Part shown: piece after piece, positions 1 through 64,000 of the stretch
How positions within the stretch are numbered: position 1 is the first letter of the stretch
Layout: every line of letters begins with the position of its first letter
From: Bacteroidota bacterium
Lineage (GTDB): Bacteria > Bacteroidota > Ignavibacteria > UBA10030 > UBA6906
DNA: 64,000 bases
Assembly (NCBI GenBank): GCA_030835135.1
Contig: JAUQWO010000075.1
Location: forward strand, 213,330 to 277,329
Direction: 5' to 3'
Made by a program: the position numbers and the translations under genes
Notes under the pieces: model-generated
Told to the model about the DNA's origin: nothing
What the model saw: only the letters and a program-made list of their open reading frames with translations
Database searches by the model: none

Positions 1-14
1 TATTCAGCATAGGA

Positions 15-587
15 TCAGTGGCTCCCGGGAGCGGTGGAAGTCTCCGCGTGCAGGCGGGCGTACCAGCCATCGCCGAACATGCGCACGAGAGGCTCTTTCA
101 GAAAGTCGACGAGCGGCACATTCTCCATCTCCCCATGCATCCGGGCCGGCCGGCATTCGTCGATCTGCTCGTAGCGGATCACCTGCTGATTGAACGCATG
201 GACCCGGATGGGGAAGAGGTGACAGGAGACGGGCTTGGCCCACGAGGTCAGCCCTTCGCGGTAGGCCCGCTCAAAGGCGCACCGGGCGATCTGCTGTTCG
301 TCAAAATACACGAACACACATTCACGCCGGTCGATACACGTCGTGGCATAGTTCCCCGCGGCGCCGTCCAGCGGGCCCACCCGCTGCAACTCGGCGAGGC
401 TTGCCGGACGGAGATAGGCCGTGGCAGCAGGCATGGCCGCCATCATGAGGGGAACCTCGGCATCCTCCACGGGCGCCCCGCGTCCGCCTTCCAGCGTGCA
501 GCAGGCGCCCTTGCACGACTGCAGGTCACAACAGAACCGTGCCCGGGGGATCGCTTCGTCCACGAATATTGGCTCTACAAGAAGCAT
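15..587 (-). CDS. DUF3109 family cysteine-rich protein
   Basis: A 190-residue soluble protein with a cysteine cluster near its start (C19, C20, C25, C29, C30, in the motif FCCDLQSCKGACC) and further cysteines in a TTCIDRREC segment and a SCHLFP segment. This pattern is typical of the DUF3109 family common in Bacteroidota, which is related to YkgJ-type zinc- or iron-chelating proteins; the biochemical role is unknown. The ATG at 587 has no Shine-Dalgarno sequence. Instead a TATATT box ends seven bases upstream of the ATG, so the mRNA may be leaderless. The gene lies 41 bases downstream of dprA on the same strand, so read-through from the glmM-dprA unit is also possible. Family assignment is firm; function is not. 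Confidence 0.85.
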   Translation of the reverse strand: MLLVEPIFVDEAIPRARFCCDLQSCKGACCTLEGGRGAPVEDAEVPLMMAAMPAATAYLRPASLAELQRVGPLDGAAGNYATTCIDRRECVFVYFDEQQIARCAFERAYREGLTSWAKPVSCHLFPIRVHAFNQQVIRYEQIDECRPARMHGEMENVPLVDFLKEPLVRMFGDGWYARLHAETSTAPGSH

Positions 588-594
588 ACCACAA

Positions 595-623
595 AATATA
601 CATTATTCTTCTGAGAAAGGAAA
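595..623 (-). promoter_or_regulatory. Candidate promoter for a leaderless DUF3109 mRNA
   Basis: On the minus strand TTT (621-623), 20 bases, then TATATT (595-600) and seven bases before the ATG at 587. This spacing would place the transcription start at or next to the start codon. The same geometry occurs before nrnA. The -33 element is weak (TTT instead of TTG). Confidence 0.35.
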
Positions 624-628
624 GTATG

Positions 629-1765
629 TTACAGCCGCACGAAATACTTCCCTGGGAGCTGGCGGACGACACTCTTGCATTCCAATCCCAGAAGCCGGAC
701 GAGGGCGTCCGCCGCTGTGAGCGATGTCCGCTCAGCGATGGCATCGATGTGGAGAGGGTCCTCGCTCAGCACGTCCAATACATGCTGCTCGAACAGGGAA
801 AGCGTGGGGATGATGCGCTCCGGTGTCGGTGGGACATCATCGGGTATGAGTCCGGCCAGCCTGGGCCCGAGCTCATCGATGATGTCGTCCACGGTCTCGG
901 TGAGCAAGGCGCGTCCCTCCCGCAGCAGCAGGTTCGTCCCGCTCCGTCCGGTGCCGCTCACGGGCGATGGTATCGCGAACACCTCACGGTTCTGATCGAG
1001 CGCTGACCGGGCGGTGATCATCGCCCCGCCGTCGACGCGGGTCTCGATCACGAGCGTGCCGAGGGTCATGCCACTGACCGTCCGGTTGCGCTGGGGGAAG
1101 TTCACGGCATCGGGTTTCGTGCCCATCGCGAACTCCGAGAGCACCGCACCGTGCTCCATGATGCGGCGTGCAAGCGGGGCGTTCTCGGCGGGGTAGAGCA
1201 CGTCCAGTCCCGACCCGATCACCGCGATCGTGCGTCCTCCCGCCTGGAGAGCGGCAGCATGGGCGATCGTATCGATCCCCCGGGCGAGCCCGCTGACGAC
1301 CGTGATGCCGCGGGCGGCGAGTGCGGACGCGAAGGCCTCCGCCGTCCGTTTGCCGTACGTGGATGGGTCCCGTGAACCTACGATCGCGATGCCGGCGGCA
1401 TCCTGTGGTTCGATGCTACCGAGTGTGAACAGGAATGCGGGGGGATCGTAGATGGTGTGCAGGTGCGGCGGGTACTGCGGATCCAGGATGTGGACGAACG
1501 CGGCGCCGGCGGTCTCCATGCGCGCGATCTGATCGTCGACGAAGGCAGCGGTCTCCTCCGGTATGCCGCTCCGGAAGAAGCTGGCGAGCGTCAACGCGGT
1601 CTTGTGCTCGATGCCCGGAACGCGGATGAGATCGCGGACAGGGGCGCGGAGGACCGCGCCGCTGTCCTTGAAGTGTTCAAGAAGAGCCCGGAGACGCGCC
1701 GGGCCGATGCCGGGGACGCGCGCGAGGGACAATATCTCGCGGACGATCCGCCGGTGGTCACCCAT
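629..1765 (-). CDS. dprA: DNA-processing protein DprA
   Basis: DprA loads RecA onto incoming single-stranded DNA during natural transformation. The 378-residue protein has an N-terminal helix-hairpin-helix region (about residues 10-60), a Rossmann-like core with GSRDPSTYGKR and SGLARGIDTIAHAA, the FPQRNR segment, and a C-terminal winged-helix region (about 315-378). Domain order and length are normal for the family. The start codon at 1765 overlaps the last 8 bases of the upstream phosphohexomutase gene, which implies translational coupling. RecA and RecX are encoded elsewhere in the window. No other competence gene is visible here. Confidence 0.95.
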   Translation of the reverse strand: MGDHRRIVREILSLARVPGIGPARLRALLEHFKDSGAVLRAPVRDLIRVPGIEHKTALTLASFFRSGIPEETAAFVDDQIARMETAGAAFVHILDPQYPPHLHTIYDPPAFLFTLGSIEPQDAAGIAIVGSRDPSTYGKRTAEAFASALAARGITVVSGLARGIDTIAHAAALQAGGRTIAVIGSGLDVLYPAENAPLARRIMEHGAVLSEFAMGTKPDAVNFPQRNRTVSGMTLGTLVIETRVDGGAMITARSALDQNREVFAIPSPVSGTGRSGTNLLLREGRALLTETVDDIIDELGPRLAGLIPDDVPPTPERIIPTLSLFEQHVLDVLSEDPLHIDAIAERTSLTAADALVRLLGLECKSVVRQLPGKYFVRL

Positions 1766-3143
1766 GCGCAGGCATCAACGTCCGGATCTCATCCTGGAAT
1801 CGTGTGACAAGCGCCTGCGCACTTTCCATGGTCGCGCTCTCGCCGATGATCCGGACGATCGGTTCGGTGTTGGACTTGCGGAAATGGACCCAGGCATCGG
1901 GAAAGTCGATCTTGACGCCGTCATCGGTGTTCACGATGCCTTCAGCCGCATGACGCTTCTTCATGGTCTCGAGGACCTCTTCCGGCGCGATGCCGGCGAG
2001 TTCCATCTTGCCCTTGGCGATGCAGTACTGCGGCAGGGAGGCCTTCAGCTGACTCAGCGTTCCGCCGCGCTCGGCAAGCGTCTGCAGGATGAGTCCGATG
2101 CCTGCGATGGCATCGCGGCCGTAGTGCAATGCGGGCAGGATGACCCCGCCGCTTCCTTCGCCGCCGACCACGGCGCCGAGACGCTTCATCGCCGAGGCAA
2201 CGTTGATCTCTCCCACGGGGGTGCGCACGGGTGTGGCGCCATGCCGCCGAGCGATGTCGTCAACGGCGCGCGTGGTCGAAAGATTCGCCACCACGGTCTG
2301 TCCCTTTCCCCCCTGTGTTTTCAGCACATGGTCCACGACCGTCGCGATCGTATATTCTTCGCCGTACGGCTCACCCTTCTCATTGATCAGCACCAGGCGG
2401 TCCACATCCGGGTCCACGGCGATACCCAGATCAGCATGGTCGGAGCGGACCCGGGCGGCGAGGCCGGTGAGGTTCTCCGGGATCGGTTCGGGGGTGTGGC
2501 TGAACACCCCGCTCACATCGCACGCCATCTCGACCACATCGCACCCCAGTTCGCGCAGCAGTGCGGGAACGATCGCGCCCCCGGCTGCATTGACGCAATC
2601 GACCACGACGCGGAAGCGGCGCTTCCGGATGACGTCGGGTTTCACCAGGGGGAGGTCCAGCACCAGCCCGATATGCCGGGCGATCCAATCACCGCGCCGT
2701 GTGAGTGTGCCGATCGCATCCCATGCCGCGTAGGGCTGCTGCTGCGCGGCATGCTTCCAGAACTCGGCGTTCTCACCCCCGTCCAGGAAGAGTCCTGTGG
2801 ATGCCATGAATTTCATACCATTCCACTGCATCGGATTGTGGCTCGCGGTGACGGCGATCCCCCCGGCGGCGTGCTCATGCTCGACGGCGAGCTGCACGGT
2901 CGGCGTCGGACAGATGCCGATGTCCCGGACATTGATGCCGGACATCGTGAGCGCGGAGGTGATCGTGTCGGTGATCGCGGCGCCCGTGATCCGGCCATCC
3001 CGCCCGACCACCACCGTTACCGGCCCAGAGGACCGTGTGCGGCAATAGGAGCCGAACCCGGCAACGTAACGGATGATCACTTCGGGGGTCAGGGTTGAGC
3101 CGACCACACCACGGATACCTGAGATACTTACCATCAACGACAT
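1758..3143 (-). CDS. glmM: Phosphohexomutase, GlmM/ManB type
   Basis: A member of the alpha-D-phosphohexomutase family, which moves a phosphate between C6 and C1 of a hexose (glucosamine-phosphate for GlmM, feeding UDP-GlcNAc synthesis). Visible are the catalytic phosphoserine loop TASHNP (Ser101), the metal loop DPDVDR, the sugar-binding loop GGEGSGG and the phosphate-binding loop RKSNTEP. The loops differ from the classical bacterial GlmM forms (DGDADR, GEQSGH) and resemble archaeal-type GlmM/phosphomannomutase, so substrate preference is uncertain. I chose the ATG at 3143 because a GAGGGGAC ribosome site lies just upstream; an in-frame ATG at 3191 would lie upstream of the likely promoter. 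The protein is 461 residues. It leads the glmM-dprA-DUF3109 group. Confidence 0.85.
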   Translation of the reverse strand: MSLMVSISGIRGVVGSTLTPEVIIRYVAGFGSYCRTRSSGPVTVVVGRDGRITGAAITDTITSALTMSGINVRDIGICPTPTVQLAVEHEHAAGGIAVTASHNPMQWNGMKFMASTGLFLDGGENAEFWKHAAQQQPYAAWDAIGTLTRRGDWIARHIGLVLDLPLVKPDVIRKRRFRVVVDCVNAAGGAIVPALLRELGCDVVEMACDVSGVFSHTPEPIPENLTGLAARVRSDHADLGIAVDPDVDRLVLINEKGEPYGEEYTIATVVDHVLKTQGGKGQTVVANLSTTRAVDDIARRHGATPVRTPVGEINVASAMKRLGAVVGGEGSGGVILPALHYGRDAIAGIGLILQTLAERGGTLSQLKASLPQYCIAKGKMELAGIAPEEVLETMKKRHAAEGIVNTDDGVKIDFPDAWVHFRKSNTEPIVRIIGESATMESAQALVTRFQDEIRTLMPAHG

Positions 3144-3174
3144 GATTTTACGTCCCCTCTGGTTGTGGAAAGAA

Positions 3175-3205
3175 AAAATGTAGTCAAGCATGCTCTGAGA
3201 AGCAA
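3175..3205 (-). promoter_or_regulatory. Candidate promoter of glmM-dprA
   Basis: Minus-strand TTG (3203-3205), exactly 20 bases, then TACATTTT (3175-3182), 7 of 8 matches to the Bacteroidota -33/-7 pattern TTG-N20-TAnnTTTG. It lies about 30 bases upstream of the glmM ATG, leaving room for a short leader with the GAGGGG site. Confidence 0.5.
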
Positions 3206-3273
3206 GGAGGCCACCGGACCCCCACCGACCCTCCCGAAACCGCGAAATCAGGCTGGTTCTGCCGGTGCATTCC

Positions 3274-3304
3274 TTGATAGTCTGAATCGATTTGATTACG
3301 TTAC
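3274..3304 (+). promoter_or_regulatory. Candidate promoter of the AMMECR1-to-ZIP gene chain
   Basis: Plus-strand TTG (3274-3276), 20 bases, TACGTTAC (3297-3304), followed by the GCGGGAG ribosome site and the ATG at 3329. Match to TAnnTTTG is 6 of 8. It is the only sizeable intergenic space before a run of largely overlapping genes. Confidence 0.35.
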
Positions 3305-3328
3305 TTAGTTAGCGGGAGTTTGTTCCCC

Positions 3329-3910
3329 ATGCTTACACATGCACAGCAGCGATTCCTTCTCCATGTCGCTCGGGAGACGATCGCCCGGGAGATGGCAAAA
3401 CGCCACCGGGGAACGGCGGCGGAGAGTCATCGCGGAGGGGATGGACCCGGCGAGCCGGTCGACCAGACGGGGGGCGCATTCGTGACGCTGCGTATCGACG
3501 GTGAACTCCGGGGGTGCATCGGCTATATCGATTATCCGGGCCCGGTACGCACCGCCGTGGAAGACGTTGCACGCAAGGCCGCGTTCGGCGATCCGCGCTT
3601 CAAGCCACTCGCTCCCGATGAATTGGACCGGGTGCAGATCGAGATCTCCGTTCTGAGTCCGATGCGGCGCATCAGTTCGCCGGACGAGATCACGATCGGC
3701 AGGGATGGACTGGTGATCGCAAGCCGCGGCCACCGGGGCCTGTTGCTCCCGCAGGTCGCGACCGAATACGGCTGGGATGTGGAGGAGTTCCTCGGGAATA
3801 CCTGCCGTAAGGCGGGACTCCCCGTGGGCGCATGGCGCGACCCCGGGGCGGAACTCGAGGCGTTCAGCGCAGAGGTATTCTCGGAGGAGACTCCCGGGAG
3901 CGCACCATGA
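3329..3910 (+). CDS. AMMECR1 domain protein
   Basis: A 193-residue protein with the AMMECR1 signature: LRGCIGYI, then an alternating alpha/beta region containing DPRFKPL and IEISVLSP. The bacterial family (AmmA in AmmeMemoRadiSam terminology) is widespread but its reaction is not established. The ATG at 3329 is chosen over an in-frame TTG at 3320 because the GGGAG ribosome site is ten bases before the ATG but directly abuts the TTG. The gene overlaps the next one by four bases (ATGA), which encodes the MEMO1 partner. The radical SAM gene that often accompanies the pair is absent from this window. Confidence 0.9.
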   Translation: MLTHAQQRFLLHVARETIAREMAKRHRGTAAESHRGGDGPGEPVDQTGGAFVTLRIDGELRGCIGYIDYPGPVRTAVEDVARKAAFGDPRFKPLAPDELDRVQIEISVLSPMRRISSPDEITIGRDGLVIASRGHRGLLLPQVATEYGWDVEEFLGNTCRKAGLPVGAWRDPGAELEAFSAEVFSEETPGSAP

Positions 3911-4749
3911 AACGGGTGCGCAAGCCCGCGGTGGCGGGCATGTTCTATCCGTCGAATGCGGACGAGCTGGAACGGACGGTGCGGGGCCTGCTCGACGGAG
4001 TGAAGACCGCTCTCAGACCGGGGACGGTTGTCGGACTCGTTGCGCCGCATGCGGGCTATGTCTATTCCGGAGGAACCGCCGCGGCCGCCTACGCGCAGCT
4101 CCGCGGTACCGACCGCAGCGTCGTCGTGGTCGTGTCGCCCAGCCACAGAGAATTCTTCGACGGGATCTCCGTCTATCCGGGCGATGCGTACGAAACCCCG
4201 CTCGGTACACTGCCGGTGGCAGGCGAGATGCGTTCCCGGCTGACGGCCCTGATGCCCGGGCTTCTTGTCTCGACGAAGGGACACGGCACGGAACACGCAC
4301 TGGAGGTCCAGCTGCCGTTCCTCCAGTGTGCACTCGGCGATTTCGCGCTGCTGCCGCTGGTGATCGGTCACCAGTCGCGGGAGCACTGCTTTGCGCTCGG
4401 CGCTGCGCTGGCTGCGCTGTGCCGGGGGACCGACGCGCTCCTTGTCGCGAGCACGGACCTCTCGCACTTCTCGAGTGCTGAGGTCGCGCAGCACCTGGAT
4501 GATGTCGTCGCGGCGGACATCGAAGCGTTCGATCCCGAGCGGTTGATGCAGGACCTCGAGGCGGGAACCGCGGAAGCATGCGGTGGCGGACCAGTTGCGG
4601 CGGTGATGAGGGCGTGTGACCTGCTGGGCGCCCGCGTTCCGACCGTCGTTGCGCGGACTCACTCGGGCATGATCACCGGCGACCACCGCAGCGTGGTCGG
4701 ATATCTTTCAGCAGTGATACAACACATCGAAGACCATGGGAAGAACTAA
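3907..4749 (+). CDS. MEMO1 family protein (AmmB type)
   Basis: A 280-residue member of the MEMO1 family, which shares the fold of class III extradiol dioxygenases (LigB). Conserved histidine-bearing segments are visible: APHAGYVYSG, VSPSHREFF, GTEHALEVQLPF and STDLSHF. The start at 3907 overlaps the AMMECR1 stop codon (ATGA); an upstream in-frame start would lie inside the preceding gene. It overlaps the following DUF2520 gene by 14 bases. Tight coupling to AMMECR1 supports a shared, still undefined function. A metal-dependent redox role has been proposed for the family but cannot be shown from the sequence. Confidence 0.9.
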   Translation: MKRVRKPAVAGMFYPSNADELERTVRGLLDGVKTALRPGTVVGLVAPHAGYVYSGGTAAAAYAQLRGTDRSVVVVVSPSHREFFDGISVYPGDAYETPLGTLPVAGEMRSRLTALMPGLLVSTKGHGTEHALEVQLPFLQCALGDFALLPLVIGHQSREHCFALGAALAALCRGTDALLVASTDLSHFSSAEVAQHLDDVVAADIEAFDPERLMQDLEAGTAEACGGGPVAAVMRACDLLGARVPTVVARTHSGMITGDHRSVVGYLSAVIQHIEDHGKN

Positions 4750-5674
4750 AGCTCCGGAACTCTGGGACGCCGCCATCATCGGTGGCGGGAAGGTCGGCAC
4801 CACGCTCGGCCGGGTCCTCATTGAACAGGGCCACCGGGTCTCGTGCGTCGTCTCGCGCACTACGCGCTCCGCCCGCGCATCGGCGGAGTTCATCGGCTGT
4901 GAGGCCGCCGGCACGGAGCTCGCCGCGATCCCCGGCAGCGTCAACCTGATCCTCATCGCCACCCCGCACGGAGCCGTGGCGGACGTCGTGCGTGCGCTGG
5001 CCCGGCTCGAGCGCGACCTCAAGGGGGTGTCGGTCTGTCATGCCAGCGGCATGCTCACCGCCGCTGTCCTGGATCCGGTGAAGGCGAAAGGAGCGACCGT
5101 CTTTTCGTTCCATCCGATCCAGGCCTTTCCCCGCACATTTCCGTTCGGGGAGATCGTCCCGAACCTCCGCGGCATCTATTATGGTGTGGATGGGCCGGCG
5201 GCAGGCGTGCGCGCGGCCTACGCCCTTGCGCGGGCGCTGAAAGGATACGTGATCGAAGTGCCACCGGCGATGCGTGAGGTGTACCATGCCGCGGCGGTGG
5301 TCGCCTCCAACCACCTCACCACACTCTTCGGCGTCCTCCGGGAGCTGGCGTCGACGTTTGCGCCGGAGGGCACGGATTGGATGAGCATCTATTTCCCGAT
5401 CATCATGGGGAGCATCGGCAACGCCCGGTCAGCAACGCCCGAGGTTGCCCTTACCGGACCTATCGCGCGCGGCGGTGTCGAGACCGTCGCGCGGCATCTC
5501 GACGCCCTCGGGCGCACTGCGCCCGACCTCGTTCCATTCTACGCGGCCGTGTCGGTGGAAACAACCCGGCTCGCCACCCGGAGCGGTGCACTTGCTCCGG
5601 CGCAGAAGGATGAACTCCTACGCCTGCTTGAACCCTATCTCTCACCGGAAGCACAGAAGCGAAAGCGTCCATGA
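4736..5674 (+). CDS. Rossmann-fold DUF2520 protein
   Basis: A 312-residue protein with an N-terminal NAD(P)-binding Rossmann fold (AAIIGGGKVGTTLG, residues about 12-25) and a C-terminal alpha-helical DUF2520 domain rich in histidine and aspartate segments (FHPIQAFP, SNHLTTLFG). The architecture resembles pyrroline-5-carboxylate and ketopantoate reductases, so an NAD(P)H-dependent reductase role is plausible, but the substrate is unknown. It overlaps the MEMO1 gene by 14 bases and the nucleotidyltransferase gene by four (ATGA). The RTFPFGEIVPNLRGI segment is characteristic of the family. Confidence 0.85.
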   Translation: MGRTKAPELWDAAIIGGGKVGTTLGRVLIEQGHRVSCVVSRTTRSARASAEFIGCEAAGTELAAIPGSVNLILIATPHGAVADVVRALARLERDLKGVSVCHASGMLTAAVLDPVKAKGATVFSFHPIQAFPRTFPFGEIVPNLRGIYYGVDGPAAGVRAAYALARALKGYVIEVPPAMREVYHAAAVVASNHLTTLFGVLRELASTFAPEGTDWMSIYFPIIMGSIGNARSATPEVALTGPIARGGVETVARHLDALGRTAPDLVPFYAAVSVETTRLATRSGALAPAQKDELLRLLEPYLSPEAQKRKRP

Positions 5675-6735
5675 AAGCACTCATTGCGAGCGGCGGGCGG
5701 GGCACACGCCTGCGTCCGATCACCCATACCCGGAACAAGCATCTCATCCCGATCGCCAACAAGCCCATCCTGCATTATGCGGTCGAAGCGGCTGCCGCGG
5801 CCGGGATCACAGAGATCGGCATCGTCATCAATGCCGACAGTGATGAAGTGCCGGTGGCCATGGGCGATGGCTCGCGCTGGGGCGTGACGATCACGTACAT
5901 CCCCCAGCTGACGCCGGGTGGACTGTCGCAGGTGGTGGCACTGGCCGAGGACTTCATCAAGAAGGACAAGTTCATCTTCTACCTCGGCGACAATATGGTC
6001 GTGGGTGGCGTGAAGCGGTTCATCGATGAGTTCGAGAAGAGCGACAGCAACTGCTATCTGACCCTGGCGAAGGTGAAGGATCCCGAGCGGTTCGGCGTCC
6101 CGGAGATCAGGGACGGCCGCATCGTGGCGGTGGAAGAGAAGCCCTCGAAGCCCAGGAGTTCGTTCGCCGTGGCCGGCATCTACCTCTACGACCATCATAT
6201 TTTCGAGGCGGTCAAGGCGATCACGCCGAGTGCCCGCGGCGAACTGGAGATCTCCGATGCGCACCAGTATCTGATCGACAAGGGGTACACGGTCGGCTAT
6301 ACCGAGATCACGGGATGGTGGAAAGACACCGGGAAGCCGAACGACCTCCTGGAGGCGAACCGGCTGGTCCTGGACAACATCACGTCCTCCATTCAGGGCG
6401 ATGTGGACGCACGCTCGGCGGTCGCCGGCAAAGTGATCATCGAGAAGGGTGCACGGGTCATCAATAGCGTCGTGCGCGGACCGGCGATCATCGGGGAAGG
6501 CTGCGTGATCGAGGATTCCTACATTGGGCCGTTCTCCTCGATCGGCAACAACACCACCGTGCGCAAGAGCGAGATCGAGTACAGCATCATCCTGCGCGAC
6601 TGCAAGATCCTGGATATCGGGATCCGGCTGGAAGGCAGCATCCTGGGGAACGACGTCGAGATCGTGGAGGCGACGGGCAAGCCGAAGGTGCACAGGTTCC
6701 TGATCGGGGATCAGAGCCGGGTGGAAGTGGTATAA
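5671..6735 (+). CDS. rmlA: Glucose-1-phosphate thymidylyltransferase, long form
   Basis: This enzyme family makes dTDP-glucose or a related NDP-sugar for cell-surface polysaccharide. The N-terminal nucleotidyltransferase domain shows the SGGRGTRLRP signature with the KHLIPIANKP lysine segment, and FYLGDNMV for metal and sugar phosphate binding. The C-terminal ~95 residues contain hexapeptide-like repeats that form a left-handed beta-helix, as in the 350-residue 'rmlA-long' proteins. Length (354) fits. No other dTDP-rhamnose genes are adjacent, so the sugar product is not certain. The ATG overlaps the DUF2520 stop codon. A 32-base perfect palindrome follows the stop codon. Confidence 0.85.
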   Translation: MKALIASGGRGTRLRPITHTRNKHLIPIANKPILHYAVEAAAAAGITEIGIVINADSDEVPVAMGDGSRWGVTITYIPQLTPGGLSQVVALAEDFIKKDKFIFYLGDNMVVGGVKRFIDEFEKSDSNCYLTLAKVKDPERFGVPEIRDGRIVAVEEKPSKPRSSFAVAGIYLYDHHIFEAVKAITPSARGELEISDAHQYLIDKGYTVGYTEITGWWKDTGKPNDLLEANRLVLDNITSSIQGDVDARSAVAGKVIIEKGARVINSVVRGPAIIGEGCVIEDSYIGPFSSIGNNTTVRKSEIEYSIILRDCKILDIGIRLEGSILGNDVEIVEATGKPKVHRFLIGDQSRVEVV

Positions 6736-6740
6736 TTCTG

Positions 6741-6772
6741 AATTCAGATATCAGATATCTGATATCTGAATT
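6741..6772. repeat. 32-base perfect AT-rich palindrome
   Basis: AATTCAGATATCAGAT followed by its exact reverse complement, sitting between the stop codon of the nucleotidyltransferase gene (6735) and the ATG of the crotonase gene (6786). The inner unit CAGATAT is itself repeated. There is no T-tract after it. It may act as a processing hairpin, a protein-binding site or a short dispersed repeat. Confidence 0.8.
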
Positions 6773-6785
6773 GGAAAGGTGAAGC

Positions 6786-7568
6786 ATGGCGTACACAACA
6801 GTGCTCGTGGACGTGCGCGACGGCGTCGGGACGATCACGATCAACCGGCCCGACAAGCTGAATGCGCTCAATGCCACGGCGAAGACGGAACTGCGTGCAG
6901 CGGTCAGCACCCTGCGCGATGATCCGGCGGTGGGGGCCATCGTCATCACCGGGGCAGGCGAGAAGTCGTTCGTCGCCGGAACGGACATCGAGGAGCTGCA
7001 CACGCTGGACAGCGCCGGCGGCGAAGCGTTCTCACGCGGTGGACAGGATGTGTTCGACCTGATCGAGCAGTGTGGCAAACCCGTCATCGCCGCGGTGAAC
7101 GGGTACGCGCTCGGCGGTGGATGTGAACTGGCGCTTGCCTGTACGCTGCGCATCGCATCGGACAAGGCACGGTTCGGTCAGCCGGAGATCAATCTCGGCA
7201 TCATGCCGGGCTATGGCGGCACACAACGCCTGCCCCGTCTGATCGGTACGGGCAAGGCCCTCGAGATGATGCTGACCGGGGCGCCGGTGGCCGCGGACGA
7301 AGCGCTCAGGATCGGACTGGTGAACACGGTCGTGCCTCACGCGGAACTGGCCGGCGCGGCTGCCACGATGGCCCGGACCCTCGCCGGGAAGAGCCGACCC
7401 GCGGTGCGCGCGATACTCACAGCGGTACGCGCTGCCGTGACCGGACCGCCATCGGAAGGGATGAAGGCCGAGGCGTCACTGTTCGGGGCAAGTTGCGCAA
7501 CAGCCGATGGCAGGGAGGGTGTGCGCGCGTTCCTGGAGAAACGCCCACCCCATTTCAAGGACATCTGA
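6786..7568 (+). CDS. Enoyl-CoA hydratase (crotonase family)
   Basis: Hydrates 2-enoyl-CoA thioesters, typically in fatty-acid or amino-acid degradation. The 260-residue protein has the oxyanion-hole region (GEKSFVAGTDI) and both catalytic glutamates of true hydratases: E114 in GYALGGGCELALAC and E134 in FGQPEINLGIMPGYGG. That argues against an isomerase or dehalogenase role. A GGAAAGGTGAAGC ribosome site precedes the ATG. No other beta-oxidation genes are adjacent, so substrate chain length cannot be inferred. The gene is separated from the upstream nucleotidyltransferase gene by the 32-base palindrome and is followed four bases later by a small membrane-anchored hypothetical. Confidence 0.9.
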   Translation: MAYTTVLVDVRDGVGTITINRPDKLNALNATAKTELRAAVSTLRDDPAVGAIVITGAGEKSFVAGTDIEELHTLDSAGGEAFSRGGQDVFDLIEQCGKPVIAAVNGYALGGGCELALACTLRIASDKARFGQPEINLGIMPGYGGTQRLPRLIGTGKALEMMLTGAPVAADEALRIGLVNTVVPHAELAGAAATMARTLAGKSRPAVRAILTAVRAAVTGPPSEGMKAEASLFGASCATADGREGVRAFLEKRPPHFKDI

Positions 7569-7572
7569 GTCA

Positions 7573-8055
7573 ATGGCAGAAGCATCACAGAGGTTGCGGA
7601 TCATGATCGTTGCCGGACTCGCGGTGCTCTCGCTCGTGCTCGGCATCCTCGCGGTGGTGCTGGCACCGGGCAGCACGCCGGAGCGGACATCCGTGCGGAC
7701 CCCGACTCCCGCCGGCGTGGTTCCCGGCGAAGCCGAGATCCGCCGCGGACTGGAAGCGGTCTGTGCGGAGTTCCGTGTCCCGCCCGCGTCGGTGAAAGTG
7801 CGCGACGTGAAGGACCGGCATGGCCGGCGGGTCCGTACCGAATACCGGTTGCGGCTGCCGAAGGATTTCTCCTCAGCGGAGTTCAACCACGCGCTCGGCG
7901 CGAAGGTGGGACCCTGGGACGCCCATGTGGTCGGCACGGAACGGACGCACGACCGGACCGTCACCCTCCACGTCGTGCGGGATGAGGAAACGATTGTGAG
8001 TGTGATCCTGGATATGAACGAACCCACGAAAGCAGGAAAGGAACATGGCAACTAA
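7573..8055 (+). CDS. Membrane-anchored hypothetical protein
   Basis: A 160-residue protein I do not recognise. Residues about 10-32 form one hydrophobic segment, followed by a Pro/Thr-rich linker and a soluble domain of about 110 residues that is probably periplasmic. The soluble part has EIRRGLEAVCAEF, a basic RHGRRVRTEYRL strand, and alternating strands near the C-terminus. The ATG at 7573 lies four bases after the crotonase stop and its end overlaps the glycyl-tRNA synthetase start by 11 bases, so it is translated as part of the chain. The single cysteine is in the soluble domain. No function is suggested by the context. Confidence 0.7.
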   Translation: MAEASQRLRIMIVAGLAVLSLVLGILAVVLAPGSTPERTSVRTPTPAGVVPGEAEIRRGLEAVCAEFRVPPASVKVRDVKDRHGRRVRTEYRLRLPKDFSSAEFNHALGAKVGPWDAHVVGTERTHDRTVTLHVVRDEETIVSVILDMNEPTKAGKEHGN

Positions 8056-9394
8056 CACCGACGTCATGGAAAAGATCGTGTCGCTGGCAAAGCGCCGGGG
8101 CTTCGTCTTTCAATCGAGCGAGATCTACGGCGGCTTGAACGGGTGCTGGGATTACGGCCCCCTCGGGGTCGAACTCCTCCGGAACGTGAAGGAGGCGTGG
8201 TGGCAGGCGATGACCTACCGCGAAGATGTGGAAGGGCTCGACGCCTCCATCCTGATGCATCCGACCGTCTGGGAAGCGTCGGGGCATGTGGCGAACTTTA
8301 CCGATCCCATGGTGGACTGCAAGGAATGCAAGGCGCGGTTCCGTGCGGACCAGGTCGAGGACGCGATGTGCGGCAGCGCGGCGTATAAGGGCCGCAAGGC
8401 GCACAAATGCCAGTCGGAGGGGAAGTTCACCGAAGCCCGTCAGTTCAATCTCATGTTCAAGACGTATGTCGGCCCGGTGGAGGATGCCGGTGCGGTGGTG
8501 TACCTCCGCCCGGAAACCGCCCAGGGGATCTTCGTGAATTTCCTGAACGTGCAGACCGCCTCGCGCCAGAAGGTGCCCTTTGGCATCGCGCAGATCGGCA
8601 AGGCCTTCCGCAATGAGATCAACACCAAGAACTTCCTCTTCCGCACGCGCGAGTTCGAGCAGATGGAGATGCAGTTCTTCGTGAAGCCCGGATCGGACGT
8701 GGAGTGGTTCAACTACTGGAAGGAGCAGCGCATCGCGTGGTTCCACAGCCTCGGGATGAGCAAGGACAAGCTGCGGTTCCATCAGCACGAGCCCGACAAA
8801 CTCGCGCATTACGCGAAGGATGCCTACGACATCGAGTATCTCTTCCCGTTCGGATGGGGTGAGATCGAGGGCATCCACAACCGCAGCGATTTCGACCTGT
8901 CGCAGCACGAGAAGTATTCCGGCAAGTCGATGAAATATTTCGAGGAGCAGGGGAAGGAAAAGTTCACGCCGTTCATCATCGAGACGTCGGCGGGTGCCAG
9001 CCGTTCATTCATGGCATTCCTGGTGAATGCCTATAACGAAGAGGAGGCCCCGACCGCGGACGGAAAGACCGAGACGCGGGTCGTGATGAAGTTCCATCCG
9101 AAGCTGGCGCCGACCAAGGCGGCCATCTTCCCGCTCGTCAACCGCGACGGCATGCCCGAGATCTCGAAGAAGATCGAGGCGGAGCTCCGTCCGCACTTCC
9201 GCGTGTTCTACGACGACAGCGGAGCGGTCGGCCGGCGGTACCGGAGACAGGATGAAGTGGGAACACCGTTCTGCATCACCGTCGACTCGCAGACGCTCAC
9301 CGATCAGACGGTCACGGTGCGCGAACGGGATTCGATGAAACAGGAACGCGTCGCCGCCGCACAGCTTCTCGGCTATCTCCGGGAGCATTTCTGA
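8045..9394 (+). CDS. glyQS: Glycyl-tRNA synthetase, single-chain dimeric type
   Basis: Class II synthetase that charges tRNA-Gly. The 449-residue protein is the alpha2 (eukaryote/archaeal-like) type rather than the two-subunit bacterial type. It shows the N-terminal RGFVFQSSEIYGG motif, the insertion with cysteines CKECKARF..C..C, the motif 2 region FRNEINTKNFLFRTREFEQ, motif 3 (ETSAGASRSFMAFL), and a C-terminal anticodon-binding domain with RYRRQDEVGTPFC and TVRERDS. The ATG overlaps the previous gene by 11 bases. The anticodon domain is complete at the C-terminus (LLGYLREHF). Confidence 0.95.
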   Translation: MATNTDVMEKIVSLAKRRGFVFQSSEIYGGLNGCWDYGPLGVELLRNVKEAWWQAMTYREDVEGLDASILMHPTVWEASGHVANFTDPMVDCKECKARFRADQVEDAMCGSAAYKGRKAHKCQSEGKFTEARQFNLMFKTYVGPVEDAGAVVYLRPETAQGIFVNFLNVQTASRQKVPFGIAQIGKAFRNEINTKNFLFRTREFEQMEMQFFVKPGSDVEWFNYWKEQRIAWFHSLGMSKDKLRFHQHEPDKLAHYAKDAYDIEYLFPFGWGEIEGIHNRSDFDLSQHEKYSGKSMKYFEEQGKEKFTPFIIETSAGASRSFMAFLVNAYNEEEAPTADGKTETRVVMKFHPKLAPTKAAIFPLVNRDGMPEISKKIEAELRPHFRVFYDDSGAVGRRYRRQDEVGTPFCITVDSQTLTDQTVTVRERDSMKQERVAAAQLLGYLREHF

Positions 9395-9405
9395 GCACAG
9401 GCACG

Positions 9406-10347
9406 ATGAAGGACGCCGCCCGGTTCGTCTTCCTGACCCGGCACGGAGAGATCCGTTCCGGGTGGAAGATCATGCTGTTCCTGATCGGGACGGCGTTCCT
9501 GGGCACGGGTGCGGTCCAGTTGGCCGACCGCACCGGGTGGGCGAGCGACATCGTGCATGCACTGGTGCTCCTGTCCACCGTTGTGTTCGTCACGTGGATG
9601 ATGGTCCGTTTCGTGAACCACAAGCCCCTGGCGGCGATCGGTCTGTGGTTCCACCCCCGTGCCATGCGTGAGCTCGGCATGGGACTGCTGGTCGGCTTCC
9701 TCATGATGAGCGGGATCTTCATCGTGCTCCTCGCGTCCGGGTATGCGCAGATCGGCTGGCTGGACCGCTCCCCCGGAGAGATCACCGTCACGGTCTTGTA
9801 TGCGGCGACCTTTTTCTCGATCGCCGCGGCGGGAGAGGAAGTGCTGTTCCGCGGTTACGTGTTCCAGACCATGTCGCAGGGGATCACGGTGCTGCCGTCG
9901 ATCATGATCATGTCCGCATTCTTCGGCATCGGACACCTGAACAACCCGAACGCCTCCGCGCTGAGCACCGCCAACGTCGTGCTTGCCGGCATCTGGTTGT
10001 CGTTCGCATATCAGAAGACCCGGAGTCTCTGGCTCCCGTTCGGGCTGCACATGGCGTGGAATTTCACCCAGACCACGATCTACGGGTTCCCGACAAGCGG
10101 CATGACATTCAGGGATCAACGTCTCTGGAGTGCGACCGTTGCGGGGCCGGAGTGGATCACCGGGGGGGCGTTCGGTCCTGAAGGGAGCGTGCTGGCCACG
10201 CTCGCGCTGATCCTCGGTACCTGGTACATTCTGAAATCGGGCTATCTGACAGCGCCGGAAGGGATCATCACCCTGGATTCCGTCGAGGATGTGCTCCCGC
10301 CGGCCGCGCCCGCAGCCCCTGCATCCACGGATGGAGCGTCAACATGA
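9406..10347 (+). CDS. CPBP (CAAX/Rce1-like) intramembrane metalloprotease
   Basis: A polytopic membrane protein of 313 residues with the Abi/CPBP signature: E144-E145-xxx-R149 in AGEEVLFRGYV, H177 in FFGIGHL, and H215/N219 in GLHMAWNF. These residues correspond to the catalytic glutamates and histidines of Rce1-type proteases. The bacterial substrate is unknown; relatives act in membrane protein processing or peptide immunity. About seven hydrophobic segments are visible, and a Pro/Ala-rich cytoplasmic tail follows. The gene starts 11 bases after the glycyl-tRNA synthetase gene and overlaps the TPR gene by four bases. Confidence 0.9.
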   Translation: MKDAARFVFLTRHGEIRSGWKIMLFLIGTAFLGTGAVQLADRTGWASDIVHALVLLSTVVFVTWMMVRFVNHKPLAAIGLWFHPRAMRELGMGLLVGFLMMSGIFIVLLASGYAQIGWLDRSPGEITVTVLYAATFFSIAAAGEEVLFRGYVFQTMSQGITVLPSIMIMSAFFGIGHLNNPNASALSTANVVLAGIWLSFAYQKTRSLWLPFGLHMAWNFTQTTIYGFPTSGMTFRDQRLWSATVAGPEWITGGAFGPEGSVLATLALILGTWYILKSGYLTAPEGIITLDSVEDVLPPAAPAAPASTDGAST

Positions 10348-11495
10348 GGTGGCGGTCGCTGCTGCTCCTGCTCCTGCTGGTCCCGACGGCCCGGTCGTGG
10401 GGACAGGTACCCAAGGATTCGCTCTTTGAAGCCGCAGTGCAGCGGGGGATCGCGCATGTGTACAACCTCGAGTTCGAGGCGGCCGATCAGGATTTTGCGA
10501 CCCTGGTGCGCCTCCGCCCTGCGCATCCCGCCGGTCACTTCTTCCGCGCGATGGTGCTGTGGTGGAAGATCATGATCGATATCGACGACCAGCAGTACGA
10601 CCGGCGGTTCTATCGGGAGCTGGACCATGTCGTTGCGATCTGTGATTCGATGCTCGACGTGAACGAGAACGATGTTGATGCGATCTTCTTCAAGGGGGGA
10701 TCGATCGGGTTCGAAGGTCGGCTGCGATTCCACCGGGATGAATGGATGGAGGCCGCCAACGCCGGCAGGCAGGCCCTGCCACTGGTACGCAAAGCGTCGG
10801 AACTGGATCCGGGGAATTACGACATCTATCTCGGGACGGGGATCTACAATTACTATGCGGAGGTGATCCCGAATGAGTACCCGGTGGTGAAACCCCTGAT
10901 GCTGTTCGTGCCGGCAGGCGACAAGGCAAAGGGACTCGAGCAGCTGACCATCGCGTCGCAGAAGGCGAAGTATGCGGCCGTGGAGACCTCGTACTTCCTG
11001 CTGCAGATCTACTACTCCTTCGAGCGCGACTACACGAAAGCGCTGGCCCTGGCCCGCTCCCTGCATGAACGCTTTCCCGGCAACATGGTGTTCCACAAGT
11101 ATCTCGGTCGGTGCTTTTCGGTGATGGGGAATTACGCGAAGGCGGCGGAGGTCTGGGCCGAGATCCAGGCGAAGTGCCGGAAGGGGAGCCGCGGCTATAC
11201 CCTGTCGGTGGAGCGGGAAGCGGAATACTATCTGGGCAGCTGTGCGACCGCCCTGCACACGTATGATGACGCGCTTGTCCATTTGTACCGGTGCGATGAA
11301 CTGAGCCGGCAACTGGACGTGCAACAGCCGTCAGGATTCATGACGATGGCCAACCTGAAGATCGGGAATGTGTACGATCTTCAGGGAAAGCGGGAACTCG
11401 CCCGCACGCAGTACACGAAGGTGCTGGGGCTCACGTCGTACAAGGATGCCCACCAGCAGGCAGAACGCTATCTGACAACACCGTACGCGCAATGA
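10344..11495 (+). CDS. Exported TPR-repeat protein
   Basis: A 383-residue protein with a cleavable signal peptide (hydrophobic residues 4-15, likely cut after RSWGQ) and tetratricopeptide-like helical pairs across the rest, for example FEAADQDFATLVRLRPAHPAG, FERDYTKALALARSLHERFPGN and LQGKRELARTQYTKVLG. Such proteins act as scaffolds in the periplasm; no partner can be named. It overlaps the CPBP protease gene upstream and the ZIP transporter gene downstream by four bases each (both ATGA), so the three are translationally coupled. Confidence 0.85.
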   Translation: MRWRSLLLLLLLVPTARSWGQVPKDSLFEAAVQRGIAHVYNLEFEAADQDFATLVRLRPAHPAGHFFRAMVLWWKIMIDIDDQQYDRRFYRELDHVVAICDSMLDVNENDVDAIFFKGGSIGFEGRLRFHRDEWMEAANAGRQALPLVRKASELDPGNYDIYLGTGIYNYYAEVIPNEYPVVKPLMLFVPAGDKAKGLEQLTIASQKAKYAAVETSYFLLQIYYSFERDYTKALALARSLHERFPGNMVFHKYLGRCFSVMGNYAKAAEVWAEIQAKCRKGSRGYTLSVEREAEYYLGSCATALHTYDDALVHLYRCDELSRQLDVQQPSGFMTMANLKIGNVYDLQGKRELARTQYTKVLGLTSYKDAHQQAERYLTTPYAQ

Positions 11496-12262
11496 ATGAC
11501 ACATCGATGACCCTCGCCGTCCTCCTGTATGGCCTGCTCGCGGGTGGTGCGGCGATCCTGGGCGGCACCTTCGTCGTGCTGCGCCGTGAATGGCCCGCAC
11601 GCGTCCAGGAATACCTCCTTGCCCTCAGCGCCGGCTTCCTCCTCTCGCTGGTATTCATAGAGCTCGTGCCCGAGGCGCTTCATACCGTAGGCCCGAGCGC
11701 GCCGCTCTACATGCTGGCCGGGTATGCCGTCCTCCATTTCTTCGAGCATACGATCGTCGGGCATCTCCATTTCGGCGAAGAGACCCACAGCGAGGTGATG
11801 GTCTCGCAGGTGGCAAGCTACTCCACATTCCTCGGACTGTGCATCCACGCGTTCTTCGACGGCTTCACGATCGCGGTGGGCATTCAGTTCAATTACCTGG
11901 TCGGCCTCCTGATCTTCATCGCGGTGACGCTTCACAAGATCCCGGAGGGCCTCACCATCGCATCCGTCATGCTGGCGGCGAAGCACAACAGGCGCATGGC
12001 ACTCATCGCGTCCGTGGTCGTGGGTGTCGCCACCTTTCTGGGTGCCGCGGGAGCATTGATGCTGGGTGGGATCAGTGAGACGCTCGTGGGGACGGCCTTT
12101 GCGTTCTCGGCGGGGATCGCGACGTATGTGGGTGCGAGCGACCTGATCCCTGAGATCAACCATTCGAAGAACCGGATCATACCGCTCCTGGTCTTCGTCG
12201 GCATGATGCTCTTCTATGCAGGCAAGGTGGCGCTGGAGACGTTTGCGGGGGTCGGGCACTGA
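11492..12262 (+). CDS. ZIP family divalent metal transporter
   Basis: A 256-residue, roughly eight-helix inner membrane protein of the ZIP (zinc/iron permease) family. The transport-site helices are visible as HAFFDGFTIAVG and LHKIPEGLTIA, with the paired histidine, aspartate and glutamate residues that bind metal. An additional histidine-rich stretch, HFFEHTIVGHLHFGEETH, lies in the cytoplasmic-loop position where ZIP proteins usually have a His-rich segment. Zinc uptake is most likely but iron or manganese are possible. It is the last gene of the chain, ending just before the palindromic repeat pair at 12288. Confidence 0.9.
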   Translation: MNDTSMTLAVLLYGLLAGGAAILGGTFVVLRREWPARVQEYLLALSAGFLLSLVFIELVPEALHTVGPSAPLYMLAGYAVLHFFEHTIVGHLHFGEETHSEVMVSQVASYSTFLGLCIHAFFDGFTIAVGIQFNYLVGLLIFIAVTLHKIPEGLTIASVMLAAKHNRRMALIASVVVGVATFLGAAGALMLGGISETLVGTAFAFSAGIATYVGASDLIPEINHSKNRIIPLLVFVGMMLFYAGKVALETFAGVGH

Positions 12263-12290
12263 CCTCGCGGGGATCGGTTCCGGTGTATCG

Positions 12291-12324
12291 TGTGTAGGGG
12301 CGCAGCATGCTGCGCCCCTACACA
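12291..12324. repeat. REP-like palindrome, copy 1
   Basis: A 34-base perfect palindrome with the half-site TGTGTAGGGGCGCAGCA, right after the ZIP gene. The flanking TCG makes it part of a 35-base direct repeat (12288-12322) with copy 2. It would form a strong hairpin and may terminate or stabilise the upstream transcript. Confidence 0.85.
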
Positions 12325-12445
12325 TGAGACAGTTGCCGCCGAATCCGATCCTGGCGGTAGACGATCACACTAACCTGCTGCGCCCCCAACAAATACGTAT
12401 CGATGTCTGGAAGATCGCCCGCCAGCAGGAATGGTGCCGGTAGTT

Positions 12446-12480
12446 TCGTGTGTAGGGGCGCAGCATGCTGCGCCCCTACA
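12446..12480. repeat. REP-like palindrome, copy 2
   Basis: The 35-base sequence of 12288-12322 repeated in the same orientation; its last 30 bases (12451-12480) form a perfect palindrome. The 123 bases between the copies show no gene. Paired palindromes in this layout are typical of REP/BIME-type extragenic repeats. Confidence 0.85.
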
Positions 12481-12523
12481 AGGTCGCCCGGAGGGAGATG
12501 CGGTGGAGGTTGCCGGCCTTGCC
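12476..12523 (-). pseudogene. 3' remnant of a PorQ-like gene
   Basis: On the minus strand this stretch reads GKAGNLHRISLRATL and a stop codon, matching the C-terminus GKAGNLHRISLRTDF of the PorQ-like protein at 14830-15807. Twenty-four bases are identical between 12501-12524 and 14855-14878. Only the tail is present; upstream in the same frame lies the terminator hairpin and the coding end of the T9SS cargo gene. The stop codon lies within the second palindrome. I read it as a leftover from duplication or gene loss. Confidence 0.6.
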
Positions 12524-12530
12524 GTGCGGA

Positions 12531-12556
12531 GGGAGGCACGGGTACCGGTGCCTCCC
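12531..12556 (-). terminator. Hairpin downstream of the beta-propeller cargo gene
   Basis: A 9-base-pair stem, GGGAGGCAC pairing with GTGCCTCCC, with an 8-base loop, 18 bases after the stop codon of the minus-strand gene ending at 12574. No T-tract follows on the minus strand, so it may be a processing or factor-assisted end. Confidence 0.5.
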
Positions 12557-12573
12557 TGTTAACCATCGGTGGA

Positions 12574-14787
12574 CTACTTGACGAAGAGCATTGTACGTAC
12601 CTGGACAAATCCGCTCGACTGCATCTGATACAGATACACGCCGCTCGGCAGATCTCCTGCATTGAACTCCACGGAATACCTTCCCGGTGCTTTGGTTTCG
12701 TCGACGAGGATACGTATCTGCCGTCCGAGCAGATCGTATACCGCGATCCGTACGTGACCGGCCGCCGGCATGTGATACCTGATGACCGTCGCGGGGTTGA
12801 ATGGATTCGGGAAATTGTGCTCCAGCATGAAGGTGACCGGAAGTGCCTCTGAGCTGGAAACGGCATCGGGATCTGAGAGAACCGGGATACGAAAAACACC
12901 TGCCCCGTACGTTCCCGCATACACATAGCCATCTACGCCGATGGCGAGAGAGCGGACATCGGTGACCGGGAGCCCGTCTGCCTGCAATTGCCAGATGAGA
13001 TCTCCGGAAGAATGGGCACAGTACACACCGGTCGTTGTACCCGCATACACATGACCTTGAGGAGTAACGGCGACAACGTTTGCAGCGACTGCCGGGAATC
13101 CTGCGCAGCGGGTCCATGACCCGCCATCGTTCGTTGAGGTGAAGAGTCCTGAGACCGTTCCGGCGTACAACCGGCCGGTGGAGTCCAGCGCCAAAGAAGT
13201 GACCTCGAGGTCCGTGAGACCGGAGTCGACCAGGACCCAGGTGGCGGCACCGTTCCCTGAACGGTAGACACCTTCTCCTTTTGCGGACGCGAAGATCGTG
13301 TCGTTGCGATTCCTCACGATGCCAGTGATGAACTTGCCCTTGAGACCCTCTCTCATCGTCCATGCATGGGGGACTGCAGGGTTGAACGCGAAAATGCCGG
13401 CCTCCGTCCCGACGAGGCCCGAGGCGGTATTGCTCAGGTCAAGCGTGTGAGGGGCGGGGCGAAGCTGCCAGTACGAACTGGTATTCGTCAGATTGTGGAC
13501 GAAGCTGCCGCCCGTACTGGACGGCGAATCACCCTCGACGGCTGCATAGACCGAATCCCGGCCGGAGGCGCGCAGACACCGGGTGTTCCTTGGCGTGACA
13601 TACTTGTTTGCATACATCATCGTCCAGGCATTCGACGGGCCGGAGACCGACCATGTCCCGCGTGGGTTTCCCGCCCAGAGAACGGAATCCCTTGTCTGGA
13701 GAAGTGCCGTCGCGAAGGAGATATGGGGAGGCGATGCAGCGGCGTTCCAGGTTGTGCCTCCATTTGTGGAACGGACCAGCTCAGGAAGATTCGCCGTTGA
13801 ACCATAGAGCAGACTCCCGCGCGGAGTGCACTGTATGGTTGATGCTCCCGCGGTCGCATCCCGCAGCACGATCCATGTATCTCCGTTGTCGGTTGACCGG
13901 CGGACCGCCCCATCGGTGCCGGTAGCATAGACGCCGCCTGAGGGCGTGAAAGTGAACGATGTCGGCTGCCAGGTGCTGTCCAGATGTGCCAACTCACTGC
14001 CGTCGTTGCTCACACGATAGACCCCGAGAAGCTCTGGCGGTTGGTCGCGGCCATAATCTGGCGTTGAAGCACCGGCGAAAAGGCATCCATTGGGGGCGAC
14101 TGCAAGCACTTCGCACCGATGGCCATCCCAGATACTGCCAATGGAAAATCTCCTCCAGGTTGTACAACTGTCGGCGGACTTTACTATGAAGAAGTAAGTT
14201 CCGGCAACGTAGAGACTATCCGAGCCATCAGTTGCCATGTTCAGGATATCGGAGCCAGAGCCAGGACCGATCTGAGCTCCCACGTGCCACGTCATCCCGC
14301 CGTCAGTTGACAGCTCGACAAAGTCACTCATGTCCGTCTGGAGGACGGTGTAGATGTGTCCCTTCGAATTGACTGCGAATTCCCGGAATGCTGGTTCCAC
14401 TCCCCAGCGCCCCTCGAGAAGGCACAGGGGGTCCCAGTGCAATCCGTCGTCTGTCGAACGGTATAGCCGCCCGAGGATCTCTGAGCCTCTCCCCAACGAA
14501 TGGTAGGTCGATGCGTAGAGGTTTCCATCACGCTGGAAAGAAACCATGCGCACGTCACGTTCATCTAATCCCGTGTTTGCAGAATCCCATGTGACACCAT
14601 CATCTGTTGAGCGCCAGAGCCCGGCAATGCCGGCTGCGAGGAAAAGGGTTCCAGAATCCGTGGCAGCGATCGCACAGATCTCACCGGACGGTGGACCATG
14701 CACCGACTCCCATGATTGGCTTTGGGCCACAGGGATCTGGCAGAAAGAGAGGCAAGAGAGAAGCAGGGCATTGCGGAACAAGCGCAT
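12574..14787 (-). CDS. Secreted beta-propeller protein with T9SS sorting domain
   Basis: A 737-residue protein with an N-terminal signal peptide (hydrophobic residues 5-20, cut near AQSQ), then many repeated BNR/YCF48-like blades with the pattern G-x-x-WRSTDDG-x-TW, and a C-terminal type A T9SS sorting domain of about 80 residues (NFPNPFNPATVIRY, VYDLLGRQIRIL, PSGVYLYQM, ending TMLFVK). It is predicted to cross the outer membrane through the type IX system and be released or anchored at the surface. The ligand of the propeller is unknown. It starts 42 bases after the PorQ-like gene and is probably co-transcribed with it. Paralogues are at 59745-62336 and 63467-64000. Confidence 0.9.
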   Translation of the reverse strand: MRLFRNALLLSCLSFCQIPVAQSQSWESVHGPPSGEICAIAATDSGTLFLAAGIAGLWRSTDDGVTWDSANTGLDERDVRMVSFQRDGNLYASTYHSLGRGSEILGRLYRSTDDGLHWDPLCLLEGRWGVEPAFREFAVNSKGHIYTVLQTDMSDFVELSTDGGMTWHVGAQIGPGSGSDILNMATDGSDSLYVAGTYFFIVKSADSCTTWRRFSIGSIWDGHRCEVLAVAPNGCLFAGASTPDYGRDQPPELLGVYRVSNDGSELAHLDSTWQPTSFTFTPSGGVYATGTDGAVRRSTDNGDTWIVLRDATAGASTIQCTPRGSLLYGSTANLPELVRSTNGGTTWNAAASPPHISFATALLQTRDSVLWAGNPRGTWSVSGPSNAWTMMYANKYVTPRNTRCLRASGRDSVYAAVEGDSPSSTGGSFVHNLTNTSSYWQLRPAPHTLDLSNTASGLVGTEAGIFAFNPAVPHAWTMREGLKGKFITGIVRNRNDTIFASAKGEGVYRSGNGAATWVLVDSGLTDLEVTSLALDSTGRLYAGTVSGLFTSTNDGGSWTRCAGFPAVAANVVAVTPQGHVYAGTTTGVYCAHSSGDLIWQLQADGLPVTDVRSLAIGVDGYVYAGTYGAGVFRIPVLSDPDAVSSSEALPVTFMLEHNFPNPFNPATVIRYHMPAAGHVRIAVYDLLGRQIRILVDETKAPGRYSVEFNAGDLPSGVYLYQMQSSGFVQVRTMLFVK

Positions 14788-14829
14788 ACGGTATCCCCCC
14801 CCTTCGGGATGACACGACTTTCATTGGCT

Positions 14830-15807
14830 TCAGAAATCTGTCCGCAGCGATATCCGGTGGAGGTTGCCGGCCTTGCCGAGCGAGGAAAGGGCGTAATCGA
14901 AACTGTATCCACTGACCAGTATCCCCAATCCACCCGAGAATCCCGCCAGGCCGGCACTCGACCCGATCTTGTAGTCCTTCCTCCGTGCGTTGTCGTATCC
15001 TACGCGCAGAAGAACCACCTTGCTCAATGTGAATTCGCCGCCGACCGTGAACGCGCGGAACCGCGAGACGAAGTCCGGGGCATCATCATTCAACCGGTGT
15101 ACGCCAACGTTGAGCAGGAGAGGGAGACCCTTCGGCACGATGGAGGCGCCGATGCCCATGTCGAGCGGCAGGTCCTCTTTCACGGAGCCATACGACGAGA
15201 GCTGAACGCCGAGATTGCGGATGCTTGCGCCGATGGCGAAGCGGCTCGACGGAATGGTGTACAGCACGCCGAGATCCGCGGCAACACCCGCGGAGCTGTA
15301 CGAACCGATCGTCGAGTAGATCCCTTTTACCGCACCGCCGAGATAGACGTTCTCCTCGACGCTGAGGGCGTAGCCGACCGACAGGGCAAGGTCGCTGGCG
15401 CCAAAGGTGCCGATGTTCGTGCCGAGCTCATCGGTCTCGTCGAACGTGCCGTAGTTCGTGTATACGATGCCCGCCCCGAAACGTCCGATCCCCTGGACCT
15501 CAGTGGAATAGCTGGCATATCCGGCATTGATATCCATGAGGTGTTTGAAGAACCCTACCGCTCCGACGGATGCATTGAGGGTCCCAAGGGTGGCTGGATT
15601 GTAGAACAGTCCATCCGGGTCCCCCTGGACAGTGGTAAAACTCCCGGCCAGGCCGGCTGCCCGGGCACCCACGTCATTCCGGAGAAAATTGAATACGGTC
15701 TTCGCTCCTGCGGCCATGCCGGCCACGGGCACGAGAAGTGCCACTGCCACGATCACTGCGCGCACGCCCTTGCCTGCCATCGCTCCCCGCACCGTCAAAT
15801 GGGACAA
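14830..15807 (-). CDS. porQ: PorV/PorQ family outer membrane beta-barrel
   Basis: A 325-residue protein with a signal peptide (hydrophobic residues 17-33) and alternating strands of an outer membrane barrel. The N-terminal FLRNDVGARAAGLAGSFT and DPDGLFYNPATLG segments are typical of the PorV/PorQ family, whose members shuttle or attach T9SS cargo. PorQ versus another family member is a judgement by length and context. The first codon may be the TTG at 15807; an ATG at 15780 is the alternative and would still give a signal peptide. Its partner downstream is a T9SS cargo gene. A 3' copy of its coding end lies at 12476-12523. Confidence 0.8.
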   Translation of the reverse strand: MSHLTVRGAMAGKGVRAVIVAVALLVPVAGMAAGAKTVFNFLRNDVGARAAGLAGSFTTVQGDPDGLFYNPATLGTLNASVGAVGFFKHLMDINAGYASYSTEVQGIGRFGAGIVYTNYGTFDETDELGTNIGTFGASDLALSVGYALSVEENVYLGGAVKGIYSTIGSYSSAGVAADLGVLYTIPSSRFAIGASIRNLGVQLSSYGSVKEDLPLDMGIGASIVPKGLPLLLNVGVHRLNDDAPDFVSRFRAFTVGGEFTLSKVVLLRVGYDNARRKDYKIGSSAGLAGFSGGLGILVSGYSFDYALSSLGKAGNLHRISLRTDF

Positions 15808-15821
15808 CCCGGAAATTCACT

Positions 15822-15852
15822 GTAATGTAGAGAATCCGGCCCCGAACTGCAA
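15822..15852 (-). promoter_or_regulatory. Candidate promoter of the PorQ-like/cargo pair
   Basis: Minus-strand TTG (15850-15852), 20 bases, TACATTAC (15822-15829), a 6 of 8 match to TAnnTTTG, in the 141-base space shared with rpmE. Confidence 0.4.
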
Positions 15853-15876
15853 GATTTCCTTTGAAATGAGCCTCCA

Positions 15877-15907
15877 TTGCTTCTTTCTGGGGAAAACCGT
15901 ATCTTGA
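15877..15907 (+). promoter_or_regulatory. Candidate promoter of rpmE-rsmB
   Basis: Plus-strand TTG (15877-15879), 20 bases, TATCTTGA (15900-15907). It lies about 40 bases upstream of the rpmE ATG and is arranged divergently to the PorQ promoter. Confidence 0.5.
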
Positions 15908-15948
15908 TAAACTTCCAATCACACCGATATCAGAAGGTTGAGAGAGCG

Positions 15949-16170
15949 ATGAAAGACGGCATCCATCCGGATTACAAGAAAGCAACGGTCACCTGCGTCT
16001 GCGGGAATACTTTCGAAACGCGTTCGACCGCGGGCGATCTGAAACTTGAAATTTGCTCCGCCTGCCACCCGTTCTTCACCGGCCGCCAGAAGCTGGTCGA
16101 TTCGGCGGGCCGCGTCGAACGCTACAACCGGAAGTACGGCAAGAAGCCCGTTGAGGCGACTCAGGCCTGA
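15949..16170 (+). CDS. rpmE: 50S ribosomal protein L31, zinc type
   Basis: A 73-residue protein starting [10 protein letters not shown], the hallmark of L31. It keeps the zinc-ribbon cysteines as CVC in the first half and CSAC in the second ([11 protein letters not shown]), so this is the zinc-binding form rather than the C-minus form made under zinc limitation. The ATG at 15949 is preceded by a GAGAGA ribosome site; upstream in-frame codons overlap the promoter. rsmB follows nine bases after the stop. Confidence 0.97.
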
Positions 16171-16179
16171 GTTCTCTGA

Positions 16180-17571
16180 ATGCCCGAAGTTACCCCGGCA
16201 GCTGAATGGAAATCCCTGTACAGCGGTCCGCGGGGCACAGCTGTCAAAGTCCTTAACCGCGTCGAGCGGACCGATTCCTATCTGGACAAGGTCCTCGACG
16301 CGGAACTGCGTTCCGGCGAGCTGAATGACCTCGACAAGGGACTCCTCACCGAAGTGGTGCATGGCGTCCTGCGCTGGCAGAACCGTCTCGATTGGGTCCT
16401 GAACGGCTTCTCGCACGGCAACTTCTCGAAGTCCGAGATCAACGTCAAGAATATCCTCCGCGTTTCCCTCTATCAGATCCTGTTCCTCGAACGCGTCCCC
16501 CATTCCGCCGCGGTCAATGAAGGCGTCGAGTTCATCAAACGCATCCGCGGCGACAAGCCTGCGGGACTCGTGAATGCAGTGCTCCGGAACATCATCCGGA
16601 ACATCGACGGGATCCGGTATCCCGATCCCAACGAAGATCTGGTCCAGTATCTCGCCGTCTTCTACTCGCACCCGCACTGGATGGTGAAGCGCTGGCTCGA
16701 CCGCTTCGGACGCGAGGCAACGGAGCGGCTGTTGATGGCGAACAATGAACGTCCGGGCATGGCGTTACGTGTGAACCGGCTCAGGATCACGCCGGCCGAG
16801 TTCCGCGCGCGCCTCGATGCGCAGCAGATCGCATACACCCCCTCGGAGATCCTGCCGCACTTCGTGCGCGTGAAGACCCTCTCGGGCATCGCGCAGATGG
16901 ATCTGTTCCGCACGGGCATGTTCACGATCCAGGACGAGAGCGCCGCGTTGGCCTGCCAGCTCCTCGATCCTCACCCCGGTCACCGGATCATCGACCTCTG
17001 TGCTGCGCCGGGAGGGAAGTCCACGAACATCGCCGAGATCATGGAGAACACCGGCGAGATCGTGGCCCTGGACAAGTACGAGGCGAAGCTGAACCTCATC
17101 CGCGCCTCGGCCGAACGCCTCGGCGTGAAGATCATTGAACTGCGCAGCGCGGATGCGTCGACCTTCGAAGGCCCGCAGGCAGACCGTGTGCTGCTCGACG
17201 CCCCCTGCTCGGGTCTCGGCACGCTGGCGAAGAAGCCGGACATGAAATGGAAGCGCGATATCGGCGACATCCGCAAATTGAACCTGACGCAGGAAGCGCT
17301 GCTGGACAATGCCGCGCGGCTGGTCAAGCCCGGCGGCGCGATCGTGTACAGCACGTGCACCATCGAGCCCGAAGAGAACGTGGGCATCATCACGGCCTTC
17401 CTGGAGAAGCACCCGGAATTCACGCTTGACCGGGCGGACCGGTATGTACCGGCAGCCGTCGTCACACCCGAGGGGTATGTGGCGACCCTGCCGCATGTGC
17501 ATTTCATGGACGGCTCCTTTGCCGCCCGTCTTGTCAAAGCCCCCGACCCGCCCGCCCCCGGGCAGGGCTGA
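16180..17571 (+). CDS. rsmB: 16S rRNA (cytosine-967-C5)-methyltransferase RsmB
   Basis: Methylates C967 of 16S rRNA with S-adenosylmethionine. The 463-residue protein has an N-terminal NusB-like RNA-binding domain (about residues 15-150, with VKNILRVSLYQILFL and PHSAAVNEGVE) and a C-terminal RsmB/Nop2 methyltransferase domain. Motif I is DLCAAPGGKS; the two cysteines are C343 in DAPCSG (motif IV) and C393 in YSTCTIEPEEN (motif VI, the nucleophile in this family). The NusB-like domain separates it from RsmF-type enzymes. It sits just after rpmE, a translation-themed pairing. Confidence 0.95.
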   Translation: MPEVTPAAEWKSLYSGPRGTAVKVLNRVERTDSYLDKVLDAELRSGELNDLDKGLLTEVVHGVLRWQNRLDWVLNGFSHGNFSKSEINVKNILRVSLYQILFLERVPHSAAVNEGVEFIKRIRGDKPAGLVNAVLRNIIRNIDGIRYPDPNEDLVQYLAVFYSHPHWMVKRWLDRFGREATERLLMANNERPGMALRVNRLRITPAEFRARLDAQQIAYTPSEILPHFVRVKTLSGIAQMDLFRTGMFTIQDESAALACQLLDPHPGHRIIDLCAAPGGKSTNIAEIMENTGEIVALDKYEAKLNLIRASAERLGVKIIELRSADASTFEGPQADRVLLDAPCSGLGTLAKKPDMKWKRDIGDIRKLNLTQEALLDNAARLVKPGGAIVYSTCTIEPEENVGIITAFLEKHPEFTLDRADRYVPAAVVTPEGYVATLPHVHFMDGSFAARLVKAPDPPAPGQG

Positions 17572-17607
17572 GAGCACTCCCCGAACACCGCAGATACGGA
17601 GACGCCT

Positions 17608-18828
17608 ATGTCCAGCCTTATCGACCTCATCAGCGCCGAACTCAAGAATCTCGAAGACTCCCAGACCTATAAGTATGAATCGCCGCTCCAGAGCGCACAG
17701 GACGGCGTGGTGCGCGTGAACGGCAAGAAGGCCGTCATGCTCGCCTCAAACAACTATGTCGGGCTCTCCAATCATCCGGCCGTGCGCAAAGCAGCGATCG
17801 ATGGGATCAAGAAGTACGGCTATGGCGTCGCGTCGGTCCGCTTCATCTGCGGCACGCAGGACATCCACCTGAAGCTGGAGAAGAAGATCTCGAAGTTCCT
17901 TGGCACCGAGGACACGATCCTGTTCTCCTCGTGCTGGGCGGCGAACGAAGCGTTCTTCGCGTCGATCACGAACGAGAAGATGGGGCTCGAGACCTATAAG
18001 GATGTGATCTATTCGGACCGTCTGAACCACGCCAGCATCATCGACGGCCAGCGGCTGTGCAAGGCGGAGACGACCGACCGGAAGATCTACAAACATGCCG
18101 ATGTGAACGATCTGATCCGCCAGCTCGAAGAGGACCGGAACGTGCCGTACCGGTTCCGCATCATCGCGACGGACGGCGTGTTCAGCATGGAGGGCGATCT
18201 GGCGCCGCTGGACAAGCTGGTGGAGATCGCGAGGACGTACAACGCGACATTGTTCGTTGACGATTCCCATGCGGTCGGGGTGGTCGGCAAGACGGGTCGC
18301 GGGACTCCTGAAGCGAAGGGCGTCCATGGGAAGATCGATGTGCTCACCGGAACGCTCGGCAAGGCCATCGGCGGTGCGGCGGGCGGGTACATCAGCGGTA
18401 CGAAGGAGGTCATCGCCTTCATGCGCCAGAAGGCGCGCACGTACATTTTCTCGAACTCCCTGCCGCCGTCGATCGTGTTCGGAGCTTCGGCGGCCTTCGA
18501 CCTGCTCACGAAGGACAAGTCGATCGTGAAGCGGCTCCATCAGAACACCGCATACTTCCGCACGAAGATCGTGGAACTCGGCTTCACGATCCTCGAAGGC
18601 GATCACCCGATCGTCCCGATCATGCTCGGCGAGGCGGCGCTCGCGCAGCAGATGAGCCGCGAACTCCTGAAGGAAGGCGTCTATATCAAGGGGTTGTGGT
18701 TCCCGGTCGTACCCAAGGGTGAAGCGCGCCTGCGGGCCCAGGTTTCGGCGGCGCTGACGAAAAAGGATATCGACCGCGCCCTGGCCGCGTTCGCAAAAGT
18801 GGGGAAGAAGCTGAACGTTCTGAAGTGA
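17608..18828 (+). CDS. kbl: Glycine C-acetyltransferase (2-amino-3-ketobutyrate CoA ligase) or relative
   Basis: A PLP-dependent alpha-oxoamine synthase of 406 residues. Family features include the ASNNYVGLSNHP substrate segment, the DRLNHASIIDG histidine motif, DDSHAVGVVG (PLP-binding aspartate and histidine), and TLGKAIGGAAGGY with the Schiff-base lysine at K252. Kbl converts 2-amino-3-ketobutyrate and CoA to glycine and acetyl-CoA in threonine degradation. BioF and serine palmitoyltransferase share the fold. No threonine dehydrogenase or biotin gene adjoins it, so a serine palmitoyltransferase role for sphingolipid synthesis, known in Bacteroidota, cannot be dismissed. A GGAGACG ribosome site precedes the ATG. 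Confidence 0.75.
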   Translation: MSSLIDLISAELKNLEDSQTYKYESPLQSAQDGVVRVNGKKAVMLASNNYVGLSNHPAVRKAAIDGIKKYGYGVASVRFICGTQDIHLKLEKKISKFLGTEDTILFSSCWAANEAFFASITNEKMGLETYKDVIYSDRLNHASIIDGQRLCKAETTDRKIYKHADVNDLIRQLEEDRNVPYRFRIIATDGVFSMEGDLAPLDKLVEIARTYNATLFVDDSHAVGVVGKTGRGTPEAKGVHGKIDVLTGTLGKAIGGAAGGYISGTKEVIAFMRQKARTYIFSNSLPPSIVFGASAAFDLLTKDKSIVKRLHQNTAYFRTKIVELGFTILEGDHPIVPIMLGEAALAQQMSRELLKEGVYIKGLWFPVVPKGEARLRAQVSAALTKKDIDRALAAFAKVGKKLNVLK

Positions 18829-18876
18829 GAAAACGTTACATCGGTACACTCCCAAGATAAGGAATCATCATCCGGC

Positions 18877-19959
18877 ATGAGCATCACGCAAGAACGCATT
18901 CTGGAAGCCCTCCGGGTCGTCCGCGACCCGGACCTCCACAAGGATATCGTCTCCCTCGGCTTTGTGAAGGATGTCACGATCAAGGGCACCGACGTGCACG
19001 TCACGGTGGAACTCACCACGCCCGCCTGCCCCGTGCGCGACGATCTGAAGAACGCTGCCGCACACGCCATCCGTCAGGCGTGCCCCGAAGCCACCACCGT
19101 GAACGTGGCAATGACCTCGCGCGTGACCGAGCACGGGCAGAAGAGAACGGACATCCTGCCGGGTGTGAAGAACACCATCGCGGTGGCATCGGGTAAAGGG
19201 GGCGTCGGCAAATCAACGGTGTCCGTGAACCTCGCCGTGGCCCTCGCGCAGGAGGGAGCGAAGGTGGGGCTCGTGGATGCCGACATCTATGGGCCGAGCA
19301 TCCCGCTGATGATGGGCGTGAACGGCAGACCCTCCATGCGCAACCAGAAGCTGCTGCCCATGGAGAACCACGGTGTGAAGGTGATGTCGATCGGATTCCT
19401 CGTGGACCCGATGCAGGCGGTGATCTGGCGCGGACCGATGGTGAGCGGTGCCGTGAAGCAGTTCCTCACGGATGTCGAATGGGGTGACCTGGACTATCTG
19501 GTGATCGACCTCCCTCCGGGGACCGGCGACATCCAATTGACGCTGGTGCAGACCATTCCGCTCACGGGCGCCGTGATCGTGACCACCCCACAGGACATCT
19601 CCCTCGCTGATGCACGCAAAGGGTATGTGATGTTCGAGAAGGTGCAGGTGCCGGTGCTGGGTCTCGTCGAGAACATGAGCTACTTCATCTGCAGCCATTG
19701 CGGTCAGCGCGAGGAGATCTTCGACAATGGCGGCGGGCGCCGCGCGGCCGAGGAACTCGGTATCCCGTTCCTTGGCGATATCCCGATCGTGACGAACATC
19801 CGCCGGAGCGGGGATGCCGGAACGCCGATCGTTCTGGATGCGGACCCGAACGGCCCGGCCCCGGTGATCCAGCGCATCGCGCGCAACATGGCGGCACAGG
19901 TGAGCATCCGCAATGCGGCGCGGGCCGAGGGCCCGGACGTCGAGATCGCACTCTCCTGA
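18877..19959 (+). CDS. apbC: Mrp/ApbC family Fe-S carrier ATPase
   Basis: A 360-residue protein joining an N-terminal MIP18/DUF59 domain (residues 1-90) with a ParA-like Mrp ATPase domain. The deviant Walker A is ASGKGGVGKST (lysine at about 107). The C-terminal CSHC pair (C272, C275) bridges the dimer and holds a [4Fe-4S] cluster for delivery to apoproteins. It precedes a NifU-like scaffold gene by ten bases, a functional pairing in Fe-S cluster assembly. Products such as KorAB and the lactate-dehydrogenase-like protein in this window are plausible clients. Confidence 0.93.
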   Translation: MSITQERILEALRVVRDPDLHKDIVSLGFVKDVTIKGTDVHVTVELTTPACPVRDDLKNAAAHAIRQACPEATTVNVAMTSRVTEHGQKRTDILPGVKNTIAVASGKGGVGKSTVSVNLAVALAQEGAKVGLVDADIYGPSIPLMMGVNGRPSMRNQKLLPMENHGVKVMSIGFLVDPMQAVIWRGPMVSGAVKQFLTDVEWGDLDYLVIDLPPGTGDIQLTLVQTIPLTGAVIVTTPQDISLADARKGYVMFEKVQVPVLGLVENMSYFICSHCGQREEIFDNGGGRRAAEELGIPFLGDIPIVTNIRRSGDAGTPIVLDADPNGPAPVIQRIARNMAAQVSIRNAARAEGPDVEIALS

Positions 19960-19969
19960 GGGTGAACCG

Positions 19970-20203
19970 ATGAGCCAACCGATCGAACAACGGATCCAGA
20001 CGGCACTCGACAAGGTGCGTCCGTATCTGCAGGAGGACGGGGGAGATGTGGAGTTGGTGCGGATGAGGACGGATGGGATCCTGGAGGTGTCGTTGACCGG
20101 CACCTGCAAGCGGTGCCCGATGAGTCTCATGACGCTGCGAGCGGGGGTGGAGCGGGCGGTCATGAACGATGTCCCCGAGGTCAGACGGGTCGAAACCGTG
20201 TGA
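19970..20203 (+). CDS. NifU C-terminal-like Fe-S scaffold protein
   Basis: A 77-residue protein consisting only of the NifU C-terminal (Nfu) domain. The two cluster-binding cysteines are C46 and C49 in GTCKRCPMS, and the DGGDVELV start is typical. The ATG at 19970 lies ten bases after the Mrp gene; an upstream in-frame start would overlap that gene. As in other bacteria, a lone Nfu domain most likely acts as an intermediate Fe-S carrier together with the Mrp ATPase. The transcript ends in a 30-base hairpin. Confidence 0.92.
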   Translation: MSQPIEQRIQTALDKVRPYLQEDGGDVELVRMRTDGILEVSLTGTCKRCPMSLMTLRAGVERAVMNDVPEVRRVETV

Positions 20204-20215
20204 TGCAACAGCAGA

Positions 20216-20245
20216 AAGCGCCGCCCCGGTCACGGGACGGCGCTT
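20216..20245. terminator. Bidirectional hairpin between the NifU-like gene and ftsE
   Basis: A 30-base inverted repeat, AAGCGCCG paired with CGGCGCTT and an inner CCCG/CGGG stem with one C-A mismatch, between two convergent genes. On the minus strand the 3' side runs into TTTCTG, a weak T-rich tail. Confidence 0.65.
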
Positions 20246-20273
20246 GCGTGTCGTGCCGCGGTGTCCTCTCGCT

Positions 20274-20942
20274 TCAACTTGTCCGCAATTCCACGTCGTA
20301 TACCTTCCCCTCACGCACCTGCAGTATCCTCTCGTTCATCCGGCGGACCAGCTCATAATTGTGCGTCGCCATGACCACGGCCGTGCCACGCGTGTTGATG
20401 TCCTTGAGAAGCTGCAGGATGTCGCGAGAGGTGGTCGGGTCAAGGTTCCCCGTGGGCTCGTCCGCCAGCAGGAAATGCGGATTGTTCACCAGTGCCCGCG
20501 CGATCACCACGCGCTGCTGCTCGCCACCCGAGATCTCCGCCGGGAGTTTGTTGCGCTGATGGCTCAGGCCAACACTGGCCAGTGACTGGAGGACGCGCTT
20601 CTTGATCTCGTTGCCTTTGACGCCCGTCACGTGCAGCGTGAAGGCAACGTTCTCATAGACCGTCCGGTCGTCGAACAGCCGGTAGTCCTGGAAGATGATC
20701 CCGAGGGTGCGCCGGAGATGCGGCGTGGCATTCTTGCTGATCGACGACGAGATGTATTTGCCGACGACCACCGTCCCGCTGGTCGGTTTGAGGTCCATGT
20801 ACATCAGTTTCAGCAGTGTGCTCTTGCCCGAGCCGGTCTGGCCGACCAGGAAGACGAAATCGCCGGGCTTGATCTCGAAGCTGACATTCTCCAGGACGGC
20901 GTGTGCGCCATAGCGGAAGCCGACATCGGTAAAGCGGATCAT
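20274..20942 (-). CDS. ftsE: FtsE-like ABC transporter ATPase
   Basis: A 222-residue ATP-binding subunit of the FtsE/LolD class. Walker A is GQTGSGKST (residues 34-42), the signature is SGGEQQRVVIARAL, and Walker B is HFLLADEPTGNLD. FtsE with the membrane protein FtsX controls cell-wall hydrolases at division. FtsX is not adjacent: the upstream gene is pdxA, whose stop overlaps this ATG by four bases. The closing VREGKVYDVEL fits FtsE. LolD-type lipoprotein export ATPases are the main alternative. It is the last gene of the nrnA-pepA-GWxTD-pdxA-ftsE operon. Confidence 0.8.
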   Translation of the reverse strand: MIRFTDVGFRYGAHAVLENVSFEIKPGDFVFLVGQTGSGKSTLLKLMYMDLKPTSGTVVVGKYISSSISKNATPHLRRTLGIIFQDYRLFDDRTVYENVAFTLHVTGVKGNEIKKRVLQSLASVGLSHQRNKLPAEISGGEQQRVVIARALVNNPHFLLADEPTGNLDPTTSRDILQLLKDINTRGTAVVMATHNYELVRRMNERILQVREGKVYDVELRTS

Positions 20943-21958
20943 GGACGTGCGCTCCTTCGTGCGTGGCGTCGTCGGTTGAGTGCGATGGTGACAGCGAGGC
21001 GGATGGCCTCCTGCATGCTGGACGCGTCGGCGATGCCGCGCCCCGCCAGCGGGAAGGCGGTGCCATGGTCCGGCGATGTCCGCACCAGCGGCAGGCCGGC
21101 GGTGACATTCACGGCATGGTTGCCGGACGACATCTTGAGCGGGATCAATCCCTGATCATGGTACATGGCGACCACCGCATCATACACTCCCGGGGTGTAC
21201 CGTGCGAAGAACCCGTCGGCAGGGAAGGGCCCGTCCACAAGCAACCCGTCCTTCCGGAGGCCTTCCAGTGCGGGGAGGATATGACGTTGCTCCTCGGTGC
21301 CGATATCCCCACCCTCGCCGGCATGCGGGTTCAATCCCAGCACAGCGATCCGCGGCCGCCGTATCCCCCAGTCCTGCACGAGCGCGGTATGTACGATCCT
21401 GGTCTGCTTCATGACATGCCGTGCGGTGATGAGGGAGGGGACGCGGCTCAGCGGCTCATGGATCGTGACGAGCCCGACACGGAGATGGGGGGCAACGAGC
21501 ATCATCGCGGCTTCTTCCGACCCCGCCAACCCCTGCAGCATCTCCGTCTGTCCGGGAGCCTTGATCCCCGAGAGGTGCATGGCTTGTTTGGATACGGGGG
21601 CGGTCACGATCGCGTCCACGAATCCGCCGAGCGCAAGCTGCGCCGCGGATGTGATCGCGGCGGCTGCCGCTGCACCTGCCACATGGGACAGGTGCCCGGG
21701 TCGAATGGCACCCGCGGGAACATCCGAGGATTCCACGAACCAGATGCCCTGCCGGGCAGCGTTCTGATCGCCCTTCCATTCACGGAGGGGGAGCCGCCGC
21801 CCCAGCATCCGCCCGTAGTATTCGAAGACGGACGCGGGTCCCACCAGGACAGGGATGCACAGGGCGCGGATCCGGGGTTGCACGATGCTGCGCAACAGCA
21901 CTTCCGGGCCGATGCCGTTGCAGTCTCCGACGGTCATAGCGATGAGCGGTGGTTTCAT
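20939..21958 (-). CDS. pdxA: 4-hydroxythreonine-4-phosphate dehydrogenase
   Basis: Oxidises 4-phosphohydroxy-L-threonine in the DXP-dependent vitamin B6 pathway, using NAD. The 339-residue protein begins IAMTVGDCNGIGPE and shows the family segments APVSKQAMHLSG, PGQTEML, GLNPHAGEGG and YHDQGLIPLK, which supply histidine metal ligands. Length is normal. It overlaps the GWxTD gene upstream and ftsE downstream by four bases each. pdxJ is not in the window. The PLP product serves enzymes such as Kbl. Confidence 0.95.
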   Translation of the reverse strand: MKPPLIAMTVGDCNGIGPEVLLRSIVQPRIRALCIPVLVGPASVFEYYGRMLGRRLPLREWKGDQNAARQGIWFVESSDVPAGAIRPGHLSHVAGAAAAAAITSAAQLALGGFVDAIVTAPVSKQAMHLSGIKAPGQTEMLQGLAGSEEAAMMLVAPHLRVGLVTIHEPLSRVPSLITARHVMKQTRIVHTALVQDWGIRRPRIAVLGLNPHAGEGGDIGTEEQRHILPALEGLRKDGLLVDGPFPADGFFARYTPGVYDAVVAMYHDQGLIPLKMSSGNHAVNVTAGLPLVRTSPDHGTAFPLAGRGIADASSMQEAIRLAVTIALNRRRHARRSARP

Positions 21959-23316
21959 TTCTGCGACGCCGACAATCTGTAATTCCCGTTCCGGCGCTCA
22001 TCCACGAACGTGAAGATGCGCTTCGTCTTTTCGTAGGTCCACGTCTCGGTGTAGCCCATCGCTGGATTCAAGGTGCGGTCCACACGCGTGGGCTGCCCGT
22101 TCAGTATGTAGATCCGGCCACGATCCGTCTTCAGGCCATCCGATTCCTGCATCGTGGCGAACGCCGCCCGGGTGTGGTCCACGCGCCGGTAGAACTCAGT
22201 CATGGCTTCATTCATGATCGTCCCGGGCGTGGGATCGCGCTGCGCCCAGAACCGTTCGAGCGCATCCCGCCGTTCGTTGAATCCGCCGCTCTGCATCGAG
22301 TCCATGGACGCTTCCGTCGCGATCAATCGGAGTACATCGATCGCAACGTCGACGTTCTTGAGAGAGCGGGGCATTCCCGGCCAGACATTCTTGAAGGTCA
22401 TTGTTGCCGTGGTCTTCGCCGTGCCAGCGCGCGCCTGGAGATCCAGGGAGTACGTCCGCATTGGCAATAGCGCGGTGCGCAGGGGTATGGCAATGAATCC
22501 GATCCGGGAACCGGGCTCCTCGACGAACGTGTAGGCCGCCGTCCCGGGTTCCCTGGTTGCGCGCATCCCGACTCCCCGCACGACCGGCAGGACCAGTGCG
22601 GAATCGGACACGAGGGGTGGTGCCGGATGGCCTTCACGTTCCAGGACGCTGATGCGGTACTCCACCGTGACCGATCGCGCGGTATCGTCGGGCATCGAGA
22701 CGGCTGCCAGCAACTGACGGGCTGCCCCGAACAGCATGTCGTCGCCAAAGTTGTCCGGAACGATCAGGGCGGTCCGCAGGTCGGCCACCGGCGCGATGGC
22801 GGCAACAGGGAAGATCGTGAATGAGCCCGGGTCCGCGTCACGGGCCCTGACGGTGGTGTTCGGCGCGCGGTACACATACCGGCGGTCCGACTGACGATCC
22901 GTCGCTTCGAAGAACACCTCATACCGGCCCGGTATGACGCTGAACGATGCCGCTCCTTCATACCATACGGGGTCGGCAGGATCGGATTCAGCCGTGACAT
23001 CCGGGATGCTGATCCGTTCGATCTTTCTGCTTGCCGACGTCGAGGTGGAGTCGAACAATTCGATCAGGATCTCGCCCGTCCGGAGGAAAGGCTTCGAGGC
23101 ACTTGTGTCGGTCGTCCGCACCGCGACGAAGAACCCCCTGTCGATGCGGTAGCGGATGTCGATGCGTGCCTTCCCGGATGCCGTATCGGGCCATGTCGAC
23201 GCATCCAGGAAGACGAACTGAGACGGTGCCTCATCCGGCGGGCGCTGCATCTGCGCGCGTCCCGGATGGAGAACGGTCAGGAGCAGGAACGCAAGAGCAA
23301 AGGTTCGAAGCAACAT
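21955..23316 (-). CDS. GWxTD-domain exported protein
   Basis: A 453-residue protein with a signal peptide (residues 1-21, hydrophobic LLRTFALAFLLLTVL). The C-terminal domain fits the GWxTD family: SGGFNERRDALERFWAQRDP, then a motif that here reads GLKTDRGRIYILNG (from about residue 394) and a TWTYEK segment. The tryptophan of the namesake motif is replaced by leucine. The N-terminal part has beta-sandwich-like strands. The family is found in several phyla including the FCB group and its role is unknown. A GAGGGG ribosome site precedes the ATG. It overlaps pdxA by four bases. Confidence 0.8.
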   Translation of the reverse strand: MLLRTFALAFLLLTVLHPGRAQMQRPPDEAPSQFVFLDASTWPDTASGKARIDIRYRIDRGFFVAVRTTDTSASKPFLRTGEILIELFDSTSTSASRKIERISIPDVTAESDPADPVWYEGAASFSVIPGRYEVFFEATDRQSDRRYVYRAPNTTVRARDADPGSFTIFPVAAIAPVADLRTALIVPDNFGDDMLFGAARQLLAAVSMPDDTARSVTVEYRISVLEREGHPAPPLVSDSALVLPVVRGVGMRATREPGTAAYTFVEEPGSRIGFIAIPLRTALLPMRTYSLDLQARAGTAKTTATMTFKNVWPGMPRSLKNVDVAIDVLRLIATEASMDSMQSGGFNERRDALERFWAQRDPTPGTIMNEAMTEFYRRVDHTRAAFATMQESDGLKTDRGRIYILNGQPTRVDRTLNPAMGYTETWTYEKTKRIFTFVDERRNGNYRLSASQK

Positions 23317-23331
23317 ACGCGACCCCTCGTG

Positions 23332-24855
23332 TCAGTAGTGACGGAGATATTCGGTCAGCAGACGAACGCCGACGCCGGAGCCTCCGCGTCGCGTGTACGG
23401 GCCGGACTCTTCCAGGATGGCGGTGCCGGCGATGTCCAGGTGAACCCAGGGCATCGTGCCGACGAACTGCTTGAGGAAGAATGCGGCCGTGATGGCGCCG
23501 CCCCAGCGTCCGCCCACATTCTTGACATCGGCGATGTCGCTCTTGATCAGCTTTTCGTACTCGTCGAACAGCGGCAACTCCCAGACGCGCTCGTACGTGC
23601 GCTCGCCCGCAGTGCGGAGTGCATCCTTGGCCCGCGCCGAGGTCCCGAGCATGCCGGTTGCCACGTGGCCGAGCGCGACGACCACCGCGCCGGTGAGCGT
23701 CGCAAGGTCGATCAGCGAAGAGGGCTTGTACCGGGCCGCCCAGGACAGCGCATCGGCGAGGATCAACCGCCCTTCCGCATCGGTGTTATCGACCTCCGAG
23801 GTTTTGCCGTTGTGATGCCGGATGATGTCTCCCGGTTTCAGCGCGTTCCCCCCGGGGAGGTTCTCAGCCGCCGGAACGAGTCCGATGACGTGCACCGGGA
23901 GCCGGAGCGCAGCGACGGCCTGCATCGTGCCGATCACTGCCGCCGCGCCGGACATGTCCATTTTCATCTCGGCCATATTCGCGGATGGCTTGATCGAGAT
24001 GCCGCCCGAATCGAAGGTGACGCCCTTCCCGACGAGCACCACGGGGCCCCCGGGGCGGCGGGTGCGCGTTGGCGTGTGCTCCATGATGATGAAGCGGGGA
24101 GGATTGTGACTGCCGCGGGCCACCCCGAGGAGTCCGCCCATCTTCTCTTTCGCAATGCGCTTCTCGTCAAAGACCGTGACGCGGAACCCGTGTCGACGGC
24201 CGGCCTCCCGGGCGCGCTGCGCCAGGGTTGCGGGATAGATCTCGTTCCCCGGAGCATTGGCAAGATCCCGCGCAAGGTACGTTGCTTCGCTGACGATCCG
24301 AGCGATGCGCACCCCTTCGCGCAATGCACGGGCGCGTCGTTCCGTGCCGGCGAGCAGGATGCAGGACCGTACGCCCGCAAAATCCGAGGGCTTCTTCGTC
24401 CGGTACTTATCGAACCGGTACCCGGCAAGCATCACTCCTTCCGCCAGTGCAAGGCCCAGGTCCTCGATCGAGGAGCCGGCGGGTGAGAGCGAGGCAACGG
24501 GCACCGATGCCGGGTCGGGCTCTTCGATGGCGATCGTTGATGCGAACAGTTTCTGTGCCGTCTGCACCGCGGCCGCCGCAGCACGGCGGGCCGGTTCGAG
24601 GCCAAAGGTCGTGGTGCCGCCGGCGCCGAGCAGGACGATCGATCGGGCGGCCTTGCCGGGTGCGGGGATCACGGCCGTCTGGCCCGCAGCGCCCGTGAAT
24701 GCACCGTTCGTGAGCGGTGGGGGCATGGTGCCGCAGAGTGCGCGGATGCGCTCCCTCTGTGCCGTGCGGAGCGCCTTGTCCTCGAAGACGAGGATCGCGG
24801 TGAGTTCTGCTGTGGAACGGTTGACGCTTCCCTGTGCAACGGTAACGGAGATCAT
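23332..24855 (-). CDS. pepA: Leucyl aminopeptidase (M17)
   Basis: A 507-residue cytosolic aminopeptidase with two catalytic metal ions. The C-terminal catalytic domain shows GKGVTFDSGGISIKP (metal and catalytic lysine region), the MDMSGAAAV segment and the signature NTDAEGRL. The N-terminal macro-like domain (residues 1-170) is more variable. The family removes N-terminal residues and in some bacteria also binds DNA; only the former is suggested here. The ATG overlaps the end of nrnA by four bases, and the GWxTD gene starts 15 bases after the stop. Confidence 0.95.
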   Translation of the reverse strand: MISVTVAQGSVNRSTAELTAILVFEDKALRTAQRERIRALCGTMPPPLTNGAFTGAAGQTAVIPAPGKAARSIVLLGAGGTTTFGLEPARRAAAAAVQTAQKLFASTIAIEEPDPASVPVASLSPAGSSIEDLGLALAEGVMLAGYRFDKYRTKKPSDFAGVRSCILLAGTERRARALREGVRIARIVSEATYLARDLANAPGNEIYPATLAQRAREAGRRHGFRVTVFDEKRIAKEKMGGLLGVARGSHNPPRFIIMEHTPTRTRRPGGPVVLVGKGVTFDSGGISIKPSANMAEMKMDMSGAAAVIGTMQAVAALRLPVHVIGLVPAAENLPGGNALKPGDIIRHHNGKTSEVDNTDAEGRLILADALSWAARYKPSSLIDLATLTGAVVVALGHVATGMLGTSARAKDALRTAGERTYERVWELPLFDEYEKLIKSDIADVKNVGGRWGGAITAAFFLKQFVGTMPWVHLDIAGTAILEESGPYTRRGGSGVGVRLLTEYLRHY

Positions 24856-25850
24856 GACTGCGATGCCGGTTTGTGATCGAGATATTTCTCTGCTGCGGCA
24901 AGGACCTTCGGCAGGAGTTCCTGAATACGGGCCCCGGTGACGCGGGCGCCGGATGCGTTCTTGTGGCCGTTGCCGCCGAATTCGCGCGCCAGGAGGTTCA
25001 CGGGGATGCTGCCATGAGAGCGGAAGCTCATTTTGGTCCCGTCAGGGACCTCCACGAACACGATGCCCACCTCCACACCGCGGATACTCATCGGATAGCT
25101 CGTGAAGTTGTCGGTGTCCTCTTCCGTGGTGCCTGTCTGCTCGAGCATGGCCCGGGTGATCGCGACGGAGGCGATGCGGTCGTTGCCGGTGAGCGTGAGG
25201 GAGGAAAGGGTTTCACCGAGAAGCCGGATGCGCCCCGTGGTCCAGCGGTTGTACACCTCGTTGTAGATCGCCACCGGGTCCGCGCCGGCTTCGAGCAGAT
25301 GCGCCACGATGCGATGGACCGCGGGATCGGTCCGTGGAAAGCGGAACGATCCGGTATCCGTCATGATCGCGCAATACAGCGCGCGCGCGCAACCCTCCGG
25401 CAGGTTCCGATCGTGTTCGCAGTCCAGCAGACGGTAGAGCAGTTCACCGGTCGATGTCGCGTCGGGATCGATGAAGTAGTGATTCGCGAACTGCCCGGGG
25501 TCCAGGTGGTGATCGATGCAGATCTTCAGGGCCGGGCTCCGGGTGAACGACCCCTGCATCTGCCGCGTCCGCTCGGGGTGGTTCGCGTCCACCAGAATGA
25601 TCACGTCGGCGGACGCGAGCATGGCATCATGCACCTGCGGATCGTACTTCCGCACGGTGGTGCCATCCGGATCGAGGAACCGATAGACGGCGGGCGTGTC
25701 GCTGCAGTTGATGATGGCAACTTCTTTGCCTCGTGCCGTGAGCCAGGAGGCAAGGGCGAGTTCGGACCCGAGCGCATCACCGTCGGGGTTGACGTGCGTG
25801 GTCAGGACGAACCTGTCGTACGCGAGCAAGAGCGGTATCAGGGGTTCCAT
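24852..25850 (-). CDS. nrnA: DHH-family phosphoesterase, NrnA type
   Basis: A 332-residue DHH/DHHA1 enzyme, likely degrading short RNA oligonucleotides and pAp. Visible are motif I NPDGDALGSE, VDANHPERT, the namesake DHH in IDHHLDPG, and the DHHA1 glycine-histidine motif FGGNGHKNASG at the end. The ATG at 25850 is fixed by context: an in-frame extension would run through the terminator at 25882-25908. There is no ribosome site, and a TATATT box ends seven bases before the ATG, so a leaderless mRNA is likely. It heads the operon that ends with ftsE. Confidence 0.88.
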   Translation of the reverse strand: MEPLIPLLLAYDRFVLTTHVNPDGDALGSELALASWLTARGKEVAIINCSDTPAVYRFLDPDGTTVRKYDPQVHDAMLASADVIILVDANHPERTRQMQGSFTRSPALKICIDHHLDPGQFANHYFIDPDATSTGELLYRLLDCEHDRNLPEGCARALYCAIMTDTGSFRFPRTDPAVHRIVAHLLEAGADPVAIYNEVYNRWTTGRIRLLGETLSSLTLTGNDRIASVAITRAMLEQTGTTEEDTDNFTSYPMSIRGVEVGIVFVEVPDGTKMSFRSHGSIPVNLLAREFGGNGHKNASGARVTGARIQELLPKVLAAAEKYLDHKPASQS

Positions 25851-25857
25851 CTGTGCC

Positions 25858-25886
25858 AATATAGGTATTTCGATAGAAACAGAAAA
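25858..25886 (-). promoter_or_regulatory. Candidate leaderless promoter of the nrnA operon
   Basis: Minus strand TTT (25884-25886), 20 bases, TATATT (25858-25863), seven bases, ATG. The weak -33 region overlaps the T-rich tail of the preceding terminator. Geometry is identical to the promoter before the DUF3109 gene. Confidence 0.45.
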
Positions 25887-25908
25887 GGGAGGCAGCGCCT
25901 CCCTTTTC
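25882..25908 (-). terminator. Rho-independent terminator of the prs-to-korB gene group
   Basis: A 12-base-pair perfect stem, GAAAAGGGAGGC pairing with GCCTCCCTTTTC around a 3-base loop, 22 bases after the korB stop, followed on the minus strand by TTTTCTGTTTC. It separates korB from nrnA. Confidence 0.85.
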
Positions 25909-25930
25909 CGGTGTGTGCGGACCGCTGCGG

Positions 25931-26953
25931 TCACTGAATGACCCAGGTCTCATCGCCCTCGAGCAGCTTCTGCAGGTCGCCCTCGCCGCGTTTGCTCCTG
26001 GCTTTGGCGATCTGCTGGACCATCATGCTCTCGTACGTCGGCCGTTCCAGAGCGGTGAACACGCCCATCGGGCGGGGGAGCTCCGGATCGTGGATCATGT
26101 TGGCCAGGATGAAGGCCAGGGTGCCGTCCTTCTCGTTGTGCACGAGGAGGTCGTTCACCGAGTACTTCCCGTCCGCGATCGAAACGACCTCGGGGGTGAA
26201 GCCGTTGAGGCGTACGCCCTTCTCCTTGTTCTTGCCGAAGACGAGCGGTTTGCCGTGCTCCAGATACACCACATGGTCATCGCGGCTTTCCTTCTCGGTG
26301 TAGAGGAAGAAGGCACCGTCGTTGAACACGCTGCAGTTCTGGTAGATCTCGATGAATGCCGAACCCTGGTGGTTCTCTGCCCGGCGGACCATTTCCTGCA
26401 GGTGCTTCGGATCGCGGTCCATGGTGCGGGCCACGAGCGTTGCACCGGCGCCAAGCGCGAGAGAGACCGGGATGAACGGGGGATCGATCACGCCCATCGG
26501 GGTCGATTTCGTCACCTGTCCCATTTGCGACGTCGGGGAGAACTGCCCCTTGGTCAGGCCGTAGATCTGGTTGTTGAACAGGAGGACCTTGATCCCCATG
26601 TTGCGGCGGAGCATGTGGATCATGTGGTTGCCGCCGATGCTCAGTCCATCACCGTCGCCCGTGGCCACCCACACATCCAGCTTCGGGTTCGCCAGCTTCA
26701 CACCCGAGGCGATGGCCGGAGCGCGGCCGTGGATGCCATGGAGTCCGTAGATGTCCATGTAATACGGGAAACGACTCGAGCACCCGATGCCGGAGATGGC
26801 AACGAAGTTCTCTTTGGGATGGTTGAATTCGGGGAACACGCGCTGCACCTGGGCGAGGATCGAATAGTCCCCGCAGCCCGGGCACCAGCGCACATCCTGG
26901 TCCGATTGGAAATCCTTGATCGTCATTTTTGCGGTCGCCGTCGTCTCAGCCAT
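25931..26953 (-). CDS. korB: 2-oxoacid:ferredoxin oxidoreductase, beta subunit
   Basis: The 340-residue thiamine-pyrophosphate subunit of a 2-oxoglutarate (or related 2-oxoacid) ferredoxin oxidoreductase. It carries the Fe-S cysteines in WCPGCGDY (C24, C27), GIGCSSR and YQNCSVF, and the TPP/Mg motif GDGDGLSIGGNH with NNQIYGLTKGQ. The KorB-type HGRAPAIASGVKLANP segment supports 2-oxoglutarate. The ATG at 26953 has a GGAGGG ribosome site and overlaps korA by eight bases. The enzyme would run an oxidative or reductive TCA step with ferredoxin. The direction cannot be told here. Confidence 0.92.
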   Translation of the reverse strand: MAETTATAKMTIKDFQSDQDVRWCPGCGDYSILAQVQRVFPEFNHPKENFVAISGIGCSSRFPYYMDIYGLHGIHGRAPAIASGVKLANPKLDVWVATGDGDGLSIGGNHMIHMLRRNMGIKVLLFNNQIYGLTKGQFSPTSQMGQVTKSTPMGVIDPPFIPVSLALGAGATLVARTMDRDPKHLQEMVRRAENHQGSAFIEIYQNCSVFNDGAFFLYTEKESRDDHVVYLEHGKPLVFGKNKEKGVRLNGFTPEVVSIADGKYSVNDLLVHNEKDGTLAFILANMIHDPELPRPMGVFTALERPTYESMMVQQIAKARSKRGEGDLQKLLEGDETWVIQ

Positions 26954-28793
26954 TGGTCTTCCCTCCGAGAATTCCTTCGATCTTGCTCTCGATCTCTTCC
27001 GCACGCAACGGCAGACCCTTGATCATGTTGAACCCGATGGCCGGGATGAGGTACTTCGCCCGGATCAGGGTGATCAGCTGGCCGTTGTTGATCTCAGGGA
27101 TGAGGACATGCGTGAAGCGTCCGAAGATCTCACCCAGGTTCTTCGGGAACGGATGAATGTAGCGCAGGTGGGCATGGGAGACCTTGAGGCCGTCGGCGCG
27201 TGCGGCATCCACAGCGCTCTTGATCGCGCCATAGGTGCTGCCCCAGCCGAGGACCAGCAGATCGCCCTGCGGCTCGCCTTCGATCTTCTGATCGGGGATA
27301 TCGTTCGCGATGCCGTCGATCTTCGCCGCACGCTTCTTGATCATCACATGGTGATTGTCGGGGTCGTAGGAGATGTTCCCGGTGATGTCCGCCTTCTCCA
27401 GACCGCCGATGCGGTGCTCGAGTCCGGGCGTGCCGGGGATCGCCCAGGGACGGGCGAGGGTCTTCGGGTCGCGGGCGTACGGCTGGAACGTCTTCGGGTC
27501 GCTCGCGAACGTGACCGGGATATCTTTCAGATCGCTGACCTTCGGGATGCGCCATGGTTCTGCGCCGTTACCGAGGTACCCGTCCGTAAGGGCGATGACC
27601 GGGGTCATGAACTTCACCGCGAGGCGGGCTGCTTCATACGCCACTTCGAAACAGTCCGCGGGCGTCGATGCCGAGATGACGCACATGGGCGCTTCACCGT
27701 TGCGCCCGACCACGGCCTGCAGCAGGTCCGCCTGTTCGGTCTTGGTCGGCAGGCCGGTGCTCGGGCCGCCGCGCTGGACGTTAATGATGACCAGCGGGAG
27801 TTCGAGGATCACCGCCAGGCCCATCGCTTCGGTCTTGAGCGCGAGGCCCGGACCGCTCGTGGTGGTTGCCGCGAGCGCGCCGGCATAGGATGCGCCGATG
27901 GCCGACGTGATGGCGGCGATCTCGTCCTCGGCCTGGAACGTCTTCACGCCGAACTCTTTGAACTTCGAGAGCTCGTGAAGGATGTCGCTGGCCGGGGTGA
28001 TGGGATAGCTGCCCAGGAAGAGTTCGAGGTTCGCCTTCTTCGCCGCGGCGATGAGGCCGAGTGCAGCGGCCACGTTCCCCATGATGTTCCGGTAGGTGCC
28101 GGGGGGGAGGTGGGCGGCCTTGACGTCGTAGCGGGTGGTGAAGACCTCGGTGGTATCGCCGTAGTTGTAACCGGCCTTGAGCACGCGGACGTTGGCTTCC
28201 GCGATCTCGGCGTCCTTCTTGCCGAATTTCTCCTGGATGAATTTCACCGAGCCATCGATGGGCCGGTTGTACATCCAGTACATCAGTCCGAGCGCGAAGA
28301 AGTTCTTGGTCTTGTCCACCATGCGTGTGGACAGGTTCATATCGGCCAGGGCCCCGGCGGTCATCTTGGTGATCGCGACGCGGTGGACGTTGAACCGTGC
28401 CAGCGAGCCGTCCTCGAGCGGATTCGTGCTGAGGTTGGCGAGCTTGAGGTTCTTGTCATTGAACGCATCCTCATTCACGATGATGGTACCGCCATCGCGG
28501 AGGATCTTCACATTGGTGACAAGGGCAGCGGGGTTCATGGCGACGAGGACGTCGCAGGTATCGCCCGGGGTGAGGATATCGGTGCTGCCGAACTTGATCT
28601 GGAACCCGCTGACACCGTATTTGGTGCCAGCAGGGGCCCGGATCTCAGCGGGGTAGTCGGGGAATGTGGCCAGGTCCGCACCAAGGGCGGCCACGGTGTT
28701 CGTGAACTGCGTTCCCGTCAGCTGCATGCCATCGCCGGAGTCCCCGGCGAAGCGAATCGTGACTTCTTCAAGGGTCTTGAGCTGTTTGGCCAT
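26946..28793 (-). CDS. korA: 2-oxoacid:ferredoxin oxidoreductase, fused gamma-alpha subunit
   Basis: A 615-residue subunit with an N-terminal gamma domain (about residues 8-190, GDSGDGMQLTG) joined to the alpha (pyrimidine-binding) domain (about 215 on, GSYPITPASDILHEL, FQAEDEIAAI, TSGPGLALKTEAMG, NVQRGGPSTGLPTKTEQ). Fused KorA proteins of this length are common in Bacteroidota/Chlorobiota. With korB it makes acyl-CoA and reduced ferredoxin from a 2-oxoacid and CoA. The ATG at 28793 has a GGGAGATG ribosome site. rplI ends 51 bases upstream on the same strand, with no terminator in between. Confidence 0.92.
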   Translation of the reverse strand: MAKQLKTLEEVTIRFAGDSGDGMQLTGTQFTNTVAALGADLATFPDYPAEIRAPAGTKYGVSGFQIKFGSTDILTPGDTCDVLVAMNPAALVTNVKILRDGGTIIVNEDAFNDKNLKLANLSTNPLEDGSLARFNVHRVAITKMTAGALADMNLSTRMVDKTKNFFALGLMYWMYNRPIDGSVKFIQEKFGKKDAEIAEANVRVLKAGYNYGDTTEVFTTRYDVKAAHLPPGTYRNIMGNVAAALGLIAAAKKANLELFLGSYPITPASDILHELSKFKEFGVKTFQAEDEIAAITSAIGASYAGALAATTTSGPGLALKTEAMGLAVILELPLVIINVQRGGPSTGLPTKTEQADLLQAVVGRNGEAPMCVISASTPADCFEVAYEAARLAVKFMTPVIALTDGYLGNGAEPWRIPKVSDLKDIPVTFASDPKTFQPYARDPKTLARPWAIPGTPGLEHRIGGLEKADITGNISYDPDNHHVMIKKRAAKIDGIANDIPDQKIEGEPQGDLLVLGWGSTYGAIKSAVDAARADGLKVSHAHLRYIHPFPKNLGEIFGRFTHVLIPEINNGQLITLIRAKYLIPAIGFNMIKGLPLRAEEIESKIEGILGGKTNG

Positions 28794-28844
28794 ACATCTC
28801 CCGGCAGAAAAGAACTGTGAATAGTGAGAACGAAGGGTGGTGCC

Positions 28845-29288
28845 TTACTCGGCCACCACCCACACCTTCACCTTCCCTATAACATTTGCGTGCAGCTTTA
28901 CGTTCACCGTGTAAATGCCGAGCGCTTTGATGGGCTCTTCCAGATCGATGATGCGTTTGTCGATCGTGAGGCCCTGCTCCTTCAGTGCATCCGCCAGCAT
29001 CTGAGAGGTGACGGAGCCGAAGAGCTTCTCGTCTTCGCCGACCTTCATCTTGATGGTGAGGGACACCTTTTCGAGGGTGGCGGCGAGCTTCTCGCTCTCC
29101 TTCATCTCTTTGGTGGAGCGGCGCTCTGCCTGCTTCTTTTCCTCTTCCAGGGCGTGCATGCTGCCCGGTGTTGCCGGGTAGGCGATGCCGCGGGGGATGA
29201 GGTAATTCCGGGCGTAACCGTCCTTCACTTCCGTGAGGGTGCCGATCGACCCGAGTTTCTCGTGTTCCTTGCGCAGAATGACTTTCAT
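28845..29288 (-). CDS. rplI: 50S ribosomal protein L9
   Basis: A 147-residue protein beginning MKVILRKEHEKLGSIG with GYARNYLIPRGIAYPAT, the L9 signature, then the long connecting helix (charged residues about 45-80) and the C-terminal domain ending KVWVVAE. The ATG at 29288 is set by homology to the family start. It is the third of the rpsF-rpsR-rplI cluster. Confidence 0.97.
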   Translation of the reverse strand: MKVILRKEHEKLGSIGTLTEVKDGYARNYLIPRGIAYPATPGSMHALEEEKKQAERRSTKEMKESEKLAATLEKVSLTIKMKVGEDEKLFGSVTSQMLADALKEQGLTIDKRIIDLEEPIKALGIYTVNVKLHANVIGKVKVWVVAE

Positions 29289-29313
29289 GGTCGTGCCTTT
29301 GTCGAGTACGGGA

Positions 29314-29577
29314 TCAGCGGATTGCGTCAGAGACGAACGGGAGCAGGGCAAGATGCCGTGCCCGCTTGATGGCGCTCACGAGCTGGCGCTGGTGCTTGGC
29401 GCAGGTGCCGGTGATGCGTTTGGGGATGATCTTCCCCTGTTCGGTGACGAAACGCTGGAGCCGCTTCTCGTCCTTGTAGTCGATATAGATGTCTTTCGCG
29501 TCGCAGAAACGGCATGTGCGCTTTTTGCGCGGCGTCTGATTGTCCCGGTCGCGCCGGGGACGGCGGGGTGTAAACAC
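29314..29577 (-). CDS. rpsR: 30S ribosomal protein S18
   Basis: An 87-residue protein with the S18 core [21 protein letters not shown] and the [14 protein letters not shown]-type end. It has a CRFC pair (C22, C25) and a CAKH pair that could bind zinc, a feature of some S18 proteins. The N-terminus is arginine-rich. Translation begins at a GTG preceded by AGGAGAAC. The usual ssb gene between rpsF and rpsR is missing here. Confidence 0.97.
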
Positions 29578-29607
29578 TGGATGTTCTCCTTTGTCAGTTC
29601 GTCAGGG

Positions 29608-30042
29608 TCAGGCGTTCTTGGGCTCTTCGGTGAAGAGCGGTTCGCGTCCGCTCGCCGGTGCAGGTGCAGGTGTTGTGACCGGTGCGGCTGCGGGCTCCAC
29701 GACCGGTGCTGCGGCGAGGGCGGCCGCGCGGGCGGCAAGGGCCTTCTTCTCGAGCACGAGCGTGAGGTTCCTCAGGATCATCTCGTCGAGCGTATACGCG
29801 CGCTCGAGATGGGCGAGGACCGTGCCGGGCGCATCGAACTCCAGGTTCACGTAGAACCCGTTCGTGCGCTTGTTGATGGGATACGCCAGACGCTTGCGGC
29901 CCCACTTGTTGACCGCCTTGATCGTTCCGCCGTTCTTGGTGATCGTCTCCTGCACGCGTGCAACGACGGCTTCAACCTGCGCGTCGTCGAGCGAGGCATT
30001 GACGATGAACGTCGTCTCGTACGTACGATGGATGCTGCTCAT
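29608..30042 (-). CDS. rpsF: 30S ribosomal protein S6
   Basis: A 144-residue S6: RTYETTFIVNASLDD, VNKWGRKRLAYPINKRTNGFY and the LRNLTLVLEKK segment. After about residue 100 it has an Ala/Pro/Val-rich extension of about 40 residues ending in acidic PLFTEEPKNA, longer than the standard protein. A GGGAGGT ribosome site lies in a leader that can form a two-stem hairpin (30081-30109). S6 forms a dimer with S18, encoded next. Confidence 0.97.
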   Translation of the reverse strand: MSSIHRTYETTFIVNASLDDAQVEAVVARVQETITKNGGTIKAVNKWGRKRLAYPINKRTNGFYVNLEFDAPGTVLAHLERAYTLDEMILRNLTLVLEKKALAARAAALAAAPVVEPAAAPVTTPAPAPASGREPLFTEEPKNA

Positions 30043-30080
30043 GAATGTACCTCCCTGTGGACGGATACCGAAACCCGACC

Positions 30081-30109
30081 CTCCGCATCATGCCGTGCGG
30101 CAGGCGGAG
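30081..30109 (-). promoter_or_regulatory. Candidate S6:S18 autoregulatory leader hairpin
   Basis: In the mRNA an outer stem CTCCGC/GCGGAG encloses an inner stem TGCC-GCAC-GGCA, with an asymmetric internal loop (C on one side, TGAT on the other) and a CCG next to the loop. It lies about 40 bases before the rpsF ATG. A conserved S6:S18-binding RNA motif occupies this place in many bacteria. The match in detail is not verified. Confidence 0.4.
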
Positions 30110-30131
30110 AGTAGAGGGGTTCTGAAGTGAG

Positions 30132-30710
30132 TTATGTGGTTCTGTTGTACTGTGTCATCGTGCGGTCTATCCCGCTGTGGATCAAAGTCTCGATTGCATC
30201 CGCGGCGCGGCCGATCATCGCCGCCACCGCCTTCTCCTCATCCGGAGCGAACGGAGAGAGGACGAATGTTGCCGGGTCCTCGCCCGCGAACTGCTCCATG
30301 ATCCCGATCCCGCACCGCAGGCGGGGAAACCCGTTGTCGCCCAGGTGATAGATGATCGACGCGAGGCCGTTGTGTCCGCCATCGCTGCCGCTCTTGCGCA
30401 GCCGGAGCGTCCCGAGCGGCAGCGCAAAATCATCCGCGACCACCAGGATCTGTTCCGGACCGAGCACCAGCTCCTCCGCCACCTCGCGCACCGCGACGCC
30501 GCTGTTGTTCATGAACGTCGTCGGCGCGATCAGCGTCACCTCTGTTGTGCCGCGCACGCGCATCGCGCGCGCATACTCACCACGCCCTTCGCGCAGGGGA
30601 CACGACCAGCGCCTGCAGAGTTCGTCCAGCACCATGAACCCCACGTTGTGCCTGGTGTTCCGGTAGGCCCAGCCATGATTGCCGAGCCCGACGACGAGCA
30701 GTTGCTCCAC
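30132..30710 (-). CDS. pth: Peptidyl-tRNA hydrolase
   Basis: Releases tRNA from stalled peptidyl-tRNA. The 192-residue protein shows GLGNHGWAYRNTRHNVGF with the catalytic N11 and H21, then MNNSGVAV, VVADDFALPLG and SDGGHNGLASI. The family's common GLGNPG is GLGNHG here, an uncommon proline-to-histidine change beside the catalytic asparagine. The start is a GTG at 30710 with GGGGAG just upstream. Its neighbour rplY is the usual partner of pth in bacteria. Confidence 0.95.
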   Translation of the reverse strand: MEQLLVVGLGNHGWAYRNTRHNVGFMVLDELCRRWSCPLREGRGEYARAMRVRGTTEVTLIAPTTFMNNSGVAVREVAEELVLGPEQILVVADDFALPLGTLRLRKSGSDGGHNGLASIIYHLGDNGFPRLRCGIGIMEQFAGEDPATFVLSPFAPDEEKAVAAMIGRAADAIETLIHSGIDRTMTQYNRTT

Positions 30711-30734
30711 GTGCTCCCCGCGCAGGGGCTACGA

Positions 30735-31418
30735 TCAGGACTTCTTCTTCTCGTCCGCGGCGCCCTCGCCATCCTCGGGCTTCTTCCCCTTGGCGACCAC
30801 TTCGGGCTCGGCTGCCGTTGTTGCTGCTGCCGCCGCCGCTTCTTCGGTCGTGGGTTCCGCTTCCTTCGTCACGTTCGGCGGCATACAGCCGACGATCGCG
30901 GTTTCGAGCGCTTCCACGATCGTGACGTTCGGCAGGTTCAGATCGCGCACGTGCACGAAGTCGTTGATGTCCATCGCGCCCACGTTGATCTCGACCTTCG
31001 ACGGAATATCCTTCGGGAGGCAGGAGATCTTCAGCTTGTGGATGAAGTGCTGCAGCATGCCGCCGTCGCGCACGCCCTTCGGGATGCCGCCGGTAAGGAC
31101 GATCGGGACCTCGATGGACAGCTTCTCGTTCTCCTTCAGCCCCTGCAGGTCGAAATGGACCGGCTTGTCGCTGATCGGATCGAACTGCACGTCCTTCAGG
31201 ATCGCCTTGCGGGTGGCGCCATCCGGGAACCGGAGGTCGAGGACGTGGGTCTCGGACGTGAAGACCAGCTTGTCGAGCGTCTTCGACGGCATCTGGAGAA
31301 CGATATTCTCCTCGCCGCGTGCATAGTACACGCCGGGGATCTTCCCCTCTTTCATCGCGTACTTCGCATGGCTCTTGGTGTTGGTCCGGATTTCCGCGTT
31401 GACAACGATCTCTGACAT
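30735..31418 (-). CDS. rplY: 50S ribosomal protein L25/general stress protein Ctc
   Basis: A 227-residue long-form (CTC/TL5) L25 with the 5S rRNA-binding N-terminal domain (KIPGVYYARGEEN, HFDLQGLKENEKL) and the C-terminal beta domain (PKDIPSKVEINVGAMDIND). The end is an Ala/Glu/Lys-rich tail of about 45 residues, with a KKKS terminus. The ATG has a GAGGAGA ribosome site. It lies between prs and pth, a widely kept order. Confidence 0.95.
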   Translation of the reverse strand: MSEIVVNAEIRTNTKSHAKYAMKEGKIPGVYYARGEENIVLQMPSKTLDKLVFTSETHVLDLRFPDGATRKAILKDVQFDPISDKPVHFDLQGLKENEKLSIEVPIVLTGGIPKGVRDGGMLQHFIHKLKISCLPKDIPSKVEINVGAMDINDFVHVRDLNLPNVTIVEALETAIVGCMPPNVTKEAEPTTEEAAAAAATTAAEPEVVAKGKKPEDGEGAADEKKKS

Positions 31419-31452
31419 TGTGTGATTCTCCTCGTTACATCACTGCGCTGAA

Positions 31453-32391
31453 TTAACTTTTGTCGACATCAAACAGGGAACTGATGGATTCGTGGTTGAA
31501 CGACCGGCGGACAGCTTCGCCGAATATCGTCGACACCGTTTCCGTGGCGATCTTGGGCGACTCGACCTTCAAGGGCAAGGTATCGGTGACGAGCAGCATC
31601 TCCAGGCGCGACGAGTTGATCCGTTCGATGGCCTCGCCGGAAAGCACGGCATGCGTGCAGGCCGCGTAGACCGATGCCGCACCGGCATTCCGCAGGGCCT
31701 CCACCGCATTGACCAGGGTGCCCGCCGTGTCGACCAGGTCGTCCACGATCAGGATGTTCTTCCCCTGGACTTCGCCGATGATGTTCATCACTTCGGCAAC
31801 ATTCTGACGCGGACGCCGTTTGTCGATCACCACCAGATCCGCTTCGAGGCGCTTCGCATACGCGCGCGCCATCTTCATCCCGCCGACATCCGGTGACGCG
31901 ATGGCGAGGTTCGGGATGTTCTTGTTCTTGAAGAACTTCACCAGCAACGCCGAACTGTACAGGTGGTCCACCGGGATATCGAAGAAGCCCTGCAACTGCG
32001 GCGCGTGGAGATCCATCGTGATGACCCTGTCCGCGCCCGCTCCGGTCAGGAGGTTCGCGATCAGCTTCGCCGTGATGGAGACCCGCGGCTGGTCCTTACG
32101 GTCCTGCCGTGCATACCCGAAATAGGGGATGACGACAGTGACCTTCCGTGCCGATGCCCGCTTGGCCGCATCGGTCATGATCAACAGCTCCATCAGGTTC
32201 TCGGCCGGCGGATTGGTGGACTGCACGATATAGACATCGCAACCGCGGATGTTCTCACCGTACTTCACCCACAACTCACCGTCACTGAACGACCTGATCT
32301 CGCAGTCGCCCAGAGGCACGCCGATGGAATCGGCGATCTTCTGGGCGAGCGGGCGGTTGGAACGCCCCCCGAATACCTTCAAGATGGACAT
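31453..32391 (-). CDS. prs: Ribose-phosphate pyrophosphokinase
   Basis: Makes PRPP from ribose-5-phosphate and ATP for nucleotide, histidine and NAD synthesis. The 312-residue protein has the flexible-loop region IPYFGYARQDRKDQPR, the TMDLHAPQLQGFF segment, and the PRPP-binding motif ILIVDDLVDTAGT. The ATG at 32391 starts MSILKVFGGRSN; the frame is open further upstream but that stretch contains the promoter. It is the first gene of a group running to korB. Confidence 0.96.
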   Translation of the reverse strand: MSILKVFGGRSNRPLAQKIADSIGVPLGDCEIRSFSDGELWVKYGENIRGCDVYIVQSTNPPAENLMELLIMTDAAKRASARKVTVVIPYFGYARQDRKDQPRVSITAKLIANLLTGAGADRVITMDLHAPQLQGFFDIPVDHLYSSALLVKFFKNKNIPNLAIASPDVGGMKMARAYAKRLEADLVVIDKRRPRQNVAEVMNIIGEVQGKNILIVDDLVDTAGTLVNAVEALRNAGAASVYAACTHAVLSGEAIERINSSRLEMLLVTDTLPLKVESPKIATETVSTIFGEAVRRSFNHESISSLFDVDKS

Positions 32392-32420
32392 GCGGTCTGG
32401 CACGTGATTGTGTAAGCTTA

Positions 32421-32451
32421 CAAAGATAAAGAAAAGACAAATCTTATGCAA
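32421..32451 (-). promoter_or_regulatory. Promoter of the prs-rplY-pth-rpsF group
   Basis: Minus strand TTG (32449-32451), 20 bases, TATCTTTG (32421-32428), a complete match to the Bacteroidota TTG-N20-TAnnTTTG pattern, 30 bases upstream of the prs ATG. Confidence 0.65.
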
Positions 32452-32478
32452 GGCGAATATCCCCCAAAACGATGGGAA

Positions 32479-32509
32479 TTGACTTTGGAGGGGATTCTGG
32501 CTATCTTGG
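32479..32509 (+). promoter_or_regulatory. Promoter of bioY
   Basis: Plus strand TTG (32479-32481), 20 bases, TATCTTGG (32502-32509), 7 of 8 to the consensus, about 34 bases before the bioY ATG. Confidence 0.55.
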
Positions 32510-32542
32510 AGAGATTCCTTTCCCAACTTCGTGGAGATGCCC

Positions 32543-33127
32543 ATGACCTCGGCCGTCAGAACCCTCGACAGACCCTGGAATATCGCTGACCGTTCCCTGC
32601 TTGTTCAAATGCTCTGGATCACCGGTTTTGCGGTCGCTACGGCCGTGGGCGCCCGGTTTGAGATCCCGCACCAGCCCGTTCCCTTCACCCTCCAGACCAT
32701 GGTCGTTCTGCTTGCCGGTGCCTTTTTGGGCCCCCGGAATGGCGCTTTGAGCCAGCTCCTCTATCTTGGCGCCGGTGCCCTCGGGCTGCCGGTATTCGCC
32801 GGTGGGGCGCCCGGGTTCATGCACCTGGTCGGGCCGACGGGCGGGTACCTGATGGCTTTCCCGGCCGCTGCCGCGGTTGCGGGGTACCTGGTCACCATGC
32901 GCCGGTCGCTCTGGTGGACGGCCCTGTCGATGTTCGCCGGTCTGCTCGTGATCTTCAGCTCAGGCACGCTTCACCTCTATGCATTCTACATCCGGAACTT
33001 CGCGTCGGCGTTTTCTGCCGGCTTCCTGATCTTCAGCTGGTGGGATATGCTGAAGCTGGGCGCGGCGAGCATGATCTACTTTGAGATAGCGAAGCGCTAC
33101 TCGCGGGTGGGAGGGATCAAGAACTAA
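32543..33127 (+). CDS. bioY: BioY biotin transporter
   Basis: A 194-residue membrane protein of the BioY family, the substrate-binding S component of an ECF-type biotin importer. Six hydrophobic helices are visible with the family segments PVPFTLQTMVVLLAGAFLGPRNG, GLPVFAGG and GPTGGYLMAFPAAA. I take the ATG at 32543 because GTGGAG lies six bases upstream; GTG at 32531 and ATG at 32537 are in-frame alternatives. No EcfA or EcfT genes are near, so it may work alone or with distant subunits. Biotin synthesis genes are not in the window. Confidence 0.9.
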   Translation: MTSAVRTLDRPWNIADRSLLVQMLWITGFAVATAVGARFEIPHQPVPFTLQTMVVLLAGAFLGPRNGALSQLLYLGAGALGLPVFAGGAPGFMHLVGPTGGYLMAFPAAAAVAGYLVTMRRSLWWTALSMFAGLLVIFSSGTLHLYAFYIRNFASAFSAGFLIFSWWDMLKLGAASMIYFEIAKRYSRVGGIKN

Positions 33128-33152
33128 GAACTCGTCGTTCTTCATTCTTACC

Positions 33153-33190
33153 TCATGAAAAAGCCGGACGTTCGTCCGGCTTTTTCATGA
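33153..33190. terminator. Bidirectional terminator between bioY and recX
   Basis: An 18-base-pair perfect stem (TCATGAAAAAGCCGGACG and its complement) around a two-base centre, with A- and T-runs on both sides giving a T-tail in either direction. The recX stop codon is inside the right arm. Confidence 0.9.
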
Positions 33191-33838
33191 AGCGTCATCG
33201 TCGGGCAGGTTGAGGTTTTTCAGCACACGTGTGATCACCGCCCACGAGTACCCGCGCCGGGCGAGCATTGCGCTTGCCAGTCGCCGCCGCTTCTGCGGAT
33301 CATCCGCCGGCCCCCGCCCGGCCGTGCGCGCGAGATACTTCTGCACGAGTCCGAGGGCGATGCCGTCGACGTCCACTGCGCCGAGTTCCTCGCGGATGGC
33401 GTCATCCACCGTGGCGCGTTCGATGCCGAAGACCAGGAGTTTCTGACGGAGCTGGATCTCGCCGAGAGGGCGAAGGGTGAGGGCGTTGCGGATGAAGGTG
33501 CGGGCGAATGCCGCATCGTTCACGAGTCCTGCGGCGCGGAGATCGGCAAGAACCCGGGTGATGTCCGCATCCGCGTATTCCTTCTCGCGGAGACGGTCGC
33601 GGAGTTCGCGTTCCGACCGTGGCCGCCGTGCCAGCAACCGCAGGGCTGCGGCACGGGTCTGAAACACATCTTCATCGGACCGGAGTGCATTCAACTGATC
33701 GGGGGTGAGCTCATCGCCCACCCGCAACGCGGCGCGCAGCAAGGTTTCCTTGCTGATGCCGACGGCGAATTCGCCGTCGGCGTAGAGGTTCACCCTGTCG
33801 CGCCGCTTCTGCTGGGTCTCGATCCGCGTGATGCGCAC
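33185..33838 (-). CDS. recX: Regulatory protein RecX
   Basis: A 217-residue all-helical protein with three RecX-type repeats (RRPRSERELRDRLREK, LVNDAAFARTFIRNA, KRRRLASAMLARRGY) that bind in the groove of the RecA filament and inhibit it. The ATG lies 13 bases after the recA stop on the same strand, so the two are co-transcribed as in many bacteria. The stop codon is embedded in the bidirectional terminator, so the transcript ends immediately. Confidence 0.93.
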   Translation of the reverse strand: MRITRIETQQKRRDRVNLYADGEFAVGISKETLLRAALRVGDELTPDQLNALRSDEDVFQTRAAALRLLARRPRSERELRDRLREKEYADADITRVLADLRAAGLVNDAAFARTFIRNALTLRPLGEIQLRQKLLVFGIERATVDDAIREELGAVDVDGIALGLVQKYLARTAGRGPADDPQKRRRLASAMLARRGYSWAVITRVLKNLNLPDDDAS

Positions 33839-33851
33839 GGGGGTCCGGGGA

Positions 33852-34967
33852 TCACTTCTTCTTCGGTGGTTCCACCTTCGGGACGGCCTTCACATCGGGA
33901 GCGGGCTTCACGTCCGCGTCCGCTTTGGCCGCCGGCTTCGCATCCGGGGCGGCCTTCGGTGCGGGGCCGACCGGCAGGCCGATCTTCTCACGCGTCTCAC
34001 GGTCGATGGTCTGCGTGATCTTCTCGTTCTCCAGCAGATACTTCTTCACCGCATCGCGGCCCTGGCCGATCCGGTCTTCCTTGTACGAGAACCAGGAGCC
34101 GGCCTTGTTGATGATGTTCAGCTCCACGGCCGTATCGACGAGGTCGCCGAGGCGGGAGATGCCCTCATTATAGAGGATGTCGAACTGGGCCTCGCGGAAC
34201 GGCGGGGCAACCTTGTTCTTCACGACCTTGACGCGGGTGCGGTTGCCGATGATGCTGGTGCCGTCCTTGATGGCCTCGATGCGGCGGACGTCCAGGCGGA
34301 CCGTTGCGTAGAATTTCAGCGCGTTGCCGCCCGTGGTGGTCTCGGGGTTGCCGAACATCACGCCGATCTTCATACGGAGTTGGTTGGTGAAGATGACGGA
34401 GGTCTTGGACTTGCTGATGGCGGAGGTGAGCTTGCGCAGGGCCTGCGACATGAGGCGGGCCTGCACGCCCATGCTCGGGTCGCCCATCTCGCCTTCGATC
34501 TCTGCCCGGGGGGTCAGCGCCGCGACGGAGTCGACCACGATCACATCCAGTGCGCCGCTGCGCACGAGGGTCTCCACGATCTCGAGTGCCTGTTCGCCGA
34601 ACTCCGGCTGCGACAGGAGCAGGTTGTTCGTATCCACGCCCAGCTTCTTGGCGTAGTTCATGTCGAGGGCGTGCTCGGCGTCCACGAACGCGCAGATCCC
34701 GCCGGTGCGCTGGGCCTCGGCGATCACATGGAGACAGAGGGTCGTCTTGCCGGAGGATTCGGGTCCGAAGACCTCGATCACGCGGCCCCGCGGGATACCG
34801 CCGATGCCGAGTGCGGCATCGAGCGAGATGGAGCTGGTGGAGATCACTTCCACCTGCTGGATGGGGCCCTCGCCGAGCTTCATCACGGCACCTTTGCCGT
34901 GCTGCTTCTCGATCTGGTCGATCGCGATCTTCAGTGCCGCTGCTTTGGCTTCTCTCTCATCTGCCAT
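33852..34967 (-). CDS. recA: Recombinase RecA
   Basis: A 371-residue RecA with the Walker A motif GPESSGKTT (from residue 68), [15 protein letters not shown] (Walker B), the L2 loop [14 protein letters not shown] and the C-terminal domain. After about residue 330 it carries a tail rich in Lys, Pro and Ala that ends in PKKK, unlike the acidic tail of most RecA proteins. A GGGAGAG ribosome site precedes the ATG. No clear LexA site is recognised in the short upstream region. It heads the recA-recX pair. Confidence 0.97.
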
Positions 34968-35033
34968 GTGTCTCTCCCATGTATACGTGTAATACCTGTT
35001 CGGTCTGCGATTTCCGATGGACGACGGCCCGGT

Positions 35034-35600
35034 TCAGCGTGCGGCGCCGAGCGCACAGCGCGCGGCAACGGCATACACCGATCCGCTGGGTCGGAGCTCA
35101 CTGCTGACAAGCAGAATTTCATGGATCTGAACCGGCGGGCAGTCAAAGGTAACGGTTTCCAGCGTGCCAAGCAACTCCCGGATCCCGCGCGCTCCTTTCA
35201 CCCTGCCGAGCGTGACATGTGGTTGGAACGGCCGCCGGTCCTTCTCAAAACCGAGTCCGGCGGTGAGGTCGTCGATGGATGCCGCCAGCCGGGCCAGCAC
35301 GCCCGCCCGATCATCGATCCCTGCCCAGATGATCCGTGGGGCGACGCGATCGGGGAACACGCTGAGTCCGCTATACGCAATGGTGATGGGCCCGGTTGCA
35401 TGCGCCAGTGCCCGCAGGGAGGCGGTGAGCGGAGCAACCTTCTCCGGCGGGGTATCGCCAAGGAATTTGAGCGTGCAGTGGAGCTTGGCGTCGGGTTCCC
35501 ACTTCACATCCGTGCGTACCATCCGGAGTTCGTTCCGCGCGGCGATCATGGTGGCGCGTGCGGGTGGGGGAGTGTCGATGGCGATGAAGAGACGGGGCAT
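35034..35600 (-). CDS. thpR: RNA 2',3'-cyclic phosphodiesterase
   Basis: A 188-residue member of the 2H phosphoesterase superfamily with the two catalytic HxT motifs, HCTLKF and HVTLGR. The family (ThpR/LigT) opens 2',3'-cyclic phosphates on RNA or tRNA fragments, but the cellular role in most bacteria is unclear. The start is taken as the ATG at 35600 (MPRLFIAID); an in-frame upstream ATG lies inside the terminator zone of the neighbouring gene. The gene ends 66 bases before recA. Confidence 0.9.
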   Translation of the reverse strand: MPRLFIAIDTPPPARATMIAARNELRMVRTDVKWEPDAKLHCTLKFLGDTPPEKVAPLTASLRALAHATGPITIAYSGLSVFPDRVAPRIIWAGIDDRAGVLARLAASIDDLTAGLGFEKDRRPFQPHVTLGRVKGARGIRELLGTLETVTFDCPPVQIHEILLVSSELRPSGSVYAVAARCALGAAR

Positions 35601-35638
35601 GATGGTCTTCGCAGCGTGATGAACCAAGATACAAAAAA

Positions 35639-35673
35639 ACGGGGTTCCGTTCGCATGCGGAACGGAACCCCGT
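35639..35673 (-). terminator. Rho-independent terminator of the T9SS cargo gene
   Basis: A 14-base-pair stem (ACGGGGTTCCGTTC and its complement, 7-base loop) with a T-tract TTTTTT on the minus strand, 27 bases after the stop at 35700. It isolates the cargo gene from thpR. Confidence 0.9.
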
Positions 35674-35699
35674 CGGTCAGCCTTCGCAGGAAGGGCTGC

Positions 35700-37034
35700 T
35701 TACTTCACCAGCATCATGCTCTTCAGTGCAGAGAAGTTGCCGGCCTTCAGGGCGTAGAAGTATGCGCCGCTGGGGAGGTTGATGGCATTGAACATGACAT
35801 GGTGCACGCCGGCGGCATACTCGCCGTTGGCAAGCGTCGCGACCTCGCGGCCGAGCATGTCATAGACCTTCAGGCTCACCGTGCCCGCCTTGGCCAGCGA
35901 GAACTGGATGTCGGTGGACGGGTTGAAGGGGTTCGGGTAGTTCTGGCTCAGGCCATAGGTGGCCGGGGTTTCGGAGGTGACCGCCGTGACGTACTCGACC
36001 TTCACCGGCTCGGAGTAGTTGATCTTGCCATCCAGGTCGACCTGGCGCAGGCGATAGTACCACACGCCCGGCGTCACGGTGTTGTCCGTGAAGCTGTAGC
36101 TCTGCGGTTCGAGGGTCGTGGCGTGGCCGGCGATGAAGGAGTTCGGGACCTCGGTGAACGATGCCGTGCCGTCCAGCTTGCGCTCGACGTAGAAGCCGAA
36201 GTTGTTCACTTCGCTGATGGTGCTCCAGGAGAGCTGCACATCATTCGACACACGGACCGCGGCGAAGGATGCGAGCTGGACGGGCAGCGGGATTTCCCAG
36301 GCGGTGGTGACGCGGAGGCCGTCAATTGTGAGGGTCGGCGCAGCGCTGGTGCTGCCCTGACGGAGCGTCACGCTCTTCAATTCGACGGCGTCACCCTTCG
36401 TCGCGATGGTGTAGGGGCCAATTTCCGGCGTTGCGGGTTCGTCCGGGGTCAGCGCGCCTTCGGCGAACACGTAGGTCGAAAGGATGTCATCGCCGGTGCC
36501 CGACTGGAATGAATACTTTGTCACAACAACGTACGTCGTGTTAAACGAGAGAACAGTGGTGCCCCACTGAATCGTCTCCGCCGGGCTCCCGGAGGTGCTT
36601 GATGACTTGGTAAGGCCGAGCACATATCCGGACCCTGATGCCTTGATGTACGTACGGGAGGTCATCGCTGTTTGTGAGCTTGGGGACATGGCGAGGAAAT
36701 AGTCGCCAGTCTGCGCGGCGCTAACATTGATCATTGCCCACAGGTACACGTCCCCGCTGGTGATCGTTGTGTTGAACTCTTTGTAACGATCCTGGCCGTT
36801 GTTGGTCATTGCGCAAGCGTTGCCAATGGGGCTCGGGCCGTAACCGGTGAAGGTCAGCCCGGGTGCCACGACGGTGAATGGGTTCACATAGTTCGGCGTC
36901 GATGTGATCAGCCAGCCGTGTACGCCCAGCGTATCGCCTGCGGGATAGTCAAAGTCCTCCTCGAACGCGAACTGCGCGAATGCAGGCATGCTCAGCATCG
37001 CAAGGCCAAGAAGTAGCAAACCGATTTTCTTCAT
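35700..37034 (-). CDS. Secreted protein with T9SS sorting domain
   Basis: A 444-residue protein with a signal peptide (MKKIGLLLLGLAMLSMPAFA) and an N-terminal region of about 230 residues of beta-strand character resembling a lectin-like jelly roll, which I cannot assign. A linker module follows, with VQLSWSTISEVNNFGFYVER, seen in almost the same form in the 59745-62336 protein. The end is a type A T9SS sorting domain (NYPNPFNPSTDIQF, VYDMLGREVATL, PSGAYFYAL, terminal SMMLVK). The ATG at 37034 has CCGGAGAC upstream. It is monocistronic, with a strong terminator. Confidence 0.88.
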   Translation of the reverse strand: MKKIGLLLLGLAMLSMPAFAQFAFEEDFDYPAGDTLGVHGWLITSTPNYVNPFTVVAPGLTFTGYGPSPIGNACAMTNNGQDRYKEFNTTITSGDVYLWAMINVSAAQTGDYFLAMSPSSQTAMTSRTYIKASGSGYVLGLTKSSSTSGSPAETIQWGTTVLSFNTTYVVVTKYSFQSGTGDDILSTYVFAEGALTPDEPATPEIGPYTIATKGDAVELKSVTLRQGSTSAAPTLTIDGLRVTTAWEIPLPVQLASFAAVRVSNDVQLSWSTISEVNNFGFYVERKLDGTASFTEVPNSFIAGHATTLEPQSYSFTDNTVTPGVWYYRLRQVDLDGKINYSEPVKVEYVTAVTSETPATYGLSQNYPNPFNPSTDIQFSLAKAGTVSLKVYDMLGREVATLANGEYAAGVHHVMFNAINLPSGAYFYALKAGNFSALKSMMLVK

Positions 37035-37349
37035 TGATGTGTCTCCGGGTTGTGGTGGTATGTTAGGGTGCAATTCAACATCGCGCAGTTGTGCGCTGAT
37101 TGTCTCAGGGAACGATCAAGGCCGTGAAAAGAGCGAACGAGTCGTGTATGACACTGTGCAGAAATGCTGGCGGTACCGGTGGTGCGGTGGTCAGCGTGAC
37201 TCGGGGGGTTGATGGAATATACCTACAGCATGGGGCGAATGTCAATAGAACATGCCCCGAATTCTTCCCGCATGTCGATACATCGGTAACAAAAGTTGCT
37301 TCCTGGTGTGACGCACATCATTGCTTTGCAATGATGTGTATCCCTCAGC
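37035..37349. other. Gene-free region upstream of the T9SS cargo gene
   Basis: This 315-base stretch lies between two minus-strand genes. It carries the ribosome site of the cargo gene at the left end and a hairpin at the right end (37314-37338). I see no conserved coding frame and no clear TAnnTTTG promoter. Confidence 0.6.
37314..37338 (-). terminator. Hairpin after the lactate-dehydrogenase-like gene
   Basis: An 11-base-pair stem, CACATCATTGC with its complement and a three-base loop, 12 bases beyond the stop codon at 37350. No T-tract follows, so termination is plausible rather than shown. Confidence 0.5.
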
Positions 37350-40172
37350 TCAAGTTCGTGTGGCTTTTTCCACGAGATACAGGATCGACCGGTAGGAGAT
37401 GCCGCCGTGCTCACTCAGCCCGATCTCACACGTCCGGCTGGTGGAGTATCCACCTTCACACCCCGACGGGATCGCATCGCGAAGCCGTGCAAGCGCCGCC
37501 GCATTCAACTCCGGCACCGTGAAGCCCCGGTCACCGGCCCATCCGCAACACCCGACACCGTGCGGCACGATGACACGCTCGGCACACCTCTCAGCCAGCG
37601 CCTTCAACCCGCCACCCAGTCCCATCTTCTCCGCACTGCACGTGGTGTGCACAGCCACCGTGATGGGAAGCCTCCGGAACGTGAGCCGCGGAGCCGCATG
37701 ATCGAGCACGAACTGCACCGGATCGAGGAGCCGCAGCGGCGATGTGAACGACTCCTTCATTCTATACAGACACGGACTCATATCGACGAGCACCGGAAGT
37801 GTGCCGTTCTTCGATGCATTGAGCAGGGCTGCCTCGAGTTCGCGCGCCCGCTCATCGCCCTGCGCTTTGAACCCCTTGCTCGCGAAGGGCATCCCACAAC
37901 AGAGCGTGTCCATCTTCTCCGGATAGATGACGCTGAACCCCGCCCGCTGCAGGAGCTCCACGACCACGGTCGTGAGCGAACGATCATCGCCATCGCCCTT
38001 CGCCGGTCCCATGGACCGGTTGATGCAGCTCGGGAAATACACCACCGCTGGTGCATCCGCGCGCGCGGCCGCCGGCGCCGGCACCGGGTCCGCCTCGGTC
38101 GGCATGGAAGGATTCCACAAGGGTATCCTGTTGCCCGAGAACCGCCTGAGCGAGCCGGCAATGGCCTGCATCGCGGATGTCCCGAGCACCGTGTGCGCGC
38201 CATGGACGAGCCGGAGCCCGGCACGCATCGCCATGGTCACCGCGGCCATGTTGTTCGAGAGCAGCGTCGCAATGCTTTCCGCCGTCGGCGAGTGTCCGTA
38301 CGCCCGGAGGTCCTTCACCATCTTTCCGGTGTCGATACCCACCGGACAACTCGTGGCGCAGAGCCCGTCCGTGGCACAGGTGCTGTCACCGTCATACGCG
38401 AACGCTTCACGCAATGTGGCCAGCCGCTTCGGGTCCTCCCGCGTGGTGCGCAGGCGGCTCATCTCGCGTACGGCAACGATCCGCTGCCGCGGGGTGAGGG
38501 TGAGCGTGCGCGACGGGCAATGCACCTCACAGAATCCGCATTCGATGCATTTGTCGATCACCTCGTGCGCCGCCGGCATGGGCTTCAGGTCCTTGATGTG
38601 CGCCTGAGGATCGGGATTGAGGATCACGCCCGGATTCAGCAGCCCGTCCGGATCGAAGATCGCCTTGATCTCCTTCATCAACGCGTAGGCCTCTGCGCCC
38701 CATTCCAACTCGACGAACGGTGCCATGTTGCGACCCGTGCCATGCTCGGCCTTCAATGCGCCATCGTACTTCTTCACGACCATCGCCGTGATGTCGTCCA
38801 TGAACGCACGGTACCGGGCCACCTCGGATGCCGTCGAGAATTCCTGCGTGAAGACGAAGTGCAGATTCCCCTCCAGCGCATGCCCGAAGATGATCGCCCC
38901 ATCGTACCGGTGCGTGCGGAACAACGCCTGGAGGTCCAGCGTCGCCTCGGCAAGACGGGGGAGGGGGAACGCAACATCCTCGATGATCACCGTGGTGCCT
39001 GTCGCACGCATCGCGCCGACGGACGGGAAGAGCCCCTTCCGGATGTTCCAGAGCTGCGTGAATTCCGCGGGCACGGAGGTGAACGTGACAGGCAGGGTCC
39101 GTGGCACATGGTCCAATGCCCGGGTGATCTGTTCGATCTGCGAGGCAAGGACCTCCGCCTGCGGAGCGCGGGTCTCGACCAGCAGAGCCGCACACTGCTC
39201 GTCCAGCGTCTTCAGATACGGCGGCATCCCCGCCTTGTTCTCCACCGACCGGAGCGATGCGCGGTCCATCAACTCGACCGCATCCACGGTTGTCCCCTTG
39301 AGCACCGTCACGGCTTCGCAGGCCGTCGCGATGTCCGGGAACATCATCAGCGCACTCGCTTTGTGCGGATGCTCCGGCACCGTATGGTACGTCACCCCGG
39401 CGATGAACCCCAGCGTCCCTTCCGACCCGATCATGAGGTGCTGGATGATGTCGATCGGATCGGTGAAGTCCACGAGGGCGTTCAGGCTGTACCCCGTGGT
39501 GTTCTTCATCTTGAACTTGTGACGGATCCGGTCCGCGAGCGCGCTGCTGGCATGCACACGTGCAGCGAGCGCGGAAACGCGCTCTACCAGCGGCGTGTGC
39601 GACGTGATGAATGCGGTCCGGCTCTCCTGCGACCCGGTGTCCAGGATCGTGCCGTCCGCGAAGATGATCCGCATCGCTGCAAGGGTGCGGTAGCTGTTCT
39701 GTGCCGTGCCGCAACACATGCCGCTTGCATTGTTCGCCGCGATGCCGCCGATCTTTGCGGAGTTGATCGATGCCGGGTCCGGCCCGATCTTCCTACCGTA
39801 CGGCGCGAGAAAGATATTGGCGTGCGATCCGACGATCCCCGGCTGGAGACGGATCTCGGTGGCCCCATCGTTCACCTGCCATGTGGTCCAGCCATCGCCG
39901 AGCACGACCAGGATGGAATCGGAGACTGCCTGACCCGACAAACTGGTCCCCGCGGCACGGAACGTGACCGGCAGACGGAGGCGCCGTGCTTCGGTGAGCA
40001 CGGTGATGACCTCCGCTTCGTTCTGGACGGTGACCACAATGCGCGGGATCAGCCGGTAGAAGCTGGCATCCGTGCCATAGGCAAGCGTCCGCAACTCATC
40101 ATGGAAAATGCGCGTAGTAGGAATCGGGCCGGCAATGGCCCGGTAGAATGCAGCGTATGTGCCGGTCAGCAT
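37350..40172 (-). CDS. FAD and Fe-S cluster oxidoreductase, D-lactate dehydrogenase (Dld-II) type
   Basis: A 940-residue fusion of an FAD-binding oxidase domain (PCMH/VAO type, residues about 20-500, RAAGTSLSGQAVSD, IGGIAANNASGMCCG, GSEGTLG) and a C-terminal Fe-S region. The latter has two [4Fe-4S] motifs (CIECGFCEVHCPS and CATDGLCATSCPVG) and CCG repeats (CCGMPFASKG, GCCGWAGDRG). This order and size match respiratory D-lactate dehydrogenases of the Dld-II type; 2-hydroxyglutarate or glycolate are alternative substrates. I take the ATG at 40172 (MLTGTYAAFY). The gene is divergent to the TonB-dependent receptor. Confidence 0.85.
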   Translation of the reverse strand: MLTGTYAAFYRAIAGPIPTTRIFHDELRTLAYGTDASFYRLIPRIVVTVQNEAEVITVLTEARRLRLPVTFRAAGTSLSGQAVSDSILVVLGDGWTTWQVNDGATEIRLQPGIVGSHANIFLAPYGRKIGPDPASINSAKIGGIAANNASGMCCGTAQNSYRTLAAMRIIFADGTILDTGSQESRTAFITSHTPLVERVSALAARVHASSALADRIRHKFKMKNTTGYSLNALVDFTDPIDIIQHLMIGSEGTLGFIAGVTYHTVPEHPHKASALMMFPDIATACEAVTVLKGTTVDAVELMDRASLRSVENKAGMPPYLKTLDEQCAALLVETRAPQAEVLASQIEQITRALDHVPRTLPVTFTSVPAEFTQLWNIRKGLFPSVGAMRATGTTVIIEDVAFPLPRLAEATLDLQALFRTHRYDGAIIFGHALEGNLHFVFTQEFSTASEVARYRAFMDDITAMVVKKYDGALKAEHGTGRNMAPFVELEWGAEAYALMKEIKAIFDPDGLLNPGVILNPDPQAHIKDLKPMPAAHEVIDKCIECGFCEVHCPSRTLTLTPRQRIVAVREMSRLRTTREDPKRLATLREAFAYDGDSTCATDGLCATSCPVGIDTGKMVKDLRAYGHSPTAESIATLLSNNMAAVTMAMRAGLRLVHGAHTVLGTSAMQAIAGSLRRFSGNRIPLWNPSMPTEADPVPAPAAARADAPAVVYFPSCINRSMGPAKGDGDDRSLTTVVVELLQRAGFSVIYPEKMDTLCCGMPFASKGFKAQGDERARELEAALLNASKNGTLPVLVDMSPCLYRMKESFTSPLRLLDPVQFVLDHAAPRLTFRRLPITVAVHTTCSAEKMGLGGGLKALAERCAERVIVPHGVGCCGWAGDRGFTVPELNAAALARLRDAIPSGCEGGYSTSRTCEIGLSEHGGISYRSILYLVEKATRT

Positions 40173-40358
40173 GGTGGTCTTTCGGGTGGGAAACGTCCAT
40201 AATATAGAGAAAAATTTGCAGATGTGGAACCTGCGTCGTCCCCGGGACGATTTTCCACACACTATTACAGGATAACGAACGTCTTATCCTCAGGAAGGAG
40301 CGGGGCGGCGGAACTGGCCCCTCACCGTTCGCTGTTGTTTCATCAAAGGACCCCAGGA

Positions 40359-42863
40359 ATGCATTTGCGGCTCAGTGTCGTCGTCATTCTTAATCTGCTG
40401 CTCGCTGCACAGGCTGTTGCCCAGCCGGGCACCGGCGTGCTCCGCGGCATCGTCACGATCGAAGGCGACGGACCGGCAGTCGGTGCCAACGTGTTCGTGC
40501 AGGATACCCGTCTCGGTGCGGCAGTGGACGCACAGGGCGCCTTCCGCATCACCGGTGTACCCGCCGGACAGCATGCGCTCGTCGCGCGCCTCGTGGGGTT
40601 CGAACAGAAGGAACCCGTCAGTGTCCGGGTGACGCCGGGCGATACCACTGACGTCCGTCTCGTCCTCCGGCAGAACGCCATCGAACTGACCCCCGTGGTC
40701 GTCACCGGTAGCCGCCGACAGGCCGCCGAGGATGTGCGCCCCAGCGTCACGACCCTCACGCCCCGCGAATCCAAGATCCTCCCGGGCGCCGCCGAGGACG
40801 TGCTCCGCTCGCTCCAGGCTCTTCCCGGGGTGACGAGTGTGTCCGATTTTTCGTCACAGCTGGTGGTCCGCGGCTCGGGGCCCGATCAGAATCTGATCCT
40901 CATCGACGATTTCGAAGTGCTGAACCCCTACCGTCTCTACGGGTTCGTGTCGATGTTCAATCCGGAGACGGTCAGCGATATCAGTCTGCAGACCGGCGGA
41001 TTCGCTGCGCAGTATGGCGACCGGCTTTCCGCGGTGCTGGATGTGAAGAACCGCGAGGGCCGTTCGGATGTGCTCCTCGGCGGCAAGATCAACACGAGTC
41101 TGACCAATATGAATGTGATCCTCGAGGGCGGCATCCCCGGCACTCCCGGATCCTACCTGTTCTCCGCCCGGCGCACCTACTACGATCTGATCCTCGGGCC
41201 GGTTCTCAAGTCCGCGAAACTCGTGCAGGGCGATGTTGCCCTCCCGAACTTCCGCGATCTGCAGGGGAAGATCGTGATACCGCTCGGCGGCACGCACAAA
41301 CTCCTGTTCAATCTGTTCACCTCGCGCGACGGCGTGGAACTCGTGTCGGGCAGCGAACGCGACCGTCCGGACAGCGTGAACATGACCGATGTCTCGAACA
41401 ATACCCTCGTCGGCCTTGCCTGGCAGTTCAATCCGGCCAGGGATATCATCGCGCAAACACGCGTGTCGTGGTACAGCAACAAGGGCACCGGTTCGTTCGC
41501 CGGGACGTTCGTGGACCCGTCGCAGAACAGCGGCGAGCTCGCACGCGCCGATACCTTCGGCATCCGGTTCCTGTCGTTCGGCGTGGACTACGACTACATC
41601 TATCAGAAGTTCTCGGTCGGACAACGGTTTCAATACGTGGCCGGGGCGCATTCGTGGGAGGCCGGATTCGGTTTCGACCGGCTGCGGACCGATTTCATAC
41701 GGTTCTTTCAGCTTGATCCGGCGTTCAAGGAGTTCCTGATGTCGCGCGGCCTCCAGGTGCCCTCGGATGCCACCGAGACGCTCTGGTACAATAGATACAA
41801 TGCGTACGTGCAGGACCGCATTGCGATCGGTGACAGGTTGTTCATTCAGCCGGGCCTGCGGCTGGATGTGTACCCAACCCTGCGCGAACGCGTCTCGGTG
41901 TCGCCCCGGGTGAACATTTCGTACAAGCTGGATGACCTCTCCACGCTGCGTGCGGCCTACGGACTGTTCTCGCAATCGCCCGGGATGGAGAAGCAGGACA
42001 TGAGGAACCGGTTCGTCTTCAGCGACGCGACGCTGGCCGGACTGGTGCCCGAGCATGCGCATCACTATGTTCTCGGGTACGACCGGATGCTCACGGCCGA
42101 ATGGCAGTTCAAGGCCGAAGGATACTACAAGTCATTCGATGATATCATCGAGCCGCAAAAGCTGGCGGGATCGAGATGGCTGGTGGAGCGCACGGGGAGC
42201 GATGCTTTCCGGCGCGAAGGGTGGACCACCCCGGTGCGTGCGCTCGCCGATTCGCTCACGAGCACGCCGGTGAATGACGGGACCGGCCATTCGTACGGCG
42301 TGGAAGTGATGCTGCAGAAGATCCGGTCCGCACCGGACGACGTGTTCACGGGGTGGATCAGCTATGCACTGTCCGTTGCCGAACGTGAGCGGGATGGGAT
42401 CGTGTCGCCATTTCAGTTCGACCAGCGTCACGCCATGAACATCGTGGGCAATTACCGCTTCGCGGAATCCTGGGATGTCGGCGCACGCTTCACGCTGCGG
42501 TCCGGGCGCCCCTTCGCGCGCGCACTCGGCGTGAAACCCCGCGTCGTGATCCAGAAGGTGAACGGGACCGACGTGCCCGTCGTTCAGGTGGATACGAAGG
42601 GGAAGGTGATCCTGGACGTCGATTACGAGCGCGAGACACTGACCGGCCGGCTCGATCTGTATCACGCGCTCGATGTGCGCGTGACGACCTATCCGGATTG
42701 GTGGGGGCTCCAGTGGTCGATCTATCTGGACATCCAGAACATCTACAACAGGTCGAATCAGCAGCAACTCCGGTATTTCGTGGACGACCGGGGCGGCCTG
42801 CAGGAGCGGCCGGTGAATGGCATCCCGATCTTCCCGTCGCTGGGGCTGAGCATCGCATGGTAG
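40359..42863 (+). CDS. TonB-dependent outer membrane receptor
   Basis: An 834-residue protein with a signal peptide (MHLRLSVVVILNLLLAAQAV), an N-terminal carboxypeptidase-regulatory-like domain (about residues 25-110, GVLRGIVTIEGDGPAVGAN), a plug domain (about 125-230, LRSLQALPGVTSVSDFSSQ) and a 22-strand barrel to the C-terminus. SusC-type signatures are not obvious. I take the ATG at 40359, which follows AAAGGA; an upstream frame remains open. No SusD-like gene is adjacent, so the substrate (siderophore, vitamin or oligosaccharide) is open. The two-component system follows 140 bases later with its own promoter. Confidence 0.9.
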   Translation: MHLRLSVVVILNLLLAAQAVAQPGTGVLRGIVTIEGDGPAVGANVFVQDTRLGAAVDAQGAFRITGVPAGQHALVARLVGFEQKEPVSVRVTPGDTTDVRLVLRQNAIELTPVVVTGSRRQAAEDVRPSVTTLTPRESKILPGAAEDVLRSLQALPGVTSVSDFSSQLVVRGSGPDQNLILIDDFEVLNPYRLYGFVSMFNPETVSDISLQTGGFAAQYGDRLSAVLDVKNREGRSDVLLGGKINTSLTNMNVILEGGIPGTPGSYLFSARRTYYDLILGPVLKSAKLVQGDVALPNFRDLQGKIVIPLGGTHKLLFNLFTSRDGVELVSGSERDRPDSVNMTDVSNNTLVGLAWQFNPARDIIAQTRVSWYSNKGTGSFAGTFVDPSQNSGELARADTFGIRFLSFGVDYDYIYQKFSVGQRFQYVAGAHSWEAGFGFDRLRTDFIRFFQLDPAFKEFLMSRGLQVPSDATETLWYNRYNAYVQDRIAIGDRLFIQPGLRLDVYPTLRERVSVSPRVNISYKLDDLSTLRAAYGLFSQSPGMEKQDMRNRFVFSDATLAGLVPEHAHHYVLGYDRMLTAEWQFKAEGYYKSFDDIIEPQKLAGSRWLVERTGSDAFRREGWTTPVRALADSLTSTPVNDGTGHSYGVEVMLQKIRSAPDDVFTGWISYALSVAERERDGIVSPFQFDQRHAMNIVGNYRFAESWDVGARFTLRSGRPFARALGVKPRVVIQKVNGTDVPVVQVDTKGKVILDVDYERETLTGRLDLYHALDVRVTTYPDWWGLQWSIYLDIQNIYNRSNQQQLRYFVDDRGGLQERPVNGIPIFPSLGLSIAW

Positions 42864-42900
42864 GTTGACCCGGCGGCATGACGGGCTGGGCCGCGTGGAA

Positions 42901-42927
42901 GGCGCCCGAGGGGGCCGGTCGGGCGCC
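42901..42927 (+). terminator. Hairpin after the TonB-dependent receptor gene
   Basis: A 9-base-pair GC-rich stem, GGCGCCCGA with TCGGGCGCC, 38 bases after the stop. Without a T-tract it is a weak terminator candidate. Confidence 0.5.
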
Positions 42928-42929
42928 GA

Positions 42930-42960
42930 TTGCAATTGCCCGCGGCAGGCCGTAGATTGA
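42930..42960 (+). promoter_or_regulatory. Candidate promoter of the two-component operon
   Basis: TTG (42930-42932), 20 bases, TAGATTGA (42953-42960), 6 of 8 to TAnnTTTG, 43 bases before the GTG of the histidine kinase gene. Confidence 0.45.
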
Positions 42961-43003
42961 GCCAACCAGAACCCACTGATCCGCTGACCTCGGGGTATCC
43001 ACC

Positions 43004-44599
43004 GTGAGCTCGTTGCCGGGCACGACAGGAAGTGCGCGCACGCTGGGCATCGTCCTGCTTGTCCTGATCGTCCTGCCCCTGATCTTCTACTCCGCGTTCG
43101 AGATCTCCTCCCTCTCCGAGGGGGAAGAGCTCATGCGCGAGATCTACCGGCGTCAGCTGGATGCCATTCTCTTCTCGCTGAACCAGCATGCCTGGGATGT
43201 GAATTCCTCGTGGGCGACGCAGTTGGACCAGTCCATGGGGACCGGAAAGGTCATTCCTGACACCGCGCTGCAACGCTTCCTCGAGCGGACACCGACGCTG
43301 GATGCGGTGGTGGAAATGGATTCCAGCGCGCGCAACGTCCTGAATACCGTCCAGCCCGGCGGCGACGCCACTCCTCTGTCGAATGATGAGGTCGTTGCAT
43401 GCACGGACACCGCACGCACACGCCTCGATGCCCTGCTCCGCTACCGGCGCCTCGACTACCGCAAACTGGAGCCGTTCGTCCTCTCCCAGGCCCGGAACGG
43501 GGACGCTCGGATCATGATCCTCTTTGCCCGCTCCCTTGCGAGCGGGGGTGAAGGGTTTGCGGGTCTCGTCTTCCGGGAGCGCCGGTTCATCGACCTCGTG
43601 ATCGGTCCGAAGATCGCGGATGTGGCTTCGGGCGAGTTCCTCGTGGCGGTGTTCCGACGCGGCCAGGATACCGCGATCATCGCCTCTGGCGCCGTCCCAC
43701 CCGGGGCGCAATTCCAGCGGCGCGATCTCTGGCTCTTCCCCGGACATGAGATCGGCATCCGGCTCCTGGGCGCAACGGTCGATGAGGCTGTCCGCTCACG
43801 GTTCAAACGGAACCTCCTGCTGATCATCGCGCTCGACCTCGTCCTTCTCGGTGGCGCCATCCTCATCTATAGGAACGTCCGCGCGCAGATGGAATTCGCC
43901 CGTCTCAAATCGACATTCGTTTCGAATGTCTCCCACGAACTCCGCACACCGCTGGCCCTCATCCGGATGTACGCCGAGACCCTGGAAATGGGACGCCTGA
44001 AGGACGAACGGAAGAAGCAGGAATACTACGAGACCATCCTCAGGGAGACCGACCGCCTGAGTCACCTGGTGAACACGATCCTGAACTTCTCGCGCATGGA
44101 GGCCGGCAAGCGGCCGTACAAGATGAAGGAGGTCGACCTGAACGACCTGCTGCGCGGCGTCATGGAGACCTACCGGCTGCACTTCGAACAGCATGGCATC
44201 CGGCCCGTGGTGGAACTCGCGGATGTCCCGGCAACCGTGCAGGCAGACCCTGATGCGATCACCGAGGCCATCATCAACCTGGTCGACAATGCCATCAAGT
44301 ATGGCGGGACCACGAAGTACTGTGCGGTCCGTACGCGCGTGCGCTCTGATGCCACGGTGCTGGAAGTCGAGGACAAGGGGATCGGGATCGCGCCGGAACA
44401 CCAGAAGAAGATCTTCGATGTGTTCTACCGTGTCCCCGCGGGACTGGTACACGAGACGAAGGGGAGCGGCCTCGGACTCTCGCTGGTGCGCCATATCATG
44501 AACGCACACAACGGATCGGTGGAGGTGGAGAGTGCGCCGGGTGCAGGCAGTACGTTCCGGCTGGTCTTCCCGGTCGGACCCGCCACGACAAGGACGTGA
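43004..44599 (+). CDS. Sensor histidine kinase
   Basis: A 531-residue membrane kinase: one helix at residues 12-34, a roughly 230-residue extracytoplasmic sensor region without a recognised fold, a second helix at about 264-285, then directly a HisKA domain with the phospho-accepting H311 in SNVSHELRTPL. The ATPase domain has the N box NLVDNAIKYGG and the glycine boxes DKGIGIAP and KGSGLGL. No HAMP domain is seen between helix 2 and HisKA. The start is a GTG at 43004. The response regulator gene follows 85 bases later. Confidence 0.93.
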   Translation: MSSLPGTTGSARTLGIVLLVLIVLPLIFYSAFEISSLSEGEELMREIYRRQLDAILFSLNQHAWDVNSSWATQLDQSMGTGKVIPDTALQRFLERTPTLDAVVEMDSSARNVLNTVQPGGDATPLSNDEVVACTDTARTRLDALLRYRRLDYRKLEPFVLSQARNGDARIMILFARSLASGGEGFAGLVFRERRFIDLVIGPKIADVASGEFLVAVFRRGQDTAIIASGAVPPGAQFQRRDLWLFPGHEIGIRLLGATVDEAVRSRFKRNLLLIIALDLVLLGGAILIYRNVRAQMEFARLKSTFVSNVSHELRTPLALIRMYAETLEMGRLKDERKKQEYYETILRETDRLSHLVNTILNFSRMEAGKRPYKMKEVDLNDLLRGVMETYRLHFEQHGIRPVVELADVPATVQADPDAITEAIINLVDNAIKYGGTTKYCAVRTRVRSDATVLEVEDKGIGIAPEHQKKIFDVFYRVPAGLVHETKGSGLGLSLVRHIMNAHNGSVEVESAPGAGSTFRLVFPVGPATTRT

Positions 44600-44684
44600 C
44601 CGCCGGCCCTGGCAGACGGGTCATGGCGATCGCATCACTGACACGCACGGCATCGGCACGGCCGTGCTCTGATGGAGAGAAGAA

Positions 44685-45365
44685 ATGCCCAGGATACTGG
44701 TGATCGAAGATGAACCCGCGATGCAGAGGGGGCTGCGCGACAACCTCGAGATCGAGGGGTATGACGTGACGATCGAGGGTGATGGACGCACGGGGCTGGA
44801 AGAACTCCGCTCCGGGACGTACGACCTCACGATCCTGGATGTGATGCTGCCGTCGCTCCCCGGCTTCGATGTGCTCAGGCAGGCACGGGCCGCGGGCGTG
44901 ACAACGCCGGTGATCATGCTTACCGCGAAGGGGGAAGAGATCGACCGCGTGCTCGGTCTGGAACTGGGGGCCGACGACTACATCACGAAACCCTTCAGTC
45001 TCCGTGAACTCCTGGCACGCGTGAAGGCGGTGCTCCGGCGCGGACAGTCCGCCACTCCCGCCGTGAGCGCGGTGGCGATCGGCCTCCTCACCGTGGATTT
45101 CACCGCATACACGGCGGCGCGGAACGGGATGGATGTGGAGATGACCCCGAAAGAATTCGATGTGCTGAAACACCTGTGGGAACACCAGGGACAGACCGTC
45201 ACGCGCGATCAGCTCCTGTCGGCGGTCTGGGGGTACGATGATTCGCTCAGCACGCGGACGGTGGATAATTTCATCCTCCGGTTGCGGCAGAAACTGGAGC
45301 CGGATCCGGGGCATCCGAGGCATATCCTGACGCTCCACGGGGCGGGGTACAAGCTGGTGCTGTGA
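44685..45365 (+). CDS. OmpR-family response regulator
   Basis: A 226-residue transcription factor with a receiver domain (phospho-acceptor D52 in LTILDVMLPS, acidic pocket EDE at residues 8-10, lysine in MLTAKGEE) and a C-terminal winged helix of OmpR type (EMTPKEFDVLKHLWEHQG, TRTVDNFILRLRQKLEP). Its partner kinase is upstream. Two copies of a 10-base direct repeat start inside its stop codon; OmpR-type regulators bind such tandem repeats, so the downstream genes are likely targets. Confidence 0.95.
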   Translation: MPRILVIEDEPAMQRGLRDNLEIEGYDVTIEGDGRTGLEELRSGTYDLTILDVMLPSLPGFDVLRQARAAGVTTPVIMLTAKGEEIDRVLGLELGADDYITKPFSLRELLARVKAVLRRGQSATPAVSAVAIGLLTVDFTAYTAARNGMDVEMTPKEFDVLKHLWEHQGQTVTRDQLLSAVWGYDDSLSTRTVDNFILRLRQKLEPDPGHPRHILTLHGAGYKLVL

Positions 45366-45381
45366 CAATTCGTGACAATTG
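45362..45381 (+). promoter_or_regulatory. Tandem 10-base direct repeat, candidate response regulator site
   Basis: GTGACAATTC directly followed by GTGACAATTG: nine of ten bases identical, one helical turn apart. The repeat overlaps the regulator's stop codon and lies 85 bases upstream of the small exported protein gene. Confidence 0.55.
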
Positions 45382-45465
45382 TTTACCACAGCGCGACATC
45401 TTTGAAACATGGTGGTCGTATCCTGATGTGTGACGAATCACTCACCAACACACAAGGAGACGACA

Positions 45466-45891
45466 ATGAAGACACTCATGATGCTCACTCTGGCAGCGGC
45501 GATCAGCACCTCGGGTATGGCGCGCGACCGGTATTTCTCCGATGCGCAACGGCACCGTTCGGTGGACCTCGCACCGGTCGCCCAGCGGTACACCGAGAGC
45601 CTGCGCAACGAGAATGAAGGCGTCGTCCGGTCCGCACTCGCCCACGCAACGTGGATGAAACTGATGGTCCCGGAACGGGCGTTCCCGGCCCTGGAGGCCG
45701 AGATCAGCGGCCTCGTCGCAACGGGCAGCACGCCGGAGATCCGCTACCGCGCTTCGCTTGCCAGCCTGGTGTTCGACCGGCCGTCGCTGTTCGCGGGCGA
45801 AACGGCAAAGGACTTTGAGGACGGCGATGCCATGTTCGCCTCCGTCGCACGCCGTGTGAATTTCTCGCTCCTGGAGAAGGGGAGCCACTGA
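45466..45891 (+). CDS. Small exported protein of unknown function
   Basis: A 141-residue protein with a signal peptide (MKTLMMLTLAAAISTSGMA) and a helical, soluble remainder without cysteines. Regions such as RYTESLRNENEGVVRSALAH and EIRYRASLASLVFDRP suggest paired helices similar to short repeats, but I recognise no family. The ATG at 45466 has an excellent AAGGAG ribosome site. It follows a tandem repeat behind a two-component system and precedes a double carbohydrate-binding-like protein, so it may be a regulated envelope factor. Function is unknown. Confidence 0.75.
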   Translation: MKTLMMLTLAAAISTSGMARDRYFSDAQRHRSVDLAPVAQRYTESLRNENEGVVRSALAHATWMKLMVPERAFPALEAEISGLVATGSTPEIRYRASLASLVFDRPSLFAGETAKDFEDGDAMFASVARRVNFSLLEKGSH

Positions 45892-45892
45892 T

Positions 45893-47017
45893 ATGTCAGT
45901 CCATCGCACAAGGATCGCCATGAGCGCCGATATGAAGAGAATGACCGCCCGGGCACAGGGATTTGTAGCGGCGCTCATGGGACTGGCGCTGGTGTGGTCC
46001 GTGGAGGCTGGCGCGGCGGACCTGAGAGAGATCATGGATCTGCGCGGGAAGTGGAAGCTTGATGTCGGCGACGATCCGGCGTGGGCGAAGCCGGAATTTC
46101 CGGACAAGAATTGGATCGACGTGACCGTCCCCGCACCCTGGGAAGATGAGGGGTTTCCCGGATACGATGGCTACGGATGGTACAGGAAGTGGTTCTACAT
46201 GCCTCCCGAGTGGCGCGGGAAGCGCCTTTTTCTGGAATTGGGTCGCGTCGATGATGTGGATGAAGCGTACGTGAATGGGTATTTCATCGGGTTCCAGGGG
46301 GAGTTCCCGCCGGATTATGTATCGCGCTATAACGTGGAACGGTCCTATGCGATCCCACTGTACGCTCTCAAACCCGGCGAGATGAACCTGATCGCGGTGC
46401 GGGTCTACGACAGTCAGATGGCAGGAGGCATCACCCAGGGCAGGGTCCGCATCATGGAGGACCGTCATCTCCTCGCGCTGACCCAATCGCTCGAAGGAGA
46501 ATGGAAGATCCAGACGGGCGATGACCTTGCGTGGAAAGAGATCGCCGTCAATGAGCGTGGTTGGTCGACGGTGAAGGTTCCTGCTTACTGGGAAACCCAG
46601 GGCCTCAAAGGGTATGATGGTTTTGCATGGTACCGGAAGACCTTCAGGCTGGACACCGGACTCGAGAACGAACGCATGATCCTCTTCCTCGGAAAGATCG
46701 ATGACTTCGATGAGGTCTATCTGAACGGTCAGCGCGTTGGTAGAACGGGGACGTTCACGGATGAGGGTCCGGCCAATGGCGGAGACTATGATTACGCGAA
46801 CTGGCGTGCGTACACACTTCCGGCAGGTGCGTTGAAGAGGGGGACAAATGTGATCGCGATCCGTGTCTTCGACAAGTTCATCCACGGGGGCATGTACGAG
46901 GGGCCGGTGGGCCTGGTCCGCCGGGATGCGTACGTGACATGGGACAAGCGCAAGCCCAGGGAGAATAGCTGGCGAGTGAACAATCCCTGGCGCTGGCTGG
47001 AGTGGCTGTTCGAGTGA
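45893..47017 (+). CDS. Exported protein with two galactose-binding-like domains
   Basis: A 374-residue protein with a signal segment (hydrophobic residues about 23-41) and two tandem copies of a jelly-roll domain like the N-terminal sugar-binding domain of GH2 beta-galactosidases. The copies start LRGKWKLDVGDDPAW (about residue 50) and LEGEWKIQTGDDLAW (about 205); each has a WYRKxF strand and a VDDVDEAYVNG / IDDFDEVYLNG segment. No glycosidase catalytic domain follows, so binding rather than hydrolysis is likely. The start could also be at an internal ATG (45920 or 45932). It follows the small exported protein by one base. Confidence 0.8.
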   Translation: MSVHRTRIAMSADMKRMTARAQGFVAALMGLALVWSVEAGAADLREIMDLRGKWKLDVGDDPAWAKPEFPDKNWIDVTVPAPWEDEGFPGYDGYGWYRKWFYMPPEWRGKRLFLELGRVDDVDEAYVNGYFIGFQGEFPPDYVSRYNVERSYAIPLYALKPGEMNLIAVRVYDSQMAGGITQGRVRIMEDRHLLALTQSLEGEWKIQTGDDLAWKEIAVNERGWSTVKVPAYWETQGLKGYDGFAWYRKTFRLDTGLENERMILFLGKIDDFDEVYLNGQRVGRTGTFTDEGPANGGDYDYANWRAYTLPAGALKRGTNVIAIRVFDKFIHGGMYEGPVGLVRRDAYVTWDKRKPRENSWRVNNPWRWLEWLFE

Positions 47018-47079
47018 CGATCTTTTCCTAAGAGATTCCCCTGTGTTCCTGCAACTTCTGGCTCCTCGCCCCCGTACAC

Positions 47080-47183
47080 TGACTTGTAGTCATTCCTTGT
47101 ATTAACGATAATTAATTGTTGTAAAGTATTGCTTCTCTGAAACATTGGTGATATATTATCGTTAAGATAATGACTGACAGTCA
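47080..47183. repeat. 104-base AT-rich element with imperfect terminal inverted repeats
   Basis: The left end (47080-47112) has TGACTTGTAGTCATT and TTAACGATAAT; the right end (47155-47183), read on the opposite strand, has TGACTGTCAGTCATT and TTAACGATAAT. Each end holds a 5-3-5 palindrome (TGACT-N3-AGTCA) at its tip. The centre contains the promoter of the tetR operon. This could be a pair of TetR operators or a small MITE-like insertion. Confidence 0.7.
47129..47159 (+). promoter_or_regulatory. Promoter of the tetR-tolC-MFP-RND operon
   Basis: TTG (47129-47131), 20 bases, TATATTAT (47152-47159); also readable as TTGCTT-N17-TATATT. It lies between the two TGACT-N3-AGTCA palindromes, so a bound repressor could cover the start region. 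Confidence 0.6.
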
Positions 47184-47202
47184 CTAAATTAGCAGGCGCA
47201 CA

Positions 47203-47910
47203 ATGGGAATCCAGGAACGAAAAGAGCGGGAGAAGGAAGCGCGGCGCGAAGAGATCCTCGACGCGGCGTACAAGGTGTTCGTGGCTAAAGGTCTGGCCGG
47301 GGCAACGGTGGACGACATTGCCGCCGCTGCCGAATTGAGCAAAGGGACCATCTACCTGTATTTTCGGAGCAAGGAAGATCTCTACCTGGCGGTGACCAAC
47401 CGCGGGCTGGATATCATGCTGGGCATCTTCGAAGCAACGGCGGCGCAGGGGGGCGATCCCATCCGGCAGATCTGGAACCTCAGCGATGCCTACAACAGCT
47501 TCTATGAAGAACACCGGGAGTATTTCCGCATGCTGGCGTTCTTCGAAAATCCGGAGATGCATGATACGGTCTCCGAAGAGATGCTGGCCGAATGTCAGAC
47601 CCACGATGCGAAGGTCTGGGGCTTCGTGTCGGGCGTGATGAAGAACGCGATCGATGCGGGCTACCTCCACGCCGGACTCAATCCCCTCGAGGTCGGCATG
47701 ATGCTCTGGTCGAATTCTACAGGACTGCTGCGGCAGCTCGACCGGAACGAGGAGTACTGGCACGCGCGCATGGGGATCGATCTCCGGAAAACGCTGCGCA
47801 TGTCCAATTCCTTCCTGCTGGAAGCGATGATGACCGACAAAGCGATGCAACTGTATCACGACCAGTTGATCCATCACTGGCCGACACGTTCACAGGAGAA
47901 GAAGTCATGA
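47203..47910 (+). CDS. TetR/AcrR family transcriptional regulator
   Basis: A 235-residue regulator with an N-terminal helix-turn-helix (RREEILDAAYKVFVAKG, TVDDIAAAAELSKGTIYLYF, residues about 15-60) and a variable ligand-binding helical domain. It is the first gene of an efflux operon: the tolC-like gene overlaps its stop codon (ATGA). Such a location predicts repression of the pump and release by a pump substrate. The paired TGACT-N3-AGTCA palindromes flanking the promoter are likely operators. Confidence 0.93.
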   Translation: MGIQERKEREKEARREEILDAAYKVFVAKGLAGATVDDIAAAAELSKGTIYLYFRSKEDLYLAVTNRGLDIMLGIFEATAAQGGDPIRQIWNLSDAYNSFYEEHREYFRMLAFFENPEMHDTVSEEMLAECQTHDAKVWGFVSGVMKNAIDAGYLHAGLNPLEVGMMLWSNSTGLLRQLDRNEEYWHARMGIDLRKTLRMSNSFLLEAMMTDKAMQLYHDQLIHHWPTRSQEKKS

Positions 47911-49280
47911 AGACGGTGGTCACAGGGCTCGTCCTGGCCCTCACGATAACGGCGGCGGCCGCACAGGAGCGCCTGACCATGGACGCTGCCGTGCAGACGG
48001 CGCTGCAACGCAATCAGACATTGCAGGGCGCACAGTACGACCGCGATGCGGCGAAATGGGGACGGCTCAATGCCATCACCAACTTCCTCCCGAAGGTCGA
48101 ACTCTCCGGGGGCGTCACACGCATCGACCCGGCGTCCGAACGCCGCGCGAACGCGGCCGTGGATTTCATCAAGCTCGCTGCCGGGTCGTTCGGGATCCCG
48201 CAGGAGATGCTTTCCGAGATCAAGCCGTTCGCCTACCGCGATACGTACGCCGCGGACATCACCGTGGTGCAGCCCGTGTACAACGGTGGCGCGGAGTTCG
48301 TCGGACTCTCGGCGGCCAACGCCCAGGAAGACCGCTCCATCGCGATGTTGCGCGATACCGAGCAGGACGTCGTCGCGAGGGTCCGCACCGCGTATCTGGG
48401 CGTGCTCAAGGCGGAAGAGCTGACCGGACTCGCGCGCGAGTCGGTGGCCCGCACGCAGCGCCACCTCGACCTCACCAGGCGCCGCGCCGCAGTGGGCATG
48501 CGCACTTCGACGGACGTCCTCCGCTGGCAGGTCCAGCTCGCTTCCGATGAGGGCACGCTCATTCAGGCGGAGAACGGCCTTGCCGCGGCACGGCTCCTCT
48601 TGAACGACGCGATGGGTGTCGATCTGCAGGCCGTATTCCAGCTCGACCGCGGTGCAGCCGGCGATACATCCCGGATCGCATCCACGCTGTCCACCGTGGC
48701 CGCCGAACCGCCGATCACGTCCGACATGCTCTCGTTGCACCCCTCGATGCTCGGGATGGACGCGGGGCTCCGTCTGGCCGACGCGGGGATCAGTGCGGCG
48801 TGGATCAACTTCCAGCCACGGGTGAACGTCGCATTCCAGTATGGATGGGAGAAGAACAATACGCTGAAGCTCGATGGCATCCGTCCGTGGGCACTCGCGC
48901 TGCAGGTGAAATTCCCGATCTTCAACAGCTTCGGCGACTACACGAACCTGCAGAAGGCACATGCCGAGTATGCCCGCACGGAGAGCCAGGTGGAGAATGG
49001 CCGGCGCGGGCTGGTGATGCAGGCGACGTTCGCCCGCATGAATCTCCGCGCCGCGGCCAAACGCGTGGAGATCACCCGCACCGGTGAGCAGGAGGCCAGG
49101 GACGTGCTGGATGCGATCACGCGCCGGTATGACACCGGCGGCGCGTCCAATGTGGACCTCATCGATGTGCAGACGGCCTACACCCTGGCCAGGACCAATG
49201 CCATCACCGCACTCTTTGATTATCACATCGCCAGCGTCGGACTTGCCCGGGCGATGGGCACCATCAGCATACAGAACTGA
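47907..49280 (+). CDS. TolC family outer membrane efflux channel
   Basis: A 457-residue outer membrane factor with a signal peptide (MKTVVTGLVLALTITAAAA) and two TolC-like repeats of helices and strands, with LTMDAAVQTALQRNQTLQGA and the second-half TARTESQVENGRRGL-like helices. The ATG at 47907 overlaps the tetR stop and is preceded by AGGAGAAG. It forms the outer membrane exit duct of the tripartite pump encoded here. Confidence 0.9.
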   Translation: MKTVVTGLVLALTITAAAAQERLTMDAAVQTALQRNQTLQGAQYDRDAAKWGRLNAITNFLPKVELSGGVTRIDPASERRANAAVDFIKLAAGSFGIPQEMLSEIKPFAYRDTYAADITVVQPVYNGGAEFVGLSAANAQEDRSIAMLRDTEQDVVARVRTAYLGVLKAEELTGLARESVARTQRHLDLTRRRAAVGMRTSTDVLRWQVQLASDEGTLIQAENGLAAARLLLNDAMGVDLQAVFQLDRGAAGDTSRIASTLSTVAAEPPITSDMLSLHPSMLGMDAGLRLADAGISAAWINFQPRVNVAFQYGWEKNNTLKLDGIRPWALALQVKFPIFNSFGDYTNLQKAHAEYARTESQVENGRRGLVMQATFARMNLRAAAKRVEITRTGEQEARDVLDAITRRYDTGGASNVDLIDVQTAYTLARTNAITALFDYHIASVGLARAMGTISIQN

Positions 49281-49294
49281 ATCCGGACAGACCC

Positions 49295-50422
49295 ATGGAA
49301 ACGACAATGACACCCCCGAAGAATCGGTCCCGAATCCTGTTGATCGCCGCCGCAGCATTGCTTGTGGTGGTCGCGATCGTCGTCATCAGTACCCGCCCCT
49401 CCCAGGCGGACGCAGCAAAGGATCAGTTGATCCGCGCGGCGGCGGTGGAAGTGACACCGGCCGCACGCGGTGACGTGGAGGATGCCGTGAGCGCCGTCGG
49501 CTCGGTGGAAGCGAACCGCGATGTGATGGTGAGCTCCGAGACTGCCGGACGGGTCACCGCCGTGCTCGTGGAGGTCGGTGCGTCCGTGAAGAAAGGACAG
49601 ACCCTTGTGCAGGTGGACGCCGAACTGAAGGAAGTTGCCGTGCAGCAGGCACGTGCAGGACTTCTGGCAGCGAAGACGAATATGGAGAAGGCCAAGAAGG
49701 ACTTCGAGCGTACCGAGAAACTCTACGCATCCGGCGATGTCGCCGATGTGGAGCTCGAAGGGTACCGCCTCGCCTACCATGCGGCGGAAGCCGGATATCA
49801 GTCGGCGGTTGCCGGCACGCGTCTCGCCGAACGTCAGCTGGCGGATACGCGCATCGCGTCGCCCATCGCCGGGCAGGTCGCATCCCGCCTGGTGGAACTG
49901 GGGGAAATGGTGGGACCGGGGAGGGAAGTGGCGAACGTGATCGACATCAGCACGATGAAGGTCCGCCTGAGCATCCCCGAAGAAGAGGTGCGGAAACTGC
50001 ACGCAGGTCAGACTGCCGAGCTGCGCGTGGATTCCCATCCCGGCGTGGTGTACCGCGGCACGGTGCATACGGTAGGGGCAAAATCAGAATCGCCGCAGGG
50101 ACATACCTATCCTGTTGAGGTGCTGGTACAGAATACGCCCGGAACGCTCCTGCGTGCGGGGATGTTCGCCCGGGTGGCCATCCGCACGAACGCGGTGAAG
50201 AATGTCATCGTCGTCGACCGGAATTCCCTGGTCGAGTTGGATGGCCGCACGGCGGTCTTCGTTGCGAAGGATGGCGTGGCGCACCTGCGCCCCGTGACGC
50301 TCGGCCTGAACGGCGCATCGCATGCGCAGGTCGTGAGCGGTCTGACGGAAGGCGAGCTCGTCGTGAGTTTCGGCCACAAGGCGCTGAAGGACGGCGCTCC
50401 GGTAGCGTACAAAGGACAGTGA
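49295..50422 (+). CDS. RND efflux periplasmic adaptor (MFP) subunit
   Basis: A 375-residue membrane-fusion protein with an N-terminal anchor helix (about residues 14-32, no lipobox), a lipoyl/beta-barrel domain (SSETAGRVTAVLVEVGASVKKGQ), a helical hairpin (about residues 105-165), the second lipoyl half (RIASPIAGQVASRLVELGE) and a C-terminal beta domain. The gene lies 14 bases after tolC and 20 before the pump gene. It links the RND permease to the TolC channel. Confidence 0.93.
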   Translation: METTMTPPKNRSRILLIAAAALLVVVAIVVISTRPSQADAAKDQLIRAAAVEVTPAARGDVEDAVSAVGSVEANRDVMVSSETAGRVTAVLVEVGASVKKGQTLVQVDAELKEVAVQQARAGLLAAKTNMEKAKKDFERTEKLYASGDVADVELEGYRLAYHAAEAGYQSAVAGTRLAERQLADTRIASPIAGQVASRLVELGEMVGPGREVANVIDISTMKVRLSIPEEEVRKLHAGQTAELRVDSHPGVVYRGTVHTVGAKSESPQGHTYPVEVLVQNTPGTLLRAGMFARVAIRTNAVKNVIVVDRNSLVELDGRTAVFVAKDGVAHLRPVTLGLNGASHAQVVSGLTEGELVVSFGHKALKDGAPVAYKGQ

Positions 50423-50442
50423 AGAGAACGGACTGAACGCAT

Positions 50443-53400
50443 ATGAAACTCACAGAGATCGCCATACGCCGACCGGCGTTCATCACGATGGTCTTCGTCA
50501 CACTCGCCGTCCTGGGCCTCTTCGGCTACTCGCGCATGGGTGTCGACCTGCTGCCGAAGATGGACTGGCCCTTCATCTCGATCGTTACGGTCTACCCCGG
50601 CGCCGGCCCCAAAGAAGTGGAATCGCTCGTCTCCAAACCTCTCGAAGAGGCCGTGAGCGGGCTGAACAAACTGGATAACGTCCGCTCGTATTCCTATGAA
50701 GGAGTATCGGTCGTCCTTGCGCAGTTCACCTTCAGCGCCGATGTGGACGTGGTCACCAACGATGTGCAGCGGGCGGTGGAGCAGGCACGGTTCAAACTGC
50801 CGGACGAGGTGAAGGCGCCACTCATTTCGAAATCTGACATGAACGCGTTCCCGATCCTCCGGGTGTCGCTCACCGGCCAGATGCCACCGCGGGAACTCTA
50901 TCAGTTCCTGAAGGACCGGCTGAAGCCGCGGTTGGAGCAGGTGGATGGTGTCTCGGCCATCACCATCATCGGCGGGCAGGAACGCGAGATCCGGGTCGAG
51001 CTCGATAACCAGAAGCTGAACGCCTACGGGATCTCGATCCTGCAGGTGTCGCAGGCGCTGGCCCGCGAGAACCTCGACTTCCCGACGGGGAAAGTGGATG
51101 AGGACCTGAATCAGTACATCGTGCGCCTTGCCGGCAAGTTCAAGTCGCTGGATGAGATCCGCGCGGTCGTCATCGCCGGTGGGCCGAAGGGGGTCGTCTA
51201 CCTCCGGGACATCGCCACGGTGGTCGACGGCTCGCGGGAGACCTTCACCATCAGCCGCCTCAACGGCGAGACCTCGATCGCACTCGCGATCCAGAAGCAG
51301 TCGGATGCCAACTCCGTGAAGACCAGCGACCGGCTGCAGGCCACGTTCCGCGAACTGGAGCAGGAGAACGGCGGACGCATACAGTTCACCGTGGCGCAGG
51401 ACCTGACCGATTTCACACGCAATTCGCTGTCCGAGGTGCAGCGCGATCTGTTCCTGGCGATCCTGATGGTGGCCATCGTGCTGTTCCTGTTCCTGCACAG
51501 CGCGCGGAACTCGCTGATCGTCCTGCTGTCGATCCCGACGTCGCTCATCACCACCTTCTTCTTCATGTGGATGTTCGACTATACGCTGAATCTCATCTCG
51601 CTGATGGCCCTGGCGCTGGTGATCGGTATCCTGGTGGACGACTCCATCGTGGTGCTCGAGAACATCCACCGCCATCTCGAGAAGGGCGAAGACCCGAAGG
51701 AGGCGGCCGTGAACGGCCGCAGCGAGATCGGCTTCGCGGCCATCGCCATCACGCTCGTGGACGTGGTGGTGTTCCTCCCGATCTCGCTGGTCGGGGGCGT
51801 CGTGGGCCGCATCTTCAGCGAATTCGGTATCACGATCGTCGTTTCCACGCTGCTGTCACTGTTCGTATCGTTCACGCTCACGCCCATGCTCGCGTCGAAG
51901 TGGTCGCGCCTCATCGAGCACACCCGCGCAACACGGACCGGCCGTTTCATCCTCTGGTTCGAGGGATTGCAGGACCGGCTGGCGGAGCGGTACAGCGATC
52001 TTCTTGGCTGGTCGTTGGACCACCGCAAGACCATCCTTGCGGTCAGCGGCGGGGTGCTGGTGGCGAGTCTGGCGCTCGTGCCCGCGGGGTTCATCGGTTC
52101 GGAATTCATGACGGATTCCGACCGGGGTGAGTTCGCGATCAACATCGACCTGCCGTTGGGAACGACCATCGGTAAAACGGATTCCACCGTGCACGCGGTG
52201 GAGCGGATCGTCGCCGCCATGCCCGAGGTGCAGCGGTATCTTTCCACCACCGGCAAGCAGCAGAGCCAGTGGAAGAATGCCGAGCAGTCCAACCTCGGCC
52301 AGGTGCAGGTGAAGCTCACCGAAATGCGGACACGGAAGCGGTCCACGAAGGCGGTCATGCTCGCGATCCAGGAGCAAACCGCAACGGTTCCCGGCCTGAC
52401 GACCAGTTTCGCGACGATCAGCATGTGGGGTGCAGCGAATGAAGCCCCCTTCCAGATCGAGATCATCGGGTCCGACCTGGCAGAGGTGGTGAAGTATGCC
52501 GGAACGGTCTCGGAGATCATGTCCAGGGCGAAAGGGACCGTGGACGTGAGAACCTCGTGGGAGGAGGGGAAGCCGGAACTCAAGATCGAGGTGGACCGCG
52601 ACAAGTGCGCACGGATGGGCTTGACGCTGGCGGAGGTCGGTCTCGCGGTGCGGACGGCCATCGAGGGCGACATCGCCACGAAGTACCAGGATGGCGACAC
52701 CGAGTACGATCTGCGGGTCGTGCTGAACCGCGACGACCGTTCGCGGACCGCGGACATCGGCGCGCTCACGCTGATCAACCACTCCGGGCAACCGGTGAGG
52801 CTCGCGCAGATCGCCACCATCTATCACGGCAAGGGTCCGTCCGAGATCCAGCGGAAGGACCGGGAGCGCCTCGTGACCGTGGCAACGAACCTCTCGGGCG
52901 AGGTGCCCCTCGGGCAGGTTGCCGAGGCCGTGGAGAAGGAGATCAACGCGGTGGGGATCCCCGCCGGCGTGCAGGTGTTCTATGGGGGCGATACCGAGAA
53001 CATGCGCGACATGTTCAGCGACATGACCATCGCGCTCAGCATGGCCATCCTGTTCGTGTACATCATCATGGTGAGCCTGTTCGAATCGTACATCCACCCG
53101 TTCACGATCATGTTCTCCCTGCCCGTGGCGCTCGTGGGTGCCCTGGCAGGTCTCGCGATCACGGGGATGACGCTGAACATGTTCAGCATGATCGGGATCA
53201 TCATGCTCATGGGTCTGGTGACCAAGAACGCCATCCTGCTCGTCGACTTCACCAACACGCTGCGCGAGCGGGGTCTTGCCATGCGGGAGGCGCTGCAGGA
53301 GGCGGGCAAGACCCGGTTGCGCCCGATCGTCATGACCACCGCCACCATGATCTTCGGCATGATGCCGCTGGCACTTGCCCTCGGTGCCGGCTCAGAGATG

Positions 53401-53589
53401 CGACAGGGTATGGCGGTCGTTGTGGTCGCCGGTCTGTTCAGCTCCACGCTGCTTACGTTGGTGCTCGTTCCTGTGGTGTACAGCTATGTGGACGGGTTGC
53501 GGGAACGGGTACCGGTCCTGTTCAAGAAGGTGTCCTGGGCCGGTTGGTTCCCATGGAAGCGCGGCTCCGCCGGCGTGGCCGCACATTGA
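50443..53589 (+). CDS. RND family efflux permease (HAE1 type)
   Basis: A 1048-residue inner membrane pump with twelve transmembrane helices and two large periplasmic loops. The start MKLTEIAIRRPAFITMVF, the TM4 aspartate pair in ALVIGILVDDSIVVLENI and the second-half FVYIIMVSLFESYIHPF and GLVTKNAILLVDF segments identify a proton-driven HAE1-type exporter. The TM10 charged lysine is in VTKNAILLVD. Substrates are not predictable. A hairpin at 53615 closes the operon. Confidence 0.95.
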   Translation: MKLTEIAIRRPAFITMVFVTLAVLGLFGYSRMGVDLLPKMDWPFISIVTVYPGAGPKEVESLVSKPLEEAVSGLNKLDNVRSYSYEGVSVVLAQFTFSADVDVVTNDVQRAVEQARFKLPDEVKAPLISKSDMNAFPILRVSLTGQMPPRELYQFLKDRLKPRLEQVDGVSAITIIGGQEREIRVELDNQKLNAYGISILQVSQALARENLDFPTGKVDEDLNQYIVRLAGKFKSLDEIRAVVIAGGPKGVVYLRDIATVVDGSRETFTISRLNGETSIALAIQKQSDANSVKTSDRLQATFRELEQENGGRIQFTVAQDLTDFTRNSLSEVQRDLFLAILMVAIVLFLFLHSARNSLIVLLSIPTSLITTFFFMWMFDYTLNLISLMALALVIGILVDDSIVVLENIHRHLEKGEDPKEAAVNGRSEIGFAAIAITLVDVVVFLPISLVGGVVGRIFSEFGITIVVSTLLSLFVSFTLTPMLASKWSRLIEHTRATRTGRFILWFEGLQDRLAERYSDLLGWSLDHRKTILAVSGGVLVASLALVPAGFIGSEFMTDSDRGEFAINIDLPLGTTIGKTDSTVHAVERIVAAMPEVQRYLSTTGKQQSQWKNAEQSNLGQVQVKLTEMRTRKRSTKAVMLAIQEQTATVPGLTTSFATISMWGAANEAPFQIEIIGSDLAEVVKYAGTVSEIMSRAKGTVDVRTSWEEGKPELKIEVDRDKCARMGLTLAEVGLAVRTAIEGDIATKYQDGDTEYDLRVVLNRDDRSRTADIGALTLINHSGQPVRLAQIATIYHGKGPSEIQRKDRERLVTVATNLSGEVPLGQVAEAVEKEINAVGIPAGVQVFYGGDTENMRDMFSDMTIALSMAILFVYIIMVSLFESYIHPFTIMFSLPVALVGALAGLAITGMTLNMFSMIGIIMLMGLVTKNAILLVDFTNTLRERGLAMREALQEAGKTRLRPIVMTTATMIFGMMPLALALGAGSEMRQGMAVVVVAGLFSSTLLTLVLVPVVYSYVDGLRERVPVLFKKVSWAGWFPWKRGSAGVAAH

Positions 53590-53614
53590 TTCTCTCTGTG
53601 CCAGTTGGTACCTT

Positions 53615-53645
53615 GGAACGCACGCCCCGCGAGGGCGTGCGTTCC
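53615..53645 (+). terminator. Terminator of the efflux operon
   Basis: A 13-base-pair perfect stem (GGAACGCACGCCC and its complement, 5-base loop) 26 bases after the RND stop, followed by CATTTCT. Confidence 0.75.
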
Positions 53646-53672
53646 CATTTCTGACCAGCCGGATCAACCTCA

Positions 53673-54332
53673 GTGACCGATCAACCCGGAACCGTACGCA
53701 GCGCCTGGCAGGGGGCGTGGGCCGACCGTGCCTTTCGCCTTCAGGCATCGATCACGGTTCCGCTCCTGGTGCTCGTCCTGGGCCTGCTGGCGCGCTTCCT
53801 CGAAGGCAATGAAGCGCGGCAGGGGGTCGTCCTGGCGGACCCGATGCTGGCGCTGTTCGCGCCGCATGACGTCACCTGGATCACCTTCGGCCTCATTTAT
53901 ATCGGGCTCGTTGCGGCGATCATCTATCTGCTCCGGCATCCGCCAGCCCTGCTTCTGGCGATGCAGGCATATGCCCTCATGGTGGCCTTCCGGATCGTTG
54001 CGATGACCCTGGTCCCCTTCGAGCCCCCTCCGACGATGATCCCGCTGAACGATCCGCTCGTGGAGATCGTCGGGACCGGCAGGCTTCTCACCAAAGATCT
54101 CTTCTTCTCCGGACATACGTCGACGCTGTTCCTGCTGTACCTCGCGACGCCCGCGGGGAGACTCAGGAATGTCTTCCTGGCCTGTACGGTTCTCGTCGCA
54201 TGCTGTGTACTGCTGCAGCATGTGCACTATGCCGTCGATGTGTTCGTCGCGCCGTTCGTTGCGTACGCGTCGGTGCAGATCATCCGGACCCTGCAGGCGC
54301 GCTCGAGACTCGCGCGCACAACGCATTCATAG
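53673..54332 (+). CDS. PAP2_C-like membrane phosphatase or transferase
   Basis: A 219-residue membrane protein with about six hydrophobic segments and the C-terminal half of the PAP2_C (sphingomyelin-synthase-like) family: DLFFSGHTSTLFLL with the first histidine and QHVHYAVDVFVAPFVAY with the second histidine and aspartate. Members move or remove phosphate-containing head groups on lipids; the substrate here is unknown. It starts with a GTG at 53673. The GH31 gene follows three bases after its stop, so the two are co-translated. Confidence 0.8.
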   Translation: MTDQPGTVRSAWQGAWADRAFRLQASITVPLLVLVLGLLARFLEGNEARQGVVLADPMLALFAPHDVTWITFGLIYIGLVAAIIYLLRHPPALLLAMQAYALMVAFRIVAMTLVPFEPPPTMIPLNDPLVEIVGTGRLLTKDLFFSGHTSTLFLLYLATPAGRLRNVFLACTVLVACCVLLQHVHYAVDVFVAPFVAYASVQIIRTLQARSRLARTTHS

Positions 54333-54335
54333 GAC

Positions 54336-56945
54336 ATGAGCATCATGAACAAGGCCGTTCTCTGTGTCGTCATCGCATGCGCGTTCACCCTCACGGCGAA
54401 CGCGGCCGACGAAAGATCCCCCCTGGCGGATTCCACAGCCATGGTCACCAGCGGCGACGTGCGGATCACCGTGCTCACGCCCCGGCTGCTCCGGCTGGAA
54501 TGGGCGCCCGCGCGGCAGTTCGAAGACCATGCGTCCCTCGTCGTGCTCAACAGGAAACTCCCGGTGCCGGCATTCACCGTCGTGCGGGAGGATGGCTGGT
54601 TGACGCTGCGAACGGATTCGCTATACGTGCGGTACAAGGAAGGATCCGGACGCTTCACGGATCAGAATCTGCAGATCACGCTCGGTCCGCCCGACGCTCC
54701 CGGCGCACGGGTGTGGCATCCCGGACTCCCGGACAGCACCAACCTCCGTGGTACCTCGCGCACCCTGGATGCCGCGAAGGGTGCCATCGACCTGGAGCCC
54801 GGGTTGGTCTCGCGAACCGGGTGGACGGTCGTGGATGATTCCGAGCGGCCGCTGCTGGACACCGGTGAATGGCCGTGGGTGACGGCGCGCCCTGCAGGCG
54901 AGCGGCAGGACCTGTACTTCTTCGGCTATGGCAATGACCACAAGGCCGTGCTCGGCGACTTCGTGAAGATCGCCGGACGCATCCCCATGCCCCCGCGGTT
55001 CGCATTCGGCACGTGGTGGTCGAAGTACTGGTCGTATACCGACATCGGGTTGATGGATCTCGTGAAGGAGTTCCGTCTTCATGCCGTGCCGCTGGATGTC
55101 CTGGTCGTGGACATGGACTGGCACCTCACCTTCGACATGCGGTGGTCGCAGAACATCAGGGACCAGGCGGGCCAGAAGCTCGGGTGGACGGGATACACCT
55201 GGGACCGGAATTTCTTCCCGGATCCCGACGCCTTCATGCGGTGGTGTGAGCAGCAGGGGCTGAAGACCACGCTCAATCTGCATCCGGCGTCGGGCATTCA
55301 GCCGCATGAGGAACAGTATCCGGCGATGGCGCGGTCGATGGGCATCGACCCGGCCACGCAACAGTATGTGCCCTTCGACATCGTGAACCGGAAATTTGCG
55401 GACAACTACCTCACCCACGTGATCCATCCGCTCGAAGACCGCGGGGTGGACTTCTGGTGGCTCGACTGGCAGCAGTGGGGGAGTACGACCATCCCCGGCG
55501 TGACGCCGACATGGTGGTTGAACTATGTGTTCTTCACCGACATGGAGCGGCGGGGCAGGAACCGGCCGTTGCTCTTCCACCGCTGGGGCGGGTTGGGGAA
55601 CCACCGGTATCAGATCGGTTTCTCGGGCGATGCGATCTCCGTGTGGGAGTCGCTGGCGTTCCAGCCGTACTTCACGGCCACGGCCGCAAATGTCGGATTT
55701 GGCTACTGGAGTCATGACATCGGTGGGCACATGCCGGGGGTCGTTTCGCCGGAACTCTACACGCGGTGGATCCAGTTCGGCGTGTTCAGTCCGATCCTTC
55801 GCACCCACACGACCAAGAACCCGGATGCCGAGCGGCGCATGTGGGCCTATCCGGATGTATACTTCTCGGTCATGCGCGATGCGTATCGGTTGCGGTATGC
55901 GATGATCCCCTACATCTATACGGAAGCGCGGAAGGCGTACGATACCGGGATCTCGATCGTGCGGCCGATGTACTACGATCACCCGCTCGCGGAAGAGGCG
56001 TATGCCGCTGCCGGCCAGTATATGTTCGGCGACGCCATGATCGTTGCGCCCATCGCCGCCGAGGGGGATTCGACGCACACCGCGATGAAAGAGGTATGGC
56101 TGCCGGAGGGCGAGTGGTTCGAATGGCACACGGGGGCGAAGATGCAGGGCCCCGGCGTGTTTGCCCGTCCGTACACGCTGGAAGAGGTGCCGGTGTTTGT
56201 GAAGTCCGGAGCGATCGTGCCGATGCAGCCGGATATGATGCACACCGGTGAGAAGCCTGTTGATCCGCTCATCCTGACCGTGTTCCCCGGGTCGCAGGGT
56301 GCAACGCGTGTGTATGAAGATGCAGGCAATTCCAATGCGTACCAGAAGGGTGAATGTACCTGGACGCCCGTGAGCATGAAGGATGACGGGGGTCGGGAGA
56401 CGGCCATCGTGGTGGGTCCGCGGACCGGGTCATATCCGGGCATGCTGACGGAGCGTTCGTACGAGTTCCGGCTGGTGAACCGCATGCCTCCGGAGGCGGT
56501 CGAGATCGATGGCCATGCCGTGCCGCAGGTGGCCGAGGGCGCGGGGCCGGGATGGTGGTATGATGGGGAGCGGGCGACGATCGTTGTGCGTACCGCGCGG
56601 GTGCGTGCCGGTGACGAGTTGGAGGTGGAGGTGAAGGGGATGGCACGCTCCGGCGGGCAGTACGTGCATGGCATGCCGGGGGCATTGCGCAGGTTACGGA
56701 TGGGGATGGACCTCATCAATGGGCAGTGGCCGAAGGAATGGTCGTCGGCCGATCTGGTTGCCGCCGTGCAGACCGGCAACAGGATGTCGCGCTGGCCGGG
56801 GAAGGCCCCTGCCGAACTCGAGGCACTGACCAAACGGATCGATGTGGCGTTGAAGCAACTGGGGCCGTTGGCGATACCGGACGGTATCCGCGACCGGGTC
56901 CGTGGGCTGCTCGAGCGCAGCCGTGAACTGTTGGAGTCGCGGTAG
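54336..56945 (+). CDS. Glycoside hydrolase family 31 (alpha-glucosidase/alpha-xylosidase type)
   Basis: An 869-residue exported enzyme with a signal peptide (hydrophobic residues 7-22, AVLCVVIACAFTLTANA). The N-terminal beta-sandwich leads into the (beta/alpha)8 GH31 domain with DVLVVDMDWH, the nucleophile D377 in FWWLDWQQWG and the acid/base candidate D432 in FSGDAISVW. WSHDIGGHMPG and RTHTTKNP are family segments. A DUF5110-like domain and an unassigned C-terminal segment follow. The retaining enzyme acts on alpha-glucans or alpha-xylosides. It is between a PAP2_C gene and a TerC gene. Confidence 0.9.
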   Translation: MSIMNKAVLCVVIACAFTLTANAADERSPLADSTAMVTSGDVRITVLTPRLLRLEWAPARQFEDHASLVVLNRKLPVPAFTVVREDGWLTLRTDSLYVRYKEGSGRFTDQNLQITLGPPDAPGARVWHPGLPDSTNLRGTSRTLDAAKGAIDLEPGLVSRTGWTVVDDSERPLLDTGEWPWVTARPAGERQDLYFFGYGNDHKAVLGDFVKIAGRIPMPPRFAFGTWWSKYWSYTDIGLMDLVKEFRLHAVPLDVLVVDMDWHLTFDMRWSQNIRDQAGQKLGWTGYTWDRNFFPDPDAFMRWCEQQGLKTTLNLHPASGIQPHEEQYPAMARSMGIDPATQQYVPFDIVNRKFADNYLTHVIHPLEDRGVDFWWLDWQQWGSTTIPGVTPTWWLNYVFFTDMERRGRNRPLLFHRWGGLGNHRYQIGFSGDAISVWESLAFQPYFTATAANVGFGYWSHDIGGHMPGVVSPELYTRWIQFGVFSPILRTHTTKNPDAERRMWAYPDVYFSVMRDAYRLRYAMIPYIYTEARKAYDTGISIVRPMYYDHPLAEEAYAAAGQYMFGDAMIVAPIAAEGDSTHTAMKEVWLPEGEWFEWHTGAKMQGPGVFARPYTLEEVPVFVKSGAIVPMQPDMMHTGEKPVDPLILTVFPGSQGATRVYEDAGNSNAYQKGECTWTPVSMKDDGGRETAIVVGPRTGSYPGMLTERSYEFRLVNRMPPEAVEIDGHAVPQVAEGAGPGWWYDGERATIVVRTARVRAGDELEVEVKGMARSGGQYVHGMPGALRRLRMGMDLINGQWPKEWSSADLVAAVQTGNRMSRWPGKAPAELEALTKRIDVALKQLGPLAIPDGIRDRVRGLLERSRELLESR

Positions 56946-56993
56946 CCCGTTTTCCTTTGCCTGTATTCTTCTCTTACTATACCTGGAGTCATC

Positions 56994-57737
56994 GTGGACT
57001 GGATAACACAACCTGAAGCCTGGATCGCGTTGTTGACCCTCACCGCGCTGGAGATCGTCCTGGGGATCGACAACATCATTTTCATATCCATCCTTGCGGG
57101 GAAGTTGCCGAAGGAACAGCAGGCGAAGGGGCGGACGTGGGGATTGGCGCTCGCGATGATCACCCGCATCCTGTTGTTGCTCTCGCTCTCCTGGATCATG
57201 CGGCTCACGGCGCCGTGGTTCACGTTGCTGGGGCAGGAGATCTCCGGGCGTGACCTGATCCTCCTGGTCGGTGGGATGTTCCTGATCGGGAAGAGTACCC
57301 ACGAGATCCATGACAAGCTGGAGGGTCCGGCGGAAGCGGAGATCCACCTCGGGAAGAAGAAGGTATCGTTTGCCGGGACCATCATTCAGATCATGTTGCT
57401 GGACATCGTATTCTCACTGGATTCCGTGATCACGGCGGTCGGGATGGCAAACCAGGTGGCGGTGATGGTGGCAGCGATCGTCATCGCGGTCATCATCATG
57501 ATGGTCTCGGCGGGTGCGGTATCGGACTTTGTGCACCGTCATCCCACCGTGAAGATGCTGGCGCTGAGCTTCCTGTTGCTCATCGGGGTGACGCTGGTCG
57601 CCGAGGGCTTCCACCAGCACATCTCGAAGGGGTACATTTACTTCGCCATGGCATTCTCGGTGTTCGTGGAGATGCTGAATCTGAGGATCCGGAGGGGTGC
57701 GGAGAAGGTGAGACCGGTGGAGTTGCGGGAACAGTGA
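56994..57737 (+). CDS. TerC family membrane protein
   Basis: A 247-residue polytopic membrane protein of the TerC/Alx family with the ALEIVLGIDNIIFISIL signature in its first helix region and DIVFSLDSVITAVG in the second half; the acidic residues in these helices are conserved in the family. Members export manganese or act in metal-dependent processing; tellurite resistance is not implied. The start is a GTG at 56994 with CTGGAGTC upstream. It lies 48 bases after the GH31 gene. Confidence 0.92.
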   Translation: MDWITQPEAWIALLTLTALEIVLGIDNIIFISILAGKLPKEQQAKGRTWGLALAMITRILLLLSLSWIMRLTAPWFTLLGQEISGRDLILLVGGMFLIGKSTHEIHDKLEGPAEAEIHLGKKKVSFAGTIIQIMLLDIVFSLDSVITAVGMANQVAVMVAAIVIAVIIMMVSAGAVSDFVHRHPTVKMLALSFLLLIGVTLVAEGFHQHISKGYIYFAMAFSVFVEMLNLRIRRGAEKVRPVELREQ

Positions 57738-57771
57738 TGGCAACGGTGTGCCCATACCGAGGGAGGGTCCC

Positions 57772-59559
57772 ATGCGTCAGGTGAAGATCATACGGTACGC
57801 GTTCCTCCTGGCTTCCATGTTTGTTGGTTCCGGGGTGTGCTTCGATCTCGCTGCCCAGACGCGCGCGCTCGTGTTCGCGGATGAGTTTGCCGGCGCCACC
57901 GTCGACGGTTCCGTCTGGCACTTCGGTCTCGGGTTCACGAACGATAACGTGCATTACTATACGGACCGTATCGACAACGCGCGACTCTCCGGCGGGATGC
58001 TGCAGATCATAGCCCGCAAGGAGTCGTACAATGGCTACGCGTTCACATCCGCCTTGCTCCAGACGAAGGACGTGATCTCCTGGCGGTACGGCCGCATCGA
58101 GGCCCGCATGAAGATGCCCGCCGGTGATGGGTTCGTGCCGGCGTTCTGGATGATGCCCGCCGACGACCGCTACGGCTGGTGGCCGTGCAGTGGCGAGATC
58201 GACATCATGGAGTACCCTTCCACGGAGGTCAACAAGATCTATGGCACGGCTCATGCACGCGGTTACAGTGCGTTCACGGGGAGTGCTCCGAAGTCGGCGT
58301 CGCTCATGGTACAGGACGCGGCGAGTGCGTTCCATGTGTATGCCGTCGAGTGGTCGCCCGATACCATCAGTTACTACGTCGATCAGACGAAATATCACAC
58401 GGTCACCAATGACCAGACGGGTTCGCCGGCGTGGCCGTTCGACACTCCTTTCTATATCATCGTCAATCTTGCTGTCGGGGGTGGATGGGTCGGGACACCG
58501 GGTCCGTCGACGGTCTTTCCCGCAATGATGGAGATCGACTATGTCCGGGTCTATCAGACGCCTGGTGAGATCGGGATATCCGGACCGGACCACCTCACTC
58601 CATCCGCGTCGGGGGTAGCGTATTCGGTCCCCGCTGTGACCGGGGCGACGTACACCTGGTCTGTTCCCGCCGGCGCGCAGATCGCGTCGGGTCAAGGGAC
58701 GCGCCAGATACAGGTCAATTGGGGTGCTGGAGGAGGGACCGTCGGAGTGGGCATCGCCGTGGGAGGTGCTACGGTCACACCTGCGTTGCCCGTGGTGGTT
58801 GCGAACAACCTCCTGAAGAATCCGGGGATCGAGAAGGGTGTCAAGTATTGGAACGCCATCGCGGCCGGTGCGGGCCGGGCAGCGTTCGACATCGACAGCA
58901 TGGGTGTGGTTGCCGGGGATCATTGCATGAAGGCCGTTGTCACCACCGCCGGTGCGAACCCGTGGGACGTCCAGCTCACGCAATCGGGATTTTCTCTGGT
59001 CGGCGGCAAGCAATACGAGATCCGGCTCAAGGCGAAGGCCGATGTTGCGGGGCGGCCGATCAATGTGTCGCTGCTCAATGCGGGGACATTCGGGTGGTTC
59101 GGCGGCACGACCCTCACGTTGACGGACGCATGGAAAGAATACACGTTCAAGGTGACCCCGAACCAGAGCGCCCCGGGACTGATCACGGTCGATCTTGGTG
59201 CGCAGACGGGGACCTACAGGGTTGATGATCTCTCGGTTGCCGATCCGTTGCTCGGGACCGGAGTGGGGTCGGGCGATCGGCCGGGCATTCCGGATGGGCT
59301 CATGCTCGAGCAGAACTATCCCAACCCCTTCAACCCTTCGACCAAGATAGGTTTTACGGTCGCCGTCACGGGACATGCCCGGCTCGATGTCTTCGATATG
59401 CTCGGGAGACATGTGGCGACACTGTTTGACCATGTGGCGGAGGCCGGGGTGAGGACGGAGGTACCGTTCGACGCCACGGGATTGACGAGTGGCATGTACG
59501 TGTCCGTGCTCAGGGGTGGTGGCAGGGCAGCGACGCGTTCGTTGATGCTCGTCAGATAA
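57772..59559 (+). CDS. GH16 endo-beta-glucanase with T9SS sorting domain
   Basis: A 595-residue secreted enzyme: signal peptide, GH16 catalytic domain (about residues 30-265) with the catalytic motif E142-I-D144-I-M-E147 (GEIDIMEYPS), a PKD/Ig-like stretch (about 275-345), a CBM4/9-like carbohydrate-binding domain (about 345-490, LLKNPGIEKGVKYWNAI), and a T9SS type A sorting domain (NYPNPFNPSTKIGF, VFDMLGRHVATL, SLMLVR end). The ExDxxE arrangement fits laminarinases or lichenases acting on beta-1,3 or mixed-link glucans. The ATG at 57772 follows GGGAGGG. Surface or extracellular delivery by T9SS is predicted. Confidence 0.93.
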   Translation: MRQVKIIRYAFLLASMFVGSGVCFDLAAQTRALVFADEFAGATVDGSVWHFGLGFTNDNVHYYTDRIDNARLSGGMLQIIARKESYNGYAFTSALLQTKDVISWRYGRIEARMKMPAGDGFVPAFWMMPADDRYGWWPCSGEIDIMEYPSTEVNKIYGTAHARGYSAFTGSAPKSASLMVQDAASAFHVYAVEWSPDTISYYVDQTKYHTVTNDQTGSPAWPFDTPFYIIVNLAVGGGWVGTPGPSTVFPAMMEIDYVRVYQTPGEIGISGPDHLTPSASGVAYSVPAVTGATYTWSVPAGAQIASGQGTRQIQVNWGAGGGTVGVGIAVGGATVTPALPVVVANNLLKNPGIEKGVKYWNAIAAGAGRAAFDIDSMGVVAGDHCMKAVVTTAGANPWDVQLTQSGFSLVGGKQYEIRLKAKADVAGRPINVSLLNAGTFGWFGGTTLTLTDAWKEYTFKVTPNQSAPGLITVDLGAQTGTYRVDDLSVADPLLGTGVGSGDRPGIPDGLMLEQNYPNPFNPSTKIGFTVAVTGHARLDVFDMLGRHVATLFDHVAEAGVRTEVPFDATGLTSGMYVSVLRGGGRAATRSLMLVR

Positions 59560-59620
59560 ATGTGGACCGGTCCGGTGGAGTGGGAGAGGGGCAGGTGGCA
59601 GGGAGGAGTGTTGGAACATG

Positions 59621-59638
59621 CGGCCAACAGGCTGGCCG
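59621..59638 (+). terminator. Hairpin after the GH16 gene
   Basis: CGGCCA pairing with TGGCCG around a 6-base loop, 61 bases after the stop, followed by TTCATTTT. In the same convergent space a weaker CAGGC/GCCTG inverted repeat (59671-59692) may serve the opposite gene. Confidence 0.5.
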
Positions 59639-59744
59639 TTCATTTTCCACCGGGTAGTGTCTTGGTTTGACAGGCCACAATGCATATGCCTGTTTGACAT
59701 TCCTTCGCACAGGGGTCTGGTCAGTCTTCCCAATGCCGTGATCG

Positions 59745-62336
59745 CTATTTGACGAACACAAGCCGCTTCGACCGTACGAAATCGCCAGCATGCATCCTGT
59801 AGAGATAGATCCCGCTGGCCATCCCCGTCGCATTGAATTCGACCGAGTGGCTTCCCGGTTCTTTCCTTCCATTCACCAGCAAGGCCACCTCTCTGCCGAG
59901 CATATCGTATACCGCCAACCGCACCATGGCGGGGGCAGGTATCTGATAGGTGATCAACGTCATCGGATTGAAGGGATTCGGGTGATTCTGATACAACTGG
60001 CAGCTGTACCGACCTTCGGTGTCGTCTGTACTCGTGACCGTGTGTTGAACGACGACCTCGACAGGTTCCACCGTACGAATGGTGCCGTCAAGGTCGATCT
60101 GTTTCAAGCGGTAGGTCCACGTTCCGGCGCGCACCGTGGAATCAATGAACGCATACTCCTGTGCAACGATCGTGGTCCCGTGCCCCGGCACAAATCCTCC
60201 GCGCACAGGCTGGAAGACGGGTTGCCGGTTCGCTGAATCCCGCTCGACCTGAAAGCCGTAGTTGTTCACCTCACTTGTTGTCGACCATTCAAGAACAACG
60301 GGGCCACAAGTCTGTTGACGGGCGGAGAATCGTGAGATCTGCACGGGCAACGGGACATCCGTGAGTGGATAGCGGAATACCCCGCCGCCCATACTTCCCG
60401 CGTACAGATAGGTATCGTCGTATGCAAGCGAGGTGATCTGTGGAGTGAAGGGTGCCTCCCCGAGAGGCGTCCACTTTGCAGCATTGTCCATCGACACAAA
60501 GACTCCCACCTGTGTTCCTGCGAAGAGGGCGTCCGCCGTCCCCCCGCGAAAACCCGGCAGGACCACAAGGCAGTACACGATGGGGTTCGACCACCCTGCA
60601 TTCATGGGAGTCCAGGTGGTCCCGCTGTTCGTAGAACGGAATACACCCCCCATCGTTCCTGCGTAGAGCAGATCTCCTGCTATCGCAAATGACCTCACGT
60701 ACTTGTCGGTCAGACCCGAGTTGATGGCTGTCCAGACAGCGCCGTTGTCCGTCGACCGGTATGCGCCGCTCCCATGCGTGCCGACGAAGATCCGGCGTAT
60801 GGACGCGTTGTCGTCGGGCGGGTCCGCTACGACAGCATTGACGATGGCTGTTGGCGAACCTGTATTCATCGTCGTCCAATTGATCCCGAGATTTGTGGAC
60901 CTGAAGAGCCCGCCGTAGGTGGCGGTGAAGACGCTTCTTTCGCCCGGTTCCCCGGGGATCGACGTGGACGTCATGCCCAGCACGTTCTTGTTCGCCAGAC
61001 CGGAACTGCACTCGATCCATTCTTTTCCGCCGTCTGACCTGAACACTCCGAGTCCTTCCGTCCCCTGGAAGAGATGCGATTCGCCCACGCTGTTGTCTGC
61101 CGTTGGTGGGATCAATGTGAGTGCTATTGGACGGATGCTGGCACAGTACCCCCCATGTTCCAACCAGAGCTCGCCTGCATCTGACGTCCGCATGACCCCC
61201 GATCCTTTCGCAGCGGCGATCAGACGCGGCTGGGGAGTACTTCCTGGTGTTCGATCCAAGAGCATACTTGAGATCGAAGTCGCCACGAGCCCGTTCTTCA
61301 GAATCTCGTATCCGTCCCCATATGTGCTGGACCGAAGGAATCCGTAGTATGAAGCACCCGCGTAGAGGAATTGCTTGTCGGTCCGTGGGTCGATAGGGCC
61401 GGTTGCAAGCACAAGGATGAAATATCCGGTGAGAGATGTCGCTGGGCGGGTCCAGGAACGTCCCATATCCCACGACATGAATATTCCGGATTCGGTACCC
61501 GCAAAGATGACCATTCCGCCGGTCTCAGGGTCGTGATCAATGACCGCGAAGGATCTCACAGCCAGGTTCGTGAGGCCGGCGTTACCCGTGGTCCACGATT
61601 CACCGCAGTCCGTCGTTATAAAGACACCCCCTCCCTTCGTGCCCGCAACCACGCGATCGCCCGCCACTGCAAGAGTGTTGATGCTCAGTGTGGTCAGACC
61701 CGAGTTGACCTCCGTCCAGTGCTGGCCGTCATCGGTCGACCTGTACACGCCCGCATCGCTCGTTCCCACCAGGAGCGCGGTCCTGCCCGATCCATCCCCG
61801 GCATCGCAGGAGATCAGTGGTCCCCTCACGATGCCCTGAATCTCCTTCGGACCTAGCGTCCAGCTTGTGCCAAGGTCAGTGGAACGGTAGACAAGTGCGC
61901 CGGAACAAGCGAAGAGATACCGGTTGTCACCTCCGGCTGCCGGTGGACACGCAGCAATATTCTCGAGAGAAAAGCCCTCCGGCACAACGGGGACCCGCGA
62001 CCAGGTCCCGCCAAGATCTGACGTCACGAAAAGACCTCGCTGCGTCGACGCAAAGAGCAGTGTGTCTTCCGGGAAAGACGGGTTGGAGACCTTTGCGAAA
62101 CCATGGACAGAGCCCGATGTGAATCCGTTGTTGTGGGCTTCCCACAGGGACCCATTGTTCGTCGAACGAAACACTCCACCCCCTCCCGTTCCGGCAAAAA
62201 GATTGTCCCCGATCCGGGCAATTGCCGTGACAGATCCTCCTCGTGGTCCGCTGGTGACCTCCCATTGCGATACCGCCGAACCAGCGGCAAGACACATCCC
62301 CAGTGCGAGTGCAGAGATACAGAATAGATGGCTCAT
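59745..62336 (-). CDS. Secreted beta-propeller protein with T9SS sorting domain
   Basis: An 863-residue paralogue of the 12574-14787 protein. Signal peptide (MSHLFCISALALGMCLAAGS), then about a dozen YCF48/BNR-like blades (GGGVFRSTNNGSLWEAHNNG, VYRSTDDGQHWTEVNSGLT), the linker module VLEWSTTSEVNNYGFQVER, and a C-terminal T9SS type A domain (NHPNPFNPMTLITY, VYDMLGREVALL, ASGIYLYRM, ending RLVFVK). I use the ATG at 62336; an in-frame GTG at 62348 is possible. A long leader of about 130 bases separates it from its promoter. Probably monocistronic. Confidence 0.92.
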   Translation of the reverse strand: MSHLFCISALALGMCLAAGSAVSQWEVTSGPRGGSVTAIARIGDNLFAGTGGGGVFRSTNNGSLWEAHNNGFTSGSVHGFAKVSNPSFPEDTLLFASTQRGLFVTSDLGGTWSRVPVVPEGFSLENIAACPPAAGGDNRYLFACSGALVYRSTDLGTSWTLGPKEIQGIVRGPLISCDAGDGSGRTALLVGTSDAGVYRSTDDGQHWTEVNSGLTTLSINTLAVAGDRVVAGTKGGGVFITTDCGESWTTGNAGLTNLAVRSFAVIDHDPETGGMVIFAGTESGIFMSWDMGRSWTRPATSLTGYFILVLATGPIDPRTDKQFLYAGASYYGFLRSSTYGDGYEILKNGLVATSISSMLLDRTPGSTPQPRLIAAAKGSGVMRTSDAGELWLEHGGYCASIRPIALTLIPPTADNSVGESHLFQGTEGLGVFRSDGGKEWIECSSGLANKNVLGMTSTSIPGEPGERSVFTATYGGLFRSTNLGINWTTMNTGSPTAIVNAVVADPPDDNASIRRIFVGTHGSGAYRSTDNGAVWTAINSGLTDKYVRSFAIAGDLLYAGTMGGVFRSTNSGTTWTPMNAGWSNPIVYCLVVLPGFRGGTADALFAGTQVGVFVSMDNAAKWTPLGEAPFTPQITSLAYDDTYLYAGSMGGGVFRYPLTDVPLPVQISRFSARQQTCGPVVLEWSTTSEVNNYGFQVERDSANRQPVFQPVRGGFVPGHGTTIVAQEYAFIDSTVRAGTWTYRLKQIDLDGTIRTVEPVEVVVQHTVTSTDDTEGRYSCQLYQNHPNPFNPMTLITYQIPAPAMVRLAVYDMLGREVALLVNGRKEPGSHSVEFNATGMASGIYLYRMHAGDFVRSKRLVFVK

Positions 62337-62472
62337 CCGTGGGCTCACGTTATCGATGTCGTGGAGGAGGGTGTGCGGTCGGAAAGCAGAAAGCCTCTTC
62401 CACCAACCGCGGGCGAAAGAGGTCTGTGCAGGTATCCTGTCTGCGATTCCCCCGGGTCACAAACTGACACTT

Positions 62473-62503
62473 CAAAGATACGAGGCTATAATTCGATGCG
62501 CAA
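62473..62503 (-). promoter_or_regulatory. Promoter of the second beta-propeller gene
   Basis: Minus strand TTG (62501-62503), 20 bases, TATCTTTG (62473-62480), a full match to the Bacteroidota pattern, 137 bases before the ATG. The long leader contains a CCTCTT/AAGAGG inverted repeat at 62394-62422. Confidence 0.6.
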
Positions 62504-62722
62504 GGATAATATTTTGGTGGTTGCGAAATGACCAGGACGGCAGAGACCAAACCGGCAATTTCCGACGCGGGTCCGGATAGAATCCGCTTCACCGTCCGCC
62601 ATCACTTTCCATCCGATGCATCTCGTGGTGTTCGGTCTTTGCTAGCACTGATCTCCAGAACATGGTTCCGCCCGTGATGCCGGAAGACAATTGCAGAGTT
62701 TGGTGACAACCAGATTCTTAAA

Positions 62723-62751
62723 TTGACTATCTGAGCGAGAATGCATATATT
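62723..62751 (+). promoter_or_regulatory. Promoter of tRNA-Thr
   Basis: TTGACT (62723-62728), 17 bases, TATATT (62746-62751): both boxes close to the consensus. It lies 64 bases upstream of the mature tRNA start. Confidence 0.75.
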
Positions 62752-62814
62752 GTGTCGGGCAATGGAAAACGCAACAGACAGAGCCCCGGCAGGGTGCTAA
62801 AGCCCATGCCAAAC

Positions 62815-62890
62815 GCTGGCGTAGCTCAGCTGGTAGAGCAGCTGATTCGTAATCAGCAGGTCGACGGTTCAAATCCGCCCGCCAGCTCCA
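62815..62890 (+). tRNA. tRNA-Thr (anticodon CGT)
   Basis: A 76-base cloverleaf with acceptor stem GCTGGCG/CGCCAGC, D stem GCTC/GAGC, anticodon stem GCTGA/TCAGC enclosing TTCGTAA (anticodon CGT, reads ACG), a 5-base variable loop, T loop TTCAAAT, and an encoded CCA end. The T stem (GACGG against CCGCC) has one A-C mismatch at its second pair. A hairpin follows immediately. Confidence 0.95.
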
Positions 62891-62933
62891 AAATGACAGG
62901 ACTTAGCGCAACGCGCTAAGTCCTTGTCATTTT
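62891..62933 (+). terminator. Long hairpin after tRNA-Thr
   Basis: An inverted repeat of about 20 base pairs with one bulged T (AATGACA-GGACTTAGCGC and its complement) starts right at the CCA end and closes with TTTT. A second CCCGCCC/GGGCGGG hairpin with a T5 loop lies at 62940-62960. Confidence 0.75.
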
Positions 62934-62960
62934 GAGAGTCCCGCCCGGTTTTTGGGCGGG

Positions 62961-63466
62961 GCTCCAAACCCACCTCTCGACGCTCCCTCATTATCACTTC
63001 GATCTTGTCAACTGAGTATCACCCTGCAGATGACGCTGGATGATACCGCGGGTTATGTTCTCGGGGTGTTGCATCCGTTTCCTTGATTCAATATGTCAGG
63101 TGCAGATTCGCGAAAAAACTTGCTGTGCAAGTGCCTCGGTATGGGACCAAGATAAGACAGCACCATATCGCAATACTTGCGCATACTTGGTATTGAACGC
63201 TGACTGGTTCAATGCCAGCCGAGTGTACAATGAAAAACGTTGACAATCCGCTCGCCCGGCCTTATCTTCATGCAACACTATCGGGGGAACGATGGAAAAG
63301 GATATGCCTCTTGTCCAGATGTCATAGGATGAGAGGCATTTGTGTGTCCGGTAATTCTTAGCGCAGCAAGGTGATACCCGTCGTTGCACGGCGCCTTCGG
63401 CTGGTTAGCGTCCAGCTGCAGCGTTGGCACCACATTCCCCGCCGACTTCAAGGGGGCTCTCAACTC
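62961..63466. other. Gene-free region before the edge gene
   Basis: About 500 bases with no convincing coding frame. Small hairpins occur (ACTTGC/GCAAGT at 63118-63132 and ATGCCTCT/AGAGGCAT at 63304-63339). A possible promoter for the next gene is TTG (63240-63242), 20 bases, TATCTTCA (63263-63270), leaving a leader of about 200 bases. Base composition is closer to even than in the neighbouring genes. Confidence 0.5.
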
Positions 63467-64000
63467 ATGTCATCCTCACACGGGGGGTTGGCTATCATTT
63501 CGTTCGTCCACAGAATTATACCATTTGCTGCGCTGCTCCTTTTCGGTTGGTCCGATGGGTGGAGCGGCTGGATCCATACAAGCGGTCCGGCGAGCGTTAC
63601 GGTATCCACCCTGGCCGCCAACGATTCGTGCCTGTTTGCTGGCACGTCATATCACGGGATATATCGGTCAACAAATGGGGGCAGAACCTGGGTATCGTCG
63701 AGTCCCGAACTGTCACGGAAAAACGTTCTGGCGCTGACTATCGTGCGAAGCCATATCTTCGCAGGGACAGAGCATGATGGGGTCTTCCGATCGGATGACA
63801 ACGGAGAATCCTGGACACAGTTCAATAACGGATTGGTCACTCCAAAGGTGCAAGTCTTTGCTGTATTGGGGGATCGTCTGTTCGCCGGGACGACGTGGGG
63901 CGGGATCTTCATTTCCACGGACCTGGGTGAGAGTTGGCAGAAGTCAGATTCAGGTTTGACCGGACCCAACGTTCTGACGTTTCACGTACGGGGGGCAAAC
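63467..64000 (+). CDS. Beta-propeller secreted protein, partial (cut by right edge)
   Basis: An open frame of 178 codons starting at the ATG at 63467 and running off the window without a stop. The start MSSSHGGLAIISFV is followed by a hydrophobic stretch (IIPFAALLLFGW) that looks like a signal peptide, then YCF48/BNR-like blades: GIYRSTNGGRTWVSSS, GVFRSDDNGESWTQFNNGLV and GIFISTDLGESWQKSDSGLT, spaced about 44 residues apart. This matches the proteins at 12574-14787 and 59745-62336, so a C-terminal T9SS sorting domain is expected beyond the edge. An AAGGGGG ribosome site lies about ten bases before the ATG. Confidence 0.85.
   Translation, partial: MSSSHGGLAIISFVHRIIPFAALLLFGWSDGWSGWIHTSGPASVTVSTLAANDSCLFAGTSYHGIYRSTNGGRTWVSSSPELSRKNVLALTIVRSHIFAGTEHDGVFRSDDNGESWTQFNNGLVTPKVQVFAVLGDRLFAGTTWGGIFISTDLGESWQKSDSGLTGPNVLTFHVRGAN

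Follow-up and report, generated by a model that had tools for sequence, protein, structure and literature searches.

TetR-family repressors are dimeric as a rule, with one DNA-binding face, and in systems of the AcrR, MtrR, SmeT and TtgR type the regulatory gene adjoins an RND efflux pump and a palindromic operator lies at the promoter. In the E. coli lac operon the primary operator, O1, is located at +11, just past the start site, and O3 is located 92 bp upstream, a spacing that is optimal for looping (PMC1762422). In Neisseria, the MarR-family repressor NadR/FarR acts in an IHF-dependent manner at distant operators on the promoter of the FarAB efflux pump; looping has been proposed, and no second promoter per operator is described there (PMC2791445).

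The locus reported here lies within a 64,000-nucleotide stretch of DNA that we analysed as a whole (the window), and has something in common with each of these. A 104 bp control region of 30% GC (47080-47183) precedes a tetR-tolC-mfp-rnd operon (Table 1) and contains two palindromes, O2 and O1, positioned 91 bp apart from start to start, much as in lac, although the regulator is a TetR protein, with no known tetramer, rather than LacI, and the distal operator is predicted to have a promoter of its own. As with the AcrR/MtrR/SmeT/TtgR-type repressors the regulatory gene adjoins an RND pump, but here the operon begins with tetR, and two separate putative operators are found at two putative promoters. 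The resemblance to NadR/FarR is that of a repressor at distant operators on an efflux promoter, with the differences lying in the MarR family of that protein, its dependence on IHF and the promoter predicted here at each operator. The tetR product matches Pfam TetR_N with 63.9 bits (cut-off 24) and is predicted as a monomer with a regular TetR fold (pLDDT 91), for which the nearest PDB entries are FadR, SmeT, FasR and RutR-like; the AcrR and MtrR models score it far under their curated cut-offs. The ATG of the tolC-like gene overlaps the tetR stop codon (ATGA).

Table 1. Features of the control region and the efflux operon (window coordinates)
Feature	Coordinates	Strand	Remarks
P2, ECF-sigma-like promoter	47050..47076	+	TGCAAC (47050-47055)-N17-CGTA (47073-47076); predicted sigma class
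O2, distal TetR operator (predicted)	47080..47092	.	TGACTTGTAGTCA; overlaps predicted P2 start
AT-rich block, O2 to P1 -35	47102..47118	+	UP-element-like position; function inferred
P1, sigma70-type promoter	47129..47157	+	TTGCTT-N17-TATATT; by comparison with two-operator loci
ECF-like remnant over P1	47138..47163	+	TGAAAC (47138-47143)-N16-CGTT (47160-47163)
O1, proximal TetR operator (predicted)	47171..47183	.	TGACTGACAGTCA; 19 bp after -10 start
tetR, TetR-family regulator	47203..47910	+	235 aa, N-terminus MGIQERKEREK
tolC-like outer-membrane efflux protein	47907..49280	+	PF02321
RND periplasmic adaptor (MFP)	49295..50422	+	TIGR01730, 234.6 bits vs 94.9
RND efflux permease	50443..53589	+	PF00873, 910.8 bits

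We favour the interpretation, at a probability of roughly 60%, that the element controls a self-regulated efflux operon and consists of two tandem promoter-operator units, an ECF-like P2-O2 and a sigma70-type P1-O1. Sequence comparison yields the operators and the distance between them, and likewise the two promoter motifs and their partition between the units, whereas we infer TetR binding, the sigma factor of P2, induction and the order of events. What is new here is the set of twelve two-operator loci and, on the best reading of the comparisons, the ECF-like promoter at O2, such that O2 would not be a mere auxiliary site.

The first-pass annotation had depicted the region as a symmetric element, and several of its components are as it described: two TGACT-N3-AGTCA palindromes (O2 and O1), two copies of the 11-base TTAACGATAAT at 47102-47112 (+) and 47155-47165 (-), and a TTG-N20-TATATTAT promoter, which corresponds to P1 with hexamers at 47129-47134 and 47152-47157. 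The imperfect inverted repeat of about 30 bases at each end is present in sequence but is not a single repeat, as there are two separate dyad centres, one for the operators (47131.5) and another for the 11-base match (47133.5), and O2 and O1 pair with each other because each is itself palindromic. In a post hoc test the 11-base repeat arose in 2 of 3000 shuffles of the 78 bp core. It is present in none of nine other 91-bp loci, where the longest perfect inverted repeat is 6-7 bases, and was therefore rejected as a conserved element, being specific to this genome. One of its arms lies in the AT-rich block, which is moderately conserved within the clade. The boundaries originally drawn enclose both operators and P1, but leave the upstream promoter (47050-47076) outside. 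No terminator was found between the upstream gene and P2, and the transcript fold of the control region is not unusual (z -1.3).

Exact TGACTNNNAGTCA sites occur three times in the 4.9 Mb genome, at O2, at O1, and 34 bp upstream of a paralogous tetR gene. A reversed control pattern also has three matches, so that the count alone is not above control, and it is the placement of the sites rather than their number that constitutes evidence, because all three are directly upstream of two paralogous tetR genes. The genome encodes six TetR_N genes, and TGACTNNNAGTCA is located upstream of these two and is missing at the other four. Homologous tetR genes of this order, and others in MAGs of KSB1 and Cloacimonadota, are preceded by the TGACYNNNRGTCA palindrome, as a rule 30-60 bp from the start codon, and almost all of the close homologues examined keep it upstream. 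In 12/12 two-operator loci and in many single-operator loci the palindrome begins exactly 19 bp after the start of a -10-like hexamer. The assignment of O1 and O2 as predicted operators of this TetR clade is thus well supported by comparison.

Of 49 loci in which a proximal site was recognised, 37 have a single operator and 12, belonging to two families, have both, the spacing being exactly 91 bp in ten, 90 bp in one and 81 bp in one. In the same set L091 has a weak further second site at 62 bp, and L140 has a near-match at 41 bp that lies over the -35 of that locus. The distal sites of L100 and L138 were considered as second operators and rejected, each being a sole operator with a long leader. 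When 98 whole genomes of the order were scanned for operator pairs spaced 76-106 bp from start to start, seven pairs were recovered; each has a spacing of exactly 91 bp and each precedes a homologue of the window tetR. The same genomes contain none at 45-75 bp or 107-137 bp. In 395 genomes sampled across the phylum there are two more pairs, at 94 and 99 bp; because these too are at tetR/tolC loci, the possession of several putative operators is a recurrent trait of this regulator group. When 47 TetR proteins were placed in a maximum-likelihood tree, the two-operator loci formed one supported clade (98/99), which also takes in L091 and two f2g19 loci, and the tandem arrangement therefore most likely has a single origin. 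The segment from O2 to the P1 -35 is a constant 36 bp in ten loci with a mean pairwise identity of 0.47 (0.32 when shuffled). The earlier proposal that TetR binds both palindromes is well supported by comparison, through the conservation among homologues, the ten loci at exactly 91 bp, and the location of all three genome sites at the tetR pair; the looping across the promoter that it included is only possible, and the promoter belonging to the distal palindrome had been missed.

A sigma70-type promoter is found before O1 in 12/12 two-operator loci and before O2 in none of them. In most relatives P1 has the form TTGACA-N17-TATATT, and a sigma70 promoter scan missed P1 in the window owing to its weak -35. 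ECF-sigma promoters have AAC within the -35 element and CGT within the -10 element, the B. subtilis sigma-W promoter being TGAAAC-N16-CGTA, and the predicted promoter P2 resembles promoters of this type in motif and in spacing. Eleven of the 12 loci, the window included, have the motif TGNAAC or CGNAAC-N16/17-CGTA before O2, at -28 to -31 from it, compared with a shuffled expectation of 0.003 loci, a very large excess to be read in the light of the motif having been defined post hoc on inspecting the same loci, which are related and not independent draws. Before O1 it is present in one of the 12 (L089), and the window has the near-match TGAAAC-N16-CGTT. L089 is also the locus in which the spacing is 81 bp, O2 lacks a P2, and a divergent gene adjoins. 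At L091 a P2-O2 unit is readable (GGTAAC-N16-CGTA before CGACCCATAGTCA) despite the 62 bp operator spacing, indicating that P2 and O2 move together. We ascribe P2 to the ECF type because of the tetR promoters compared here together with general knowledge of ECF promoters.

With ECF type defined as AAC in the -35, CGT in the -10 and a 16-17 bp gap, 14/37 single-operator loci qualify, compared with 11/12 two-operator loci, and both promoter types are often superimposed at the one operator, as in L101, where TTGACT-N17-TATACT overlaps TGTAAC-N16-CGTA. In five others (L098, L102, L103, L105 and L144) the ECF-like motif is kept and the sigma70 -10 has decayed. In motif-free alignments the region before O2 resembles single-operator promoters (z 10.1), as does the region before O1 (z 8.2), and the two do not resemble each other (z -0.3), although the likeness of P1 may be due to the generic sigma70 pattern alone. 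Because each region is similar to single-operator promoters and not to the other, the comparison points to a divided ancestral promoter. Derivation of O2 from P1-O1 by a still-visible duplication was rejected, as there is no residual similarity between the units.

If the two-unit interpretation is correct, the same TetR would occupy both palindromes and block P2 and P1 at their start sites, and ligand would release TetR and open both promoters. Expression from P1 would then be by the housekeeping polymerase, and from P2 by a stress-type polymerase when the stress sigma is active, with an operon that has two polymerase inputs staying under one repressor. The tandem form would have had a single origin, one unit having been either duplicated or added, and the ECF-type elements would then have stayed in P2 and the sigma70-type in P1, the work of an ancestral hybrid promoter being split between the two units; cooperative O2-O1 bridging would be an optional addition. 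If true, this locus family would show overlapping promoters splitting into two dedicated ones under one repressor, and the window, L089 and L091 would be apparent intermediates among the descendants. The comparisons also provide a motif for the operators of this TetR clade, which is located at RND pump operons of Ignavibacteria and of related phyla, together with a spacing that can be tested.

A different explanation, which we think doubtful yet worth serious attention, is that O2 is an auxiliary operator and that two TetR dimers (or a tetramer) bridge O2 and O1 to trap P1 in a 91-bp loop as in lac, with the motif before O2 irrelevant or secondary. The invariant 91 bp spacing in ten loci is consistent with this, as the leader between O1 and ATG has no fixed length in these loci, at 19-25 (14 in L089), and so is the one clear deviation, the 81 bp of L089, approximately one helical turn shorter, where O2 has no promoter. 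The positions are also close to those of lac, with O1 at about +14 and O2 91 bp upstream compared with +11 and 92 bp, the looping optimum (PMC1762422), and a perfect O2 accompanied by a degenerate O1 in f5g25 is as expected of a helper site. Set against these, fixed spacing across a clade can be inherited, 91 bp amounts to 8.67 turns at 10.5 bp/turn, and L091 breaks the spacing yet keeps its P2-O2 unit. A TetR-family dimer normally presents a single DNA-binding face, neither the TetR alignment nor the monomer model shows an evident tetramerisation surface, and looping leaves the promoter motif before O2 without an explanation. A combined scheme, in which duplication-degeneration-complementation acted at the promoter level on an ancestor read by two sigma classes and the 91 bp are held by TetR dimers bridging O2 and O1 in a lac-like loop, we would regard as unlikely. 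The locus would offer a clean system for asking whether TetR-family repressors loop DNA, and a literature search returned nothing direct on TetR looping or on the P2 motif.

The TGNAAC and CGTA blocks could alternatively bind another regulator, making this a two-regulator control site with no second promoter. What speaks for such a site, and also against the ECF assignment of P2, is that the motif is not clearly enriched genome-wide: TG[AC]AAC-N16/17-CGTA has 12 matches in 1.65 Mb of the genome compared with 2-11 at other spacings, an apparent enrichment in the first 0.85 Mb (9 vs 1-2) having been discarded when a further 0.8 Mb did not confirm it. We nonetheless consider it quite improbable, as the motif is non-palindromic, its 16-17 bp gap and near-fixed operator offset are those of a promoter, and the five single-operator loci with a decayed sigma70 -10 keep it. 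The genome carries many sigma70 region-4 genes, and in genome stretches for which the gene calls are crude, the ECF genes show no pattern of the motif in their own promoters, the sole plausible case being that of L157 (TGAAAC-N17-CGTC at -40). The composite TGCAACTT-N15-CGTA / TGNAACTT-N15-CGTA has one other exact copy in the genome (L206:16288, G000:C51), 115 nt before a tricorn-protease-like gene and with the 14-mer TGTTCCTGCAACTT in common with the window.

It is more improbable still that O2 serves a divergent upstream gene or an antisense transcript and not the tetR operon. A divergent GxxExxY-like gene does start about 80 bp beyond O2 in L089, and L148, a region of another family with two sites, likewise has a divergent gene, but the upstream gene is co-directional in most of the readable two-operator loci (the window, L085, L086, L087, L088, L090, L099 and L126), for which reason a role of O2 at a divergent gene was rejected, and the P2 motif faces tetR. 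Finally, delivery of promoter and operators by a MITE-like insertion, as the first-pass annotation had suggested from an AT-rich block with imperfect inverted ends in a GC-rich genome, is barely credible and was rejected, as a genome search returned no second copy of the 104-base element, its conserved parts are two operators and promoters rather than terminal repeats, and its position before tetR is unchanged in the two congeners and in further genera; in L085 it follows what appears to be the counterpart of the window's upstream gene.

Several related loci differ in the number or type of their sites. The paralogous tetR of this genome (L116, G000:C49:21636-21648) is on another contig; its one operator lies 34 bp ahead of it, and a TolC-like gene follows. 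This constitutes a further pump locus, and because the operator motif is common to both loci the two TetRs may cross-regulate. Four Bacteroidota TetR homologues (L013, L014, L016 and L018) have TGAAC-type palindromes (e.g. TGAACACTGTTCA) at the same position, which are putative operators of a related, shifted specificity. L149 (G328:C9), from another family of the phylum, has sites at 678, 1436, 1501 and 1600, one operator being before tetR and three, spaced 65 and 99 bp, before a separate tolC-like gene. In genus g11 (L094, L097 and L099) the 91-bp two-operator module is located on a pump whose TolC is about 25% identical to that of the window, compared with 52-73% for the remaining two-operator loci, and the regulatory module thus appears to have changed pumps.
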